Made by a program: the position numbers and the translations under genes
Shown here: one piece after another, positions 1 through 64,000 of the stretch
How positions within the stretch are numbered: the first letter of the stretch is position 1
Layout: every line of letters starts with the position of its first letter
NCBI RefSeq assembly: GCF_014334135.1
Contig: NZ_CP060497.1
Span: forward strand, 3,038,001 to 3,102,000
Length of the DNA stretch: 64,000 bases
From: Olivibacter sp. SDN3
Lineage (GTDB): Bacteria; Bacteroidota; Bacteroidia; Sphingobacteriales; Sphingobacteriaceae
Reading direction: 5' to 3'
Notes under the pieces: generated by a model
The model's input: only the letters and a program-made list of their open reading frames with translations
Told to the model about the DNA's origin: nothing
The model's database searches: none

Positions 1-55
1 CATTGTTCCGGGTTGGCTGTTACCGTTAGCCAATGAAACGGGGAATCAGTTTAAA

Positions 56-817
56 ATGAAAAAAATGAACTCACTTAAGAACAAAGTGGCCCTGATTACG
101 GGCTCGGCAAGAGGCTTGGGGAAAGCCATTGCAGAACGTTATGCCGCACTGGGGGCTGACATTGTAATCAATTATTCCAGAGATAAGGCCTCAGCAGATG
201 AGGTCGTTTCGAACATTAAGGCAATGGGTGTCAAAGTAATGGCTGTGCAGGCAGACGTCAGCAAAGTGGCAGACATCGAAAAACTGTTCAATGAAGCCGA
301 AAATGCTTTCGGAAAAATTGATATCGTGGTGGCCAATGCGGGTATTGAACTGGTGAATTTACCCGTAACAGACTTCACGGAAAAACAATATGACCGTTTA
401 TTCTCCATCAATACGAAAGGTTCTTATTTCACGATGCAGGAAGCGGCACGCCATGTTTCGGACAACGGAAGGATTATTTACATTGCATCCTCAACAACTT
501 CGTTCCCGATCCCGGGAATGGCTTTGTATGGCGGTAGCAAAACAACGCCACGCTATTTGGTGGACGTCTTGTCAAAAGAAATCGGGCATAAAGGTATAAC
601 CGTAAATTCGATTATCCCCTATGCAGTGGACCACTCTGGTATCTTCACCGATCCCGACGCTTACCCTGAACTGAGAGCGCAGATCATCGATCTGTGTCCC
701 ATGAAACGTATGGCGGAAGTAGAGGACGTTGCTAATATCGCAGAGTTTTTTGCCAGCGATTTATCCTCATTTGTCAACGGACAACATCTATTGGTAAATG
801 GAGGGTCTACCTGTTAA
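56..817 (+). CDS. SDR family NAD(P)-dependent oxidoreductase
   Basis: Classical short-chain dehydrogenase/reductase of 253 residues, a usual length for the family. The cofactor motif TGxxxGxG is at residues 15-22, NAG at 94-96, the catalytic serine at about 145-146, and the YxxxK pair is Y158/K162. Family knowledge predicts a cytosolic NAD(P)H-dependent oxidoreductase of the FabG-like type; the substrate cannot be read from the sequence. The ATG at 56 is followed by a second ATG at 65 that gives the more typical short N-terminus. The same frame is open back to base 2, so an upstream start outside the window cannot be excluded. A hairpin terminator follows at 866-902. Confidence 0.9.
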   Translation: MKKMNSLKNKVALITGSARGLGKAIAERYAALGADIVINYSRDKASADEVVSNIKAMGVKVMAVQADVSKVADIEKLFNEAENAFGKIDIVVANAGIELVNLPVTDFTEKQYDRLFSINTKGSYFTMQEAARHVSDNGRIIYIASSTTSFPIPGMALYGGSKTTPRYLVDVLSKEIGHKGITVNSIIPYAVDHSGIFTDPDAYPELRAQIIDLCPMKRMAEVEDVANIAEFFASDLSSFVNGQHLLVNGGSTC

Positions 818-865
818 CATTAAACAGAAATTATCCAAGATAAAGACGGTAGGATACCTTGTTTC

Positions 866-902
866 AACATTACTCGCAGTTTGTTTGCTTGCGGGTAATG
901 TT
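866..902 (+). terminator. Hairpin terminator after the SDR gene
   Basis: A 13-bp stem with one mismatch (866-878 pairs with 890-902) around an 11-nt loop, followed by a short T/A stretch. It lies about 50 bp after the SDR stop codon. The U-tract is weak, so termination efficiency is uncertain. Confidence 0.55.
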
Positions 903-999
903 TAAAAACACTTTCTAATACCAGATATGCACAGATCAATTATCCCGGCGGATTTTTACCGGTAAAACAGTTGATAAAATTCAATCTGACAACAAAAAA

Positions 1000-1380
1000 A
1001 TGACCGTTATGATAAATGAAATGAAAAATCTTTTAAAACTTGAAGAAGTGGGGCAGTTTTTGCTTTCGATAATCTTATTTAACCAATTGCATTATGCCTG
1101 GTGGGTTTTTCCTGCCTATTTGTTATTGCCAGATCTATCCATGATAGGTTACTTGATCAATACTAAGGTCGGTGCCCGGTTCTATAATTTTTTCCATCAT
1201 AAACTGGTGGGAATAGCTATTTTTATTCTGGGATTTAGCCTCACGAACGAGATACTCATTTTAGCAGGTTTAATTCTATTCGGCCATTCATCAATGGATA
1301 GAATGTTTGGATATGGTCTTAAGCTGAATGACAATTTCAGACACACTCATTTAGGGTGGATTGGAAAAAGGAATACTTGA
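1000..1380 (+). CDS. DUF4260 family small membrane protein
   Basis: A 126-residue hydrophobic protein with about three membrane segments. It has the pattern I associate with DUF4260: a LLPDLSMIGYL-like stretch near residues 42-52, a YNFFHH stretch, a GHSSMDRMFGYGLK stretch near 93-106 and a C-terminal HTHLGWIG. The histidines and aspartates between the helices are conserved in the family, but no function is established. ATGs at 1009 and 1021 are alternative starts. The gene stands alone between the SDR gene and a convergent protease gene. Confidence 0.8.
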   Translation: MTVMINEMKNLLKLEEVGQFLLSIILFNQLHYAWWVFPAYLLLPDLSMIGYLINTKVGARFYNFFHHKLVGIAIFILGFSLTNEILILAGLILFGHSSMDRMFGYGLKLNDNFRHTHLGWIGKRNT

Positions 1381-1429
1381 CGGGTGCTCTTTTGTATGTA
1401 CGTGTCTGTGGGACGGAGCCATTCTTTCA

Positions 1430-2395
1430 CTAGTATTCCAATATATATATTTTTTTAGCATCAAAGTCCCAAACGGTTTTGTACAATGATAAAAATCGGT
1501 AACCGAATGTCATTAAATCAGGCTCCGGTATTTCCAGTTCTTTTCTGATGACTTTTATATTTTCGGCCTCTTCCTGCTCTATCCCTTTTAAATCAATTTT
1601 CAACTGCTCTCCGATAAGTACGTTCTTAACGGTCAATATGGTATCCCCAGCACCATCAACCCCTGACTGCGTGATAAGCCTCTCTGACGATAAAACTTTT
1701 TGAGTATTATCTGAGACTTGCAGCAGTCCGTTCTGACCAGTGTCAAATGCGCCCAAAATTTCGGTATTTCCGATCTTAAACTTGATCAAGGGATGATTGG
1801 GTAATCTTCGGGTATCGAAATCAATAATGGACAACACTTTTTCATTGGTCAGAAAATCTTTGTTTAGCTCACGTTGGGGGGTATTTTTGTAAAACGTTAC
1901 CTTTTTATGGATATAGTCTAATTTGAACGTATATCCCTCAAAGAATTTATAGCCAATATATCCTATGAAATCCGGAGTTATATTCTCCACGAAATTGTAA
2001 TTGGCACTGTGAATTTTTTCAAGGTTTTTGTATACGAGGCCATTATTGAAGGTGATTTTCTTGACCGTATCAATTGTACTTGCTTTATACGTCTGTCCAC
2101 TGCCAACTACGCCACTACCTGTTACTTTTTTTTCCGGGAAAGACAATACATTGTCATTCAGTGCAATAGAGTTACTGCTGCCGGTATCAAACATAAATTT
2201 GCCCGTTACGCCATTTACCGTACCCGATATGAACGGGTAGGCATTAACCAGTTTGATAGGGAAAACAACAGTATCGCCATGTAAAACCGGCAATGATTCA
2301 AAGGTTTGTGCATTGGTCTGCGGAATGTTGATAACCAAAAACATTCCCAACAAAATCGGGCCAAATATAAATTGGGCAAAAGTCTGAAATTTCAT
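1430..2395 (-). CDS. Exported retropepsin-like aspartic protease
   Basis: A 321-residue protein with an N-terminal signal peptide (cleavage predicted after about residue 29, in TNAQ). It has two DTG active-site triads, D70-T71-G72 and D218-T219-G220, each followed by small or polar residues, spaced as in a two-lobed single-chain clan AA protease. Bacteroidota carry many such predicted periplasmic or surface proteases; natural substrates are generally unknown. It is monocistronic, with no associated inhibitor or substrate gene recognised beside it. An inactive paralogue is less likely because both triads are intact. Confidence 0.8.
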   Translation of the reverse strand: MKFQTFAQFIFGPILLGMFLVINIPQTNAQTFESLPVLHGDTVVFPIKLVNAYPFISGTVNGVTGKFMFDTGSSNSIALNDNVLSFPEKKVTGSGVVGSGQTYKASTIDTVKKITFNNGLVYKNLEKIHSANYNFVENITPDFIGYIGYKFFEGYTFKLDYIHKKVTFYKNTPQRELNKDFLTNEKVLSIIDFDTRRLPNHPLIKFKIGNTEILGAFDTGQNGLLQVSDNTQKVLSSERLITQSGVDGAGDTILTVKNVLIGEQLKIDLKGIEQEEAENIKVIRKELEIPEPDLMTFGYRFLSLYKTVWDFDAKKIYILEY

Positions 2396-2771
2396 CTGTT
2401 TATTTTTTCGTTATGGCCGATGAACGCTCGATGGAAATAATCATTGCCCTGTGTGCCAATATTATTTTTATCTCGGTTTCATACGCGAATTTAAAAATAA
2501 AGTAATAGATTTTCGAAGTTTAATCGCAGAAACTGGGAGAAGAGCCTTTCAAAAAAATTGAACGAACCTGGGCTACAACACTATAATATTTACATGGCGA
2601 TATCCTATTACAAAAATTGGTCTCTACTTCTATCGATCCGAGATAAGGCTTTTTGCCATACATTTATGTCAAATGCCGCTGTCAAATTATGTCATTTGAC
2701 TTCGTTTTAGATCACTTTTCGTCGCAATTTTGCTTCATCAGAGATGTTTAATTATTTAAAAATGTAAAGAG
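2396..2771. other. Intergenic region upstream of protease and amidase genes
   Basis: A 376-bp divergent spacer between the protease (minus) and the amidase (plus). The only structure I see is a cluster of GTCAAAT boxes at 2664-2700, listed separately. No convincing open reading frame or RNA gene is visible. Confidence 0.6.
2664..2700. promoter_or_regulatory. Candidate operator: three GTCAAAT boxes at 13-bp spacing
   Basis: GTCAAAT occurs at 2668-2674 and 2681-2687, and its inverse ATTTGAC at 2694-2700. Start-to-start spacing is exactly 13 bp. The last two form a dyad with a 6-bp centre. TTATGTCA also repeats at 2664 and 2688. The cluster lies 72-108 bp upstream of the amidase start, where an activator or repressor could act. 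The cognate regulator is unknown; the Crp/Fnr protein encoded beyond the amidase is a candidate by position only. Confidence 0.4.
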
Positions 2772-4199
2772 ATGAAGACAAATCACACTACAGCAGGCGG
2801 GCTCCACTACGAGGAGGCCATCACATTGGCAAAGCTGATCCGCGACAAAGAAATCTCCTCCACAGAGGCGGTTCAGGCACATCTGGATCGTATCGCCACA
2901 GTCAATCCGCAGATCAATGCAATGGTTACCATCGTAGGAGAAAAAGCATTGGACGCAGCTAAAAAAGCAGATGCTGCCCTTGCCAATGGTGAAATGGTCG
3001 GCCCTTTGCACGGTGTCCCGTTCACCGTCAAAGACTCTATAGACACGGCAGACGTGCTTACACAAAGAGGCTCGCCCATATTCAAAGGGAGGATACCGAA
3101 TGCAGATGCCACCGCTGTTGCCCGTATGAAACAAGCCGGCGCTATTTTATTAGGTAAGACCAATCTTCCGGAATTTTCCTATTGGATTGAAAGTGAGAAC
3201 CTGCTTACCGGTCGCTCCAAAAACCCTTGGGATCTTACCCGGACGCCGGGTGGATCCAGCGGTGGTGAGTCGGCTGCCATAGCTGCCGGACTATCGCCGA
3301 TAGGCTTGGGCACAGACTTGGCTATTTCCGTGCGAGGCCCTGCCGCACAGACCGGCATCGTATCGCTGAAAGCTACCCACGGAAGAGTGCCGATGACCGG
3401 TATCTGGCCTCGTGCACCACGCCGTTTCTGGCACGTAGGGCCTATGGCGCGTAGCATTCAAGATCTGGAACTGTCTTTTGGTATCTTGGCAGGTGCCGAT
3501 GGAAAAGACGGATTTAGCAGTGCGCTGGGAGATGTACAAACTAAGCAGCCAAAAGATATTAAAACGTTGAAAATAGGTTGGTTGGTAGCACCGGGTTTTG
3601 GGCCTGTCGATGCGCAAGTGGCACAGACGGTTGAAGACGCTGCCAATGCCTTAGCAGCTCTAGGGGCAAGCGTGGAAGCCGTCCACATCCCCGCCTTGGA
3701 ACAAGATTTTGCACTGGAGGTATTTAACAAGCTACATATTATGGAGATGAAGCCTGCGTTTCGAGAGGCTGTGAAGGGCAGGCCGGAAAACGAGATCTAC
3801 AAGATGGCGCACACCATGCTTTCGATACCGGAGACTTCTTACCAAGCATATATCGATGCTGAACAAGCTGCTGAGCGCCTCAAAGATGGCTTTGCAGCTT
3901 ATTTTCAACAATATGATGCGCTGATAACACCGGTATTACCTATTCCCGCACATAAACACGGAGTGGAAACCTTTGTGATCGATGGGCAGACGGTAGATGC
4001 TACTTATCTGCAAGGAGCTACTGTACCGCTCAACGTTACGGGACTGCCTGGCATTGCGATGCGCTTTGGTACCAGTGCAGAGGGCTTGCCAATCAACGTG
4101 CAGATTGTAGGGAAATGGTTAGATGAGTACACCATCTTACAAGTCGCAGCGGCATTGGAAAGTGTGAGTCCTGTGCGCAGTTGGCATCCGGAGATTTAA
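2772..4199 (+). CDS. Amidase-signature family hydrolase
   Basis: A 475-residue amidase-signature enzyme that hydrolyses C-N bonds of carboxamides; the substrate is unknown. By alignment to the family pattern the Ser-cisSer-Lys triad is K87 (in FTVKDS), S162 (first serine of the GGSSGG loop) and S186. The residues before the nucleophile, normally GG, are A184-I185 here, giving the local sequence GTDLAISVRGP; the oxyanion loop therefore differs from the textbook motif. No signal peptide is visible, so it is probably cytosolic. It is convergent with a Crp/Fnr regulator and shares a bidirectional terminator with it. Confidence 0.85.
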   Translation: MKTNHTTAGGLHYEEAITLAKLIRDKEISSTEAVQAHLDRIATVNPQINAMVTIVGEKALDAAKKADAALANGEMVGPLHGVPFTVKDSIDTADVLTQRGSPIFKGRIPNADATAVARMKQAGAILLGKTNLPEFSYWIESENLLTGRSKNPWDLTRTPGGSSGGESAAIAAGLSPIGLGTDLAISVRGPAAQTGIVSLKATHGRVPMTGIWPRAPRRFWHVGPMARSIQDLELSFGILAGADGKDGFSSALGDVQTKQPKDIKTLKIGWLVAPGFGPVDAQVAQTVEDAANALAALGASVEAVHIPALEQDFALEVFNKLHIMEMKPAFREAVKGRPENEIYKMAHTMLSIPETSYQAYIDAEQAAERLKDGFAAYFQQYDALITPVLPIPAHKHGVETFVIDGQTVDATYLQGATVPLNVTGLPGIAMRFGTSAEGLPINVQIVGKWLDEYTILQVAAALESVSPVRSWHPEI

Positions 4200-4212
4200 A
4201 AGGTGAAATATA

Positions 4213-4240
4213 AAAGGCTAGGGGATCTTTCCTAGCCTTT
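4213..4240. terminator. Bidirectional terminator between amidase and Crp/Fnr genes
   Basis: A perfect 10-bp stem, AAAGGCTAGG at 4213-4222 and CCTAGCCTTT at 4231-4240, around an 8-nt loop. It is positioned to stop both convergent genes, and its right arm includes the stop codon of the minus-strand regulator. Confidence 0.75.
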
Positions 4241-4840
4241 CTTGCTCGGCTTGACAAGTTCCTTGCGCACGCGGCTAAGTGTTTCTCGGGAGATTCCGAG
4301 GTAAGATGCCACCATATGCAAGGGAACTTTATCGAAAACCAAAGGGTATTTTTTTTGAAAGTCGAGGTATTTTTCTTCCGGCGTTTGGCTGATAAGTGTG
4401 TATACCCGCTCTTGTGTTGCCTCAAAAGCACGTAACACCAATTGCTCGTAAAATCTCTTGAAGGCAGGTATTTCTTCTTGTAACTGCATCCAGTCTTTTT
4501 TACTCCATGCGATGATCTTGGTAGCCGCCAAGGCTTCTATATTATACTGTGACGGCCGATCTGCATTAAAGCTTTCTAGATCGGTCATCCACCAGTTTTC
4601 GATCCCGAAGCGTACAGTATGGTCTGCGCCTTTCCCATCGTACCGAAACAAGCGGCAGCAACCTTCGGAGATAAATACCATCTTTCTCCAAACCTCACCA
4701 TCGTGGAGTATAGATTGCCATTTACGTAGTGTCTTGGTCGTCGCCGCACTTATAATAGCTGACAACTCCTTGTCAGATACGGGAATGTTCTCTTTTAAAT
4801 AATTTATAAATACATCAAATAGTTTGCTACTTTCTTCCAT
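4232..4840 (-). CDS. Crp/Fnr family transcriptional regulator
   Basis: A 202-residue protein with an N-terminal cyclic-nucleotide-binding-like beta-roll (about 20-120), a long dimerisation helix and a C-terminal HTH_Crp domain whose recognition region reads MVASYLGISRETLSRVRKEL. Length and layout match the many Crp/Fnr-like regulators of Bacteroidota that often lack the phosphate-binding residues needed for cAMP. I see no clear cAMP-binding GExx...RxA cassette, so the ligand is unknown. It is convergent with the amidase, and a degenerate paralogue lies immediately upstream at 4861-5109. Confidence 0.85.
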   Translation of the reverse strand: MEESSKLFDVFINYLKENIPVSDKELSAIISAATTKTLRKWQSILHDGEVWRKMVFISEGCCRLFRYDGKGADHTVRFGIENWWMTDLESFNADRPSQYNIEALAATKIIAWSKKDWMQLQEEIPAFKRFYEQLVLRAFEATQERVYTLISQTPEEKYLDFQKKYPLVFDKVPLHMVASYLGISRETLSRVRKELVKPSKKG

Positions 4841-4860
4841 CTATGATTAAATATTATAGT

Positions 4861-5109
4861 TTATTCTCTGGCAAGTTCTTTACGAGTGCGGCTAAGACTT
4901 TCGATCATAATCCCCATGTAGGATGCCAAATGATAATTTTTGATATGCTGCTCTATATCGGGATAGTTTTTTATAAATTGCAGATATCGCTCTTTGGTGG
5001 ACATTGCGAGATAGGATAATATCCTTCTTTGAAAATTAGAGAAAAACCGCTCTATTTTAATCCTGAAATTCTGTTCTACTTGGATAAAGTTCCAATTGAT
5101 CAAGTACAA
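4861..5109 (-). pseudogene. Remnant of a second Crp/Fnr-type regulator (C-terminal part only)
   Basis: About 82 residues that correspond only to the C-terminal helix and HTH of a Crp/Fnr regulator. Recognisable segments are NFRIKIERFF, KERYLQFIKNYPD and the HTH stretch YHLASYMGIMIESLSRTRKEL. The N-terminal ligand-binding domain is missing. The only start at 5109 is TTG, and the frame stays open upstream into unrelated sequence at the end of the methyltransferase gene, which suggests a deletion joint near 5100. A functional short DNA-binding protein is possible but less likely. Confidence 0.65.
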
Positions 5110-5174
5110 ATCCGTAAGTAAAAAACTAAGATGTTTACCGGCTTTCGGTCTCCACTCAAGACTTTCCAGACTAT

Positions 5175-5708
5175 TTAATCAATCGTCCACAGGTAAACCG
5201 TGTCGTTGCCGACTTTTACCGTTTTTTCCGCTTCCCAATCGCCCATATCGAAATCATGCGATACGATGCGGCTGCCGGGTTTCAGCTCCTTTAGCAACTT
5301 CGACCGCAGTTTCATGTTTACCGACGGTAGAAGATACATGGTTACAACATCCGCCTTACTGAAGTCAAATTCGAACAGATTACCTTCAACAAATTTCACT
5401 TTATCTGTCACTCCCGCTTTTTCTGCGTTTTCATTAGCTTCCCTGATACGTTGGGGATTGAGGTCCACTCCGACACCCGTGACGCCGAATTTCTTGGCGG
5501 CAGTGACAATGATCCTTCCGTCGCCACAGCCCAAATCATAGACGACATCATCGGGCTTAATATTCGCAAGCTCCAGCATTTTTTCCACTGTCTGCTGATT
5601 GGTAGGGACGTAGGGAACATCCAATTGAGGCTCTTGGGCATATGCAACTGTGCAAGCTCCAACAAATAAAGCAACTAACAAATTTTTAACTGTTTTCATT
5701 GTGTTCAT
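5175..5708 (-). CDS. SAM-dependent class I methyltransferase with signal peptide
   Basis: A 177-residue class I methyltransferase. Motif I is DLGCGDG at residues 58-64, the acidic residue of motif II is D82 in VDLNP, and a post-motif LFEFDFSKADVVTMY and C-terminal GSRIVSHDFDMGDW follow. The N-terminus looks like a signal peptide with a cleavage site near residues 22-25 (VAYAQ). The same arrangement occurs in relatives I recall, so it is probably not an annotation error. Where it would obtain SAM outside the cytoplasm is unclear. ATG codons at 5708 and 5699 are both possible starts. The target is unknown. Confidence 0.8.
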   Translation of the reverse strand: MNTMKTVKNLLVALFVGACTVAYAQEPQLDVPYVPTNQQTVEKMLELANIKPDDVVYDLGCGDGRIIVTAAKKFGVTGVGVDLNPQRIREANENAEKAGVTDKVKFVEGNLFEFDFSKADVVTMYLLPSVNMKLRSKLLKELKPGSRIVSHDFDMGDWEAEKTVKVGNDTVYLWTID

Positions 5709-6221
5709 TTTTGAGTGTTATACAAAGCATTAGTTAATTTTAAAAATTTGTTTACGTGCATATTGCCAGGTATAAATCCAAGAACATATGACGACGTAAG
5801 TATATCTTATGTATTGCTATCAACAATAAATATATCTTAATCATTCCGAAAGCAAGGCCACTCGAAAAGCAATAATTTCCCAACGATTATCAGGTGTTAT
5901 TCGACTTCAGAATTAACAAAAAATAAGCAGCCGGTTATCCCGATATAAATCCTCCAAAGCCACCACCTGATATAACTCAACAAAAAGCAGCCCGAAATAG
6001 TTTCGCAAAAGATTAAGATGGAGTTGCTATATTTCACTGGAGACTCTTGTTTTACAAAAAACAAAAAATATTGCTATCCTTGCGTTTAAGAAAGCATCCG
6101 TGTAATCGATCTTCCATTGTTGGTTTTTCGAATCCAATGAATCCTTTATTGGTTGTGCCTTGTGTATTAATTGTTTACAGGGCGTCTATTCGGATCCTGG
6201 AAATAACAATAAATTTTCAGC
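5709..6221. other. Intergenic region, no gene recognised
   Basis: A 513-bp AT-rich spacer between the DUF6266 pair and the methyltransferase gene. A 91-codon frame at 6047-6322 on the plus strand has no recognisable similarity and overlaps the DUF6266 gene in antisense, so it is not called. No strong hairpin or promoter consensus was found. Confidence 0.5.
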
Positions 6222-6788
6222 TTACGCCCGTGGCTCAAAATAGCCTAGGTAACAGCTTTTGGAATATTGGGTTCCCTTTTTATTGTGCGCATAGAGATAG
6301 GCGTAGAAACCATGCTGTTTAAATGGAGGGGGTATTTTTACTTCGATATGTCCATCTTTTCTATAGCAGGTCTGATCGTTCCGGGCGCCAAATCCCATTT
6401 CTGGGTTGATGAGCACTAAAGCCAACTCATCGCCATCTTTTGCCATCGGATGTGTGAGATTCCCGTAGAAAACTTCCAATTGTTCGGTGGAACGGGCAAC
6501 ATCATCGATAGGCGGTAGAGGTAGGGTACCCATACTGATCATCACCTTTTCCGGTACAATATGCTGATCGGGATAGTCACCGGTAATGGCATCCTGTATC
6601 ACCTTCCGCAGGGCCTGGCCGAAGGCCTTGGTTTTTTTACCATCCCCATAGTTTTTCCAGGTGTCATTGATAATAGGGCGTAGCGGATTAAGAAAAGCCA
6701 TCGCTAAACGCATTTTCTGCTGGGTCGCCAATCGTCCGTAGGGCGCTTTTTTGGATTTCTTTTTGTTTCTGTCGTAGAAAAACTCCAT
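6222..6788 (-). CDS. DUF6266 family protein (second of tandem pair)
   Basis: A 188-residue protein resembling the C-terminal two thirds of DUF6266 proteins, with an N-terminal segment on residues being added to large plans (RLATQQKMRLAMAFLNPLRP) and a C-terminal beta-rich part ending GYFEPRA. The ATG at 6788 is chosen because it sits 13 bp after the stop of the preceding DUF6266 gene; a longer frame to 6929 would overlap that gene. No signal peptide or enzymatic motif is visible. DUF6266 is a Bacteroidota family of unknown function, often present in several copies per genome. Confidence 0.75.
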   Translation of the reverse strand: MEFFYDRNKKKSKKAPYGRLATQQKMRLAMAFLNPLRPIINDTWKNYGDGKKTKAFGQALRKVIQDAITGDYPDQHIVPEKVMISMGTLPLPPIDDVARSTEQLEVFYGNLTHPMAKDGDELALVLINPEMGFGARNDQTCYRKDGHIEVKIPPPFKQHGFYAYLYAHNKKGTQYSKSCYLGYFEPRA

Positions 6789-6801
6789 TTGTATATGTAA
6801 A

Positions 6802-7446
6802 TTAATCCTTGGTTGTCGGGAGATAAACCGTAGATGATACCCTTTTCCGTTGGTTATCACTGAAGAAAAGCCAGATATGTGCCGATTGGAACTCTTCTTG
6901 GGAGACATCGGGTATTTGTGCCTCACCATGATGGCGTCTCACCAAATTTTCGGGACTCTTAAAAAAATTAGCATTAGCGAAATAGCAGAGCATATGGGCC
7001 TCATCGTCTAATGCACCGCTAATGCCGTAAGTTTTCGGATCCCAAGAGACTCGAATACTATTTTCTACCCATTCCGCATTTTCTGCCCCTGCACTGAATA
7101 ATGATCCGTGGCTCAGTCGGAGAGCAGCGTAGTTGAGCGCTGGCTCTCCTGTCTCATCCTGGATAAAGGCATGTTCGTAATTGTATTGGAAAGCAATATT
7201 ACGGGCGGTGGCTTTGCTTAGAAAAGCCTGAAAACCGATTTTTAGCACAGGAGTGATGAACGATAAAAAACTGTTCAATAGTTGGAACTTCTGCTGTTGA
7301 AATTGTTGTTCTACACTTGGTTTCCCCTTGTTTTTGTATGAACGGGGCAACCCTTTGATGTAATCGATCTTTTTCCATCCGCTGCCGATAACACTTCCTG
7401 TCTTCCCCCGGAAAGGACCGTTTGCTCCTTTGTTAAGAATTCCCAT
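6802..7446 (-). CDS. DUF6266 family protein (first of tandem pair)
   Basis: A 214-residue protein with the characteristic DUF6266 N-terminus: a short glycine-rich start, GPFRGKTGSVIGSGWKKIDYI at about residues 10-30, then PRSYKNKGKPSVEQQFQQQKF and a hydrophobic helix. The rest is predicted beta-rich. It is the upstream member of a two-gene unit with the DUF6266 gene at 6222-6788; the two are diverged duplicates. The start ATG at 7446 has a purine-poor upstream region typical of Bacteroidota. The long upstream spacer carries a striking repeat array at 7583-7670. Function unknown. Confidence 0.8.
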   Translation of the reverse strand: MGILNKGANGPFRGKTGSVIGSGWKKIDYIKGLPRSYKNKGKPSVEQQFQQQKFQLLNSFLSFITPVLKIGFQAFLSKATARNIAFQYNYEHAFIQDETGEPALNYAALRLSHGSLFSAGAENAEWVENSIRVSWDPKTYGISGALDDEAHMLCYFANANFFKSPENLVRRHHGEAQIPDVSQEEFQSAHIWLFFSDNQRKRVSSTVYLPTTKD

Positions 7447-7582
7447 AATTTAAGTTTGGTTTTTTTATTTCCTGTCGATTCCCCTCACCTGCAATTATAG
7501 GTAAAATAAGCCTATTTTATAGATAAAAACAAAAATAAAGTAATAAAAAAAGTATAAAGAAGGTATAATAAAAGTCAAATTT

Positions 7583-7670
7583 ATCGTTTTTTAACCGTTT
7601 ATTCACCGTAAATTGACCGTAAAATATACGGTCAATTTACGGTGAATAAACGATAAATTTATGGTCAATA
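7583..7670. repeat. Eight phased 11-bp units forming a dyad array
   Basis: Units start at 7583, 7594, 7605 and 7616 in one orientation (core A(C/T)CGT(T/A)) and at 7627, 7638, 7649 and 7660 in the opposite orientation (core TA(C/T)GGT or AACGAT). All are in perfect 11-bp phase across the centre. The middle is a perfect 26-bp inverted repeat (7596-7621 with 7627-7652) around a 5-nt spacer, and AAATTTATCG at 7577-7586 is mirrored at 7651-7660. Same-face half-sites suggest cooperative protein binding. It lies 137 bp upstream of the DUF6266 start on the minus strand. Confidence 0.8.
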
Positions 7671-7811
7671 TGAGAATGTTTATAGGTTCATTATAAAATC
7701 TTATTACTTTTATTCTAGTATTCTTATTGAAAATTATGATAGCTCTTCTTCAACTTTTGTTTTGAAGGAAAATAGTATATAGCCGTAGTTGGAAATGGAA
7801 GCGAAAGGGAC

Positions 7812-7874
7812 AGGCCGCAAAATCGCAGCTGTTAACCAAAGAAACTTGCCATGTGCATGATGGCCTGTTTTTTG
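7812..7874 (+). terminator. Possible terminator or small structured RNA end
   Basis: ACAGGCC at 7812-7818 pairs with GGCCTGT at 7863-7869 and is followed by a T-run (TTTTT to about 7874). The 44-nt segment enclosed is long for a simple terminator and contains further local complementarity. It could be the 3' end of a small transcript from the array region. There is no coding gene upstream on this strand for it to terminate. Confidence 0.35.
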
Positions 7875-8025
7875 GGAATTGACATGAAAATAGCTTCCAA
7901 ATGAACAGATCAATACGAAGAACTAAACTATATTTGGCTTTTTTTGTTAAAATCTGGGGAACCCGTCTTTTTTATAACGCATAGCTGGTTTAAATGACCG
8001 GTGAAGGGAGGAAAATAGGAAAAAT

Positions 8026-8631
8026 ATGATGAAACGTAAGCATTTTATAGCGACAGCTGGTACGACGTTTGCTGCGTTTATACTTAACCAGCATTTTTCT
8101 GTTATGGCGAAAGTACAACCAAAAATGTTTCATTTTGAAGATGATGGAAGTATTCCCAACAACGATCTTCCCCTATTGCTTTATGGAAGTGCTTTCGCAA
8201 TGCGCGGAAATAAGGGAGCTGACTGGCTGGAGGAAAAATTTATGTCAAATGATTGGGGCAACGCCTGGCGATGGGGTGTTTATCCCTTTCACCATTATCA
8301 TAGTAACACACATGAAGTTTTGGGTGTGTTTAGTGGAAATGCGTTGTTGCATCTCGGCGGCGAGCGCGGCGAAAAAGTACAGACAAATGCCGGTGACCTC
8401 CTTATAATACCGGCTGGAGTAGGTCACAAATGTTTAGCCCATAGTGATGATTTTGCTGTAGTGGGGGCCTACCCCAAAGGATTAAGCCCCGACCTCAATA
8501 AAGGTGAGGAAGATGAACGGCCACAAGCCGATAAGAATATTGAGGCTGTGCAGTTACCCGCTACAGACCCATTGTTCGGGAAGGATCAAGGCCTGAGGGA
8601 AATTTGGATAAAAGTCAATAAAGTTTTGTGA
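8026..8631 (+). CDS. Cupin domain protein, exported
   Basis: A 201-residue single-domain cupin. Motif 1 is HHYHSNTHE with its downstream glycine (about residues 88-100), and motif 2 is GDLLIIPAGVGH (about 122-133), giving the usual His/Glu metal ligands. The first 28 residues look like a signal peptide (MMKRKHFIATAG... to VMA), which is unusual among the otherwise cytosolic YjlB-like relatives. The substrate is unknown. GAAGGGAGG about 15-20 bp upstream of the ATG is a good ribosome-binding site. The gene is convergent with the GNAT gene, 9 bp away. Confidence 0.8.
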   Translation: MMKRKHFIATAGTTFAAFILNQHFSVMAKVQPKMFHFEDDGSIPNNDLPLLLYGSAFAMRGNKGADWLEEKFMSNDWGNAWRWGVYPFHHYHSNTHEVLGVFSGNALLHLGGERGEKVQTNAGDLLIIPAGVGHKCLAHSDDFAVVGAYPKGLSPDLNKGEEDERPQADKNIEAVQLPATDPLFGKDQGLREIWIKVNKVL

Positions 8632-8640
8632 TTCGGTAAG

Positions 8641-9222
8641 TTATACTTTTTCCTTTCTCCACCTGAGCATATGTAACGTGTAACCAAAATCAAGTTCTTT
8701 GTAGATTTCAAATCCAAATTTACGATACCAAGGTAGGTTCGTTAAGGTAGACGTCTCTAAGTGTACGTCTAAATGTGTTGCTTTAGCTTCCTGTAGCACT
8801 TGGTTCAATAGATCGGATCCAACGCCCTGTCCCTGCATGTGAGGTTTCACGCCAATAAACCATAGATACAGGAAGTCTTGCACAGGATAGTTGGCTTTAA
8901 TCAATGCCTCTCTTTTTATCGCTTTACCTAACTTGAATATACCAATAGTGTTTATCAAAAGTCCGATATCCATGCGTATTGATTTTAGGAGGTTCTTTTT
9001 TCTGTGCGGATAGGTAATCAATGCGCAGGCGTCTTTACGGTCAGACAATAAAACCTTTCCAAAATGGAAACATAAATCAAAGGAGTAACTCATAAGATAT
9101 CTTAGCCTTTTATTTAGCTGCTCATCTTGCTTAACAATATAATGAACGCTTTTATTGTTTCGAAATGATTGTAAGAGAATATCGATTACTATTTCTTTAT
9201 CTTCTTCTTGAGCTAAATACAT
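8641..9222 (-). CDS. GNAT family N-acetyltransferase
   Basis: A 193-residue acetyltransferase of the GNAT fold. Motif A, the acetyl-CoA pyrophosphate loop, is GVKPHMQGQGVGSDLL (Q/RxxGxG) at about residues 127-142, followed by a C-terminal NLPWYRKFGFEIYKE typical of motif B. The acceptor substrate is not predictable. No membrane or secretion signal is present. Its stop lies 9 bp from the stop of the cupin gene on the other strand with no hairpin between, so transcripts may overlap. Confidence 0.85.
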   Translation of the reverse strand: MYLAQEEDKEIVIDILLQSFRNNKSVHYIVKQDEQLNKRLRYLMSYSFDLCFHFGKVLLSDRKDACALITYPHRKKNLLKSIRMDIGLLINTIGIFKLGKAIKREALIKANYPVQDFLYLWFIGVKPHMQGQGVGSDLLNQVLQEAKATHLDVHLETSTLTNLPWYRKFGFEIYKELDFGYTLHMLRWRKEKV

Positions 9223-9268
9223 GTTGGATTTGTTATTGACTACGTTGCCGTTTTTTTTGGTGAGTATA

Positions 9269-10039
9269 TTACCTTAACTCAATCCACACTGGAGCATGGT
9301 CACTGGTCTTCTCCCACCCACGAACGGCGCGATCTACTCCGGCAGCTGATAGACGGCCTTCAAGCGTCGGACTTAGCAGAAAATGATCGATGCGTAAGCC
9401 TGCGTTGCGTTCATAGGCCTTGCGGAAATAGTCCCAGTAAGTATAGATCACTTCGTCAGGATAAAGTTTACGGATAGCATCAGTCCAGCCCTGTGCAAGG
9501 AGTTTTTGAAAAGCCCCACGTGTTTCGGGACGAAAAAGGGCATCTTTTACCCAACGCTCGGGTTTGTAAACGTCAAGTTCGGTAGGCATAACATTAAAAT
9601 CACCGGTAAGTAAAACAGGTTGACCGGAGTCCAACAAGGTAAGGGCATGAGCGTGGAGCCGATCAAACCATGCCAATTTATAATCAAATTTAGGACCGGG
9701 GGCGGGATTGCCGTTTGGAAGGTATAGGCACCCCACAATAATACCATTTATTTCGGCTTCGATATAACGGCTATGACTGTCTTCCGGATCTCCGGGGAGT
9801 ATTCGCCCCCTCTCGGTAATGGTTAGATTTCGGGCAAGGATAGCTACACCGTTCCAGCTTTTCTGACCATGCCAAATGACTTGGTAACCTGCTTCGAGAA
9901 TAGCTTGTTCAGGAAACTTTTCCTGTGGGGCTTTAAGCTCCTGCAGACACGCGACATCTGGTTTTGTTTCTTCGAGCCAGCGTAATAATACGGGGAGCCG
10001 ACTATTGATTCCGTTTACATTGTAGGTAGCAATCCTCAT
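9269..10039 (-). CDS. xth: Exodeoxyribonuclease III
   Basis: A 256-residue AP endonuclease/3'-5' exonuclease of the ExoIII (EEP) family, involved in base excision repair. The conserved elements are present: N-terminal YNVNGI, CLQELK (metal-binding Glu), SWNGVAIL, LTGDFNV, and the terminal SDHAPVW catalytic histidine motif. Length matches bacterial ExoIII. It is transcribed away from the ECF41 sigma gene and is probably monocistronic. Confidence 0.95.
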   Translation of the reverse strand: MRIATYNVNGINSRLPVLLRWLEETKPDVACLQELKAPQEKFPEQAILEAGYQVIWHGQKSWNGVAILARNLTITERGRILPGDPEDSHSRYIEAEINGIIVGCLYLPNGNPAPGPKFDYKLAWFDRLHAHALTLLDSGQPVLLTGDFNVMPTELDVYKPERWVKDALFRPETRGAFQKLLAQGWTDAIRKLYPDEVIYTYWDYFRKAYERNAGLRIDHFLLSPTLEGRLSAAGVDRAVRGWEKTSDHAPVWIELR

Positions 10040-10151
10040 GATGGTTGTTGTATAGATGATGGCACTAAGTTAAAGAGCTGCTATGGTTTCTCAAAATAAA
10101 AGAACTGAATAGTAGGCTTGAGTTTTTGTAAATTAGTTTAATTTTGATTGC

Positions 10152-11012
10152 ATGTCACATTCGGATTTTGAACAATACAGACCTTTGTTATTAACCTATG
10201 CGTATAATATCCTAGGCTCATATATCGATGCCGAGGATGTTGTACAAGATGTTTTTTTGCGCTTTCTGGGAAAGGATGTTTCAGCAATAGAAAATCGAAA
10301 ATCATATTGGATACGTTCCGTAATCAATGGTGCGATAAATTTGAAAAAGAAACAATTGAATAGTCGAATGACGTATCCGGGTGAATGGCTGCCCGAACCT
10401 GTGGATACGTTAAATACGCAACAACCATTAGTGAAAGAAGAAACCTTATCGTATGCACTCCTCGTTTTACTTGAGCGGCTTAATCCAGTACAACGAGCAG
10501 TATTTATTTTAAAGGAAGCCTACGGTTATGCACATAAGGAGATTGCTGATCTACTTCAAATTAGTGTGGACGCTTCTAAGCAGGTGTTAACGCGAAGTAA
10601 AAAGATCCTTCAATTACCGGCTAAGCAGAAGAATAAGGTACAGAAAGATTGGTTGGAAAGCTATTTGGAAATGATGAAAACAGGTGATATTGAAGCATTG
10701 GAACATTTATTGGTGACTGAAGCCAAAGTAGTTTCAGATGGAGGAGGAAAGGTTTTGGCAGCGCTGAGACCAAGTATTGGTCGTCGTGCAGCATTCAATT
10801 TGATGAGAGGATTGCTTGCTAAGTACTGGAAGGGGCTTTCCCATAAGCTGGCAGAAGTTAACCACCAGCCCGCTATACTGTTCTATGAAGGAAATAGGTT
10901 GGCAAGCTGTCAGATTATAGATATAGAAGACGACGGTATCAGCAATATTTACATTGTTCGTAATCCTGATAAATTAAAAACTTTAAAGCATTTATCCCAT
11001 TTTCAGGATTAG
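10152..11012 (+). CDS. ECF41-type (SigJ-like) RNA polymerase sigma factor
   Basis: A 286-residue ECF sigma factor: sigma-2 region (about 5-75), sigma-4 region (about 100-155) and a C-terminal SnoaL-like extension. Three motifs mark the ECF41 group: WLPEP at 79-83 in the linker, DGGGK at 196-200 in the extension, and NPDKL at 271-275. In ECF41 sigmas the extension itself regulates activity, replacing a separate anti-sigma factor; none is encoded nearby. The next gene encodes a carboxymuconolactone-decarboxylase-like protein, the classic ECF41 target, and has an ECF41-like promoter. Confidence 0.9.
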   Translation: MSHSDFEQYRPLLLTYAYNILGSYIDAEDVVQDVFLRFLGKDVSAIENRKSYWIRSVINGAINLKKKQLNSRMTYPGEWLPEPVDTLNTQQPLVKEETLSYALLVLLERLNPVQRAVFILKEAYGYAHKEIADLLQISVDASKQVLTRSKKILQLPAKQKNKVQKDWLESYLEMMKTGDIEALEHLLVTEAKVVSDGGGKVLAALRPSIGRRAAFNLMRGLLAKYWKGLSHKLAEVNHQPAILFYEGNRLASCQIIDIEDDGISNIYIVRNPDKLKTLKHLSHFQD

Positions 11013-11036
11013 CATTTCAAAAAAAATGTTTTTTTA

Positions 11037-11063
11037 TGTCACCTTTGGGAAGGTAGGGATGTC
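11037..11063 (+). promoter_or_regulatory. ECF41-type promoter for the decarboxylase-like gene
   Basis: TGTCACC at 11037-11043 and TGTC at 11060-11063, separated by 16 bp, ending 23 bp before the ATG of the downstream gene. The ECF41 consensus I recall is TGTCACA-N16-CGTC, so both elements match at all but one base and the spacer matches exactly. This fits direct control by the adjacent sigma factor. Confidence 0.7.
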
Positions 11064-11086
11064 TTGTAGAGAAATGTTTTATAAAA

Positions 11087-11551
11087 ATGGAAAGAATAAG
11101 TCAAAAAGAGATGCCAAATGGACTTTACCAAGCAATGCGCGGTGTTCAGTCTTACATCGAGCGTTCGGGTTTAGACCCTTTACTGGTTAAATTGGTTTTT
11201 ATGCGTGTTTCGCAGCTTAATGGTTGTGCTTATTGCTTGGACATGCATTCAAAGGATGCTACGGCAGCAGGAGAGACGCTACAGCGTTTAGTTTCCCTGC
11301 CTGCCTGGCGCGAAACGAACTACTATTCGGGCGCTGAAAGAGCAGCCCTGGCATTCGCTGAACGATTAACTGATGTTCAGGATGATCGCAATCCCGATGA
11401 TATTCACGACGAACTGTTGAATTTTTTCTCGAAAGAAGAAATAGCCAATCTTACTTTGGCCGTGGCACAAATAAATTCTTGGAATCGTTTGGTGAAATCG
11501 TTCGGAACTATTGCCGGAAGTTATAAAATCAGTGGGAACCACCCTGATTAA
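11087..11551 (+). CDS. Carboxymuconolactone decarboxylase family (AhpD-like) protein
   Basis: A 154-residue AhpD-fold protein with the redox CxxCxxxH motif at C47, C50 and H54 (GCAYCLDMH). Members are peroxidase-like or decarboxylase-like; the cysteine pair favours an alkylhydroperoxidase/thiol role. It lies 74 bp after the ECF41 sigma gene on the same strand, behind an ECF41-like promoter. This is the conserved sigma/target pairing described for the group. A strong hairpin terminator follows. Confidence 0.88.
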   Translation: MERISQKEMPNGLYQAMRGVQSYIERSGLDPLLVKLVFMRVSQLNGCAYCLDMHSKDATAAGETLQRLVSLPAWRETNYYSGAERAALAFAERLTDVQDDRNPDDIHDELLNFFSKEEIANLTLAVAQINSWNRLVKSFGTIAGSYKISGNHPD

Positions 11552-11574
11552 CTCTTCAGTGCCGTTAATTGCTT

Positions 11575-11613
11575 ATCGCAGATGCCGGAGCATAAACCTT
11601 CGGCATCTGCGAT
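11575..11613 (+). terminator. Terminator after the AhpD-like gene
   Basis: A perfect 13-bp stem (11575-11587 with 11601-11613) with a 13-nt loop that can extend the stem, located 24 bp after the stop codon. The following sequence is T-rich but lacks a clean U-tract. Confidence 0.65.
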
Positions 11614-11744
11614 TGTCTTGTTATAATCATTCTTTAGCTCACCGCTAATATATTAGATAAATTCTTGACAATTTAAAATTCTGTATTTATTGTTATATTT
11701 GTTTTTTTATTTTAATTTAATATGATAAATCAGAATTAATAATT

Positions 11745-12764
11745 GTGTTGTGTCTTGCTAAAGTAAGTAAGTGTTTTTATCAGTTTTCTTATAAATTAGA
11801 TAGAATTACTAATTCGCTGGTGTCTTCTGCGGTGGTATCTGTTGGTTTGGCGGTGATGTTTAACTTCAAATTAGGCTTGCTTGGGGCTATACTTATTGTT
11901 GCCGCTCAAAGTATTGCTGGGGTAAATGCGCATAATACGCCAATCAAGCGTATAACCATTGCGTTCAAAGTATCATTAATTTTTCTCTTGGTAGTGTTAA
12001 TGGCTGACCTGTGCAGGAATAATCTATGGTATACTTCCCTGGCAATGCTCCTGCTAGCCTTTCTTTTCAGTTTTTTAAAACAGTATTTTCCTATTAATTG
12101 GCCGGATATGGTTATTCCGGCTGCAGCCTTGTTTTTGATGAGTTATATATATACGGGTGAAGGTGGGATTATACGATATACTGCTTTAGGGTGTGGACTT
12201 GGGATATTGACAGAGCTTTTGGTGGTCATCGGGTTAATGCTATTGGGAAAGCGTTATACCCCTATGAAACCTTTGGATGCTTCGCAACGATCGCCGACCT
12301 ATTATTTTTTAAGATTAAAACGGGAGAATTTTAGGTATGCAGTTGAATTAGCCACTCTTTTGATTATCAGTGGATATATGATGCATTTGACTCCTTTTCC
12401 ACATAGTTATTGGGCGCCACTTACTATTATTATGGTGGTACAAGTAGGAAACCAAGGAGCAGTCAAACGTATCGGTCAACGTCTATTGGGCACATTGATT
12501 GGATGTGTGATAGGTGCATTGGTGCTTTTGTTAACCGGAGATATCATTCTTTTATTAGTAACTATCGTTGTACTTGTTTACTTCTGGCAGTATTATATTA
12601 GACAAAATTACATGATGGGCTCCATATTTGTTACCGCTTTTGTGTTGGTGCTTCTGGGTCTAGAGATAAATGATCCTCTTTTTTTAGCGATGGAAAGGCT
12701 TTCCTTTTCTGCTCTTGGCGGACTAATGGCGTTAACGAGTGCTGCTATTGTCACGGGAAAATGA
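11745..12764 (+). CDS. FUSC-family (aromatic acid exporter-like) membrane protein
   Basis: A 339-residue polytopic membrane protein with about ten hydrophobic segments in two groups joined by a basic loop near 170-195. The second half carries the FUSC pattern: SYWAPLTIIMVVQ followed by KRIGQRLLGTLIGCVIGALV. Relatives export aromatic acids or small hydrophobic compounds, but the cargo here is unknown. It is about half the length of full-size FUSC/AaeB proteins. The reading frame begins with GTG at 11745; no ATG lies upstream in frame, and the first membrane helix starts about 25 residues in, so this start is plausible but unproven. Confidence 0.78.
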   Translation: MLCLAKVSKCFYQFSYKLDRITNSLVSSAVVSVGLAVMFNFKLGLLGAILIVAAQSIAGVNAHNTPIKRITIAFKVSLIFLLVVLMADLCRNNLWYTSLAMLLLAFLFSFLKQYFPINWPDMVIPAAALFLMSYIYTGEGGIIRYTALGCGLGILTELLVVIGLMLLGKRYTPMKPLDASQRSPTYYFLRLKRENFRYAVELATLLIISGYMMHLTPFPHSYWAPLTIIMVVQVGNQGAVKRIGQRLLGTLIGCVIGALVLLLTGDIILLLVTIVVLVYFWQYYIRQNYMMGSIFVTAFVLVLLGLEINDPLFLAMERLSFSALGGLMALTSAAIVTGK

Positions 12765-12945
12765 GCCATCGTTTATTACCGTACGGATTGTCCTTTAGAT
12801 TTTTGAAAGCAAGGTATTAATCGCCACTAAAACCTTAGTACTTGATGGTGTGATATCATCCGTTATCAGCATGTTTTACCGAAATTAAGTTTGCAGAATA
12901 AGGGTAAAAGAAAAATTGATATATTAGCGATCAATAAAATTGATT

Positions 12946-13539
12946 ATGCAATTGGATATGGCTACTCGTTTTATCTTATCCAAATTAAAAGACGAGCTTT
13001 CTCCTTCCTTAACCTATCATAGCGTCACGCATACCGAGGACGTATATGATGCTGCCAGATACATTGCGTTAAAAGAACGTGTAGCGACAGCAGATTGTAC
13101 TATCTTATTAAGTGCAGTGTTGTTTCATGATACCGGTTTTTTAGTGCAACCTAAAGATCACGAGTTGTTATCTTGTGCGATAGCAAGAGAAAAGCTGCCT
13201 TTATTTGAGTATAATACAAAAGAAATTGAGCAGGTCTGTGAACTGATTATGGCCACTAGACTTCCACAAACACCTGAAAATCTTTTGGAAAAAATTATTT
13301 GTGATGCGGATTTAGATTACCTGGGAAGAGATGATTTCTTTATAATCAGTCACAAATTGTATCTCGAAATGATCAATTTGGGAACAGTAAAATCGCTCAG
13401 AGAGTATAACGATCTCCAGATTCATTTTTTGGAAACGCACCGATATTTTACAGATACAGCGATCAAATTGAGAGCGCAAAAAAAGGAAGAACACTTAAAA
13501 CGATTAAAACAAAATAATAAAAGCAACAAGAATATATGA
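12946..13539 (+). CDS. HD domain metal-dependent phosphohydrolase
   Basis: A 197-residue HD-superfamily protein. The metal ligands are visible in order: the histidine of YHSVTHTEDV, the HD doublet in LFHDTGF and the later aspartate in CDADLDYLG. It is probably a cytosolic phosphatase or phosphodiesterase acting on a nucleotide-like substrate; specificity is unknown. The ATG at 12946 is preferred over a TTG two codons upstream. Its stop overlaps the start of the YitT gene by ATGA, so the two are translationally coupled. The C-terminus is strongly basic. Confidence 0.83.
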   Translation: MQLDMATRFILSKLKDELSPSLTYHSVTHTEDVYDAARYIALKERVATADCTILLSAVLFHDTGFLVQPKDHELLSCAIAREKLPLFEYNTKEIEQVCELIMATRLPQTPENLLEKIICDADLDYLGRDDFFIISHKLYLEMINLGTVKSLREYNDLQIHFLETHRYFTDTAIKLRAQKKEEHLKRLKQNNKSNKNI

Positions 13540-14405
13540 ATAAAAAAATGAAAGCGACCATTCAGGATATCGTATGTGTATTGACGGGAATTTTATTTTG
13601 TGGTTTTGCTTTAAAGGGTTTTTTGGTGCCTAATCAGTTTTTTGACGGCGGTGTAACCGGTATTTCGTTATTAATACATGAGATTTATCACGTCAATATC
13701 GCTTATGTTATTGTTATTGCGAACCTTCCGTTCATCATTATGGGTGCTTTCCAGATCAGTGCTAAATTCGCGTGGAAAACGCTGATTTGTGTGATTTTAT
13801 TAGGCTTCTGTCTTTTGTACATACCCTATCCGGTGATTACTTCCGACAAACTATTGGTTTCTATATTTGGAGGGGTGTTTATGGGGATTGGCGTTGGTCT
13901 TTCAATGAGAGGTGGTTGTGCCTTGGATGGTATTGAAGTTTTGGCGCTTTATACGATAAAAAGGGTTGGGTTTACCATAACAGAAATAATATTGGGGATT
14001 AATATTCTTATATTTTTGATAGCTGCTATTCATTTAGGGCTTCCTACTGCACTTTACTCTATGTTGACCTACTATACGGCTTCCAGAACGATCAATTTTG
14101 TGATAGAGGGATTAGAAGAATACACAGCAGTTAATATTATCTCGGCAAAGAGCGAAACTATCAAAGAACGCTTAGTAAAAGACATGGGCAAGGGGATTAC
14201 CGTTTATAAAGGAGAACGCGGTTTTCTTAAAGACAGTTTTGATATAAGTTATCCGGTAGATGTGGTATTTACGGTAGTTACCCGTCTGGAGGTGAGAAGA
14301 CTGAAGAATCTGATACACCAGATCGATCCGCAGGCCTTTGTGTATACCAATAGTATAAAAGAGGCTGCCGGCGGGGTGCTAAAGAGAAGGAAACGTGAGC
14401 ATTAA
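13536..14405 (+). CDS. YitT family membrane protein (DUF161 + DUF2179)
   Basis: A 289-residue protein with five to six membrane helices in the first 190 residues and a soluble C-terminal DUF2179 domain (about 220-280, VVFTVVTRLEVRRLKNLIHQIDP). The GFLVPNQFFDGGVTGISLL and GMSMRGGCALDGIEVL loops match the family. YitT proteins are widespread and uncharacterised; a transport role is often suspected. Coupling to the upstream HD hydrolase through a 4-bp overlap suggests a shared function. It is convergent with the cyclase gene, separated by 11 bp. Confidence 0.88.
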   Translation: MNKKMKATIQDIVCVLTGILFCGFALKGFLVPNQFFDGGVTGISLLIHEIYHVNIAYVIVIANLPFIIMGAFQISAKFAWKTLICVILLGFCLLYIPYPVITSDKLLVSIFGGVFMGIGVGLSMRGGCALDGIEVLALYTIKRVGFTITEIILGINILIFLIAAIHLGLPTALYSMLTYYTASRTINFVIEGLEEYTAVNIISAKSETIKERLVKDMGKGITVYKGERGFLKDSFDISYPVDVVFTVVTRLEVRRLKNLIHQIDPQAFVYTNSIKEAAGGVLKRRKREH

Positions 14406-14416
14406 GGGCTCAGCGT

Positions 14417-15463
14417 TTAGGAGGTAACTTCATATATTGCTACTGGTTTTTGTTTGTTTTTTAGGGATACAGTTCCTAAAGCATTGAATCCAAAAGACTC
14501 TTTTGCTTGGTTATAAATATGTTCTGCGACAATAATCTGTCCTGGTGTTGCTGTTGATTGTAAGCGCTGGGCAAGGTTGACCGCATCGCCTATAACGGTA
14601 TAATCGAGCCGTTTCAATGAAGCGGAGCCGATGTTTCCTGAAATCATTTCTCCTGAATTAATACCAATAGATACCTGTGGTTTATAAGTATCTTCTCCTG
14701 ACTGGAAAATTGGGACGGCTGCAATCTGCTCTTTTACTGCTAAGGCTGCATCTATAGCCCTGTCAAGGTGGTAGTCTCCCTTAAAAATGGCCATTACTGC
14801 ATCTCCCATAAATTTGTCTACATGCCCGTTATAGTTGATGATTTCTTTAACAATAAGGTCAAAAAGGTTGTTTATTAGTTTTACTACATCGTCTGCGGCT
14901 ACATTTTCCGTGATGGAAGTGAACCCACAAATATCGATAAAGGCTACTGTGGCCTCAACCGTTTCATTAACCATTAAACTTTTTTCAAACTCCTGGTGAG
15001 TCATGAAATTGAGCACATGCTCGTCTACATACATTTTCAGAATATTGTTTTCTTTGATAGCCTGCAATGTTCGCTTGACTTGCGAAACATGTTGTAGTGT
15101 TTTTTCAATGGTTAAATCCAGATCGCTGAAATTAACCGGCTTAAATACGAAGTCAAAAGCACCGCGATTCATCGCCGTGCGGATATTATCCATATCGCCA
15201 TAAGCAGACACCATTACTGCCTTTATTACTGGGTTGGCTTCGGGGAGTTTGGTGAGTAGCGTAAGCCCATCCATGCCTGGCATATTGATGTCACTTAAAA
15301 TGATGTCAATGTCGTTGTTTTTTAACATCTCCAACGCTTCGTTTCCGTCTTTGGCAAAAAGAAACACATATACCTGTTCCCTGATTTTTTTTCTAAACTT
15401 TTGTTTGATCAATAATTCCAAATCAGCTTCATCATCAACCACAAGTATTTTAGCCATGTTCAT
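14417..15463 (-). CDS. Response regulator fused to class III adenylate cyclase
   Basis: A 348-residue two-domain protein. The receiver domain (3-125) has the phospho-acceptor D58 and K108. The class III cyclase domain (about 165-345) keeps metal aspartates D177 and D221, the purine-selecting K217 and D287 (KFMGD and LDYT, adenylate rather than guanylate type), and transition-state residues N296 and R300. All catalytic residues are present, so an active, phosphorylation-controlled cAMP producer is predicted. It is the last gene of an HK-RR-RR/AC operon. It overlaps the preceding receiver gene by 14 bp (8 bp if ATG 15457 is used). Confidence 0.93.
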   Translation of the reverse strand: MNMAKILVVDDEADLELLIKQKFRKKIREQVYVFLFAKDGNEALEMLKNNDIDIILSDINMPGMDGLTLLTKLPEANPVIKAVMVSAYGDMDNIRTAMNRGAFDFVFKPVNFSDLDLTIEKTLQHVSQVKRTLQAIKENNILKMYVDEHVLNFMTHQEFEKSLMVNETVEATVAFIDICGFTSITENVAADDVVKLINNLFDLIVKEIINYNGHVDKFMGDAVMAIFKGDYHLDRAIDAALAVKEQIAAVPIFQSGEDTYKPQVSIGINSGEMISGNIGSASLKRLDYTVIGDAVNLAQRLQSTATPGQIIVAEHIYNQAKESFGFNALGTVSLKNKQKPVAIYEVTS

Positions 15464-15833
15464 TTAAATTTTTTAGTTTGTCTTTCAGAAGATTAAAATC
15501 TAATGGTTTTGTTAGGAAATCATCAGCCCCTAAATGAATTGACTGTTGATGATTCTCATCGTCGCCATAAGCGGTGATCATCATGACGTATGGTGGTGTA
15601 CCTTCATAGGTATGCCTAATATGTCTGAGTAAATCTAGTCCACTCATTCCCGGCATATTGATGTCTGATAAGATGAGCACCACTTCGGATGCTTTTTTCG
15701 CAAGATAAGCCAGGGCTTCCTCTCCTGAGGATGCAAAATCGAGGCTTAGGTCTCCTTTCTTCGTTTCCTTTCTAAAGCGTTGCCTAAACAACGGTTGTAC
15801 GTCAATTTCATCGTCAACTACCAATATTTTCAT
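15450..15833 (-). CDS. Single-domain response regulator
   Basis: A 127-residue CheY-like receiver without an output domain. Acidic pocket DDE at residues 7-9, phospho-acceptor D57 (SDINMPGMSG), conserved T/A of MITAYGD, and lysine in TKPLDF. Middle gene of a three-gene operon: histidine kinase upstream (gap 44 bp) and cyclase-fused regulator downstream (overlap). It could serve as an intermediate phosphate carrier or a phosphate sink for the shared kinase; the sequence alone does not decide. Confidence 0.93.
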   Translation of the reverse strand: MKILVVDDEIDVQPLFRQRFRKETKKGDLSLDFASSGEEALAYLAKKASEVVLILSDINMPGMSGLDLLRHIRHTYEGTPPYVMMITAYGDDENHQQSIHLGADDFLTKPLDFNLLKDKLKNLNEHG

Positions 15834-15877
15834 GCCTATATAATTTTAAATAAACTTGCTCCTTTTAGAAAGTTAAC

Positions 15878-17242
15878 CTATGTTGGTATTGTAAGGATAA
15901 AGCTAGCGTATGCTCCTTCTTTTGTGTCTATTTTTAGATCGCCGGAATGTCCTTTCTTGATAATATCATAACTGATAGATAACCCGAGCCCTGTACCTTG
16001 ACCTGCAGGTTTAGTTGTGAAAAACGGTTGATAAATTTTATCTAAAACCCGTTGCGGAATTCCTGACCCATTATCTGTTATAATGATCTCTATACCTTTC
16101 TGGTTACCTGTAAGTTCCGTGTTTTTTGTGGTGACTTCAACTTTTGGGGCATAAGTGCCCGTTTGTACCTTGCTTTTTTCATTCACGGCATAAAAAGCGT
16201 TGTTAAATAGGTTGAGAAGTACTCTCCCGATATCTTGGGCTACCACATGTACCTTATAAAGGTTAGGTTCAAAATGTGTTTCTATAGTAGCGTTGAAGGA
16301 TTTGTCTTTTGCGCGCAGCCCATGATAGCTCAGTCGTAAGTATTCTTCGGCCAATGCGTTAATATCTGTAACTTCTTTCTGGCCTGTGCTGCTACGGGAA
16401 TGTTGCAGCATACCTTTCACAATACTGTCCGCACGTTTGCCATGAACGACGATCTTTTCAAGGTTCTGGGAAAGGTCTGATACAATTTCTTCCACCTCCT
16501 CTTTTGCTTCCTCTGGTAATTCGAGAAGAGGCCCTTCTTTCATTTCATTCAGCAGTTCAATGCTTACTTCGGAAAAATTGTTTACAAAGTTAAGTGGGTT
16601 TTGTATCTCATGAGCTATGCCCGCTGTTAACTCTCCCAATGACGCCATTTTTTCGGCGTGTATAAGCTGATCTTGTGTGCTCTTAAGTTCATTTAAAGCT
16701 TGTTGAAGCTCATTTTTCTGTTGCAATAACTCATTCGTTCTTTGCGCAACTTTGGCTTCGAGATCTACCTTCAATTTGGTGATCATGCGTGTGCGTTCCT
16801 CTTCGATCTCCCGTCTATATCGCTCGTTTTCCAAGGCCTTATGTTGCTTACGGTTGATGAACCACATGGCTATGAACCATATAACGCCAAAAAGAATTGC
16901 ACTTTCAAAAGCATCGTCATTAGCTGCGTAAAATGTAGGTGTAACCCATTTGACGATATCGGCAATGAAGGATGCGGCCGCAACTGGAATAATGGAAAAC
17001 ATCATCGGCCGACCAATTTGTAACTTGGGGATGAGATACACTGCTAGCAGTAAGCCTAGAAGGAAGCAATGTGTTAGTAAGCCAACGAAGATAGACTTGA
17101 AAATAACGGAAAAGCCGATGAATGCTATTGAGAAGAAGATACCAGCTTTGAAATAGCTCACCCATTGATCATCAGGACCAGATAATATTGTTCTTTTCTG
17201 CAAATGCCTTATCAGTATTAGTGCAAATATGGATGCTAACAT
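15878..17242 (-). CDS. Membrane-bound sensor histidine kinase
   Basis: A 454-residue histidine kinase. Five or so membrane helices occupy residues 1-130, with no large periplasmic domain. A coiled coil (130-200) leads into a HisKA domain with phospho-acceptor H211 (GIAHEIQNPLNFVNNFSEV) and then a HATPase_c domain with N, G1 (DNGSGIP) and G2 (GTGLGLS) boxes. The integral membrane input suggests sensing within or near the bilayer. First gene of the operon feeding the two receivers. The start at 17242 is divergent from the NlpE-like gene. Confidence 0.92.
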   Translation of the reverse strand: MLASIFALILIRHLQKRTILSGPDDQWVSYFKAGIFFSIAFIGFSVIFKSIFVGLLTHCFLLGLLLAVYLIPKLQIGRPMMFSIIPVAAASFIADIVKWVTPTFYAANDDAFESAILFGVIWFIAMWFINRKQHKALENERYRREIEEERTRMITKLKVDLEAKVAQRTNELLQQKNELQQALNELKSTQDQLIHAEKMASLGELTAGIAHEIQNPLNFVNNFSEVSIELLNEMKEGPLLELPEEAKEEVEEIVSDLSQNLEKIVVHGKRADSIVKGMLQHSRSSTGQKEVTDINALAEEYLRLSYHGLRAKDKSFNATIETHFEPNLYKVHVVAQDIGRVLLNLFNNAFYAVNEKSKVQTGTYAPKVEVTTKNTELTGNQKGIEIIITDNGSGIPQRVLDKIYQPFFTTKPAGQGTGLGLSISYDIIKKGHSGDLKIDTKEGAYASFILTIPT

Positions 17243-17416
17243 ATTTTTAGAGGTTTAGGTAAACCGAGTTTCGTATTTTGATTAAATTCACTGGCCTATT
17301 CCCGTCAAAGCTATCATTTTTGGCGCAATATAAAAAATCTAGTGATGAGTTGTTCGTGTGCAAAAAAAGATAATTTGGTATTAGATTTGCTATATTTTCT
17401 ACAAAAAAAGAATTAT

Positions 17417-17899
17417 ATGATGAAGAAATTATTAACGCTTTCGCTGGTATCCCTATTATGTTGGAGTTGTAATAATAGCGGGACAAGTAATTCGACTGAA
17501 ACGAATACGGGTATTGCTGATACAACAACTGATGAATATATCCCTATTGACGCTACTTCTGACGCGGCGGATATGCATAATGCCCAAAATTCGCTGGACG
17601 TGGTTGGTGTTTATAAGGGAGTTCTGCCTTGCGCTGACTGTGAGGGGATCGAAACGGAAGTTGAATTGAAAGATGATGATACCTACGTTAAAAAGACAAA
17701 ATATTTAGGTAAAGGTGATGGAGATGTACAAGAAGAAAAAGGCAGTTTCTCTTGGGAGGATGGAAGTAATATTGTTTTAAATGGAGCGTCGGATGGTCCG
17801 AATAAATATTTTGTAGGTGAAAACACGTTAACTACGTTAGATTTGGATGGAGAAAAAGTGACCGGAGAACTGGCGGAAAATTATGTGCTTAAGAAATAA
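17417..17899 (+). CDS. NlpE-like lipoprotein
   Basis: A 160-residue predicted lipoprotein. The signal peptide ends at C18 (LLCWSC followed by NNSG), then a low-complexity S/T/D linker (20-58), and an NlpE-type domain with VYKGVLPCADCEGIETEV (about residues 63-80) and GSFSWEDGSNIVLNG. NlpE in Proteobacteria senses surface contact and copper through the CPx pathway; that signalling role is not established for Bacteroidota, so only the domain is claimed. The ATG at 17417 is chosen over an earlier in-frame ATG at 17342 because it directly begins the signal peptide. Confidence 0.85.
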   Translation: MMKKLLTLSLVSLLCWSCNNSGTSNSTETNTGIADTTTDEYIPIDATSDAADMHNAQNSLDVVGVYKGVLPCADCEGIETEVELKDDDTYVKKTKYLGKGDGDVQEEKGSFSWEDGSNIVLNGASDGPNKYFVGENTLTTLDLDGEKVTGELAENYVLKK

Positions 17900-17916
17900 T
17901 ATCCAAAATATTTGTA

Positions 17917-17961
17917 GCAAAGGAAAGGCCCTTGGACATATTCCAAGGGCCTTTCCTTTGC
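17917..17961. terminator. Strong bidirectional terminator between nlpE-like gene and icd
   Basis: A perfect 20-bp stem (17917-17936 with 17942-17961) around the 5-nt loop CATAT, with T-rich segments inside both arms. It sits between the two convergent genes and should end both transcripts. Confidence 0.9.
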
Positions 17962-17972
17962 TATTGTATCAC

Positions 17973-20204
<2,232 letters not shown>

Positions 20205-20281
20205 TTAATTTTTACTCTTTTGAAAATTTTTGAAAAAATAACATCTATACCTTATAACTAAAGGCATGGATTGCAGTGGCA

Positions 20282-20312
20282 CAAACTTATATAAATTGCT
20301 TTTATTATGCAA
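20282..20312 (-). promoter_or_regulatory. Bacteroidota-type promoter for icd
   Basis: Read on the minus strand: TTG (20310-20312), 20-bp spacer, TAAGTTTG (20282-20289), matching the TTG-N17-23-TAnnTTTG consensus. It lies about 84 bp upstream of the icd start. Confidence 0.65.
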
Positions 20313-20445
20313 TTTAAATGATGTGGATATAAGGTATTGTCTGTTGACTTATTTTTGCGCAACCGATTGATTAAAGCAAGAATTTTTAAACTTGTTTTAT
20401 TTGCTGTAGTTTGCCTCTCATTAAGGTTTTAACGTTTTATCAAGT

Positions 20446-21756
20446 ATGAAGAATCGGATTTTTATATTATTCATTGTTGCTTTTATGGCAAGTGTTCCTC
20501 ATTTGGAAGCGCAACAGAAAGAAGTCCCGTCGAATGCGGTTACCGTACCGATAGGAGGGAATACCTGGCAGGTTGGTGATCATACAACAAGTTTGAATAA
20601 AAAAGATGTTGTTGGCAAAGAGGGGATAAAGGAATGGAAAGAGGTGGAGCAGCAGTTTAAAACATTTGTGCGGTTTGGAGCTACCGGAACACTTGATGTT
20701 TGGCTGAAGGCAACGAGTGAGCGTGCGGGATCACTGGTTGCGATGATAGGAAGTGAAAGAAAACTGGTGGAATTAGCTCATGTGAAAGATGATTATATGT
20801 ATTTAGGTGAATGGAATATCAATGATACCGGATATGTAGCGATTCATTTACAGGGGAAGGGGCCAATTAATTTGTCAAACCTAGCCGAATTTAAATTAGC
20901 GGGAACAGCGGTTACCGATGCCGTCAGGTTTGTCAAAAATGATGAGGGAAACTTCTTTTACTGGGGTAGAAGAGGGCCTTCTACGCATTTAAATTACCAG
21001 ACACCTGAAGATAAAGACATTCGTTATTATTACAATGAAGTAACCGTGCCGGAAGGGAATGACGTGATAGGGTCATATTATATGGCGAATGGTTTTAGTG
21101 GAGGGTACTTTGGGATACAGGTGAACTCACCTGATGAAAGGCGTGTCCTATTTTCGGTATGGAGCCCGTTTGAGACGGATAATCCGGAGGAGATCCCTGA
21201 AGACCAACAGATTAAACTGTTAAAGAAAGGTGAGGAAGTATACACCGGAGAATTTGGTAATGAGGGGTCGGGTGGACAGAGTTTTTTGCGTTATAATTGG
21301 AAAGCAGGCGAGACCTACGGTTTTTTGCTTAAAGGGGAGCCTGTGGAGAACAATTACACAAATTATACCGCTTGGTTTTTTACGCCAGAGCTAGGGGAGT
21401 GGCAATTGATTGCAAGTTTTAGTCGGCCTCAGACGCAGACTTGGTTAAAAGGATTTCATTCTTTTCTGGAGAATTTTTCTCCGAAACAGGGGGTATATGA
21501 AAGAAGGGTTTATTTTGGTAACCAGTGGGTGGTTGATAAGGAGGGGAATTGGTATGAGGTAATGAAAGCCCGGTTTTCTGCGGATAATACGGCTCGTGCC
21601 GGCTTCCGCTTGGACTATAGTGGAGGCAGTGAAAAGAACCGCTTTTACTTGCATAACTTCGGTTTTTTTAGTGACTATACACCTATTGGACAAAGTTTTG
21701 ATCGGTCTTCTACCGTTGATAAACAACCGGTTGTTGACTTTGATAAACTACCCTAA
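20446..21756 (+). CDS. DUF3472 domain protein with N-terminal DUF5077-like domain
   Basis: A 436-residue exported protein; the signal peptide ends near LEAQQ (residue 23). Residues 25-150 resemble DUF5077 and residues 165-425 the DUF3472 domain (YYYNEVTVPEGNDVIGSYYMANGFSGGYFGIQ, TYGFLLKGEP, WLKGFHSFLENF). The DUF3472 family is common in Bacteroidota near SusCD loci and probably binds or acts on glycans, but no activity is established. It is convergent with the SusCD operon, so a joint role in one uptake system is only suggested by position. Confidence 0.85.
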   Translation: MKNRIFILFIVAFMASVPHLEAQQKEVPSNAVTVPIGGNTWQVGDHTTSLNKKDVVGKEGIKEWKEVEQQFKTFVRFGATGTLDVWLKATSERAGSLVAMIGSERKLVELAHVKDDYMYLGEWNINDTGYVAIHLQGKGPINLSNLAEFKLAGTAVTDAVRFVKNDEGNFFYWGRRGPSTHLNYQTPEDKDIRYYYNEVTVPEGNDVIGSYYMANGFSGGYFGIQVNSPDERRVLFSVWSPFETDNPEEIPEDQQIKLLKKGEEVYTGEFGNEGSGGQSFLRYNWKAGETYGFLLKGEPVENNYTNYTAWFFTPELGEWQLIASFSRPQTQTWLKGFHSFLENFSPKQGVYERRVYFGNQWVVDKEGNWYEVMKARFSADNTARAGFRLDYSGGSEKNRFYLHNFGFFSDYTPIGQSFDRSSTVDKQPVVDFDKLP

Positions 21757-21800
21757 CTGGCAGGTGTTAAACAAATTTCATCTAAGAAAAAATAAAAAAA

Positions 21801-21824
21801 GGCATTAACGAGATCATTAATGCC
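21801..21824 (+). terminator. Terminator after the DUF3472 gene
   Basis: Perfect 8-bp stem GGCATTAA / TTAATGCC around an 8-nt loop, 44 bp after the stop, preceded by an A-run. A second, longer hairpin follows at 21856-21908. Confidence 0.5.
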
Positions 21825-21855
21825 AGAACCATCAGGTCTTGATGGCTATGCAGGT

Positions 21856-21908
21856 AGTACAAAAGCTATTTACCTTTTTACGGGAAAAAAGTAAATAGCT
21901 TTTGTACT
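21856..21908. terminator. Long hairpin terminator shared by DUF3472 and SusD genes
   Basis: An 18-bp perfect stem (21856-21873 with 21891-21908), extended inward after one mismatch by a T5/A5 pairing, around the loop ACGGG. It overlaps the stop codon of the susD-like gene. T-rich flanks on both strands make it a likely bidirectional terminator. Confidence 0.8.
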
Positions 21909-23274
21909 AATATCCGGGATTCTGATCGAGCTGCTGGTTCAAAATGATTTGGTTCCCTGGTATAGGATAGAGAAAGAAATTTGGATCAGCAATGGACATC
22001 ATGTCTGTTAATGCTAATTCTGTTCGACAGAAGTCGAACCAAGATTCACCTTCAAACATCATTTCCAGTTCCTTTTCTTTTTGCACGGCTACGATAAAGT
22101 CATCTAAACTTCCATAGGAAGAAGCGGGAGGTGTTTCGATGCCGGCACGGTCGCGTACTTCCTTTAACGAATTATAAGCAGCGTCACTGACAGTACCGTC
22201 GATACGGGCTTGTGCTTCGGCATGTATCAGGTACAGTTCGGCTAGACGTATAACCGGAAGGTTCTGCGTTGCCGGTTCTCCTTGAGGGTATTTTCCGATA
22301 TAATAGCGATTTCTGGTGCCGGAATAAACGGTAAAATCCCGTCTCTGATCATCATCTTCATACATATCATAAATCGAAACGCTTTTTGCGTAAAACAGGT
22401 TGCTGGCATTATCGTTGGACTGTAAGGCAAGAGGGTTGGTTACCTGTTCGTCAAACTGTAGTTCAAAGATAGATTCTTCGGTGTTTTCATTTGCCCATAT
22501 CGTGCTGAATGTACCTTGTAGAGAGAAAACTCCAGAAGCAATTACTTCCTGTGCTGTACTGGCCGCCTGTGCGTAGTCTCCTGTGATATTCGCATGATAG
22601 AGTTGTACTTTGGCTAACAAAGCCTTTGCTGCCAGTCCTGTGGCCCGTCCTTTGGTAGTGGCATTATCGCCATAGGAGTCTGGTATACCGGAAGCCTCTT
22701 CCAGGTCAGTTACGATTTGTGCGTAAACTTCGGGTATAGGTGTTCGGGGTATTAGTAGTTCGCTATCTTCTTCTGTTGGTGTTAAGGGAAAGGGGATGGC
22801 ACCAAAAGCACGTACCATGAAGAAGTAATTAAGTGCCCGAACAAATTTTGCTTCTCCAATAAATTGCTGCCTTTTTTCATCGGAAATGGCATTTTCTTCC
22901 ATTTCGGGTACGCTTGCAATAATATTGTTTGCTGCGTTAATCGTTGTATAGACCTGCTGCCAAATATTTTGAATCCAAGGGTTATCCACGCGTACGGCAT
23001 TTTGGTCGAAATTTACGTATTCGGGAAATGAGCTGGCGTGACTAACATGTCTGGCGGAGAATTCGGGTACGATAATCACCGATTGTCCAAAGGAAAATGA
23101 ATTCTGCATGCTGCGGTACATGCCGGTGACTGCCGCCTCAGCACTGTTCTCAGAAGTAAAATATTCGTCAGGATTCACTTGGACAATTGGTTCTCGGTCT
23201 AAGAAATCGTTGCAAGCGGATAAACTTAGTGCAAGCGTGCTTAGTATGGCTATTTTTCTGATCTGCTTTTTCAT
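21907..23274 (-). CDS. SusD/RagB family outer-membrane lipoprotein
   Basis: A 455-residue SusD-type nutrient-binding lipoprotein. Lipobox ends at C21 (LSLSACNDFLD). The N-terminal YFTSENSAEAAVTGMYRSMQ and EAKFVRALNYFFMVRAFG of the TPR-like SusD fold, and the C-terminal LAELYLIHAEAQAR...LKEVRDRAGI and EGESWFDFCRTEL, are typical. It would cap the SusC barrel encoded just upstream (105 bp between them). The bound ligand is unknown. Expressed from the susC promoter as a two-gene operon, ending in the hairpin that overlaps its stop codon. Confidence 0.95.
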   Translation of the reverse strand: MKKQIRKIAILSTLALSLSACNDFLDREPIVQVNPDEYFTSENSAEAAVTGMYRSMQNSFSFGQSVIIVPEFSARHVSHASSFPEYVNFDQNAVRVDNPWIQNIWQQVYTTINAANNIIASVPEMEENAISDEKRQQFIGEAKFVRALNYFFMVRAFGAIPFPLTPTEEDSELLIPRTPIPEVYAQIVTDLEEASGIPDSYGDNATTKGRATGLAAKALLAKVQLYHANITGDYAQAASTAQEVIASGVFSLQGTFSTIWANENTEESIFELQFDEQVTNPLALQSNDNASNLFYAKSVSIYDMYEDDDQRRDFTVYSGTRNRYYIGKYPQGEPATQNLPVIRLAELYLIHAEAQARIDGTVSDAAYNSLKEVRDRAGIETPPASSYGSLDDFIVAVQKEKELEMMFEGESWFDFCRTELALTDMMSIADPNFFLYPIPGNQIILNQQLDQNPGY

Positions 23275-23379
23275 TGGAATAAGTTATTTTTAAAAGGCAA
23301 TGAAGCTTGCATGAGCGGTATATTTACATGTTTTTTTGAGCTGTAGCTCATGCAGGTTTCATCTTTTATTATCATCAGG

Positions 23380-26300
23380 CTAAAACATTAAATTAACACC
23401 GGCGGTAAAGATCCTTGGCTGTGGATAACTACCATAGTCGTAACCATAGATCAAACCTTCATTACCCGCTCCCACGTGTTGTGAGCTGACTTCCGGATCA
23501 TAACCACGGTATTTGGTGAAGACAAAAGCATTTTGCACAGTGGCATACACTCTTAAGCTATTGATATTTAATCTTTCAGAAAACTCACTGGGGAAGGTAT
23601 AGCCTAGCGTAATGTTACGCAGTCGAAAGAAAGACCCGTCTTCCACAAAGCGATCAGAAATCGCAGTATGATTTAGATCATTTGGAGTTGGCCTGGGAAT
23701 ATCCGTTATGTCGCCCGGGTTCCGCCATCTTCTGGTTAGATCTTCTGATTGGTTAGCACTAATGTTGCTCCCTCCCAAAACGGTAGATAGGTTATAGTTA
23801 AATATATCGTTTCCATAAGAAAACTGTCCCATGATACTCAGGTCGAAATTTTTATACTGGAAAGTGTTGGTTATACCACCGAAGAAGTCGGGATTAGGGT
23901 CGCCAATGATCTGTCGATCATTAGGGTTAGTAGGCGCTGTTGGATTACCATTTTGATCTTCGAAGTCGATGAGGCCTGTCTCCGGATTGACACCGATCAT
24001 TTTCCATCCAAAGAATACGCCTAATGGTTCTCCTGGAACCGCCATATTCAATTCGCCCACGCCACCTAACATACGGTCTAAATTATTCGCTAGGCTTCGA
24101 ACAGTGTTTCGGTTAAATGTCATATTGAGTGTTGTGTTCCACTTGAATTCACCTACCAAATTTTGTGTGGTCAATTCGAATTCAAAACCTTTGTTCTGTA
24201 TTTCTCCGGCATTGGTAAAACGGGTTTGAAAACCCGAGCTGAATGGAATAGGGATCCCGAGCAGGAGGTCCGACGTGTTTTTGACGTAATAGTCTGCCAA
24301 TAGGGAGATCCGGTTGTTGAATAGGCCTAAATCCAAACCTATATCTAATTGTTTGGTTGTTTCCCATTTGAGATTACGGTCACCCAAAACATTTGGAACA
24401 AAACCCGGAAGTCCCATGTAATTATTGCCTCCGGTATATAGTGAATAACTCGCATAGTTTCCGATATTTTGATTCCCGGTAATCCCCCAACTTGCCCTGA
24501 GCTTTAAATTACTTATTGCTGAAATATCCTGGAAGAATTCTTCATCAGACGCGCGCCAGGCAGCCGCAAAAGATGGGAAATATCCCCAACGGTTGTTGGC
24601 ACCAAAACGCGAAGAACCATCCGCTCTGAAGTTTGCTGTCAATAAATATCTGCCTTTGTATCCATAGTCTACTCGTGCAAAACCCGATGCAATGGCCCAT
24701 TCTTCGGGATACGCATCTGCTCCGCTGATTATTCCTCCCGCATTTATGTGTTCGATATCATTGGATGGAAAATTAGATCGGTTGGCATGCACGAATTCAA
24801 AACGGGATTCCTGAACCGATACCCCTAACAACGCGTTGAGGTTATGATCGCCAAAAGCTTTATCAAAATTTAAGGTTGTCTCATTTATCCAGAGTTGATC
24901 CCGTGAATTTCTTCGGGCGCCAATTCCACGTTGCGCTTCAAAGGCACGAATACCTGTCGGCGGCATAAACATTGTTTCATCAATGAAGCTCATATCCGTC
25001 CCAAAATTTGTTTTCAGTGCAAGCTCAGGGATGATGCGGTATTCTGCCGATAGTGTAGCCAAAATTCGGTTGGTCTGTGCATTGTTAACAGGTAGTTGTA
25101 GCATGGCTATGGGGTTTTCTCTAGCAGTACTTACCTCGTCCAGCCCGTAACTTCCATCAGCATTAAAAACAGGTATATTTGGCGGCGCCACAATACCAAA
25201 TTTGGTAGGACCATTGCTGGAATTTTCTTCTTGGACACGGTCGTTAATAGCCCGTGTTAAGTTGACATTGGCGGTGAAACGTAATTTTTCGCTGTGTTGA
25301 TGATCTAAATTCAATCGCGCACTTATTCGACTGAAATCAGAATTTAGCAATACACCTGCTTGTCTCATATAACCAATCGAAGTAAAATATTGTGTTTTTT
25401 CTGATCCACCACTAGCCGATAACTCATAGTTACGTGTAGGAGCACTTCGAAACATGGCTCCCTGCCAGTCGGTATTGATCCCCGGATTGGCCAGAATAGG
25501 ATCCGGAACTGGCGTAGGATTTCCATCTCCGTCTAGATTGAACCGATAAAAATCACGCATGTAATCATGATATTGTTCGGTATTCATCATGTTATATCGC
25601 CGGTTATTCGGAACCTCAGAGAACCCTTCATACATATTGAAATTAAAAGTACTTGTTCCTGGCTGTCCTTTTTTTGTCGTTATCAGCACTACACCATTGG
25701 CAGCCCGTGCACCATATATCGCTGATGAAGCCGCGTCTTTTAGCACCTCTACGGATTGTACGTCCGATGGATTGATGGAAGAAAGGATATTGATTCCTTG
25801 GGTTCCACCTCCAAAATTGAAGTCGCTGCCTCCCGTAAAGTTCGTGGTGCTATTCACGGGGATACCATCAACTACGTAAAGTGGATCTGAGCTGGCATTG
25901 ATTGAAGTGGTACCTCTCACCCTGATATTGAGCCCACCTCCAGGGGAACCAGATCTCTGCGTTACCTGTACCCCTCCAGCTCTTCCCTGTATGGCCTGCG
26001 TAACACTTGGAAGAACTTCATTCTCAATCTGATCAGCACCGATACTTGACACAGAGCTGGTCAATTTAGATCGATCCATCGTTCCGTAACCGATGGCTAC
26101 CACCTCGACCTCTTCCAATGCCTGGGCTTCCTCCTGCAGTGTAACATTGATGGCGTTTCGGTTATCAATGAATTCCTCGGTAGGGTTGTAGCCTAACGAG
26201 CTAAATCTCAATATGGAGTTGCCGGGAGCGCTTATACTAAAATTGCCATTTTCATCTGTTGTAACACCCCCTTCTTTACCTTTAACGGTGACGCTCACAC

Positions 26301-26895
26301 CCGGTACTGGGCCATTGTCGTCTCGCACCGTCCCTGTTATTTCTCCTTGCGCAGAAGAGGCGGTATCGGCCTGATTATCGGCTACTGCCAGCGAATCTTG
26401 TGTTTGAGTAGGTTGGGAAATGGAGTCCGTCATTTGAACATTATCGCTGGTATCTGTCGAAGCGGTAGCGGCTTCCCGGGTTTGGATGGAAGCTAGCGAG
26501 GCAAGATCAATATTAATTTCAGCACGACTGTTAATGGGCTCTTCTTTGACATCGTAGCCGTCGCGGACAAAAGTCAATATGCCAATCGCGCCAGCATTTA
26601 TACGGTATTTTCCATCCTGATCAGTTAATGCACTGTCTGTATCATTGTATTTAACCAATACATTTGCCAGCGGAGCATTTGTAGAGTCATCCGTTACCAC
26701 TCCTTGAACTTCAAGTGTGTCAGCTGTTGGAGCAGGGGGAGGTTCTGTTTGGTTAGGGATAGTATCTTGTAAATGGAAGATTCTGGAGGTGTGTGCCACA
26801 GATGCTTCCACTCTTTTTGGATTGGTGGCTAATAGTAGTGTTGTCATCAATAGGCAAAGGAAGAACATTGGATGTTGGATACGACTTCTTTTCAT
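23380..26895 (-). CDS. SusC/RagA TonB-dependent outer-membrane receptor with two regulatory-like domains
   Basis: A 1171-residue TonB-linked transporter. After a signal sequence (about 1-32) come a first carboxypeptidase-regulatory-like beta-sandwich (61-132), an S/T/D/Q-rich linker (133-183), and a second such domain (184-255). Then follow the VAIGYGTMDRS junction near 276, the plug (DPLYVVDGIPV, SIYGARAANGVVLITTKKG) and a C-terminal barrel ending in AGVNLMF. One such domain is usual, so the duplication is notable. No STN domain or FecR/sigma pair is present. It imports a substrate with its SusD partner; identity unknown, as no glycoside hydrolase is in the operon. Confidence 0.95.
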   Translation of the reverse strand: MKRSRIQHPMFFLCLLMTTLLLATNPKRVEASVAHTSRIFHLQDTIPNQTEPPPAPTADTLEVQGVVTDDSTNAPLANVLVKYNDTDSALTDQDGKYRINAGAIGILTFVRDGYDVKEEPINSRAEINIDLASLASIQTREAATASTDTSDNVQMTDSISQPTQTQDSLAVADNQADTASSAQGEITGTVRDDNGPVPGVSVTVKGKEGGVTTDENGNFSISAPGNSILRFSSLGYNPTEEFIDNRNAINVTLQEEAQALEEVEVVAIGYGTMDRSKLTSSVSSIGADQIENEVLPSVTQAIQGRAGGVQVTQRSGSPGGGLNIRVRGTTSINASSDPLYVVDGIPVNSTTNFTGGSDFNFGGGTQGINILSSINPSDVQSVEVLKDAASSAIYGARAANGVVLITTKKGQPGTSTFNFNMYEGFSEVPNNRRYNMMNTEQYHDYMRDFYRFNLDGDGNPTPVPDPILANPGINTDWQGAMFRSAPTRNYELSASGGSEKTQYFTSIGYMRQAGVLLNSDFSRISARLNLDHQHSEKLRFTANVNLTRAINDRVQEENSSNGPTKFGIVAPPNIPVFNADGSYGLDEVSTARENPIAMLQLPVNNAQTNRILATLSAEYRIIPELALKTNFGTDMSFIDETMFMPPTGIRAFEAQRGIGARRNSRDQLWINETTLNFDKAFGDHNLNALLGVSVQESRFEFVHANRSNFPSNDIEHINAGGIISGADAYPEEWAIASGFARVDYGYKGRYLLTANFRADGSSRFGANNRWGYFPSFAAAWRASDEEFFQDISAISNLKLRASWGITGNQNIGNYASYSLYTGGNNYMGLPGFVPNVLGDRNLKWETTKQLDIGLDLGLFNNRISLLADYYVKNTSDLLLGIPIPFSSGFQTRFTNAGEIQNKGFEFELTTQNLVGEFKWNTTLNMTFNRNTVRSLANNLDRMLGGVGELNMAVPGEPLGVFFGWKMIGVNPETGLIDFEDQNGNPTAPTNPNDRQIIGDPNPDFFGGITNTFQYKNFDLSIMGQFSYGNDIFNYNLSTVLGGSNISANQSEDLTRRWRNPGDITDIPRPTPNDLNHTAISDRFVEDGSFFRLRNITLGYTFPSEFSERLNINSLRVYATVQNAFVFTKYRGYDPEVSSQHVGAGNEGLIYGYDYGSYPQPRIFTAGVNLMF

Positions 26896-27435
26896 GTTAA
26901 TCTGTTTTGCTATGTTGTTTTCATTTTCGAATAAATTAGTTTCACTAGACTGTTGAGATAAAATGGCGACGAATTATTTATTTTCCATCTTATCTTTTTC
27001 CTTGGTTGTTTTACCTTTCTTATAATCGTTACTGGTGGTAACAAGAGATTTGTCGAGAAGGTTTGTGGGTTTTTTGTAACTATTTGCTTGATATACAAGG
27101 GGTTGCTTACGTGTTTTTCAGCAGAAAGGGGATAAGGTGCTACAAACTGTGGGGTTTTTTCTACAAAGACAAACAACATAAGGCTATCCGATGGGCGGAC
27201 AGCCTTAACTTAACCAATTATAAACCTAAATTATGAGAAGGGGCTTTATGTAGAGCCGAGTTAGAACCGGCCGTAAATTTCTATAACAAAGGTAAGTGCT
27301 ATTATTTTCTATTGAGTAAATATTATATTAAACTTCTGTTAAATAAGAGTCAATTAAACCTCTAAGATATACATACTGGTTTTGCGTAAGACATATTAAT
27401 TGTTTTTGGATGGTTGCGACATGAAAACAGCAATG
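26896..27435. other. Intergenic region upstream of susC
   Basis: A 540-bp spacer carrying the susC promoter/leader (minus) and the 3' side of thymidine kinase. It contains an 11-bp stem with one mismatch (27180-27190 with 27196-27206) followed on the plus strand by an AT-rich leader-like stretch and a six-codon frame at 27233. No gene recognised. Confidence 0.5.
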
Positions 27436-28017
27436 CTATTTAACTTGGAAGTAACAACTTCTGCACCTGGGCTCATAACTTTCTTTTTCGCCAACGTGGA
27501 TTTTCTCATTTTGTGCTGCTGTTCTAAAGGAATAGTTTGCAGGAGCTCCACAACATACACAGACCGCATGTACCTTAGTTACGTGTTCAGCAATAGCCAT
27601 TAAGTCGGGCATTGGTCCAAATGGTTTGCCTTGAAAATCCATATCTAGACCTGCTACCACTACGCGAATGCCTTTATTTGCTAGCGTATTACATACTTCA
27701 GATAGATGGTTATCAAAAAATTGAGCCTCATCAATACCTACCACTTGGGTTTGGGAGCCTAACAGAAGGATGGCAGAAGACGTTTCAACCGATGTTGATG
27801 GGATGCTGTTTCTGTCATGCGAAACAACTTCGGCCGTGGCATAACGATTATCTACTTGTGGCTTGAAAATCTCTACTTGTAGTTTTGCTATCTGGGCGCG
27901 TTTTAATCTCCTGATCAGTTCTTCTGTTTTTCCAGAAAACATAGAACCGCAGATCACTTCAATACTTCCTTGTGGATTGGATTTGTTTATAAAGCTATGC
28001 TCACTAAATAGCATCAT
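27436..28017 (-). CDS. tdk: Thymidine kinase
   Basis: A 193-residue type II thymidine kinase, phosphorylating thymidine to dTMP with ATP in the salvage pathway. Walker A GSMFSGKT is at residues 24-31, the DEAQFF motif is present, and the zinc site is formed by a CVCCG pair and a terminal CRSC pair. Length fits the family. ATGs at 28017 and 28014 are both possible starts. Monocistronic. Confidence 0.96.
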
Positions 28018-28369
28018 ATATCGTTAAAGTTTTGTTTTAGTATAAAAATGAGACCAAATGGTCACGCAACGGATGTTGAATTTATCAAGTTCTAGGTTTG
28101 TTGATATGATTAAAACGGCTACTAATATCAGCATTAAAACTTAAAGTCTATATTATTTTTATTACTTTATTCGGCAGATAGTAGGCAAAGACTCATCGCT
28201 TGGAACTTTGCTTCATCGGTGCTGCTAAAGTAGAATTACTCGTTTGCGAATGCAAAGCATTTTATTAAAAACTATTCTCCGGAATCTATCGTTGCATATC
28301 AAAGCAATTTTGTATAAGTTTGAATGGGGTTAAGCTCCATGTTTTAAGCTAAACATACGTTAGAAAATT
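28018..28369. other. Intergenic region between tdk and acidic-protein gene
   Basis: A 352-bp divergent spacer. On the plus strand it holds a consensus promoter at 28292-28322 for the acidic-protein gene. No gene or strong hairpin seen in the rest. Confidence 0.55.
28292..28322 (+). promoter_or_regulatory. Bacteroidota-type promoter for the acidic-protein gene
   Basis: TTG (28292-28294), 20-bp spacer, TAAGTTTG (28315-28322), matching TTG-N17-23-TAnnTTTG, 48 bp upstream of the ATG. Confidence 0.6.
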
Positions 28370-29569
28370 ATGGTAACAAAGCAGAATATTTTTGAAAAGG
28401 TAGGATCACTGTTAAAGGAATTAACGGAGCAGTACGAATTTTTGGAAAATAATCCACAGGAACAAGAAGGGGTGCATTTAGAACTTTTAGAAGCAAATAT
28501 GACCTACTTGATGGGACATATTACCATTCTTAAAAAGTTAACTTTTATAGGTGATAGGGCAGAAGAAGTACAAGGAGATGTGTCTGCCGATACAGCTGAC
28601 AAATTTGATTTAGGTGCTCAAATAGTGGCAGATTCTCCTTCAGATGACGTCGGGTACGAAGATGAACCGGATGAGGATGAGCACGCTGCTGAACCTGCAT
28701 CTACAGAAGAGGAGGCGAAACCGATATTAAAGGATGAAACAGAAGAATCGGCCTTAAATTATGTAGATCAACAGCAAGTGGAGGAAACCTATTTCACACC
28801 GGCAACGGCGAGCACTGAGGAGAAAGCAGAAGAATTCAAATTAGAAGATAAGCGGGACAAAAAGGAAGAAGAAACGAGACAAGAAGCAAAAGAGGAAGAA
28901 AAAACATCAGATTTTAATGATGAAAAAGAATTCAAGCCTGCTGAACCTGTAGTAAGTGAACAGGAAGAGCCCTCAGTTGAAAGTTCGGACAAAAGTGTAA
29001 AAGAAGAACAGGAAAGTGATCATCCTGTTACCGAAACAAAAGCTGAGCGTGAGGAAATTGAAGATGAGGGAAAACAGAAAGTGGAAACAAAAAGTGATCA
29101 AGTGGTTGAGGAAGAGCGATCTGTGAAGATTTCGACGAATGATAGTTCTGAAGAAAGCCAAAACAAAGTCGAAGAAGAACCTGAATCTGCACCAGACGAG
29201 ACACCTAAGCGGCCAATGACTTTGAATGAACTTTTCTCTGCTCAACGGAAGCAAGAGCAGAAGAAGCCGGAAATATCTGCTACAGCGGCAAGAAGTGCCT
29301 TTAATGCTCCCCAGCAAGGTATAAAGCGGAATGCAACAGATCTTAAGTCGGCGGTGAGTTTAAACGACAAACTTTTATTTATTAAAGATTTATTTAACGG
29401 TTATAGTTTGGCTTATACAGAGGCTATCGAACTGTTGGGTAGATATGATAATTTTGAGGATGCAGATGCATTTTTGAAAAGCAACTATGCTGAAAAAAAC
29501 AATTGGGCGAGTAAGCAGGCTACTGTAGATAAACTATATATTATTCTGCGCCAGCGCTTTAATAAATGA
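28370..29569 (+). CDS. Acidic linker protein of unknown function
   Basis: A 399-residue protein in three parts. Residues 1-65 are helical ([19 protein letters not shown], heptad-like). Residues 66-280 are a highly charged, E/K/D-rich, low-complexity and probably disordered linker. Residues 280-399 are a compact helical domain ([39 protein letters not shown]). I recall similar C-terminal domains in other Sphingobacteriaceae proteins, but no function. No signal peptide or membrane helix, so cytosolic. It lies 57 bp from and convergent with the rodA end of the cell-shape operon; a link to it is unproven. Confidence 0.7.
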
Positions 29570-29576
29570 TTGAACG

Positions 29577-29612
29577 AAACGGTTGCCGTTAGCTAATTAA
29601 CGGTAACCGTTT
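29577..29612. terminator. Bidirectional terminator between acidic-protein gene and rodA
   Basis: A 15-bp stem with a single G-T wobble (29577-29591 with 29598-29612), 6-nt loop. It is placed between two convergent genes. Confidence 0.8.
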
Positions 29613-29625
29613 ACTTGCTATTTCT

Positions 29626-30891
29626 TTATACTACCCCTTTTCTATTGGAGTCAAACTTCAGCAGAATAAAAAGAAGCATCGTAAAACTTAATAATGATGA
29701 GCCGCCGTAGCTCAAAAAGGGCAATGGGATCCCAATTACCGGAACAATACCTATTGTCATTCCGATATTAATAAAAAAATGGAAGAAAAAAATAGATGCT
29801 ACGCCATAGCCATATACCCGTGCAAAGGAAGACCTCTGGCGTTCGGCCATTTGTATAATACGTAGCAGTAGCCCAAGGTACAATAGCACAATGATCACCG
29901 AACCAATAAAGCCCCATTCTTCTCCTACGGTACAAAAAATGAAATCCGTACTTTGTTCGGGCACGAAATTGTATTTAGTTTGTGTACCTTGGAGGTAACC
30001 TTTACCAAAAAGTTGGCCGGACCCTATCGCAATTTTTGATTGATTGAGGTTATAGCCCTGTCCTCTGGGGTCGTCAACCTTTCCGAGTATCACATCGATA
30101 CGGTTTCTTTGATGTGATTGTAAGATATGTTCATAAGCGAAGTCTACTGAGAGCACAAATAAAGTGGATGCCACAAATAGAATGACTGCTGAAGGGATGG
30201 CTTTCCTGCTCCTTTTAAATAGATAAGCACCAAGTGCACATAATGACGCCAATATGCCGATAATATACCACTGTGAAAAAAGAAGTGTCAGAATAAAAAG
30301 AACAATGCAAACAAAAGCGAAAGCTAGCAACTGTCCGGATACGTAACCTTCTCTGTAGAATACAAGTACCAAAGCGAAGAAAGTAAGTGCCGAGCCGGTA
30401 TCTGGTTGAAGCATGATGAGTATGATCGGTACTAGAAGAATAATAGTTCCTACCAGAAGTGTTCCTGTATTGGGTGTTTTATTACTATGTGAACTTAGGT
30501 ATCTCGCGAGCAATAAACAGGAACCAAGTTTTGCAAACTCAGAGGGCTGTAGCCTGAAGGTTCCGATAGGTATCCATGCCTGGTTACCACCAACATTTCT
30601 TCCGACAATTAAAACGGCTACCAGTAGAATCAGTGTAATGGCATACAGTAAGGGTGAGACGTAATTGTAAAACTTGCCGTCAATGATCATAATCGCACAA
30701 GCCACCAAAACACACACAATGATATATAGAAATTGTTTACCATAATTGGTACTTAAGCTTACGAGACTGGAGTGCATGGGGTCAAAAACTGCCGCATGGA
30801 TATTGAACCATCCGATGATGCAGAGCGCTAACCAAATAAAAACAGTTAACCAATCAATAGAGCCACCATATATTTTGCGTGTTTGATTCAT
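29626..30891 (-). CDS. rodA: Rod shape-determining protein RodA (SEDS glycosyltransferase)
   Basis: A 421-residue SEDS-family peptidoglycan polymerase with ten predicted membrane helices. Typical stretches are GNQAWIPIGTFRLQPSEFAKLG, MLQPDTGSAL (essential aspartate region) and QSKIAIGSGQLFGKGYLQGTQTKYNFVPEQSTDFIF, and the terminal PFLSYGGSS. It works with PBP2, whose gene lies 18 bp upstream. Last gene of the mreBCD-pbp2-rodA operon. Confidence 0.96.
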   Translation of the reverse strand: MNQTRKIYGGSIDWLTVFIWLALCIIGWFNIHAAVFDPMHSSLVSLSTNYGKQFLYIIVCVLVACAIMIIDGKFYNYVSPLLYAITLILLVAVLIVGRNVGGNQAWIPIGTFRLQPSEFAKLGSCLLLARYLSSHSNKTPNTGTLLVGTIILLVPIILIMLQPDTGSALTFFALVLVFYREGYVSGQLLAFAFVCIVLFILTLLFSQWYIIGILASLCALGAYLFKRSRKAIPSAVILFVASTLFVLSVDFAYEHILQSHQRNRIDVILGKVDDPRGQGYNLNQSKIAIGSGQLFGKGYLQGTQTKYNFVPEQSTDFIFCTVGEEWGFIGSVIIVLLYLGLLLRIIQMAERQRSSFARVYGYGVASIFFFHFFINIGMTIGIVPVIGIPLPFLSYGGSSLLSFTMLLFILLKFDSNRKGVV

Positions 30892-30909
30892 TCGTTTGTA
30901 ATTTCTCTC

Positions 30910-32847
30910 TTATCGTTCTTTGCTTTGAAATTTCCTTTCCTTATGTCTAATATAGGTAACCCTGTTCTCCGCAGCAGACGGAAATGGAGCAGAGGTGCCT
31001 ACCACTTGTTCAGTTTCTTCTTTAGGGGGTTCAGGTTCTATCAGGTTGCTTTCTTTCAATACACGTTCTTGTGTTGCTTTTGACATGCTGATGGTGTCTT
31101 TTAAGTATTTTTCCACCATCATGCTAGCTATAGGAGCAGCATAGGTGGCACCATATCCAACATTTTCAACAAATACTGCGATCGCTATTTTCGGATTCAC
31201 CCGTGGGGCAAAAGCAAAGAATACCGAATGGTGTTTTCCGTGCGGATTTTGTGCGGTACCGGTTTTTCCACACATTTCAATATCTGGTATGCGAATATTA
31301 GTGTTGTATTTGACTACCCTACTCATACCCTCTACAACAGGCTCAAAATATTTTTCATCAATATCAACAGAAATCTTTTCTGTAAATTCTTTTTTTACTA
31401 CTTTTTCTTCTCCTATAGATTTTATAAGATGTGGACGGTAATAATAACCACGATTAGCTACAATTGCCATGATATTGGCCATTTGAAGTGTAGTGATTTC
31501 TACTTCTCCCTGCCCAATGGAGTTGGAGATATTGTAGCCAGAACCCCACTTTTCGTTACCGTAACGTTTGGAGTAGTAATCGGCCGTTGGGAGAAGACCT
31601 TTTTTTTCGTTAGGTAGATCTACGCCGAGTTCCTGAGCAATACCAAATTTCATAATAGCTTCGCGCCATAACGTATAAGCACTGGATGCCCTCATCTTCC
31701 GTTGATCTAACATGCGCGCATAGATATGTCCAAAATAAGTGTTGCAAGAGCCTTGAATAGCAGCAGGGAGATCTATTGTTCCATGAACATGAGTACAGCG
31801 CATAAAGCCTCTTCCTCCTCCATAACTATATCCTCCGGGACAATGATAACGTGTCTGTTGTTCGATCATGCCGGCTTGCTGACTAACTAATGCGCTGACT
31901 ACTTTGAAAACGGAGCCTGGGGGATACTGCGCTTGTATTGGCCGAATAAACATGGGTTTATTCGGGTCGTTCAATAATTTCATATAGTTGTTTCCGCGTT
32001 CCCTTCCTACCATCATGTTTGGATCGTAGCTTGGGGTGCTCGAAAAAGCTAAAATTTCACCAGTTGATGGCTCGATGGCTACCACAGAGCCTCGTTTATT
32101 TTTCATTAGTTTTTCTGCGAGTTTCTGTAACTCTAAGTCAAGAGATGATACTAATCCTTCCCCAGCTACGGCCAGGGTGTCATATTTACCATCCATAAAA
32201 TGCCCTTTAGGGCGATTGAAGGCGTCAACCATCAGGTTCTGGACTCCTCGTTGACCCCTTAACAGGTCTTCGTAGGCGCGTTCCACACCACTTACTCCAA
32301 TATAATCTCCCGGTCGGTAAAAGTTATTCGAGCGTTCAATGTCTTTTGGTGTTACTTCATTAATATATCCTAAAAATTGAGCTGCTACTGAATCCGGATA
32401 ACTTCGAACAGTTCTGTTTTGTACATAGAAACCGCGAAATTGATAGAGTTTTTCCTGTAGGCGGGCATAGATTTGTGCAGAGAGCTGCTTTTCGAATACG
32501 GAGGCTCTATAAGGTGAGAAATTTACCGCTTTTTGGAAACGTTTATCGAAACCCTCTTTGTCAACGCCGATCAGCTCGCAAAGTGCTAACGTGTCAAAGC
32601 TTTTTACTTCTCTCGGTGTAACCATGAGGTCGTATACTGGCTCGTTTTGCACTAATATTTTACCTGTTCTATCTAAAATCACACCTCTGGCCGGGTAAAT
32701 TACAACTTTCCTCAATACGTTGTTATTCGCCGAAAGTAAATATGAATCATCGATAATCTGTAGGTAAAAAAGTCGTAATGCCAAAAGCAAAGCCGCGGTT
32801 ATAAATATCCCCTGAATAACATATTTTCTTTCAAAAAAGCTGTTCAT
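30910..32847 (-). CDS. mrdA: Penicillin-binding protein 2
   Basis: A 645-residue class B PBP, the transpeptidase of the elongation complex. It has one N-terminal membrane helix (about 10-30), a dimerisation domain with YPARGVILDRTG at about 51-62, and the transpeptidase domain with SxxK at S312/K315 (PPGSVFK), an SNS-type second motif (NISNSIGQGE) and KTGTA. The periplasmic domain faces the cell wall. Its partner RodA is encoded immediately downstream. Confidence 0.96.
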   Translation of the reverse strand: MNSFFERKYVIQGIFITAALLLALRLFYLQIIDDSYLLSANNNVLRKVVIYPARGVILDRTGKILVQNEPVYDLMVTPREVKSFDTLALCELIGVDKEGFDKRFQKAVNFSPYRASVFEKQLSAQIYARLQEKLYQFRGFYVQNRTVRSYPDSVAAQFLGYINEVTPKDIERSNNFYRPGDYIGVSGVERAYEDLLRGQRGVQNLMVDAFNRPKGHFMDGKYDTLAVAGEGLVSSLDLELQKLAEKLMKNKRGSVVAIEPSTGEILAFSSTPSYDPNMMVGRERGNNYMKLLNDPNKPMFIRPIQAQYPPGSVFKVVSALVSQQAGMIEQQTRYHCPGGYSYGGGRGFMRCTHVHGTIDLPAAIQGSCNTYFGHIYARMLDQRKMRASSAYTLWREAIMKFGIAQELGVDLPNEKKGLLPTADYYSKRYGNEKWGSGYNISNSIGQGEVEITTLQMANIMAIVANRGYYYRPHLIKSIGEEKVVKKEFTEKISVDIDEKYFEPVVEGMSRVVKYNTNIRIPDIEMCGKTGTAQNPHGKHHSVFFAFAPRVNPKIAIAVFVENVGYGATYAAPIASMMVEKYLKDTISMSKATQERVLKESNLIEPEPPKEETEQVVGTSAPFPSAAENRVTYIRHKERKFQSKER

Positions 32848-32905
32848 ATATCTAAAATGCGTGTATTTATCGGCGCATAGCTGAAAATAGCCATATGTAT
32901 TCCAG

Positions 32906-33421
32906 TTAACGCCTACTTTTACGGTAAAAAAGTAAAGAAAAAAGTAAAATTAAAAGTATCGTAAATATACAACTTAAAATTACACTAAGGAATGTATAGT
33001 GGAAGTTACTAAATGTAAATGCTTCTAAAAAGAGCAGGACCAAATGATGTGAAAAGACCATCACGGTAGAGTAAATCAGAAACCATCTAAATGACATCTC
33101 ACCCATACTGGGTGTGGCAAACAGTTCATGATTATCTAGTTGAACAGTGATGTTGATAAAGGCCGTTCGAATGGCTGCAAGTGTTATGCACGCGGCAGCG
33201 TTGACGCCCAGCGTATCATAAAAAGCATCAACGGTTAAACCGGTAAAAAAAGAAATAATAAATAAAAGCCATTTTGGTATTCCCAGTGGCAGCATTAACA
33301 AGAATAATACGTAAGGGTAAGGGGTAGCTAGGTTGTAATACCCCATATTTTTGAAAAGGAATACCTGTGCAATTATAAGAACGATAAATCGTACAACATT
33401 TAATAGTAATATCCTACTCAT
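32906..33421 (-). CDS. mreD: Rod shape-determining protein MreD
   Basis: A 171-residue inner-membrane protein with five predicted helices, weakly conserved as is usual for MreD. Its identity rests on length, topology and position: its start overlaps the end of mreC by 8 bp, and mrdA follows. It is part of the elongasome that positions wall synthesis along MreB. Confidence 0.88.
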   Translation of the reverse strand: MSRILLLNVVRFIVLIIAQVFLFKNMGYYNLATPYPYVLFLLMLPLGIPKWLLFIISFFTGLTVDAFYDTLGVNAAACITLAAIRTAFINITVQLDNHELFATPSMGEMSFRWFLIYSTVMVFSHHLVLLFLEAFTFSNFHYTFLSVILSCIFTILLILLFSLLFYRKSRR

Positions 33422-34247
33422 TGATTAACGTATCTCCTTCCAGCTTTTGCTTTTCATCTGCAAATTTATCTTCTATTATATAAACATATTGAAGCGTATT
33501 GAAATCATTGTTTAATTGCACTTCAATATCTAAAAAGCTATCGCCACTTTTGCCCGATTTAATAACTTTTCCAATAGAAACACCCGGGGGGAACAAAGAG
33601 AAACCTGAGGTTACCACTTCTTCGCCAGGCTTAACTTTTACGTGGTTTGGAATATCCCGTAATACAGCTTTGTTCGCTTCGTAGTTTTCGGTGCCCCATA
33701 CCAAAGATCCAAATGCATTGCTACCAACTAAACTAGCACTTATTCTACTATCGGCATGTAACAATGATTGAATGGTAGCGAAATGAGGAGAAACATTTAA
33801 GACGATGCCTACTATTCCATGGGAAGAGATCACACCCATGCCTTTTTTTACACCTTGCTCACTTCCTCTATTGATGGTAATATAGTTGTTTTTCTGGTGA
33901 ACACTGTTGCTGATGATGCGGGCCACAATGTAGGTGTACTGTGTTTGTCCTAAAGTATCGAGTACCGAATCCTGTTCAACTAGCGTATTATATTTAGAAG
34001 TTTTTAGTTGACTCCTTAAAAAGGCGTTTTCTTCCGATAGGTATCTGTTGGTTTCTTTTAAGTTTAAGTACTGTGTGAAATTATCAATTCTTTGATAAAT
34101 ACTACCAATAAAAGCGTTGGAGGAATTTATAGTGCTGGCGCGCTGAAAGCTGTTATTCCTTATCACCAATATGAATGATATACCAAAAAAGAGGATAAAC
34201 AAAAAGAAGTTATTGTACTTACTTATGAATATCCATAGGTTTCGCAT
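33414..34247 (-). CDS. mreC: Rod shape-determining protein MreC
   Basis: A 277-residue bitopic protein: one N-terminal membrane helix (about 12-28), a coiled coil (about 55-85, LNLKETNRYLSEENAFLRSQL) and the beta-rich periplasmic MreC domain with NRGSEQGVKKGMGVISSHGIVGIV. It forms the periplasmic scaffold that activates PBP2. It is followed by mreD with an 8-bp overlap and preceded by mreB. Confidence 0.95.
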   Translation of the reverse strand: MRNLWIFISKYNNFFLFILFFGISFILVIRNNSFQRASTINSSNAFIGSIYQRIDNFTQYLNLKETNRYLSEENAFLRSQLKTSKYNTLVEQDSVLDTLGQTQYTYIVARIISNSVHQKNNYITINRGSEQGVKKGMGVISSHGIVGIVLNVSPHFATIQSLLHADSRISASLVGSNAFGSLVWGTENYEANKAVLRDIPNHVKVKPGEEVVTSGFSLFPPGVSIGKVIKSGKSGDSFLDIEVQLNNDFNTLQYVYIIEDKFADEKQKLEGDTLINE

Positions 34248-34301
34248 ATGCTTTTAAAATTTGCTGCTCCCTAAAAAATATCGTAGGGAGCCGCCGCTTA
34301 T

Positions 34302-35324
34302 TTACTGCATCAAAAATTTATACCCACCAATGTTCTTGAGTGCAATGCCGGTTCCCCTTACAACTGCCCTCAGCGGATCTTCTGCTACGTGTACGGGCAG
34401 CTTGGTTTTGGCCTGGACACGCTTGTCCAATCCGCGTAAGAGTGCACCTCCCCCTGTTAAATATATACCTGTCTGATAGATGTCGGCCGATAATTCTGGA
34501 GGTGTAATTTCTAAAGCTTTTAAAATGGCTTCTTCAATCTTAGAAATAGATTTGTCTAAGCAGTGGGCTATTTCCGTATACGAAACCGTAATTTGTTTAG
34601 GAACACCAGTCATGAGGTCACGTCCCTGCACCGCGAAATCAGCAGGGGGATCTTGCAATTCAGGTAAAGCTGCGCCAACTTCAATTTTTATTTTTTCCGC
34701 CGTACGATCACCAATCATAATATTGTGTTGACGTCTAATATATTGGACAATGTCTGCATCAAAGTTATCTCCTGCAACACGTATGGATTGATCACACACA
34801 ATTCCGGATAACGCGATTACCGCAATTTCCGTAGTACCCCCACCGATGTCGATGATCATATTTCCCATAGGTTCTTCTACATCAATGCCTATTCCAACGG
34901 CAGCTGCCATTGGCTCGTGTATAAGATATACTTCCTTTGCTCCCGCAATTTCTGCTGAATCGCGAACCGCTCTTTTTTCAACTTCCGTAATACCAGAGGG
35001 AATGCAGATAACCATGCGTAGTGATGGGAAGAACCACCCTTTACCATTGTTGACCATTTTTATCATACCCCGAATCATATACTCTGCCGCATTGAAATCG
35101 GCTATCACACCATCCTTTAGGGGTCTAACGGTTTTTATGTTGTCATGGGTTTTTCCTTCCATTTGCATGGCTTGTCTGCCAATGGCAATAACTTTATTTG
35201 TCGTACGATCGAACGCCACGATGCTTGGCTCGTCTACCACAACCTTATCGTTATGTATGATCAGCGTATTTGCCGTACCTAAATCTATCGCAACTTCTTG
35301 AGTAAACCAGTTAAATAACCCCAT
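34302..35324 (-). CDS. mreB: Rod shape-determining protein MreB
   Basis: A 340-residue actin homologue that forms membrane-associated filaments. It carries the phosphate-1 loop DLGTANTLI, the phosphate-2 loop DIGGGTTEIAV, and the adenosine loop TGGGALLRGLD near the C-terminus. First gene of the shape operon, 54 bp before mreC, with a promoter-like site at 35371-35405. Confidence 0.97.
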   Translation of the reverse strand: MGLFNWFTQEVAIDLGTANTLIIHNDKVVVDEPSIVAFDRTTNKVIAIGRQAMQMEGKTHDNIKTVRPLKDGVIADFNAAEYMIRGMIKMVNNGKGWFFPSLRMVICIPSGITEVEKRAVRDSAEIAGAKEVYLIHEPMAAAVGIGIDVEEPMGNMIIDIGGGTTEIAVIALSGIVCDQSIRVAGDNFDADIVQYIRRQHNIMIGDRTAEKIKIEVGAALPELQDPPADFAVQGRDLMTGVPKQITVSYTEIAHCLDKSISKIEEAILKALEITPPELSADIYQTGIYLTGGGALLRGLDKRVQAKTKLPVHVAEDPLRAVVRGTGIALKNIGGYKFLMQ

Positions 35325-35370
35325 TCGGAATGTTTTTAATATTTTCTTATAATAGTTCGCAAAATTAAGA

Positions 35371-35405
35371 CAAAAATATCACAATATGAATCTGATATAT
35401 ACAAA
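35371..35405 (-). promoter_or_regulatory. Candidate promoter of the mre operon
   Basis: On the minus strand: TTTG (35402-35405), 23-bp spacer, TATTTTTG (35371-35378), about 47 bp upstream of mreB. The spacer is at the long end of the accepted range. A second -7-like TAATTTTG lies at 35360-35367 without a good -33. Confidence 0.45.
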
Positions 35406-35582
35406 GACAGGAAAAAAAACAATTTTTATTGGTGTTATCTTCATCCTATAAATATATTCTTTGTAAGAAAAATGTTTATTTGAGATTCATATGCTTGCCC
35501 GTTATCGTTCATCAGTGTTAAAAATATTTTTTTCTTGAGGTATTTTATATTTATATTCACTCCCGAAATCTAAACCTTTTTT

Positions 35583-36626
35583 ATGCTTAGGATTATTTTG
35601 CTATTTTCCTGTTTTCTTGCTATTGCAGATCAATTGCGAGCGCAGGATTTTTCTTTCGGCATTTTGACTAATGAAGATTTGACTACCGAAAAGTATTCGC
35701 TAGACAGTATTTCGGATGCTGTTGTGTTACGGGAATATGGACGTACTGCGTTTCAGTTTGATGATAGCAAGGGCGAAATAACGTTGGTTTTTACTCATCA
35801 CAAGCGAGTGAAAATATTTAACAAAGAGGGAGTTGACCATGCTAATATTGTTATCCCATTGTATAAAGATGGCAATAGGAAAGAATATATTGAAGATATC
35901 AAGGCCGTAACTATTAATCTGAAAGGGAAAACAAAAGAAACGTTGTTGGATAGTAAAAAGATATATACTGAAAATTATAGCAAATATCTTGATTTAACGA
36001 AGTTTACTATGCCCGATATTCAAGACGGGAGCATCATAGAGTTTAGTTATCGCTTGGTCTCGCCTCGCTTATACAATTTTAAAACTTGGGAGTTTCAGGA
36101 TAGGATCCCCAAATTGTATAGTGAGTACGAAGCCATTATACCTGCAACGTACAATTATAATGTGGTGTTAAGGGGAACGCTCAAACTCTCCGAACAAAAA
36201 TCTTCTTTATTGAGAGAGGGGTTTAGGCTTCCAGGATGGCCAATAGATTGCTCCAGGATGATTTATATTATGAAAAACGTGCCGGCATTTATTGAGGAGG
36301 ATCATATGACGGCGGCATCTAATTTCAAATCGGCAGTGTATTTTGAATTGGCAGATGTGTATCTGCGTAGCGGTTCAAGACATAGTTATACAAAAGAATG
36401 GAAAAATGTAGATAAAGAATTGCTTCTAGCTAAGGAGTTGGGTGGGCAGATGAAACAAAGGGACGAATTCAAAAGGCTTTTGCCCGATTTATTAAAACAA
36501 ACCCATGATGAATTAAGTAAAGCAAAAGCAGTGTATCATTTTGTTAACAGGCATGCTCAATTTATGAATACCGTGCATAGTGCAGATTTAAGTAAGGTGG
36601 TTTTTTCATTGAAAGAAGAGCCATAA
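35583..36626 (+). CDS. DUF3857 domain protein lacking the transglutaminase part
   Basis: A 347-residue exported protein. A signal peptide (to about residue 20, LRAQ) precedes a DUF3857 domain (about 50-225, including KRVKIFNKEGVDHANIVIPLY and MPDIQDGSIIEFSYRL). In the full-length family (about 620-660 residues) a transglutaminase-like domain and a C-terminal beta-domain follow. Here the frame ends at the linker that normally leads into the transglutaminase, right beside the terminator (SKAKAVYHFVNRHAQF... to the stop). It may be a truncated remnant or a stand-alone DUF3857. Function unknown. Confidence 0.75.
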   Translation: MLRIILLFSCFLAIADQLRAQDFSFGILTNEDLTTEKYSLDSISDAVVLREYGRTAFQFDDSKGEITLVFTHHKRVKIFNKEGVDHANIVIPLYKDGNRKEYIEDIKAVTINLKGKTKETLLDSKKIYTENYSKYLDLTKFTMPDIQDGSIIEFSYRLVSPRLYNFKTWEFQDRIPKLYSEYEAIIPATYNYNVVLRGTLKLSEQKSSLLREGFRLPGWPIDCSRMIYIMKNVPAFIEEDHMTAASNFKSAVYFELADVYLRSGSRHSYTKEWKNVDKELLLAKELGGQMKQRDEFKRLLPDLLKQTHDELSKAKAVYHFVNRHAQFMNTVHSADLSKVVFSLKEEP

Positions 36627-36654
36627 AAAAAGCGAGCATGCGCTCGCTTTTTTT
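36625..36654. terminator. Bidirectional terminator between DUF3857 gene and purH
   Basis: GCGAGC/GCTCGC stem with ATGC loop, extended by A7 and T7 tracts on either side (36625-36637 with 36642-36654), a textbook intrinsic terminator in both directions. The stop codon of the DUF3857 gene is inside its left edge. Confidence 0.92.
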
Positions 36655-36678
36655 ATAATGAATCAGCTCCTGTTTTGA

Positions 36679-38205
36679 TCAATGCTTGAAATGTCTGATT
36701 CCGGTAGTAACCATGGCTATACCTTTTTTGTTCGCCATATCAATGGATTCTTTATCTTTAATGGAACCGCCAGGTTGTAGGACAGCCATAATACCTGCAT
36801 CAGCAGCAATTTCTACACAATCTGGAAAAGGGAAGAAAGCATCAGAGGCCATCGCCGCTCCGTGTAAATCAAACCCAAATGATTTAGCCTTTTCGATAGC
36901 TTGTTTTAATGCGTCAACACGAGAGGTTTGGCCTACACCACTTGCTAATAATTGATTGTTTTTCGCGAAGACAATCGTGTTCGATTTTGTGTGTTTTACA
37001 ACTTTATTTGCAAAGAACATATTTGCATAATCTTCTTCAGACGGTATCCTGTCTGTTACGGTCGACATAAGTTCCTTATGCTCAATAACCGAATCTTTAT
37101 CCTGTTCAATGATACCATTTAATAAGGTCTTGAACTGAGTTTTCGGCAATTTGACATGATTTCTCTGCAATAATATGCGGTTCTTTTTGCCCATGAGTAT
37201 TCGAAGGGCCTCTTCATTAAAAGCTGGGGCAATTAACACTTCAAAAAATAACTTATTAATTTCTTCAGCGGTCTCTTTATCTATTGTTCCGTTACAGATT
37301 AATACCCCTCCGAATGCTGAAACAGGATCGCATGCGAGCGCATCTTTCCATGCATCTAAAAGATTGTCCCTGCTGGCTATCCCGCAGGCATTTGTGTGTT
37401 TTAATATAGCAAAAGTGGGCTCTTCAAACTCATCAATAAGTGCGACTGCAGCATCGATATCTACTAAATTGTTATACGAAAGATCTTTTCCGTTAAGCTT
37501 GTGGAACATGGCATCCAGATCGCCGTAGAAGGTTCCTTTTTGATGCGGATTCTCTCCGTATCGGAGAGCTTTGGTAGTTTGTTCACTATATTTGAAAACC
37601 TCTAGTGGTTCTTCTTTGTTAAAATAGTTAAAAATAGCGGTGTCATAATGAGAAGAAACATTGAAGGCTTTTTTGGCAAAAGATTTTCTTTGTGCTAACG
37701 AGGTATACCCCTCGTTTTCTTTTAGTATATGTTCTAGTTCGCTATAGTCATTTCTTGAAGCGATGATAACCACATCTTTATAGTTTTTTGCCGCAGCACG
37801 TATCAGCGAAATGCCGCCAATATCAATTTTCTCAATAATATCTTCTTCAGAGGCACCCGAAGTCACTGTCTCTTCGAAAGGATATAGATCAACAATAACT
37901 AAATCAATTTCAGGAATGCCGTATGTATTGGTTGCTTCTCTATCTTCTGTTAATTCTCTTCGACTCAAAATCCCGCCAAAAATTTTTGGATGTAATGTTT
38001 TTACTCTTCCGCCCAATATAGAGGGGTAACCGGTGAGTTCTTCTACAGGGGTAACATTAATGTTCAGATCACGGATGAACTTTTCTGTCCCTCCAGTAGA
38101 ATAAAGTTGTACACCATAGTTATCCAACAACCTAATAAGGGGTTCCAAATTATCTTTGTAGTATACAGAAACTAGCGCGTTTTTGATTTTAACAGGATGA
38201 CTCAT
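36679..38205 (-). CDS. purH: Bifunctional AICAR transformylase/IMP cyclohydrolase PurH
   Basis: A 508-residue bifunctional enzyme that carries out the last two steps of de novo IMP synthesis. The IMP cyclohydrolase domain (MGS-like) is at about 1-195, with GGTEKFIRDL and YPFEETV. The AICAR formyltransferase domain is at about 200-508, with the LRYGENPHQKG, KHTNACGIA and DAFFPFPD signatures. Convergent with the DUF3857 gene. Confidence 0.97.
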   Translation of the reverse strand: MSHPVKIKNALVSVYYKDNLEPLIRLLDNYGVQLYSTGGTEKFIRDLNINVTPVEELTGYPSILGGRVKTLHPKIFGGILSRRELTEDREATNTYGIPEIDLVIVDLYPFEETVTSGASEEDIIEKIDIGGISLIRAAAKNYKDVVIIASRNDYSELEHILKENEGYTSLAQRKSFAKKAFNVSSHYDTAIFNYFNKEEPLEVFKYSEQTTKALRYGENPHQKGTFYGDLDAMFHKLNGKDLSYNNLVDIDAAVALIDEFEEPTFAILKHTNACGIASRDNLLDAWKDALACDPVSAFGGVLICNGTIDKETAEEINKLFFEVLIAPAFNEEALRILMGKKNRILLQRNHVKLPKTQFKTLLNGIIEQDKDSVIEHKELMSTVTDRIPSEEDYANMFFANKVVKHTKSNTIVFAKNNQLLASGVGQTSRVDALKQAIEKAKSFGFDLHGAAMASDAFFPFPDCVEIAADAGIMAVLQPGGSIKDKESIDMANKKGIAMVTTGIRHFKH

Positions 38206-38300
38206 TGATTATAAATTAAAAGCGCAAAGGTAATATTTTTTTAACGATTATCAACCAGTATCGAAGGTGAGCGAAATACTAGACGTATTTATATTTGTCG

Positions 38301-38813
38301 TTATTTGTTCAACGCTTGTATGATGTCTTGTAGTTTTTTTTCACCGTCCCAATAATCTTTTAGTTTTTTATCTGGACCATAAACAAAGGTTGCAGGATAT
38401 TGGGTGGGTTTGAATTTTCCGATAAACTCATAATTCTTATCGTGAAGCAGTGTCACATTTTTCTTTCCTCTCAGTTCTCCACCGTACATGGCCATGAAAG
38501 CATTTATAAGATTTTTCTCCTGCATGGCCACGAGATAGAGATTGATATTTTTAATACGATCATAGTTCTTTCCTAAACCAAGTACCTCTTGTTGGCAATG
38601 ACTGCATCCCGGATCAAAAAATAAGATAGCTATATTGTTGTTGTCATTGGATTTGACGCTGTTTTTGGTAAAAGGAACATCCTTTTCTACGGTATAGAAG
38701 GTGAATTCGGGCATTTCTTTTGGTACCTTATTGGTTTGTGCAAAACTGCAGGCTGTCATTCCTGTAATAATCACGAAAAGTATGTACGCGGTATAGTATA
38801 TTTTGTTAACCAT
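38301..38813 (-). CDS. TlpA-like thioredoxin-fold protein, probably lipoprotein
   Basis: A 170-residue exported thioredoxin-fold protein. The N-terminus ends in a lipobox-like MTAC with C22, or is cleaved a few residues later. The redox motif is C70-S-H-C73 in FDPGCSHCQQE, and a cis-proline is present in QYPATFVYGP. It is expected to act as a periplasmic or membrane-anchored thiol oxidoreductase; partner unknown. It lies between purH and purN, which is probably coincidental. Confidence 0.8.
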   Translation of the reverse strand: MVNKIYYTAYILFVIITGMTACSFAQTNKVPKEMPEFTFYTVEKDVPFTKNSVKSNDNNNIAILFFDPGCSHCQQEVLGLGKNYDRIKNINLYLVAMQEKNLINAFMAMYGGELRGKKNVTLLHDKNYEFIGKFKPTQYPATFVYGPDKKLKDYWDGEKKLQDIIQALNK

Positions 38814-38908
38814 AAAATATTTTTAAGATGAATTTTAAATGCAAAAATAGACTTTATCTGAGTTAAATTAACAAGCTTCGAGCCAATTTTACGTTTTGAT
38901 GTTTATCA

Positions 38909-38943
38909 TTTGAACAATAAATTATACATTAATGTTAACTTTG
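38909..38943 (+). promoter_or_regulatory. Candidate promoter of purN
   Basis: TTTG (38909-38912), 23-bp spacer, TAACTTTG (38936-38943). It matches the Bacteroidota consensus but would leave a leader of about 120 nt before the purN start at 39067. Confidence 0.4.
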
Positions 38944-39066
38944 TGGCCAGCTATAGTATATTTATAATCTGCTAATGATGTTATTGCCAGCGATGTTATT
39001 ATGTGCCAAATATAAGCGTAACGAGTACATATAGACATTGTCACTTTATTTATTACAACAACTCTA

Positions 39067-39648
39067 ATGAAAAAACGTATTGCCATTTTTGCTTCGGGAT
39101 CTGGGTCAAACGCCCAAAAAATTATGGAACATTTCAAATATAGCCAAGATGCGGAAGTGTCTTTGATTTTGACTAACAATCCCGACGCTTATGTTTTACA
39201 ACGAGCAGATAATTTCGAAGTTCCTTCACACGTTTTTGATCGACATGATTTTTATGAAACAGATGAGGTTATAAATCTGCTGAAACGTATGGAGATAGAT
39301 CTGATTGTATTGGCGGGGTTCCTGTGGTTGGTGCCGGCTACGTTATTGGAAGCGTATCCAAATAAAATCATTAACATTCATCCAGCATTATTGCCTGCTT
39401 ATGGGGGGAAAGGCATGTATGGTGATCGGGTTCACAAAGCTGTTCTTGCTAATAAAGAAAGTGAATCTGGTATAACTATTCATTTTGTGAATGAATGTTT
39501 TGACGAAGGAGAGATAATCTATCAGGCAAGGTTTAAGATAGAGGAAGGGGATAACCTGGAGATGATTAAATTTAAAGGCCAGCAATTAGAGCATCAGCAT
39601 TTTCCCAAAATAGTAGAAGCATTATTAAAACGAATAAATAGCAATTAA
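39067..39648 (+). CDS. purN: Phosphoribosylglycinamide formyltransferase PurN
   Basis: A 193-residue folate-dependent GAR transformylase, third step of purine synthesis. It has the substrate loop GSGSNAQ near residues 11-17, the catalytic N/H in NIHPALLPAYGGKGMYG, and the DEGEII aspartate. Length matches the short bacterial PurN. Convergent with the serine hydrolase gene, only 6 bp away. Confidence 0.95.
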   Translation: MKKRIAIFASGSGSNAQKIMEHFKYSQDAEVSLILTNNPDAYVLQRADNFEVPSHVFDRHDFYETDEVINLLKRMEIDLIVLAGFLWLVPATLLEAYPNKIINIHPALLPAYGGKGMYGDRVHKAVLANKESESGITIHFVNECFDEGEIIYQARFKIEEGDNLEMIKFKGQQLEHQHFPKIVEALLKRINSN

Positions 39649-39654
39649 GCGCGT

Positions 39655-41136
39655 TTACGGAATTATTTTCATTAATTTCTTGATAATTAAGAGACCAATG
39701 TCATCAACAGATTGTGCAGCGTTCGCAAGCACAATTATTGCCACTTTTTTTTCAGGGGAAAAGGCTATGAAACTGCTACTACCGAAGGTGCTTCCATTAT
39801 GCCAAAAGATTTCCTGAAAGTTGTCTATCGTGATATGCCAAGCTAGGCCCAGATCTAAAGTCTCCGAAGCTAACCAAAAAGGTTTTTGTGTTAAAAGGAT
39901 CGCCTTACCTATCGCATTGTTCGGAGGGTTTATATTTGCTTCGGCATATTTGAGCAGGTCAGGTGCCGTTGATTTTAAGGAGCCTGCCCCACTAAATGCC
40001 AGAAAATGCCAATGAGGAGTTAGCTGACCATCTTTGTTATATGTGGGGATGAAATGTTCCTGATTTTTGCTTTCTGGGAACTCTGTAGTGTTAGGTAAGT
40101 CTAACGGTTTACATATGATGTCTCGGACCATTTCATTATACGATGTTCTATTTTTATAAGCTAAAAGCTCTCCAATTATGCCATACCCAAGGTTACTGTA
40201 CGTATAGACGGAATCCGCTTTATTTTTAAGTGTATAATTTTTCAAGAAAGAAAAAAGATCTCTGCGGTTATAGTCTTTGTAGGGGTCGAGTTCGTCGACA
40301 GGGTGAAAGTTGTTTGGCATTTTAGGTAAACCTGAAGTATGCGTCGCCAGGTTTCGGAAGGTAACGTCTTTAAGCGTTTCATTTGTGACTATGGAGTCGG
40401 GTAGAAAATTCAGTATCGGATCATCTAAGCTTACGGATTCCTTTAGCACCGCATTGGCCAGTAAAGTAGCGGTGAATGTTTTGCTGATAGAACCGATCTC
40501 AAACAATGTTTCGTGATCTGGAAGTTGTTTGTTGCCCTGGGTTGTTTCTCCGTAATAATAATAGCCGGTTTTTCCCTTATTGATAATGCCAATCGCTAGT
40601 CCGCTTGTATTTGGAAGGGTGATGTATTTTAACGCCAATGAATCCACCAAGTCATCAATAGAACGTTCTGTGATGGTTTCGGGAATCGCTTTTGTAAGTG
40701 TATTCAATGAATCAGTAGTAGGAGGGAGATCCGTGCTATCAACTGTTTGGGCCGATATTACTGCTTCATTTTTTTCGTATGGTTGAAACAAAAGGGTTTC
40801 GATAAAATTATTGGAATCAGTACCTAATATTAACTTTAAGCTATCGTCTTTGAAATTTAACCTATAATGATCAAGACCATTTTCCCGTTTCAGAAATACT
40901 GAAGAATCGATTGTACCTAAGGTATAAAGTTGTTTTTGCAATAGGGAATCAAAAACTTGCTTACTGGTAATACCTTTGGCTTGGCCTGACCACTGATTAT
41001 ATATAGAGTCTGTTTGTTTTGCATTGAAATAGCGTTTAAAATTTTCAATTGTTTTTTCGCTTTTTTCCTCTTGGGCAAAACAAGTCAATCGTAAGCAGGT
41101 AAAACAGGTAAGTAACGCTAATATGATATATTTCAT
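39655..41136 (-). CDS. Class C beta-lactamase-like serine hydrolase with DUF3887-like N-domain
   Basis: A 493-residue exported protein. Signal peptide to about residue 22 (CFAQE), a DUF3887-like domain (about 28-118), a linker, and a beta-lactamase/transpeptidase-like domain (about 155-480) with SxxK at S216/K219, a YSN motif and HNGSTFG near the C-terminus. Activity may be esterase, peptidase or amidase rather than true beta-lactamase. The ATG at 41136 is chosen over an earlier one at 41178 because it begins directly with the signal peptide. Confidence 0.85.
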   Translation of the reverse strand: MKYIILALLTCFTCLRLTCFAQEEKSEKTIENFKRYFNAKQTDSIYNQWSGQAKGITSKQVFDSLLQKQLYTLGTIDSSVFLKRENGLDHYRLNFKDDSLKLILGTDSNNFIETLLFQPYEKNEAVISAQTVDSTDLPPTTDSLNTLTKAIPETITERSIDDLVDSLALKYITLPNTSGLAIGIINKGKTGYYYYGETTQGNKQLPDHETLFEIGSISKTFTATLLANAVLKESVSLDDPILNFLPDSIVTNETLKDVTFRNLATHTSGLPKMPNNFHPVDELDPYKDYNRRDLFSFLKNYTLKNKADSVYTYSNLGYGIIGELLAYKNRTSYNEMVRDIICKPLDLPNTTEFPESKNQEHFIPTYNKDGQLTPHWHFLAFSGAGSLKSTAPDLLKYAEANINPPNNAIGKAILLTQKPFWLASETLDLGLAWHITIDNFQEIFWHNGSTFGSSSFIAFSPEKKVAIIVLANAAQSVDDIGLLIIKKLMKIIP

Positions 41137-41272
41137 GCAATCTATTCGTTTAAACCAAGATGATAACGGTAAAACCACACGTAATCAGTAAATATCGATG
41201 CTTATTTGTTGTGGTGTTCTGCCTATTATGGGTTTAATTTAGAAAAATAAAATTAAATAATGCCATGTCACC

Positions 41273-42019
41273 TCATAAACCTAGCGCCTGTTTCAGTCGG
41301 GCATAACCAGATTTACTCACATTTACTCGCATGTTGTTCGTTAGAATAGCGACATGACTGTCCTTTTCATAGGGTTCGAGCCGGGTAATGCTATCGATCT
41401 TTACAATAAAAGATCGGTGAATTCTAACAAAAATGTTAGGATCTAGCTCTTTTTCAAAGAATGCCATCGTTTTATTCTTAAGAAAAACACCATCGTCCGT
41501 GTGCAGCTTCACATAGTCGTCATCTGCTTCTAAACAAAAAATAGTTTCTATTGGAAGTACTTTAATTTTGCTTCCGGTTTTAACTACTACACGCTCTAAC
41601 GCTTGTTGACTCGGCGGGAGATTATCCAATAACTTTTTCGTTTGTTCTTTATCTACCTGTGAAAGGTTTCGTTGGCTTAGGAATTTTGAAATGGCTTGGT
41701 CAAAGCGGGATTTACTGATAGGTTTAAGTAGATAATCGACAGCGTGTTTTTCGAAAGCTTTAATGGCATATTCATCGAAAGCAGTAGTAAAAATAACAGA
41801 AGGTTGCTCGTCTAATAGTTCGAGCATTTCAAAACCATTGATTTTTGGCATCTGAATATCTAAAAAAACAATATCGGGGCGATGCTGCATAATTGCTTTA
41901 GCCCCTTCGAATCCATCATTGCATTCTTCTACAATAGTAATTTCTTTATAATTAGCTAAATACTCGCTAATGATACTTCTTGCTAGGGGTTCATCATCAA
42001 TCAAAATAGCTTTAATCAT
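41273..42019 (-). CDS. LytTR family response regulator
   Basis: A 248-residue two-component regulator: receiver domain (1-120, phospho-acceptor in VFLDIQMP, KPISK) and a C-terminal LytTR DNA-binding domain (about 145-245, with KTGSKIKVLP and FVRIHRSFIVKID). Its start overlaps the end of the kinase gene by ATGA. It is the output of the LiaF-LytS-LytR operon. Such regulators bind pairs of 9-bp direct repeats. Confidence 0.94.
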   Translation of the reverse strand: MIKAILIDDEPLARSIISEYLANYKEITIVEECNDGFEGAKAIMQHRPDIVFLDIQMPKINGFEMLELLDEQPSVIFTTAFDEYAIKAFEKHAVDYLLKPISKSRFDQAISKFLSQRNLSQVDKEQTKKLLDNLPPSQQALERVVVKTGSKIKVLPIETIFCLEADDDYVKLHTDDGVFLKNKTMAFFEKELDPNIFVRIHRSFIVKIDSITRLEPYEKDSHVAILTNNMRVNVSKSGYARLKQALGL

Positions 42020-43059
42020 GTTTGTGGTATTTTAATATTGCTTGTAAAGATATGTGCTGTATGCTGAGTTTGCAACAAATCTGTCCTTCCAAACAATAAA
42101 AATAGTCTACGTTGTACTCCTCTTAAACCAAAACCTGTTCCTTTATGTGGTCGGTTACTCTCCTTGTCGAACGGGTTTTGAATAGCTATAAATAAACCGT
42201 TGTCTTCCTTTTTGGCTCTAATAGTAATCTGTACATTGCCGGTAGTGTCATAGAGACCGTACTTAATGGCATTTTCTACCAGTGGCTGCAAAATCATGGC
42301 TGGTAGTAGACAATGTTCGCAATCTTCAGGATAGTCTATAGTTGTTTCTAAACGATGACCAAAACGTACTTTCTCAATTTCCAGATAAAGTTTGAGATGC
42401 TCAATTTCATCTTTTAAAGGAATTAATTGTTGATCGTCCTTTCGAAGAGTTCCTCTTAAAAAGTCGGAAAGTTGGAAGGTCATATTTCGAGCTTCATCAG
42501 GTTTCCTGCCAATAAGAGCTATAATAGAGTTTAAACTATTAAATAGAAAGTGCGGTTGCAGTTGCTGTCGGAGATTATACAGTTCAGCTTCCCGTGCCAA
42601 CTTCTCTGCATCCGTCTTGCGTTGTTCATTTTCTTTTTGATCGTGGAGTGTATTCCATAATACTTGCATGATTGCGACCCAGGCAATGATCAGGCTATTA
42701 GTACAGAAGCGTATCGGAAGTGATAAATCAAGAAAAGCAAGGTAAGATTTATCGTTAGCGATATATTGCATAACATAACGGTTTACCGTCAAGCTGATGG
42801 CCGCAAGAGATAATCCCCAGATAATGATGTAAAAATAACGCTCTTTACGAGGTTGATAATAATTTAAATTGTTGGCAATAATATAACATGCTGCTGTAAT
42901 GGTTGTTGCGCTGATAAGACTATCAATGAGTGCGGGTTCGAGATTAAAACCGAACCACAGAAGTAGTCCTATTTGTATCATGAGGCTTCCGGCCCAAACA
43001 GCAACACAGCTTACGACAATAAGCTTTTGTTTTGAAGTTATCATGGGAGATGACGCCAT
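42016..43059 (-). CDS. LytS-type sensor histidine kinase
   Basis: A 347-residue kinase of the LytS/YehU group. Four predicted membrane helices (about 5-140), then a His_kinase domain with the phospho-acceptor in LQPHFLFNSLNSI and a HATPase domain with LQPLVENAIKYG and GTGFGLRG. The ATG at 43059 is chosen because the frame further upstream begins only with TTG at 43095 and would overlap the preceding gene. It is 7 bp after that gene's stop and overlaps the regulator gene by 4 bp. Confidence 0.92.
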   Translation of the reverse strand: MASSPMITSKQKLIVVSCVAVWAGSLMIQIGLLLWFGFNLEPALIDSLISATTITAACYIIANNLNYYQPRKERYFYIIIWGLSLAAISLTVNRYVMQYIANDKSYLAFLDLSLPIRFCTNSLIIAWVAIMQVLWNTLHDQKENEQRKTDAEKLAREAELYNLRQQLQPHFLFNSLNSIIALIGRKPDEARNMTFQLSDFLRGTLRKDDQQLIPLKDEIEHLKLYLEIEKVRFGHRLETTIDYPEDCEHCLLPAMILQPLVENAIKYGLYDTTGNVQITIRAKKEDNGLFIAIQNPFDKESNRPHKGTGFGLRGVQRRLFLLFGRTDLLQTQHTAHIFTSNIKIPQT

Positions 43060-43066
43060 TTTTTGC

Positions 43067-43954
43067 CTAAATACTTTTAACGGTAATGCCTCCAAAGATG
43101 GAAGTTCCTCTTATGATCAGATTTTTATGATTATCGACAGCGATATTGTTTACAAAACGTTTATCTTCTACTCCTCCAAATATTGCAGTCATTTCTGGAT
43201 TTACTTTCCAATGAGCGGGTACGATAATAGTAGTTCCTCCAAAAATCTGAACAACCTCTAATATGACGGGTTGTTGAATATCTGCTTGCATGAGGTTGAT
43301 ATCCGCTCCACCCATAATATTGACTACATCACCACCTTTAAAGTTCTTTGAATAAATGTTTTTTTTGACTTGCCCGAAAACAGAAACAGAATCGATGAAG
43401 TCCTCTGGATATTTGTTCGAATAGTGTGTGCGCTTCTCATGAAAACCGTTAGACGTTGTTTCCTCTTCCGTTGGTTCATTAGCCAATGTTGGATCGTCTA
43501 CTCTTTTATCCCAGTCCATTTCGTTACCATAGTTATGGTCGGTACCGTAGTTTGTATAGTCGTCTTTATCTTCGTTCAGTGGATCTCTCGGCGGATCGTT
43601 TGGGCTAAAATAGTTGTTGCGTTTGTTCCTGCCGGCAATTAACCAGCAACCGAGAATGATGATAAACATAGGCCAAAAAAATCGTCCCAAGCTAATGTCG
43701 GCTACTCGCTCAGTTAGAAAGAAACAGCCGATAAATATCAGAACAAAAGAAGCAGGCTTTTTAAAATTGTTTTTAGCACCAATAATTAGACCTATTACAA
43801 TAAGCCACATAGGCCATGAGAACAACCAGTTGGGGAAATGAAACATAAAACCTAATGTTTTAGTCAACATCGAAAACCCAATGATAATAATAATCAGTCC
43901 TACCCAGATTCTGCCAGAGTTAGACTTACGTTGCGGACCTTTATAATCGTTCAT
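43067..43954 (-). CDS. LiaF-like membrane protein (DUF5668 + LiaF C-terminal-like)
   Basis: A 295-residue protein. The N-terminal half has about four membrane helices, with SGRIWVGLIIIIIGFSML at the start. A charged stretch follows, and then a C-terminal beta-helix-like domain with repeated FGG turns (IFGGTTIIVPAHWKV, IFGGVEDKR, IFGGITVKSI), as in LiaF/YvqF. In Gram-positives LiaF inhibits the LiaSR system; here a LytS/LytR pair takes that place. The three genes form an operon that probably monitors envelope stress, which is inference from family context. Confidence 0.85.
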   Translation of the reverse strand: MNDYKGPQRKSNSGRIWVGLIIIIIGFSMLTKTLGFMFHFPNWLFSWPMWLIVIGLIIGAKNNFKKPASFVLIFIGCFFLTERVADISLGRFFWPMFIIILGCWLIAGRNKRNNYFSPNDPPRDPLNEDKDDYTNYGTDHNYGNEMDWDKRVDDPTLANEPTEEETTSNGFHEKRTHYSNKYPEDFIDSVSVFGQVKKNIYSKNFKGGDVVNIMGGADINLMQADIQQPVILEVVQIFGGTTIIVPAHWKVNPEMTAIFGGVEDKRFVNNIAVDNHKNLIIRGTSIFGGITVKSI

Positions 43955-44147
43955 ATCTCTTTCTCTTTTAATTTCTGTAAAAGTAATAGAATCAAATGTT
44001 TTATCACTATAGTATTAGGTTGATACATATACTTTCTCGGTAAACGGCATTATTTTGCCGGCGAAATTAATAAACCCTATACTATTTTGACAGGTTGTAT
44101 ACATGGCTTGGTTTTTGCTCACTGCATAATTTGTTAAGATACACGTT

Positions 44148-46310
44148 ATGAACAAAACATACTTTACTTTTTTTTTATTTATTAATTGTTTCCTTTTCCA
44201 AGCTAGGGGAGAGACCTACCCAGAAGTGCTTTTTGATAATAGCGTGATGCCCAAAAGCTATTTTTATTCGCAATCAACTTTTAGCGGCGATAGTTGGATT
44301 AATAGTATGAATGGGCATCTTCCAGTTTCAGATACTGTTTTTTTTACACCGGGGAATGCTTTGCTGCTGAATTATGTGTCAGGGACCGAAGGGCTATGGC
44401 AGGCAGAAATTAACTATAGAGGCGAATCAGGCTATTCATTTAATAAAAACGATATCCTTATCTTTAAAATTTTTGCAAGTGCAGACACTGAAGTAAATGA
44501 ATTGCCAGGTATTCAGCTTAAGCAAGGAGAAAATCGATCGCAATTGATTAGTCTGCAGAAATACATTACTAATTATCAAGATAATACTTGGTTGTCTATC
44601 ATGATTCCAGTAAAGGATATCGATAATCTGGACGAAAATGCTTCTATAACTAGCATCTTGTTTGAGCAAGAGAACAATGATGGTAAAGAGCATCATGTAT
44701 TTATTGATCAAATTGAATTTTTACCTGCCAAAACACCTGAGATGAGACTCACAGGTAAAGCAATGCTCACTGCTGTTACCGCTTATGAAAGGCATGTAGA
44801 TATTACATGGCAGCTACCATTGACTCCCAGTATTCGTTATATTAAAATATATCGATCAGAAGATAATGAAAATTTCACTCCAATTGCGATTAGACCAATC
44901 TATTTTGATAAGTATACTGATTTTGTTCCGAGAACAGATGTAAGCTATTATTATAAAATTGCCTGGGTAGACTATAAATATAGGGAATCTCCTTTTTCGG
45001 AAATAAAGAAAGCGGATACGAAACTTGCCTCTGACGATGAATTGTTGGAAGCTGTAGAGCGTGCGCACATTGCTTATTTTACAGCTGAGACGGAGTTCAA
45101 CAGTGGAATGCATAAAGTAAATCCGTTAGTTAGCGATGCGCAAGTGTCGGTTAAAGGAACTGGTTTAGGCATTTTGACACAGATTATTGGTGCTGAAAGG
45201 CAGTTTGTTCCTCGACAGGTAGTGCTTGATCGACTAATAAAAATAGTTGATTTTCTGGGAAATGCTACTAAATATCATGGCGCTTTCCCGGAGCTATTAG
45301 ATGGAAGAACTGGATCTCCCATTTCTGGTGATTCGTGTCAGATAGCTGCCGATTTAGAGTCGACCGCTTATTTAATGCAGGGGTTGCTGGTTTCACGGAA
45401 TTATTTTGATCAAGATGAAGGCCTGGAGCAGGAATTAAGAGAGAAGGTTACGGCTTTATGGGAAGATGTTGATTGGAGAGTATTTAAAAAGGATGAAGAA
45501 AGTGTTCATTTGTACGACCAATGGTCGCCAGCATGTTTTTTTGATCATGCAAAACCTTTGGGAGGGTATAACGGCAGCTTTATAGCCTATCTTTTAGCAA
45601 TAGCTTCCCCAAGTAGCAGTATGTCTACGGATATTTATTTTGACGGGTATAAGCAGCCGCTGGAGTACGTCGGTCCAGCTGTCGGACGATTTTCTTCATC
45701 GCCAATGGACACTATAGTTACCGATCAAGAGACGAAGCAAAGTCAGATTTTTAGAAAAGACACCTTTGGTGACGACAGTACTTATTACGGTATGAGCTTA
45801 AATGCAGGAAAACTATCCTCTTCACTGATTGATTTACAGCAACCTTTTTTAGCGTTCGACCCGCGGGGTAAAGTAGATAGCGGAGTTGATTATGAACGTA
45901 ATCAAACAAATTTGGCCAATATTTTTTATCGTGCCGCCCTAGACAAAAGCGAGAAATTTGTTAGTCTCACAGATGTATTGTGGCCACAGACTACTAATGA
46001 TTCTTTAATGTCTGCTAAGTTTAGCCCTTCGTCGGCAATTGCAACTTACCCCTTTACACCAACTATTGCCTTGGATGCCTTGAAGAACTATTATCGCAAC
46101 CTCGGAGCATTCCTTTGGACTGAATATGGTTTTAGGGATGAATTTGATTTTAAGAATAATTGGGTTTCTGAAGATTTTAACGCTGTTAACCAGGCGGTCG
46201 TGCCGGTGATGCTCGAAAATGGGCGTACGGGGCTTATTTGGGATCTGTTTATGAAGGATCCGGATATAAGTAATGCAGCAACGAAATTGTTTGGAGATAC
46301 TGAGGACTAG
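44148..46310 (+). CDS. GH144-like glucoamylase-family protein with Fn3-like domain
   Basis: A 720-residue exported protein. Signal peptide to about residue 22, an N-terminal beta-domain (25-205), an Fn3-like domain (about 208-290), then a glucoamylase-family (PF10091, GH144-type) all-helical domain to the end. Landmarks are YFTAETEFNSGMHK, YHGAFPELLDG, DLESTAYLMQGLL, the GYNGSFIAYLLAIASPSS and the terminal ATYPFTPTIALDAL. GH144 members include endo-beta-1,2-glucanases. Several usually conserved stretches are changed here (see findings), so activity is uncertain. Monocistronic, convergent with the DUF2490 gene. Confidence 0.82.
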   Translation: MNKTYFTFFLFINCFLFQARGETYPEVLFDNSVMPKSYFYSQSTFSGDSWINSMNGHLPVSDTVFFTPGNALLLNYVSGTEGLWQAEINYRGESGYSFNKNDILIFKIFASADTEVNELPGIQLKQGENRSQLISLQKYITNYQDNTWLSIMIPVKDIDNLDENASITSILFEQENNDGKEHHVFIDQIEFLPAKTPEMRLTGKAMLTAVTAYERHVDITWQLPLTPSIRYIKIYRSEDNENFTPIAIRPIYFDKYTDFVPRTDVSYYYKIAWVDYKYRESPFSEIKKADTKLASDDELLEAVERAHIAYFTAETEFNSGMHKVNPLVSDAQVSVKGTGLGILTQIIGAERQFVPRQVVLDRLIKIVDFLGNATKYHGAFPELLDGRTGSPISGDSCQIAADLESTAYLMQGLLVSRNYFDQDEGLEQELREKVTALWEDVDWRVFKKDEESVHLYDQWSPACFFDHAKPLGGYNGSFIAYLLAIASPSSSMSTDIYFDGYKQPLEYVGPAVGRFSSSPMDTIVTDQETKQSQIFRKDTFGDDSTYYGMSLNAGKLSSSLIDLQQPFLAFDPRGKVDSGVDYERNQTNLANIFYRAALDKSEKFVSLTDVLWPQTTNDSLMSAKFSPSSAIATYPFTPTIALDALKNYYRNLGAFLWTEYGFRDEFDFKNNWVSEDFNAVNQAVVPVMLENGRTGLIWDLFMKDPDISNAATKLFGDTED

Positions 46311-46344
46311 GCTGTCCATCTACCTAACCCCATGTTTTACTATT

Positions 46345-47073
46345 TTACAATCTGGTGTAAAATGCAATCTGGGCGATATGTGTAGATAAATTTGCTTGTG
46401 GAGATCGCCTTAAGATAAATTGATTCATATACCCTATTTCGAGATCGTACTTTGGTGAAAACCTATATCCAATTGATGCGTATGCTCTATTCTGGTCAAA
46501 AAAGCTTCCGTTAAGTGCTCCTTTATTCTGGACGTTGAAAAAAAGCTCGTTCTGTAAAGAGCAAAACATGCCATTGGTAAAACGCTCGTTTATAGGTGTT
46601 ACAAGAGGAATGATCCCTCGAATAAAGTACCTTATCCGTTGGGAAAAAATAGTTTCGTCTGGTCTTTTTAAAAAACGTTGCTCAAATCTGAAACGGTGTT
46701 GTAAAAAAATATTGAAGATCTTGTCGTTGATTAGGTATTGTTCCCAGATGCGATGTTCTGTCAATCGTCGCTGTCCAGTATTTAGCTCATTTGTAACCAA
46801 TGTTGTGGCATATCCTACGGATGCGGTTTGATGGTTTGCTATATAGTAATTGACGCCCGGCCTAATTAAAAGTAATGAATTGCTGTTCCAGTTTCTACCT
46901 CCCCGAAACTGAATGTCATTATTCATTCCCCATCGATTGTTGAATTTGACATTGTTGAACCATCCGGTCCAGTTTCCAAATTGGTTTTCTTGAGCATGAC
47001 AATTGACAAAATTTAAGAATAATGTAGTAATACATAAAAAAAAATAGCGGTAAAATGTTAGGTTTGAAGACAT
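46345..47073 (-). CDS. DUF2490 outer-membrane beta-barrel protein
   Basis: A 242-residue exported protein with a signal peptide (to about residue 27, CHAQE) and the alternating aromatic pattern of a beta-barrel. It starts with FGNWTGWFNNVKFNNRWGMNNDIQFR and ends in a C-terminal FYTRL. This matches DUF2490, a Bacteroidota outer-membrane family of unknown role. Divergent from the MFS gene. Confidence 0.85.
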   Translation of the reverse strand: MSSNLTFYRYFFLCITTLFLNFVNCHAQENQFGNWTGWFNNVKFNNRWGMNNDIQFRGGRNWNSNSLLLIRPGVNYYIANHQTASVGYATTLVTNELNTGQRRLTEHRIWEQYLINDKIFNIFLQHRFRFEQRFLKRPDETIFSQRIRYFIRGIIPLVTPINERFTNGMFCSLQNELFFNVQNKGALNGSFFDQNRAYASIGYRFSPKYDLEIGYMNQFILRRSPQANLSTHIAQIAFYTRL

Positions 47074-47176
47074 CGTTACTTTTTGGTAATTACGTTAATG
47101 TTCTGACTGTTGTTTTAGGGGTGTTAAGATAAATAAAACTTGGCAGCTTGATGACTATAATATAACCTTTTTTAAT

Positions 47177-48484
47177 ATGAGTACTGTAAATAAGCATAAA
47201 ATTTCAAAGCGAAGATTAAAAGCGATTTTTGGAGGATCTATTGGAAATCTGGTGGAGTGGTATGACTGGTATGCCTATTCTGCTTTTGCGCTATATTTTT
47301 CTGCTGCTTTTTTCCCCGAGAACAACTCTACTGCCCAACTACTTAATACCGCAGCAATATTCGCGGTAGGTTTTTTAATGCGACCGTTAGGCGGCTACGT
47401 TTTCGGAACAATTGCCGATAAATATGGGCGTAAAAAATCGATGACTTTGTCTGTTTTACTCATGTCGTTTGGCTCTTTACTTATTGCCTTTACGCCCACC
47501 TATCATCAGATTGGCCTGTTTGCGCCTGCAGTTTTACTTATTGCCCGATTATTACAAGGGCTTAGTGTAGGCGGAGAATATGGTGTTTCTGCTACCTATT
47601 TAACAGAAATGGCTACTCCGGACAGAAGAGGGTTTTACTCCAGTTTTCAGTATGTTACACTCATCGGGGGGCAACTGATTGCTTTGGGGGTTCAGCTGTT
47701 ATTACAGCGCGTTTTGCTGAGTGACGCGGAAATATTGGCCTGGGGTTGGCGCATACCTTTTGTTATAGGGGCAGTGTTAGCAGTAGTTGCATTGTATTTA
47801 CGTCGGCATCTCGATGAAACCAGAGCTTTCCAGTTGCAACAAAAGCAGGTAAATAACAGTGAGTCTTCTATAAAGCTGTTGTTAGAACATCCTAAAGCTG
47901 TCTTAACAGTTGTGGGGCTAACCTTGGGGGGGACGCTTGCTTTTTACACTTATTCGACTTATATGCAAAAATTTCTCGTCAACACTGTTCATTTATCAAG
48001 AGAAGAATCGACACTGATTTCTTTTTTGTCCTTGTTTATTTTTGCTTGTCTGCAGCCGGTTTTTGGATTACTATCCGATAGAATCGGAAGAAAACCACTA
48101 TTGCTCGGTTTTGGCATACTAGGTGTTTTATGTACGGTGCCGTTACTTACGTTATTGCAGGAAACACAAGACGTATGGCAAGCTTTTTGGTTGTTGTTAA
48201 CGGCTTTGATGATAGTGAGTGGTTATACCAGTATCAATGCTGTTGTGAAGGCAGAGCTCTTCCCTGCGCAAGTTCGTGCCTTAGGAGTAGGTCTGCCATA
48301 TGCATTAACCGTGGCTATTTTTGGAGGATCTGCGGAATATGTGGCATTATGGTTTAAACATATAGGTCATGAATCATACTATTATTGGTATATAACAGCC
48401 TGCATTTTCTGTTCGCTACTCGTATACACGTTCATGAAGGATACTAAGGCGACCTCAAAGTTAAATGACGACCCGCACGGTTAA
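47177..48484 (+). CDS. MFS transporter, metabolite:H+ symporter (KgtP/ProP-like)
   Basis: A 435-residue twelve-helix MFS permease of the MHS subfamily. N-terminal GNLVEWYDWYAYSAFALYF, the conserved loop 2-3 motif GTIADKYGRKKSM, the RLLQGLSVGGEYGVS helix and the symmetric loop 8-9 LLSDRIGRKPLL are present. Members take up dicarboxylates, proline/betaine or similar compounds; the substrate here cannot be chosen. A lipoprotein and a beta-barrel gene follow on the same strand. Confidence 0.9.
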   Translation: MSTVNKHKISKRRLKAIFGGSIGNLVEWYDWYAYSAFALYFSAAFFPENNSTAQLLNTAAIFAVGFLMRPLGGYVFGTIADKYGRKKSMTLSVLLMSFGSLLIAFTPTYHQIGLFAPAVLLIARLLQGLSVGGEYGVSATYLTEMATPDRRGFYSSFQYVTLIGGQLIALGVQLLLQRVLLSDAEILAWGWRIPFVIGAVLAVVALYLRRHLDETRAFQLQQKQVNNSESSIKLLLEHPKAVLTVVGLTLGGTLAFYTYSTYMQKFLVNTVHLSREESTLISFLSLFIFACLQPVFGLLSDRIGRKPLLLGFGILGVLCTVPLLTLLQETQDVWQAFWLLLTALMIVSGYTSINAVVKAELFPAQVRALGVGLPYALTVAIFGGSAEYVALWFKHIGHESYYYWYITACIFCSLLVYTFMKDTKATSKLNDDPHG

Positions 48485-48561
48485 ATAATAATATGATTAT
48501 TGGTGTTGAAGGTTTTTGGTACGGAAGATGCGGGATTAATGGAAATTTTTAATCGTTGAGC

Positions 48562-49404
48562 ATGATAAAAGTTGTTTACGCAGTGGGACTAATGATCTCC
48601 CTATTTATTCCTACTTCTTGTACAAGAAATACCCAATGTGATTTACTTACCTATACTTATCTTTTCCCTGAGCATATATTAGACGAGTTTGACTACATGA
48701 AGATTTATTTACATGAAGAAGACTTCACTATTGGTGAGAATGGTGTTTTAGGCGAGAATAATAATGGTTTCGTGAGTTTTGAGTTAACGGGTGATAATCA
48801 AGATTTGCCGTTTATCGATATACGGCGTACCGACGGAACTAATAGCTGGTCAAATCAAGCAGAAATAGTTAAGTTAGGACAGTCGGCTGTTAACTATGCC
48901 AGTTGTTTGACAGAAATAAATTATAGCGATCAAGAAGCATTGAACAAAGTTGTCAATTCGTCTCCTACTTATATGCACCTTGTATTAAACGATGCAGAGC
49001 AGGATGGAGGTAGTAAAACTTGGGAAATAGGCGAAGTATACGATGAAAATAGAAATAACGTTTCTGATAGGCCCGAATGGATTTGCATAAGAAACTTGCT
49101 CTTTACTTTTTTCAAGGGAGGTAAAGGGGCGGTCATTAAGATAGCTATTAAGGAAGGGGATACACCCTGTGGTGTGTTTAAGGAGCTATTTGGTGAGAGA
49201 ATGGAGGCTTTTGCCACTTATTCGTTAGAAGGAGGTGCGCAGGACGAATTAAGGATTACCGCTCCGGCCGTTTCTGATGCACTAAAAGCTCAGCTAACTT
49301 TTAATGTAATGAGCACTGGATATGATGAGATAGAAATAAATCTCACTAATGGGGATAATCAATTAGGGTATGCACTGTTAACACCGGTTAGTGATGAAGA
49401 GTAA
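48562..49404 (+). CDS. Lipoprotein of unknown function
   Basis: A 280-residue predicted lipoprotein; lipobox PTSC with C20 after a short hydrophobic segment. No domain is recognised. The mature part is acidic, beta-rich by eye, with five further cysteines. The ATG at 48562 is preferred over a TTG two codons upstream. It overlaps the following beta-barrel gene by 11 bp, so the two are probably translated together and function together at the outer membrane. Confidence 0.7.
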   Translation: MIKVVYAVGLMISLFIPTSCTRNTQCDLLTYTYLFPEHILDEFDYMKIYLHEEDFTIGENGVLGENNNGFVSFELTGDNQDLPFIDIRRTDGTNSWSNQAEIVKLGQSAVNYASCLTEINYSDQEALNKVVNSSPTYMHLVLNDAEQDGGSKTWEIGEVYDENRNNVSDRPEWICIRNLLFTFFKGGKGAVIKIAIKEGDTPCGVFKELFGERMEAFATYSLEGGAQDELRITAPAVSDALKAQLTFNVMSTGYDEIEINLTNGDNQLGYALLTPVSDEE

Positions 49405-50536
49405 AGGAAAAATAGCTTTTTTTGTAAAGGTTAATGTATTGGTGTTATATGCGTTGTTCGGTTTTAAACACGTTTCCGGACAATCCTTGCAAGACTATGA
49501 AATACAGTTAAGAGACTTAGAGCGTTTTGGTAACAGTTATTTTGCAGCATACACTAATCTCTTTTCGTCGAATTTTGGTTTTTCGTTGAATCAGGGATGG
49601 CCGGGTGGGAGTATTCCTAAGAAATCAGGACATATTTCACTAAGCGTGGTGGGTAATACAGCGGTTATTCCTATAAATGATAATAATCGTTTTATCGCAA
49701 CCAATCAGCTTTACCAAACTCCTGGCGTAAGCACATCGCTGTTAACACCCAGTTTGTTTACGGATGCTGACGGTGGAAATATCGGTTTTTATTTGTTAGA
49801 TCCTAGTACGAACAACCGTTTAGTTAATCCGATAAATGGCGACTATTTAAGGGCTAATTTTAATATGATGGATGGGTTGGGTACAAATGTTGGTGTTACT
49901 CCCTTTCTGATGCCTCAATTAAGCGTTAGTTTGGGGAAGAGTACCGAAATTCTATTAAGAGCCCTTCCTTTATCGTTAGTCTCCGATAACGGGCGCATTG
50001 GGGTTTCCGCTTGGGGTGGAGCTGTGCGGCATGAGTTGTCACAATGGTTTGCGGCAAATGATGATCCTGCTTTCTCCGTTAATATTTTATTTTCTTATAT
50101 GAAGAATAGAGTAGATTTTACACCGAATGGCGAGCGGTTTCTTACCTTTAATAATGAGTATTTTAATACCGAGGGAACGAAAGTGGTATTATCTCATGAA
50201 ACACATACCAAGCAGGCCTTAATGTTTTTCAACTATAAACTTCCAAAACTGATTCAAATTTATGCGCATGGAGGAGTTATTGATCAGCGCAGTAATTTAG
50301 GCAGTGATGGCATCTTTAGGTTAAATATAAAAAATGAATTTATTAGTGATGTAGTGGATGACGGGCATATCGAGTTTTCTAATCTATTTTCCTCTAAGCT
50401 TACCAATACCGTACCTGCCGGAGGTGTAGGCCTTCTGCTTGGAAGAGGCTTTCTTCAGACTGAGGCACAATATACCTATGCCAATACACATATTGCTTCC
50501 TTAGCCTTACGCATTAATCTTTTTAAAGGCGATTAA
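49394..50536 (+). CDS. DUF6588-like outer-membrane beta-barrel protein
   Basis: A 380-residue exported protein: signal peptide to about residue 28 (VSGQ), then an N-terminal YEIQLRDLERFGNSYFAAYTNLFSSNFGFSLNQGW and a long alternating beta-strand pattern ending in LALRINLFKGD. The N-terminal layout resembles DUF6588 proteins, a Bacteroidota family of unknown function; the match is from memory. The ATG at 49394 is chosen over a GTG one codon upstream. It overlaps the preceding lipoprotein gene by 11 bp. Confidence 0.7.
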   Translation: MKSKGKIAFFVKVNVLVLYALFGFKHVSGQSLQDYEIQLRDLERFGNSYFAAYTNLFSSNFGFSLNQGWPGGSIPKKSGHISLSVVGNTAVIPINDNNRFIATNQLYQTPGVSTSLLTPSLFTDADGGNIGFYLLDPSTNNRLVNPINGDYLRANFNMMDGLGTNVGVTPFLMPQLSVSLGKSTEILLRALPLSLVSDNGRIGVSAWGGAVRHELSQWFAANDDPAFSVNILFSYMKNRVDFTPNGERFLTFNNEYFNTEGTKVVLSHETHTKQALMFFNYKLPKLIQIYAHGGVIDQRSNLGSDGIFRLNIKNEFISDVVDDGHIEFSNLFSSKLTNTVPAGGVGLLLGRGFLQTEAQYTYANTHIASLALRINLFKGD

Positions 50537-50609
50537 TCTTATTCCTTTATGATATTTGGAGGATTACGAATTACTGGAGTTATATTTTTTTATATTGAAT
50601 AATATTACG

Positions 50610-50617
50610 TACCTTTG
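50610..50617 (+). promoter_or_regulatory. Promoter -7 element for rpsU
   Basis: TACCTTTG matches the Bacteroidota -7 consensus TAnnTTTG, about 43 bp before the rpsU ATG. A T-run at about 50584-50591 lies where a -33 element is expected, but no clean TTG is at the ideal distance. Confidence 0.55.
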
Positions 50618-50659
50618 TTGTCCCAAAAAGAAAAAAAGAAAGGGGGTATATAAAAGAAT

Positions 50660-50851
50660 ATGATTATCGTAAATGTAAAAGATGGTGAGTCGTTAGATAA
50701 AGCCTTGAAACGTTTTAAGAAGAAATTTGAGAAAACAGGAGTGTTAAGAGAGCTTCGTTCGCGCCAGGCTTACGAGAAAAAATCTGTTGCCCGCCGTACT
50801 CAAATTAAAAAAGCTATCTACAAGCAATCGTTGAACCAGGATACGGTCTAG
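50660..50851 (+). CDS. rpsU: 30S ribosomal protein S21
   Basis: A 63-residue basic protein with the S21 pattern: [27 protein letters not shown] and a C-terminal [11 protein letters not shown]. It binds the 30S platform near the anti-Shine-Dalgarno end of 16S rRNA. AAGGGGG about 14-20 bp upstream of the ATG resembles a Shine-Dalgarno, uncommon in this window. A strong terminator follows. Confidence 0.96.
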
Positions 50852-50871
50852 TTTATAGATATTTATTATAC

Positions 50872-50909
50872 AAAAAAGCCATTCGCACACAATTGCGAAT
50901 GGCTTTTTT
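50872..50909. terminator. Bidirectional terminator after rpsU
   Basis: A 16-bp stem made of AAAAAAGCCATTCGCA and its complement, with a 6-nt loop CACAAT, flanked by A and T tracts (50872-50887 with 50894-50909). It separates rpsU from the convergent unknown gene. Confidence 0.93.
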
Positions 50910-50969
50910 TTACAGCTTCAGAAAATAAAATCATTGAGAATTAATAGAAATTATCAGATCTGTGGTGAT

Positions 50970-52052
50970 TTAGACTTCTTGCCATCCTATGCGATCTTCT
51001 TGTGGCCAATGCTTGGTTTCGTCATCGGCTAAGTCCAGAAGTTCAAAGAAAGTGTCCATCTGATAGATAAAGGTTCGTATTTCGCCTTCATAGGATGGCA
51101 TTCCGGTCTGAAAAATATATTCTAAATATCCCATATAGACCCTTCTATAATTTCTGGCCAAAAATTTAGGATGAAATGTTTCAAAATAAGTAAGAAGTTT
51201 TTTTTCTAATCTTTCCGTGAGCATGATGGGGCTGTATAAAAAGGTGTTTTCCTGCTCTTCGAGATGTACCCAGTAGGTGTTGAGATATTCGATAAGATCT
51301 TTTGTAAAGTTATCGTCTTCCAAAGAAAGGAGGGGGACGGCCGTATTTGGTCCGGTTTCCATATCGGGTGCTTGCTCATTAACAATGGGCGTGTGTTCTA
51401 TATCAGTATTCGACACTGTTTCCGTTGTTTCTTTTTTGGAGTGCGTCAATTCAGCAATCAGAAAAATAGCTTCCGCCATTTTTTCTAAGTATTCCGTAAG
51501 GGGGATGAGTTCGCGACTGAACTGGGTGGATCCATAAGCTATGCTCTCATCGATATATGCGTATGATAAAATATCATCTAAAATTTCTCTCCATTCACTC
51601 ATATCGGCATATACGAAAAAGACCCTTAAAAATAATCGGATATCGTTTATTTCTTCATTTTCGAGCTTTCGGTAATATCTTGCAGCGCTGTTTATTCTTG
51701 TCTCCAAATCAATGCCGTCTCTTTTCCATTTTGTTGTCTGATAAAGAGGGTGGTTTTCATCGATAGCGAATTCTGGTGATGCTTGATGATGGAGTACCCA
51801 TAATGCTTCAATTGCCTCGATAATTTTTCTATGATTATAGACGTATTCGTCGGAATTTAAGTGGAACTTACCATTATTGTCGGTTTTTCTTGTGCCTGCT
51901 GCAGCAACAAGTGTAGTGATGTCTTGACGAAACAGTTCGATGGCTGTTTCTGTAAAGCAAAACTGCTGGATAAATAGCAGAGGGTTTTGAATAGCATTTC
52001 CTTGTAAATAACGAAAATGCGTTGTCTGGATTTCTTGATTAAGGTTTTCCAT
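50970..52052 (-). CDS. Protein of unknown function, divergent from S24 repressor
   Basis: A 360-residue soluble, acidic, mostly helical protein with no recognised domain. Residues 1-200 are helical with several aromatic pairs (FYRQDI-type segments); residues 205-235 are a low-complexity linker; residues 236-360 form a second helical part (FLYSPIMLTERLEKKLLTYFETFHPKFLARNYRRVYMGYLEYIF). No signal peptide. The ATG at 52052 is preferred over an earlier ATG at 52076 because the latter adds only a short hydrophobic leader. It shares its upstream region, which includes a dyad operator, with the S24-type regulator gene. Confidence 0.65.
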   Translation of the reverse strand: MENLNQEIQTTHFRYLQGNAIQNPLLFIQQFCFTETAIELFRQDITTLVAAAGTRKTDNNGKFHLNSDEYVYNHRKIIEAIEALWVLHHQASPEFAIDENHPLYQTTKWKRDGIDLETRINSAARYYRKLENEEINDIRLFLRVFFVYADMSEWREILDDILSYAYIDESIAYGSTQFSRELIPLTEYLEKMAEAIFLIAELTHSKKETTETVSNTDIEHTPIVNEQAPDMETGPNTAVPLLSLEDDNFTKDLIEYLNTYWVHLEEQENTFLYSPIMLTERLEKKLLTYFETFHPKFLARNYRRVYMGYLEYIFQTGMPSYEGEIRTFIYQMDTFFELLDLADDETKHWPQEDRIGWQEV

Positions 52053-52121
52053 AATTTTGAGTAAAAAAATGAACAATGTGCGTTTTTGAATGCTCTAGGT
52101 TATTTGTATCTTGCCTATCAC

Positions 52122-52146
52122 ATGATACGAACAAATATAGTATCAT
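52122..52146. promoter_or_regulatory. Dyad operator between the unknown gene and the S24 regulator gene
   Basis: ATGATAC (52122-52128) and GTATCAT (52140-52146), perfect 7-bp arms with an 11-bp spacer, centred at about 52134 in the 131-bp divergent region. It is 38 bp before the regulator ATG and 70 bp before the unknown gene's ATG. This layout suits control of both genes by the regulator. No binding data are available. Confidence 0.6.
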
Positions 52147-52183
52147 TTTATATAAATAAAAATATTATTTGATAATAATTGAT

Positions 52184-52894
52184 ATGATTGATAAATTGGA
52201 TAGAGCGAAGCTCGGTTCATTGTTTAAAGAGCTGCGTTTGCTTAAAAATATGACGTTAGAGCAATTTTATGGAGATATTACAACGCATGTCAATAATTTA
52301 TCTGCCATTGAAAATGGTGGGAGGGTAATAGGGAAGAGGTTGGCAAAAGATATTATAAATTATCATAATATAAGTTTTAAATGGTTGTCGGAAAAGGAAG
52401 GCAAGCCTTTTTTATCCAATGTTCCTTATCAAATATATAAACAGGAGAGAAATATTACCCGACTGAGGCAAGAACCTTCGGAGGGAGAAGTGCCTTATTA
52501 TCATCTTCAGTTATCGGAAATGGTGTTTGACGGGCCGGAAGCATTCCAGGAAGCGCCGGAGTTTTATGTTAATTTTCGTCCGTTTAATGATTGCACAGCT
52601 TATTTACCTATCTATGGTGATAGTATGTATCCGAAGTTTGCAAGCGGAGAAATTATAGCCATTAAGGAAGTAATAAATCAGGAGGTAATCCTGTGGGGAG
52701 AAGCCTACCTTGTTGTAACTAATAAATTAGCTAATAATATGGTAACTTTAAAACTCCTTTATGAACATGAAGAGTCAGACAAGCTGATTCTAAGGGCTTC
52801 AAATCCAAACTTTAAAGGAGATACAGTGATAGACAAACGAGCCATTTCGAAATTATTTATTGTAAAGGGTAAGATTACGAGAAATCAATTGTAA
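52184..52894 (+). CDS. LexA/CI-like transcriptional regulator (HTH + S24 peptidase domain)
   Basis: A 236-residue protein with an N-terminal helix-turn-helix (about 10-65) and a C-terminal S24 peptidase domain containing nucleophile S147 (GDSMYP) and general-base candidate K190 (MVTLK). A clear Ala-Gly cleavage site between the domains is not seen, so self-cleavage is uncertain. The ATG at 52184 is preferred over TTG at 52169. It may control itself and the divergent gene at 50970 through the operator at 52122-52146. The inducing signal is unknown. Confidence 0.8.
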   Translation: MIDKLDRAKLGSLFKELRLLKNMTLEQFYGDITTHVNNLSAIENGGRVIGKRLAKDIINYHNISFKWLSEKEGKPFLSNVPYQIYKQERNITRLRQEPSEGEVPYYHLQLSEMVFDGPEAFQEAPEFYVNFRPFNDCTAYLPIYGDSMYPKFASGEIIAIKEVINQEVILWGEAYLVVTNKLANNMVTLKLLYEHEESDKLILRASNPNFKGDTVIDKRAISKLFIVKGKITRNQL

Positions 52895-52966
52895 CTTGGG
52901 GTGCCTGTTTCAGCAGCGTAATTGATTAGATGATCATGCGATTTTTAATGATAAATAGACGCAAAG

Positions 52967-53848
52967 ATGTATTTGGATAAGTTCATTTCTTTTTTAACGT
53001 TCGAGAAGCGTTATTCTGCTCATACTGTGAAAGCTTATGAGAAAGATATATCCATGTATTTAGAATTCTGGAAGATGGAAGGGATTGGCTTTGACGAATT
53101 GACACACAAAGATGTGCGGTTTTATCTTTCAGGACTTATGGAGAATAAGTTAGGAGCCTCTTCTGTTAATAGAATATTATCTTCTTTACGGACATACTAC
53201 AAATTTTTACAGCGGGAGGGGCTTCATGAAGAGAATCCAATGCTGCTGTTGAAGGCGGTGAAAACCCCAAAAAAATTACCGGTAGTTGTTGAAGAGGGAA
53301 AGATGGACGTGTTGTTGGCAGATGATGTTTTTTTTGCGAAAAATTTTGAAGGGATAAGAGACCGTTTAATTATAGAATTGCTTTTTGGAACAGGCATGCG
53401 TCTTTCTGAATTAGTGCACCTAAAGGAAGAAGACGTGGATCTTTATCAGCGTACCATCCGTATTTTAGGTAAGCGGAATAAGGAGCGTATCGTGCCATTG
53501 TTGGAAGGTTTAGAAAAACTGATCAGCGCGTATTTATTATCAAAAAAAAATGAGAAATTTGATAACAATTGTTTAACTTTAGTCGTTACTAAAAAAGGTA
53601 AGCCAGTCTATCCAGGACTTGTTTATCGGGTAGTAACGAATTATCTGTCGCTGATAACTTCACAGCAAAAAAAGAGCCCTCACGTGTTAAGGCACAGCTT
53701 TGCTACTGCTTTATTAAACCGGGGTGCTGATTTGAATGCTATAAAGGAGCTGTTGGGCCACGCGAATTTGGTAGCCACACAGGTGTATACACACAATTCA
53801 GTTGAACGATTAAAATCTATTTACAAACAAGCTCATCCCAAAGCTTAA
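52967..53848 (+). CDS. xerC: Tyrosine recombinase XerC/XerD
   Basis: A 293-residue tyrosine recombinase that resolves chromosome dimers at dif. N-terminal SAM-like domain (about 1-85) and C-terminal catalytic domain with R145, K169, H239, R242, H265 and nucleophile Y274, all conserved. Adjacent position to hpf and the tuf region matches the usual Bacteroidota arrangement. Assignment to XerC rather than XerD is by position and not certain. Confidence 0.93.
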   Translation: MYLDKFISFLTFEKRYSAHTVKAYEKDISMYLEFWKMEGIGFDELTHKDVRFYLSGLMENKLGASSVNRILSSLRTYYKFLQREGLHEENPMLLLKAVKTPKKLPVVVEEGKMDVLLADDVFFAKNFEGIRDRLIIELLFGTGMRLSELVHLKEEDVDLYQRTIRILGKRNKERIVPLLEGLEKLISAYLLSKKNEKFDNNCLTLVVTKKGKPVYPGLVYRVVTNYLSLITSQQKKSPHVLRHSFATALLNRGADLNAIKELLGHANLVATQVYTHNSVERLKSIYKQAHPKA

Positions 53849-53862
53849 AAAAGGAGGAAATT

Positions 53863-54213
53863 ATGAACATTACCACGCAATCAATTCAATTTAAAGCTGA
53901 CAAGAAATTGATAGACTTTATTCAACGTCGTGTGGACAAATTGGACCAGTTTTTTGACCAGATAATAGCTGGAGAATGTTATCTGAAACTGGAAAATGTT
54001 GAAGATGAAGCTAATAAAATAACGGAGTTTAAGCTTAACATACCTGGAAATCAGCTTTTCGCTAAAGGTCGGGCAAAAAGTTTTGAAGAAGCTACAGATT
54101 TAGCGATAGAGTCATTGCGTAGGCAGGTAAATAAACATAAGACGAAAACGCGAACGAAGGTAAGCCATCATAAAGAAGTACTAGTGGAAGCTCAACAAGA
54201 AGCTTTTGGTTAG
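53863..54213 (+). CDS. hpf: Ribosome hibernation-promoting factor (HPF/YfiA family)
   Basis: A 116-residue protein of the short HPF/RaiA family, which binds the 30S decoding region in stationary phase. It has the N-terminal beta-alpha pattern, then FFDQIIAGECYLKLEN and an RAKSFEEATDLAIESLRRQV helix. Its 15-bp gap to the recombinase gene and the strong AAGGAGG Shine-Dalgarno just upstream (53851-53857) suggest co-transcription. Confidence 0.9.
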   Translation: MNITTQSIQFKADKKLIDFIQRRVDKLDQFFDQIIAGECYLKLENVEDEANKITEFKLNIPGNQLFAKGRAKSFEEATDLAIESLRRQVNKHKTKTRTKVSHHKEVLVEAQQEAFG

Positions 54214-54231
54214 CTAGAGCATACAGGAAAG

Positions 54232-54262
54232 GCCCCTCAAGGAAGCTATTTTCTTGAGGGGC
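54232..54262 (+). terminator. Terminator after hpf
   Basis: A perfect 10-bp GC-rich stem (GCCCCTCAAG with CTTGAGGGGC) with an 11-nt loop, followed by TTTTCTTTT, 18 bp after the hpf stop. Confidence 0.92.
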
Positions 54263-54389
54263 TTTTCTTTTGAAGGGAATCTCATTTGGTGAACTGAGAC
54301 AGGAGCTTTTAACAAAAAAATAGTAGACTGATAAACAAGGTATTTGCGCTTTATAAGCTTTTTTTGCAACAATTATTTTCACTTTTTTT

Positions 54390-54418
54390 TTGAATTAATA
54401 CTTTCTTGTCTATCTTTG
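54390..54418 (+). promoter_or_regulatory. Promoter of the tRNA-tuf operon
   Basis: TTG (54390-54392), 18-bp spacer, TATCTTTG (54411-54418), a full match to TTG-N17-23-TAnnTTTG. It lies about 87 bp before the first tRNA. Confidence 0.75.
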
Positions 54419-54504
54419 CAGTCCCAAAGGGAACACAGGGGATGCGAGGGAGTAGGAAATGGTGTTCTAGTAGGGTAGAGCGTTCTTTATATAAGTGTAA
54501 ATTT

Positions 54505-54577
<73 letters not shown>

Positions 54578-54584
54578 CAATGTT

Positions 54585-54668
54585 GGGGGGATTCCAGAGC
54601 GGTCAAATGGGACGGACTGTAAATCCGTTGCTTCGGCTTCGAAGGTTCGAATCCTTCTCCCCCCACCA
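54585..54668 (+). tRNA. tRNA-Tyr (GTA)
   Basis: Class II tRNA with a long variable arm. Acceptor GGGGGGA pairs with TCCCCCC, anticodon loop CTGTAAA (GTA), and 3' ACCA is encoded (54665-54668). Confidence 0.95.
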
Positions 54669-54751
54669 CTTTTAAAATAAGTTTCACAAGTGAACTTATG
54701 GCGGTTTTATACCTGCGTGAACGTAGGTAGTGTAGGAAATCAAAATAACAA

Positions 54752-54824
54752 GCGGAAGTAGCTCAATTGGTAGAGCGATAGCCTTCCAAGCTATAGGTTG
54801 CGGGTTCGAGACCCGTCTTCCGCT
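54752..54824 (+). tRNA. tRNA-Gly (TCC)
   Basis: Acceptor GCGGAAG pairs with CTTCCGC, anticodon loop CTTCCAA (TCC), discriminator T at 54824. CCA not encoded. Confidence 0.95.
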
Positions 54825-54880
54825 CTTGAAATTAAAGAGTTAAAACCGTTATCGGCTTTAGCTTTTTGTTGTTCAAACAA

Positions 54881-54952
<72 letters not shown>

Positions 54953-55012
54953 CGTAAGTGTAAATAATAAAAACCAAAAAAATAAAAATTAACTTACTAA
55001 TTCACATACAAA

Positions 55013-56200
55013 ATGGCAAAAGAGAAATTTGACCGCAGTAAACCACACTTAAATATTGGTACAATCGGTCACGTTGACCACGGTAAAACCACTACAACTG
55101 CTGCTATCACTAAAGTATTGGCTGATGCAGGTTTATCAGAAGCTCGCTCATTTGATTCGATTGACTCAGCTCCTGAAGAAAAAGAACGTGGTATCACTAT
55201 CAATACAGCACACGTTGAATACTCAACTGCAAACCGTCACTATGCTCACGTTGACTGTCCAGGTCACGCTGACTATGTGAAAAACATGGTTACTGGTGCT
55301 GCGCAGATGGACGGAGCTATTATCGTGGTAGCTGCAACAGACGGACCAATGCCTCAAACACGCGAGCACATTTTGTTGGCTCGCCAGGTAGGTGTTCCCG
55401 CACTTGTAGTTTTTATGAATAAAACAGACTTAGTTGATGATCCTGAATTGTTAGACTTAGTTGAAATGGAAGTTCGTGAATTATTATCATTCTACGAATA
55501 TCCAGGTGATGATATTCCTGTAATCAAAGGATCTGCACTTGGCGCATTGAATGGAGAGCAACAGTGGGTGGATAAAATTATGGAGTTGATGGATGCTGTA
55601 GATAATCACATCCCTATTCCTCCACGTTTGACTGATTTGCCTTTCTTGATGCCTATCGAAGACGTGTTCTCAATTACCGGTCGTGGTACAGTTGCTACAG
55701 GTCGTATTGAGCGTGGTGTGATCAATAGTGGTGATCCTGTTGAGATCTTAGGAATGGGTGCAGAGAACTTGAAATCTACCGTAACTGGAGTTGAGATGTT
55801 CCGCAAGATCTTAGATTATGGAGAAGCCGGGGATAACGTAGGTTTGTTATTACGTGGTATTGAGAAAACGGATATCCGTCGTGGTATGGTAATCTGTAAA
55901 CCAGGTAGCGTAACTCCTCACACAGAATTTAAAGCTGAAGTTTACGTTTTATCGAAAGCTGAAGGTGGTCGTCATACGCCGTTTTTCAACAAATATCGCC
56001 CACAGTTCTATTTCCGTACCACTGATGTAACTGGAGAAATCACGTTACAGGAAGGTGTAGAAATGGTTATGCCTGGTGATAACGTTACTATTAATGTGAA
56101 GTTGATTAACGCGATTGCTATGGAAAAAGGTCTACGTTTCGCTATCCGTGAGGGTGGTAGAACCGTAGGTGCTGGTCAGGTTACTGAAATTGTAGCTTAA
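55013..56200 (+). CDS. tuf: Translation elongation factor Tu
   Basis: A 395-residue GTPase that delivers aminoacyl-tRNA to the ribosome. G1 GHVDHGKT at 19-26, switch-1 [17 protein letters not shown] at G3, NKTD at G4, and full domains 2 and 3. The gene is preceded by a tRNA cluster and followed by tRNA-Trp and secE, the standard layout. Codon use is strongly biased, as expected for a highly expressed gene. Confidence 0.98.
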
Positions 56201-56219
56201 TCCACGCATAGATATAACT

Positions 56220-56254
56220 AATTAGCTGACTGGTTATTGGCCAGTTAGCTAATT
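56220..56254 (+). other. Hairpin between tuf and tRNA-Trp
   Basis: A 14-bp stem with one G-T wobble (56220-56233 with 56241-56254) and a 7-nt loop, starting 20 bp after the tuf stop. It lacks a U-tract, so it may mark a processing or attenuation site rather than a true terminator. Confidence 0.6.
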
Positions 56255-56259
56255 GTCTT

Positions 56260-56330
56260 ACGGGCATAGTTCAATGGTAGAATAGAGGTCTCCAAAACCT
56301 TTGATCAGGGTTCGAATCCTTGTGCCCGTG
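56260..56330 (+). tRNA. tRNA-Trp (CCA)
   Basis: Acceptor ACGGGCA pairs with TGCCCGT; anticodon loop CTCCAAA (CCA); discriminator G at 56330. Conserved position between tuf and secE. Confidence 0.95.
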
Positions 56331-56412
56331 CAAAATAATAACCGGTAGGCCGTTGGCTATAAACGTCGACAGTAGGCCGCAGAAGTCGAAGAAATATATC
56401 TCATAACTCACA

Positions 56413-56607
56413 ATGGCAAACGTACTTGATTTTATAAAAGACTCTTATCACGAGATGACTCAGAAAGTTTCTTGGCCGACTTGGCCGGAGCTACAGAACT
56501 CTGCTGTGATTGTACTTATTGCATCGATTATCATTGCGCTCATTGTGTTGGCAATGGATCAATCATCAAGTGCGATATTGAAACTCATTTACGGTACAGC
56601 AGCCTAA
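56413..56607 (+). CDS. secE: Preprotein translocase subunit SecE
   Basis: A 64-residue single-helix form of SecE. The amphipathic segment and the conserved KVSWPTWPELQ precede the hydrophobic helix (about 30-55). It clamps SecY in the inner-membrane translocon. Precedes nusG, as in most bacteria, with a 20-bp gap. Confidence 0.95.
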   Translation: MANVLDFIKDSYHEMTQKVSWPTWPELQNSAVIVLIASIIIALIVLAMDQSSSAILKLIYGTAA

Positions 56608-56627
56608 AAATCAAGGAGGATTATAGA

Positions 56628-57173
56628 ATGGCAGATCAGCAATTGAAATGGTACGTTGTACGCGCCGTTAGCGGTAAAGAAAAAAAAGTTAAACAATATA
56701 TTGAAGCGGAAATCAATCGCTTAGGTATTAATCATTTGGTTCCACAGGTATTGATTCCGATGGAAAAATATTTCCAAATGCGTGAAGGGAAAAAGATAGC
56801 GAAAGAGCGAAATTATTACCCTGGTTATGTGCTACTTGAGGCTGCGCTTGACGGTGAGCTAGAGCACATTATCAAAAATATAAATAGCGTAATTGGCTTT
56901 TTAGGTGATAAGGCCGGAAATGCAATTCCTTTGCGTCAGACCGAAGTTAATAGAATACTTGGTACAGTTGATGAGATGAGCGAACAAGGAGAGATGATGA
57001 ATGTACCGTATTATGTTGGAGAGGCAGTGAAGGTTACCGATGGACCTTTTAATGGTTTCTCTGGCGAGATTGAGGAAGTTAACGAGGAGAAAAAGAAACT
57101 GAAGGTGATGGTAAAGGTCTTTGGACGGAAAACACCATTGGAGCTGAATTACATGCAGGTGGAGAAAGAGTAG
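56628..57173 (+). CDS. nusG: Transcription termination/antitermination factor NusG
   Basis: A 181-residue protein with the NGN domain (about 8-115; WYVVRAVSGKEKKV, YYPGYVLLEA) and KOW domain (about 128-180; VGEAVKVTDGPFNGFSG). It binds RNA polymerase and links it to Rho or the ribosome. The start is set at ATG 56628 by the strong AAGGAGGA Shine-Dalgarno (56613-56620); the frame extending upstream runs through secE. Confidence 0.96.
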   Translation: MADQQLKWYVVRAVSGKEKKVKQYIEAEINRLGINHLVPQVLIPMEKYFQMREGKKIAKERNYYPGYVLLEAALDGELEHIIKNINSVIGFLGDKAGNAIPLRQTEVNRILGTVDEMSEQGEMMNVPYYVGEAVKVTDGPFNGFSGEIEEVNEEKKKLKVMVKVFGRKTPLELNYMQVEKE

Positions 57174-57212
57174 TGCAGTTTTTATAGATCTTTTTTAACA
57201 TAGCAATAAGAT

Positions 57213-57277
57213 AATACAACAAAATTCAGATTATTACAGTTTTTCTTGTAATCTTCTGAATTTTGTTGTATTTTTGC
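57213..57277 (+). terminator. Terminator after nusG, overlapping the rplK promoter
   Basis: A perfect 18-bp outer stem (57213-57230 with 57255-57272) with an inner pairing ATTACA/TGTAAT in its 24-nt apex, followed by TTT. It separates the secE-nusG unit from the rplK unit. Confidence 0.8.
57246..57276 (+). promoter_or_regulatory. Promoter of the rplKAJL-rpoBC unit
   Basis: TTG (57246-57248), 20-bp spacer, TATTTTTG (57269-57276), a full consensus match, about 108 bp before rplK. The -33 element lies in the apex and the -7 at the base of the nusG terminator hairpin. Confidence 0.65.
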
Positions 57278-57384
57278 GCACTCTTTCAAAGAGTGTTGCA
57301 TCTTGTAAATGCAAACAATAAATGTTACGTTATATTGCTTCCAACTTACTAACAAACATTTAGTAATTAAATTAAAATCGAAAA

Positions 57385-57828
57385 ATGGCAAAAGAAGTCA
57401 GTGCGTTAGTGAAATTACAGGTGAAAGGTGGCGCAGCTAACCCATCGCCTCCCGTAGGACCGGCATTAGGTGCAAAAGGGGTGAACATCATGGAATTTTG
57501 CAAGCAGTTCAATGCACGTACCCAAGACAAGCCAGGTAAAGTATTACCCGTTGTTATTACGGTGTATGCAGATAAGTCTTTCGATTTTATCATTAAGACC
57601 CCTCCGGTTGCTGTTCAATTAATTGAGGTTTCTGGATTAAAAGGTGGGTCTGGCGAGCCTAACCGTAAAAAGGTTGGTAAAGTTACCTGGGAACAGGTTG
57701 AAAATATCGCTAAGGATAAAATGACCGACTTGAATGCATTTACCATTGAATCGGCCATGAAAATGGTTGCTGGGACAGCGCGTAGTATGGGTATCACTGT
57801 AAGTGGTGATGCACCCTGGAACAATTAA
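57385..57828 (+). CDS. rplK: 50S ribosomal protein L11
   Basis: A 147-residue L11 with the N-terminal [21 protein letters not shown] and the rRNA-binding C-terminal domain ([23 protein letters not shown]-type). It forms the GTPase-associated stalk base with L10/L12. First gene of the L11-L1-L10-L12 cluster. Confidence 0.98.
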
Positions 57829-57851
57829 TTAACAGAAATCAGTTTAAGAAA

Positions 57852-58550
57852 GTGGCTAGATTAACAAAAAATCAAAAGGCGGCACTATCCAAAATTGAAG
57901 CTGGTAAAGCATATTCTTTACAAGAGGCGTCAGCCTTAGTGAAGGAGATTACCAACGCTAAGTTTGACGCGTCCGTAGACGTCGATGTCCGTTTGGGCGT
58001 TGATCCGCGGAAAGCAAATCAAATGGTTCGTGGTATTGCTACTTTGCCTCATGGAACCGGTAAGACCGTGCGTGTTTTAGTTTTATGTACTCCAGATAAG
58101 GAGGAAGAAGCTAAAGCAGCTGGTGCGGATTACGTAGGTTTAGATGAGTATATCAGTAAAATAGAAGGTGGGTGGACCGATGTTGATATCATTATTACCA
58201 TGCCTAGTGTGATGGCAAAGGTAGGTCGGCTTGGTCGTATTTTGGGACCTCGCAACCTTATGCCGAATCCAAAGTCAGGAACAGTAACTCAAGATGTTGG
58301 GAAAGCTGTTACTGATGTCAAAGGCGGTAAAATTGATTTCAAGGTTGACAAAACCGGTATCATTCACGCTTCAGTTGGTAAAGTGTCGTTCGAAGCAGAT
58401 AAAATTTATGAGAATGCTTTAGAAGTAATACAAACTATTTCTAAACTTAAGCCTTCTGCAGCGAAAGGAACATATTTTAAGAGTATCCATATCTCTTCAA
58501 CAATGAGTCCGGGTATTCAGGTAGAAACTAAATCAGTAGCGGGGATTTAA
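57852..58550 (+). CDS. rplA: 50S ribosomal protein L1
   Basis: A 232-residue L1 with the two-domain layout and conserved [39 protein letters not shown] start at 57852, supported by the conserved N-terminus ARLTKNQK. It is 23 bp downstream of rplK and 2 bp before rplJ. L1 usually autoregulates the L11 operon by binding its leader. Confidence 0.98.
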
Positions 58551-58552
58551 TC

Positions 58553-59071
58553 ATGAGAAAAGAAGAAAAACAAGAAATTGTTCAAGCTTTAACTGATCAG
58601 ATCAAATCTTATGGTAATTTTTACATTACTGATACTGCTGATTTGACTGTGGCAAAAGTCAACAATATTCGCCGTAAGTGCTTTGAGAAAGGTATTAAGA
58701 TCCAAGTGGCTAAGAATACGTTGATAGTTAAGGCTTTGGAAGCGGCAGGTGTTGATTCTGATGAATTGAAAGGAGCTTTGAAAGGAGCTTCCACTATATT
58801 GTTCTCGGAGGCAGGTAACGCACCTGCAAAATTGATCAAAGAACTTCGTAAGGAAGGGGATAAACCCGTTCTTAAAGGAGCTTATATCGATGCTGCGGTG
58901 TTTGTTGGAGACGAACAATTGGATACACTGGTTGCACTCAAATCGAGAGAAGAGCTTATTGGTGAGATTATCGGATTGCTTCAATCACCTGCTAAAAACG
59001 TGGTATCTGCCCTTCAATCAGGAGGTGGTACACTTGCAGGTTTAGTTAAAACTTTACAAGAAAGAGGTTAA
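58553..59071 (+). CDS. rplJ: 50S ribosomal protein L10
   Basis: A 172-residue L10 that anchors L12 dimers to the stalk. N-terminal KEEKQEIVQALTDQI and the C-terminal helix that binds L12 are present. Only 2 bp separate it from rplA, so the usual L10 autoregulatory leader between these genes is absent here. Confidence 0.97.
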   Translation: MRKEEKQEIVQALTDQIKSYGNFYITDTADLTVAKVNNIRRKCFEKGIKIQVAKNTLIVKALEAAGVDSDELKGALKGASTILFSEAGNAPAKLIKELRKEGDKPVLKGAYIDAAVFVGDEQLDTLVALKSREELIGEIIGLLQSPAKNVVSALQSGGGTLAGLVKTLQERG

Positions 59072-59141
59072 CGGATTCCCTTTGAAAACCGTTATAACAA
59101 TTAATTCATTACAAAAAGTAAATTCAAAAATTTAAAATAAA

Positions 59142-59522
59142 ATGGCAGATTTAAAAGCGTTTGCTGAGCAGTTGGTAAACTTAACAGTAAAAGAAGTTAA
59201 CGAGTTAGCTCAAATCTTAAAAGATGAGTATGGTATTGAGCCAGCTGCTGCAGCTGTAGCTGTTGCTGGTCCTGCTGCGGGTGGTGCTGATGCTCCTGCA
59301 GCTGAAGAGAAGACATCTTTTGATGTGGTCTTGAAAGAAGCTGGTGGCCAAAAATTAGCTGTTGTTAAATTAGTAAAAGATTTAACAGGTTTAGGCCTTA
59401 AAGAAGCTAAAGAATTAGTTGATGGTGCGCCTAAAGAAGTAAAAACAGGTGTTGCTAAAGACGAAGCTGAAGCTTTGAAAAAACAACTTGAAGAAGCAGG
59501 AGCTGTAGTTGAGATCAAGTAA
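59142..59522 (+). CDS. rplL: 50S ribosomal protein L7/L12
   Basis: A 126-residue L12 with an N-terminal dimerisation domain, a flexible Ala/Gly-rich hinge (about 38-55) and the C-terminal domain [36 protein letters not shown]. Multicopy stalk protein that recruits translational GTPases. Confidence 0.98.
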
Positions 59523-59551
59523 TCTTCATCTAGAGAAGTCCTAAATGGTTC

Positions 59552-59585
59552 TAGACTCCGGTATTTCTACCGGGGTCTATTGCCG
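59552..59585 (+). terminator. Attenuator-like hairpin between rplL and rpoB
   Basis: A 12-bp stem with one T-G pair (59552-59563 with 59568-59579), TTTC loop, followed shortly by a GCCGTTTTT tract. A competing pairing CTAGA/TCTAG with 59529-59555 is possible. Partial termination here would reduce rpoBC relative to ribosomal protein genes, as known in other bacteria. Confidence 0.6.
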
Positions 59586-59684
59586 TTTTTATATAATCCT
59601 TATGCTTGTCTGACAGTACAAGGTCTTTAATGAAAGACAAAAACATGTCTCGCGAAGTTTAATATAAACTAAAATCTAATTCCC

Positions 59685-62600
59685 TTGGCAAACAAAGATA
59701 TTCGTAACGAAAGAGTAAACTTTGCAACCAGCAAAAGAGTCATCGACTATCCCGATTTTCTGGATGTGCAATTGCAATCTTTCAGGGAGTTTTTCCAGTT
59801 GGAAACAACTTCTGACAACCGCCACCAGGAAGGGCTGTTCAAAGTTTTTTCTGAAAACTTCCCTATTTCTGATTCAAGAAACATATTTGTGCTTGAATTT
59901 TTGGATTATTTTATCGATCCGCCACGTTATGATATTCAGGAATGTATCGAACGGGGCTTAACTTATAGCGTTCCGCTAAAAGCTAAGTTGCGTTTATCAT
60001 GTAATGATGAAGAACACGAGGATTTCGAAACTATCGTACAGGACGTATATTTAGGGACAATCCCTTATATGACGCCTAAGGGTACTTTCGTAATCAATGG
60101 CGCAGAGCGGGTTATTGTATCACAACTCCACCGTTCGCCCGGTGTATTCTTTGGCCAAAGCCGCCATACCAATGGCACTAAATTATACTCTGCGAGGGTT
60201 ATTCCTTTCAAAGGGTCGTGGATCGAGTTTGCAACAGACGTGAACAACGTGATGTACGCCTACATCGACCGTAAAAAGAAATTTCCGGTAACCACTCTTC
60301 TACGTGCTATTGGTTACGACTCTGATAAGGATATTCTGGAGTTGTTCGAGTTGGCCGATGAGGTAAAGGTTAGTAAATCCGGCCTTAAAAAATTAGTAGG
60401 ACGTAAGCTAGCGGCCAGAGTTCTCAAGAGGTGGGTAGAAGATTTTGTGGATGAAGATACTGGAGAGGTTGTATCGATCGATCGAAATGAAATCATCTTG
60501 GAGCGTGAAACGGTCTTAGAAGACGATCATATTGATATGATCATAGATGCCGGTGTGAAGTCTATCATCCTAACGAAAGAAGATGGAGCGAATAATGCCG
60601 ACTATTCTATTATATACAATACTTTACAAAAAGACACTTCCAATTCTGAGAAGGAGGCGGTAGAACATATTTACCGTCAGTTACGGAATGCCGAACCACC
60701 TGACGAGGAAACAGCACGTGGTATCATTGACCGTTTATTCTTCTCAGATAAAAGATATGATTTGGGAGATGTGGGACGATACCGCATCAACCGTAAATTA
60801 AAACTGGACACGCCCGATGAAATTAAGGTGTTGACGAAGCAGGACATCATTGCTATTGTTAAATATCTTATTAATTTGATCAATTCGAAGGCAGAGGTGG
60901 ACGACATCGACCATTTGTCTAATCGTAGGGTGCGTACGGTAGGGGAGCAATTATATGCTCAATTTGGAGTAGGTTTATCTCGTATGGCACGTACTATACG
61001 TGAACGTATGAATATACGTGACAATGAGGTGTTTACTCCAACTGATTTAATTAATGCCCGTACTTTATCGTCTGTGATCAATTCTTTCTTCGGAACGAAC
61101 CAGCTATCGCAGTTCATGGATCAAACCAATCCATTGGCGGAAATAACACATAAACGTCGTCTTTCCGCTTTAGGACCAGGTGGTCTTTCGCGCGAGCGTG
61201 CGGGTTTTGAAGTGCGTGACGTTCACTATACGCACTACGGCCGTTTGTGTACCATCGAGACTCCAGAAGGACCAAACATTGGTTTGATTTCGTCTCTTTG
61301 CGTGCATGCAAAGATCAATAATTTAGGTTTCATTGAAACACCGTATCGTAAAGTAGATGAGGGTAGGGTAGTTGTTGAAGAGCCTGTTGTTTATCTTTCT
61401 GCTGAAGATGAAGATGGTAAAACCATTGCTCAGGCGAATGCAGAGTACGACGAAAAGGGTAACTTCATTACGCCGAAAGTGAAAGCCCGTTTTGAGGGAG
61501 ATTTCCCAATTATCGAACCTGAAAGGTTAGATTTGATGGATGTCGCTCCAAATCAGATTACTTCGATCGCGGCGTCGCTGATTCCTTTCTTGGAACATGA
61601 TGATGCAAACCGTGCTTTGATGGGATCAAACATGCAGCGCCAAGCTGTTCCGTTATTGCGCCCTCAGGCGCCAATTGTTGGTACAGGTTTGGAAGGACGC
61701 GTGGCGAGCGACTCGCGGACCTTAATAAATGCTGAAGGCAATGGTGTGGTTGAATATGTAGATGCCAATGAAATAAAAATTCGTTATGATAGAAATGAAG
61801 ATCAGAAACTCGTTTCTTTTGACGATGATATCAAAACATATCGTTTAATTAAGTTTAAAAAGACAAATCAGAGTACCTGTATTAACTTGAAGCCGATTGT
61901 CCGCAAAGGACAGCGGGTAGTAGAGGGGCAGGTATTATGTGAAGGTTATGCAACTGAAAATGGCGAATTAGCTTTAGGGCGTAACTTAAAAGTAGCTTTC
62001 ATGCCTTGGCAAGGATATAACTTTGAGGATGCGATTGTAATATCTGAGCGTGTTGTGAGTCAAGATATTTTTACTTCGCTGCATATCGAAGAATTTGAAT
62101 TGGAAGTTCGTGATACCAAACGTGGAGAAGAAGAGTTAACATCTGATATCCCAAATGTATCTGAAGAAGCTACAAAGGATTTAGATGATAACGGAATTAT
62201 TCGTGTGGGAGCAGAGGTGAGGGAGGGAGATATCCTTATCGGTAAGATTACACCTAAGGGAGAGTCTGACCCATCTCCGGAAGAGAAACTTCTACGGGCG
62301 ATATTCGGAGACAAAGCGGGCGATGTAAAGGACGCATCTTTAAAAACCCCACCTTCTATTAGAGGTGTTGTTATCGATACGAAGTTGTTCTCAAGGGCTA
62401 AGAAAACAGAGAAGAAAGAAGAGAAAGCGGCCATTGAAAAGCTTGATCTCAACCATGAAAGGGCGGTACGCCAGTTGCGTGAGCGACTTATCGATAAGTT
62501 ATTTGCTGTTGTTAATGGAAAAACTTCTCAAGGAGTATATAATGTATACAAAGAGTTATTAATTCCTAAAGGGGCCAAGTTCACACAAAAGATGTTGACT

Positions 62601-63494
62601 GAGCTGGATTTTGCCAATATCAATCCTACAAAGTGGACAACCGATGATGATAAGAACGAATTGGTAAAACAGGCTTTACACTTCTATAATATTAAATTGA
62701 ATGAAGAGCTTGGAGCTTACCGCCGTGATAAGTTTGCTATAACCGTTGGAGATGAATTGCCCTCCGGCATCGTACAGATGGCAAAAGTTTATGTGGCTAA
62801 AAAGCGTAAACTTAAGGTAGGTGATAAGATGGCCGGCCGACATGGTAACAAAGGTATTGTTGCTCGTATTGTGCGTGATGAGGATATGCCATTCCTGGAA
62901 GATGGAACACCTGTAGATATCGTACTAAATCCATTGGGGGTACCGTCGCGTATGAACCTTGGACAGATTTATGAGACGGTATTGGGTTGGGCAGGTCAGA
63001 AACTGGGCATGAAGTTCGCTACTCCGATATTTGACGGTGCAACAACAGAAGAAGTGGAAGGATGGGTAGCTAAAGCTGAGCTTCCTGCTTCTGGAAGAAC
63101 CTATTTATATAACGGGTTGACCGGTGAACGTTTTGACCAAGCTACAACGGTGGGTGTGATTTATATGTTGAAATTGGGTCACATGGTTGACGATAAGATG
63201 CACGCACGTTCTATTGGGCCGTACTCACTTATTACGCAACAGCCCTTGGGAGGTAAGGCCCAGTTTGGTGGTCAGCGTTTCGGTGAGATGGAGGTATGGG
63301 CACTTGAGGCATTCGGAGCTTCCAATATCCTACAGGAAATACTTACTGTTAAGTCAGACGACGTTATCGGTAGGGCCAAAACGTACGAAGCAATCGTCAA
63401 AGGTGATAATTTGCCGACACCATCTGTGCCGGAATCATTCAACGTATTGGTACATGAGCTTCGTGGCTTAGGTTTAGATATCACATTAGATTAA
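59685..63494 (+). CDS. rpoB: RNA polymerase beta subunit
   Basis: A 1269-residue beta subunit. The rifampicin pocket reads [31 protein letters not shown], with Q, D, H and S at the usual resistance positions as in sensitive wild types. The start is TTG at 59685, followed by the conserved [16 protein letters not shown]; no ATG in frame nearby fits better. [13 protein letters not shown] active-site region and the C-terminal clamp [17 protein letters not shown] are intact. Confidence 0.98.
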
Positions 63495-63509
63495 TGTTTA
63501 AAGTTATGG

Positions 63510-64000
<491 letters not shown>

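Follow-up and report, generated by a model that had tools for sequence, protein, structure and literature searches.

Phased rows of 11-bp units upstream of DUF6266 genes in Olivibacter and related Sphingobacteriaceae

Rows of 11-bp units precede nearly all of the DUF6266 genes that we sampled in Olivibacter, Parapedobacter, and Sphingobacterium; judged from sequence, the dialect of the units follows the DUF6266 subfamily, and rows of the same dialect also stand alone elsewhere in the genome. The array described here lies upstream of a pair of DUF6266 genes in a 64-kb stretch of DNA (the window) from the soil bacterium Olivibacter sp. SDN3 (the host). We tentatively read it as a phased, multi-site protein-binding element of the DUF6266 family that a protein acting in trans would recognize, DUF6266 being the most economical candidate, and we give this reading a little less than an even chance. 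For an uncharacterized family, a cis element before nearly every sampled member is a first handle, and it brings with it a direct prediction: each DUF6266 member, or a co-evolving partner, should read its own dialect.

Architecture of the window array and its DUF6266 genes

The core array (7580–7668, no strand assigned) consists of eight 11-bp units, four of the form TTnAYCGTnnn followed by four reversed, as delimited by the sequence itself, by alignment with ten other Olivibacter arrays, and by shuffles. On direct reading, the left-arm cores are ATCGT at 7583 and ACCGT at 7594, 7605, and 7616, while the right-arm cores, which are reverse complements, are ACGGT at 7628 and 7639, ACGAT at 7650, and ATGGT at 7661. 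In the window, [AG][CT]CGT recurs at 11-bp spacing at most four times in a row, whereas 60 dinucleotide shuffles of the window gave a longest run of one (21 times) or two (39 times) and never four; the original prediction of eight 11-bp units, the first four ACCGT-type and the last four reversed, is borne out by both observations. The unbroken phase that it proposed across the dyad holds for the tiling of units but not for the cores, which are spaced 11 bp apart inside each arm and 12 bp apart over the dyad (7616 to 7628), one base off. The central inverted repeat (7596–7652) is perfect, as predicted, with 26 bp being the length of each of its two arms (7596–7621 and 7627–7652) around a 5-nt center.

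Self-match at lag 11 over 44 bp reaches 0.70 at 7585, the top lag-11 value of the window, and the maxima across lags 7–19 are 0.52–0.64 and fall at other window positions; when scored as an upstream region in the family-wide test described below, the array gives 31/44 matches with a p value of 0.005. The phased region exceeds 88 bp, because a weaker lag-11 signal (0.66 at 7521) extends into the A+T-rich left flank (7521–7579), where GTATAA-type units carry a weaker 11-bp period. The right flank (7669–7735), also A+T-rich, holds units like those on the mirrored side of the host's other arrays, judged by eye rather than by a separate statistic. The layout suggests that the dyad is the point at which two opposed rows meet.

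The inverted repeat folds strongly (z −9.3 against 200 shuffles) and its arms covary among the Olivibacter arrays (score 0.194, with 0/500 shuffles as high), the inner and middle spacers included (p 0.013). Such behavior would suit an RNA element, either a transcribed hairpin or, in the manner of type III toxin-antitoxin loci, a repeat RNA controlling DUF6266. The covariation is limited to the inner units, however (outer spacers, p 0.93), and could also come from quasi-palindrome correction; Sphingobacterium arms have units in common without full pairing, no Rfam family reaches its gathering score (13 matches, all below), and no terminator-like site lies at the array. We consider an RNA element very improbable and favor binding of a protein to the DNA over an RNA hairpin, because the arms covary only near the center and the Sphingobacterium arms lack full pairing. 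Two terminator-like sites at 7848–7864 (both strands) fall outside the array, which we accordingly do not regard as an intrinsic terminator.

Both genes beside the array lie on the minus strand and score above the curated PF19781 cut-off of 23.4 bits. Gene 1 (6802–7446; 214 aa; E 1.1e-18, 67.9 bits) has its start codon 134 bp from the array; gene 2 (6222–6788; E 2.7e-10, 40.6 bits) encodes 188 aa from the ATG at 6788, a start taken from a separate reading, the PF19781 scan having begun at an upstream one. Searches of 14 Olivibacter and Parapedobacter genomes found between 1 and 19 copies of the family in each. The predicted model of the gene-1 protein contains a fibronectin-III-like domain (residues 114–214), whose best comparison with FN3-like folds gives Z 10.7 and an rmsd of 2.4 over 91 residues, and a low-confidence N-terminal part (pLDDT < 50 for residues 1–36); no DNA-binding fold is recognizable in it, and Foldseek returned no match at E ≤ 0.001. 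Quality is lower for the gene-2 model (mean pLDDT 67). With the window proteins as queries, a PDB sequence search gave a best E of 0.15 or worse and PHROGs only weak matches (E 0.011 or worse). DUF6266 proteins had no match in phages, plasmids, or viral contigs, nor did the array itself, and in the open-access PMC literature we found no paper naming the family and nothing on 11-bp direct repeats in Bacteroidetes.

Arrays across the DUF6266 family

We scored lag-11 self-match in the 600 bp upstream of 62 gene-1 or single DUF6266 genes, with 200 block shuffles each. A significant array (p ≤ 0.01) was present in 56/62 upstreams, 38 of them with at least 28/44 matches, against 1/111 control upstreams of other genes from the same loci at p ≤ 0.01 and none with 28/44. 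Downstream of DUF6266 the array occurred in 4/61 regions, and in the DUF6266 upstreams other lags gave 0–3/62 (lags 7–9 and 12–15) or 14/62 (lag 10). Five misses can be named (L067, where the array lies further upstream, and L148, L153, L174, and L176), the sixth coming from the random draw; among the 56, L191 is doubtful as A+T-rich, as are L172 and L154, whose best stretch is more than 550 bp upstream. The 62 upstreams do not amount to 62 independent events, because the loci were the best-scoring ones plus chosen pairs, biased to high scores and with many orthologues, besides these few doubtful cases. The idea that the array marks the control of this uncharacterized family is strengthened by the family-wide linkage (56/62 versus 1/111).

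In a tree of 91 DUF6266 proteins from the sampled loci, window gene 1 falls in a clade of 14 with support 100/100, made up of three Olivibacter proteins and eleven from eight Parapedobacter genomes; O. domesticus (G001) and the Olivibacter genome G003 have no clade member in this tree. All 14 have a YCGT-type array upstream (lag-11 p 0.005–0.010 each), with decayed cores in two (L206 and L208). Absence of the array beside the same pair in close relatives would have refuted the original prediction; the array accompanies 14/14 clade members, and 56/62 upstreams overall have an 11-bp array of some dialect. A simpler array label placed on the tree also marked 10 non-clade proteins, missed L206 and L208, and needed 9 changes, and the lag-11 test was used instead, which detects the arrays before other DUF6266 genes that a YCGT-core detector misses.

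Several DUF6266 subfamilies show upstream 11-bp arrays, and their unit dialects include the YCGT type, CCCGTCA, TTACC, CGAAC, TTATTCGGAC, ATAGGGAC, GGGTTAAC, and TTCAGTTA. All four DUF6266 loci of the host have one (p 0.005 each). Inverted repeats occur at 30/50 of the stronger arrays, compared with 8.3 expected. Taken as sequence patterns, these rows suggest a private recognition code written in 11-bp units. DUF6266 protein identity correlates with unit similarity (Mantel r 0.50, p 0.0005, n 50), a value that cannot separate linkage from function because physical linkage alone would give it; the 6/31 solo-free comparisons likewise cannot tell the two apart. A version of the finding in which the array is specific to one gene pair is rejected both ways, as solo arrays exist and other DUF6266 genes have arrays in other dialects.

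Solo arrays, their spread, and their siting

Pattern searches of the 6.12-Mb host genome find five sites with the four-plus-four layout. The four outside the window lie upstream of a susC-type TonB-receptor gene, GH127, ybeY, and a second susC-type gene, and no DUF6266 gene was found in the 12-kb stretch that surrounds each of them. The many dispersed, gene-unrelated copies that the original prediction had named as its refutation are seen to the extent that four copies sit away from DUF6266, but not in number, since only five sites are found by pattern. Because these four copies sit away from DUF6266 genes, the array is also a dispersed element, and the genes that solo arrays adjoin have no common theme. 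REP, MITE, and STAR-type repeats are dispersed palindromic repeats whose intergenic copies carry inverted repeats; DUF6266-type arrays likewise occur as intergenic copies with inverted repeats, but differ in their strict 11-bp phase, few copies, subfamily-specific units, and link to one gene family.

Three of the copies dispersed in the host (window, GH127, and second susC) have 257–297 bp in common at 72–80% identity, an element of about 300 bp that spans 7460–7759 in the window (coordinates converted from a reverse-strand alignment). This common stretch beyond the units is what one would expect if the array were the recognition part of a mobile element, with the DUF6266 pair as its cargo, gained or lost beside arrays of the matching dialect, and the solo arrays as remnants or empty sites. 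Sphingobacterium copies that are 85–95% identical in differing contexts point the same way, as does the observation that most array sites are not common to different species. Three Parapedobacter neighborhoods (LysR/HD, carA, and epimerase/ApaG) hold the array either with or without the pair, and where the pair occurs it is on the same side, past the shorter arm (read by eye); at carA the far-side gene differs between genomes. Simple deletion of the pair would look alike, however, the ORF tables (read by eye) show no recurrent transposase or recombinase next to the arrays, and some sites are long kept, the ybeY array being retained in three Olivibacter species. We regard a mobile unit as unlikely, though with some standing.

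Persistence varies among the Olivibacter genomes. At HD/YitT the array is missing from both G003 and O. domesticus. G003 lacks it at ybeY as well; O. domesticus has there four 11-bp units, GAGTCCGTAGT (L251:2840–2883; 0/200 shuffles as high), in another dialect where its relatives have the YCGT type. That O. domesticus has arrays although it lacks a clade gene tells against our main reading. Two arrays of this species (L088 and L089) sit close to contig ends and resemble each other in their flanks; about 1 kb at most separates one of them from dnaA, and a collapsed repeat may lie between the two.

Allowing one mismatch, the central pattern occurs in 4/5 Olivibacter genomes, 13/301 genomes of the family, and 3/25 genera, namely Olivibacter, Parapedobacter, and Sphingobacterium; read backwards, it has no match in the 5 Olivibacter or 301 family genomes. 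A 231-bp query has matches in 12/93 Sphingobacterium genomes, in which the arrays are longer and combine outer TTnTTCG-type with inner TTACCGT-type units. A stricter pattern of four exact ACCGT units is found in 1/395 genomes sampled across the phylum. Among 12 stretches from about 85,000 species, a Cloacimonadota MAG, from another phylum, holds a four-plus-four row of 11-bp ACCGT units with a central dyad (L076:3508–3600), and a Prevotellaceae MAG (L072:1–130) and an Acidobacteria MAG (L073:1–110) hold long 11-bp ACGGT rows at contig ends; no recognized DUF6266 gene lies beside these three arrays in the sequence read. Several arrays also lie inside a repeat-rich accessory island of one Sphingobacterium genome (G303 C12, about 1.074–1.131 Mb; L128, L129, L245–L249), where dozens of repeated 40–900-bp stretches are set among AbiE-, HipA-, zeta-toxin-, ORF6N-, and AlbA-like genes (named by eye); that these may be gene cassettes is a side observation only.

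A blind scan of 1.66 Mb sampled from three genomes (864 kb from the host) for lag-11 peaks of at least 30/44 returned five, all intergenic, two of which are the known window and ybeY arrays. Of the three new peaks, one is directly upstream of a DUF6266 gene (L342), and the other two (L322 and L332) have no DUF6266 gene in the 20-kb stretch around them. Lags 8–10 and 12–14 together gave six intergenic peaks, of which O. jilunii contributed five, at lag 14. As to siting, 35/36 scored Olivibacter and Parapedobacter arrays adjoin at least one gene start (one Olivibacter array was not scorable, and L088, L134, and L237 were left out), and in Sphingobacterium convergent gaps hold 6/26 arrays versus 15/49 in the background. 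With convergent gaps scarce in the Olivibacter and Parapedobacter background (2/33), these counts do not decide for promoter-only siting.

Siting also bears on chromosome organization, in which the arrays would be origin-linked, centromere-like sites. The ybeY array is about 5.5 kb from the minimum of cumulative GC skew in the host (C1, about 1,471,249; L294) and 5.4 kb from it in O. jilunii (C1, about 640,946; L312), and four of the five host arrays are within 0.82 Mb of the minimum, a proximity that is suggestive only. The minimum is flat, staying within 80 units over about 5 kb in the host and 17 kb in O. jilunii, where a parS consensus site is already near it; the Parapedobacter arrays found are not at ybeY, two arrays of one Sphingobacterium contig are not at a skew turning point, and the DUF6266 link would be left unexplained. 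We judge an origin function to have only a slight chance of being correct. In both Olivibacter species the minimum falls between two genes that, judged by eye, are nadA and nadB, and it is likely oriC, and the O. jilunii parS consensus, TGTTTCACGTGAAACA, is about 6 kb from it (L312:4832).

Dialects and candidate readers of the array

Ten genomes combine a clade gene with one or more solo arrays. Across their 20 solo and 11 linked arrays, solo and linked units from one genome agree in dialect, with a cosine of 0.939 versus 0.720 (permutation p 2e-5). G007, in which no solo array was found, and G001, which has no clade gene, were omitted from the comparison, as were the two linked arrays with decayed cores. 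Parapedobacter alone gives 0.924 versus 0.812 (6/5040 permutations, p = 0.0012), and the three Olivibacter genomes alone give 1/6 permutations. G098 departs from this in part: it has two solo arrays, and one of them is in another dialect than the linked array. At fixed loci, the choice of C or T in the core tracks the genome and not the locus (27C/13T in the host, 11C/4T in G004, 1C/15T in O. jilunii, and 3C/13T in O. domesticus). Agreement between solo and linked dialects could come from recent copying within a genome.

The mechanism that we propose concerns linked and solo arrays alike. A sequence-specific protein would occupy one unit in each turn of the DNA, with neighboring copies lined up on nearly the same face, where the 11-bp unit length places equivalent contacts. 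Two oppositely oriented rows would meet at the dyad, and the resulting cooperative complex would control the downstream DUF6266 promoter and also act at solo sites. The original prediction of an operator-like row of same-face half-sites accompanying the DUF6266 pair is supported. Less firmly, the reader may be the DUF6266 protein or pair, acting as an autoregulator with remote targets; DUF6266 is favored over one global regulator because there are several dialects per genome and DUF6266 is the gene common to the loci.

Taken further, DUF6266 proteins may form a new class of self-specific array readers, in which each paralogue or pair would recognize a private 11-bp code that is arranged as a phased array ahead of the gene encoding it and at a small number of distant sites, protein and code would drift together, and one genome would run several insulated systems. 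We put this wider proposal at about one chance in three. Phased multi-site binding arrays are a known kind of element; that a new class of protein reads these ones has a real chance. If true, parallel dialects with linked and unlinked sites would form a natural set for studying how proteins and their DNA codes diverge, and possibly a source of orthogonal DNA-binding modules.

LytTR-type boxes consist of direct half-sites near whole DNA turns, and the array cores bear a superficial AC-GTT likeness to them. The window array differs in having at least eight contiguous 11-bp units, a drifting core, and no adjoining LytTR gene. The LytTR reader that the original prediction put forward finds no support: a LytTR-like response regulator (41273–42019, by eye) is about 34 kb from the array, and one LytTR consensus would not fit, because the core varies to ATCGT and GTCGT and the units of other subfamilies are unrelated in sequence. 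No result ties the Crp-like gene to the array either, and control by LytTR or Crp is set aside, the sole link being the same 64-kb window.

A nearer parallel is found in the operators of CarH and CarA, where, according to PMC9304148, MerR-type DNA-binding domains read tandem 11-bp direct repeats head to tail, with three or four repeats per CarH operator and the motif nnnnTnnACAn. The likeness lies in tandem 11-bp direct repeats on one DNA face. As far as that text describes CarH, the window units (TTnAYCGTnnn) depart from its motif, and the mirrored half, the per-gene dialects, and the link to DUF6266 are features of the DUF6266 arrays (PMC9304148). The precedent nevertheless lends some weight to an operator of another regulator family, such as a MerR/HTH_17-type protein with DUF6266 only as its target, and in two Sphingobacterium DUF6266 loci a small HTH_17/MerR_1-like gene, a candidate alternative reader, lies directly upstream of the array (L132:2883–3233, its HTH_17 score being below the cut-off, and L141:4527–4877). 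Neither the window array nor the Parapedobacter arrays showed such a gene alongside, the unit motif is unlike that of CarH, and several dialects per genome would demand several regulators. We think such a regulator improbable and retain a DUF6266 protein as the preferred reader.

The centromeres of plasmids with type Ib/II partition systems (parC/ParR, parS of omega) are, according to PMC5016525, rows of short repeats upstream of their own operon, cooperatively bound by a protein able to repress that operon. DUF6266 arrays are similar as rows of short repeats upstream of an operon, but, set beside that account of parC/ParR, they are chromosomal, dispersed, mirrored at a dyad, and not beside motor or ParR genes (PMC5016525); the window array adjoins DUF6266 and cupin genes, not a partition operon.

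In two Parapedobacter loci (L233:1400–1700 and L238:1400–1700), long arrays lie apart from DUF6266 genes and are written in a second dialect, TTACCGTTTCC; this dialect resembles the units upstream of a different Parapedobacter DUF6266 subfamily.
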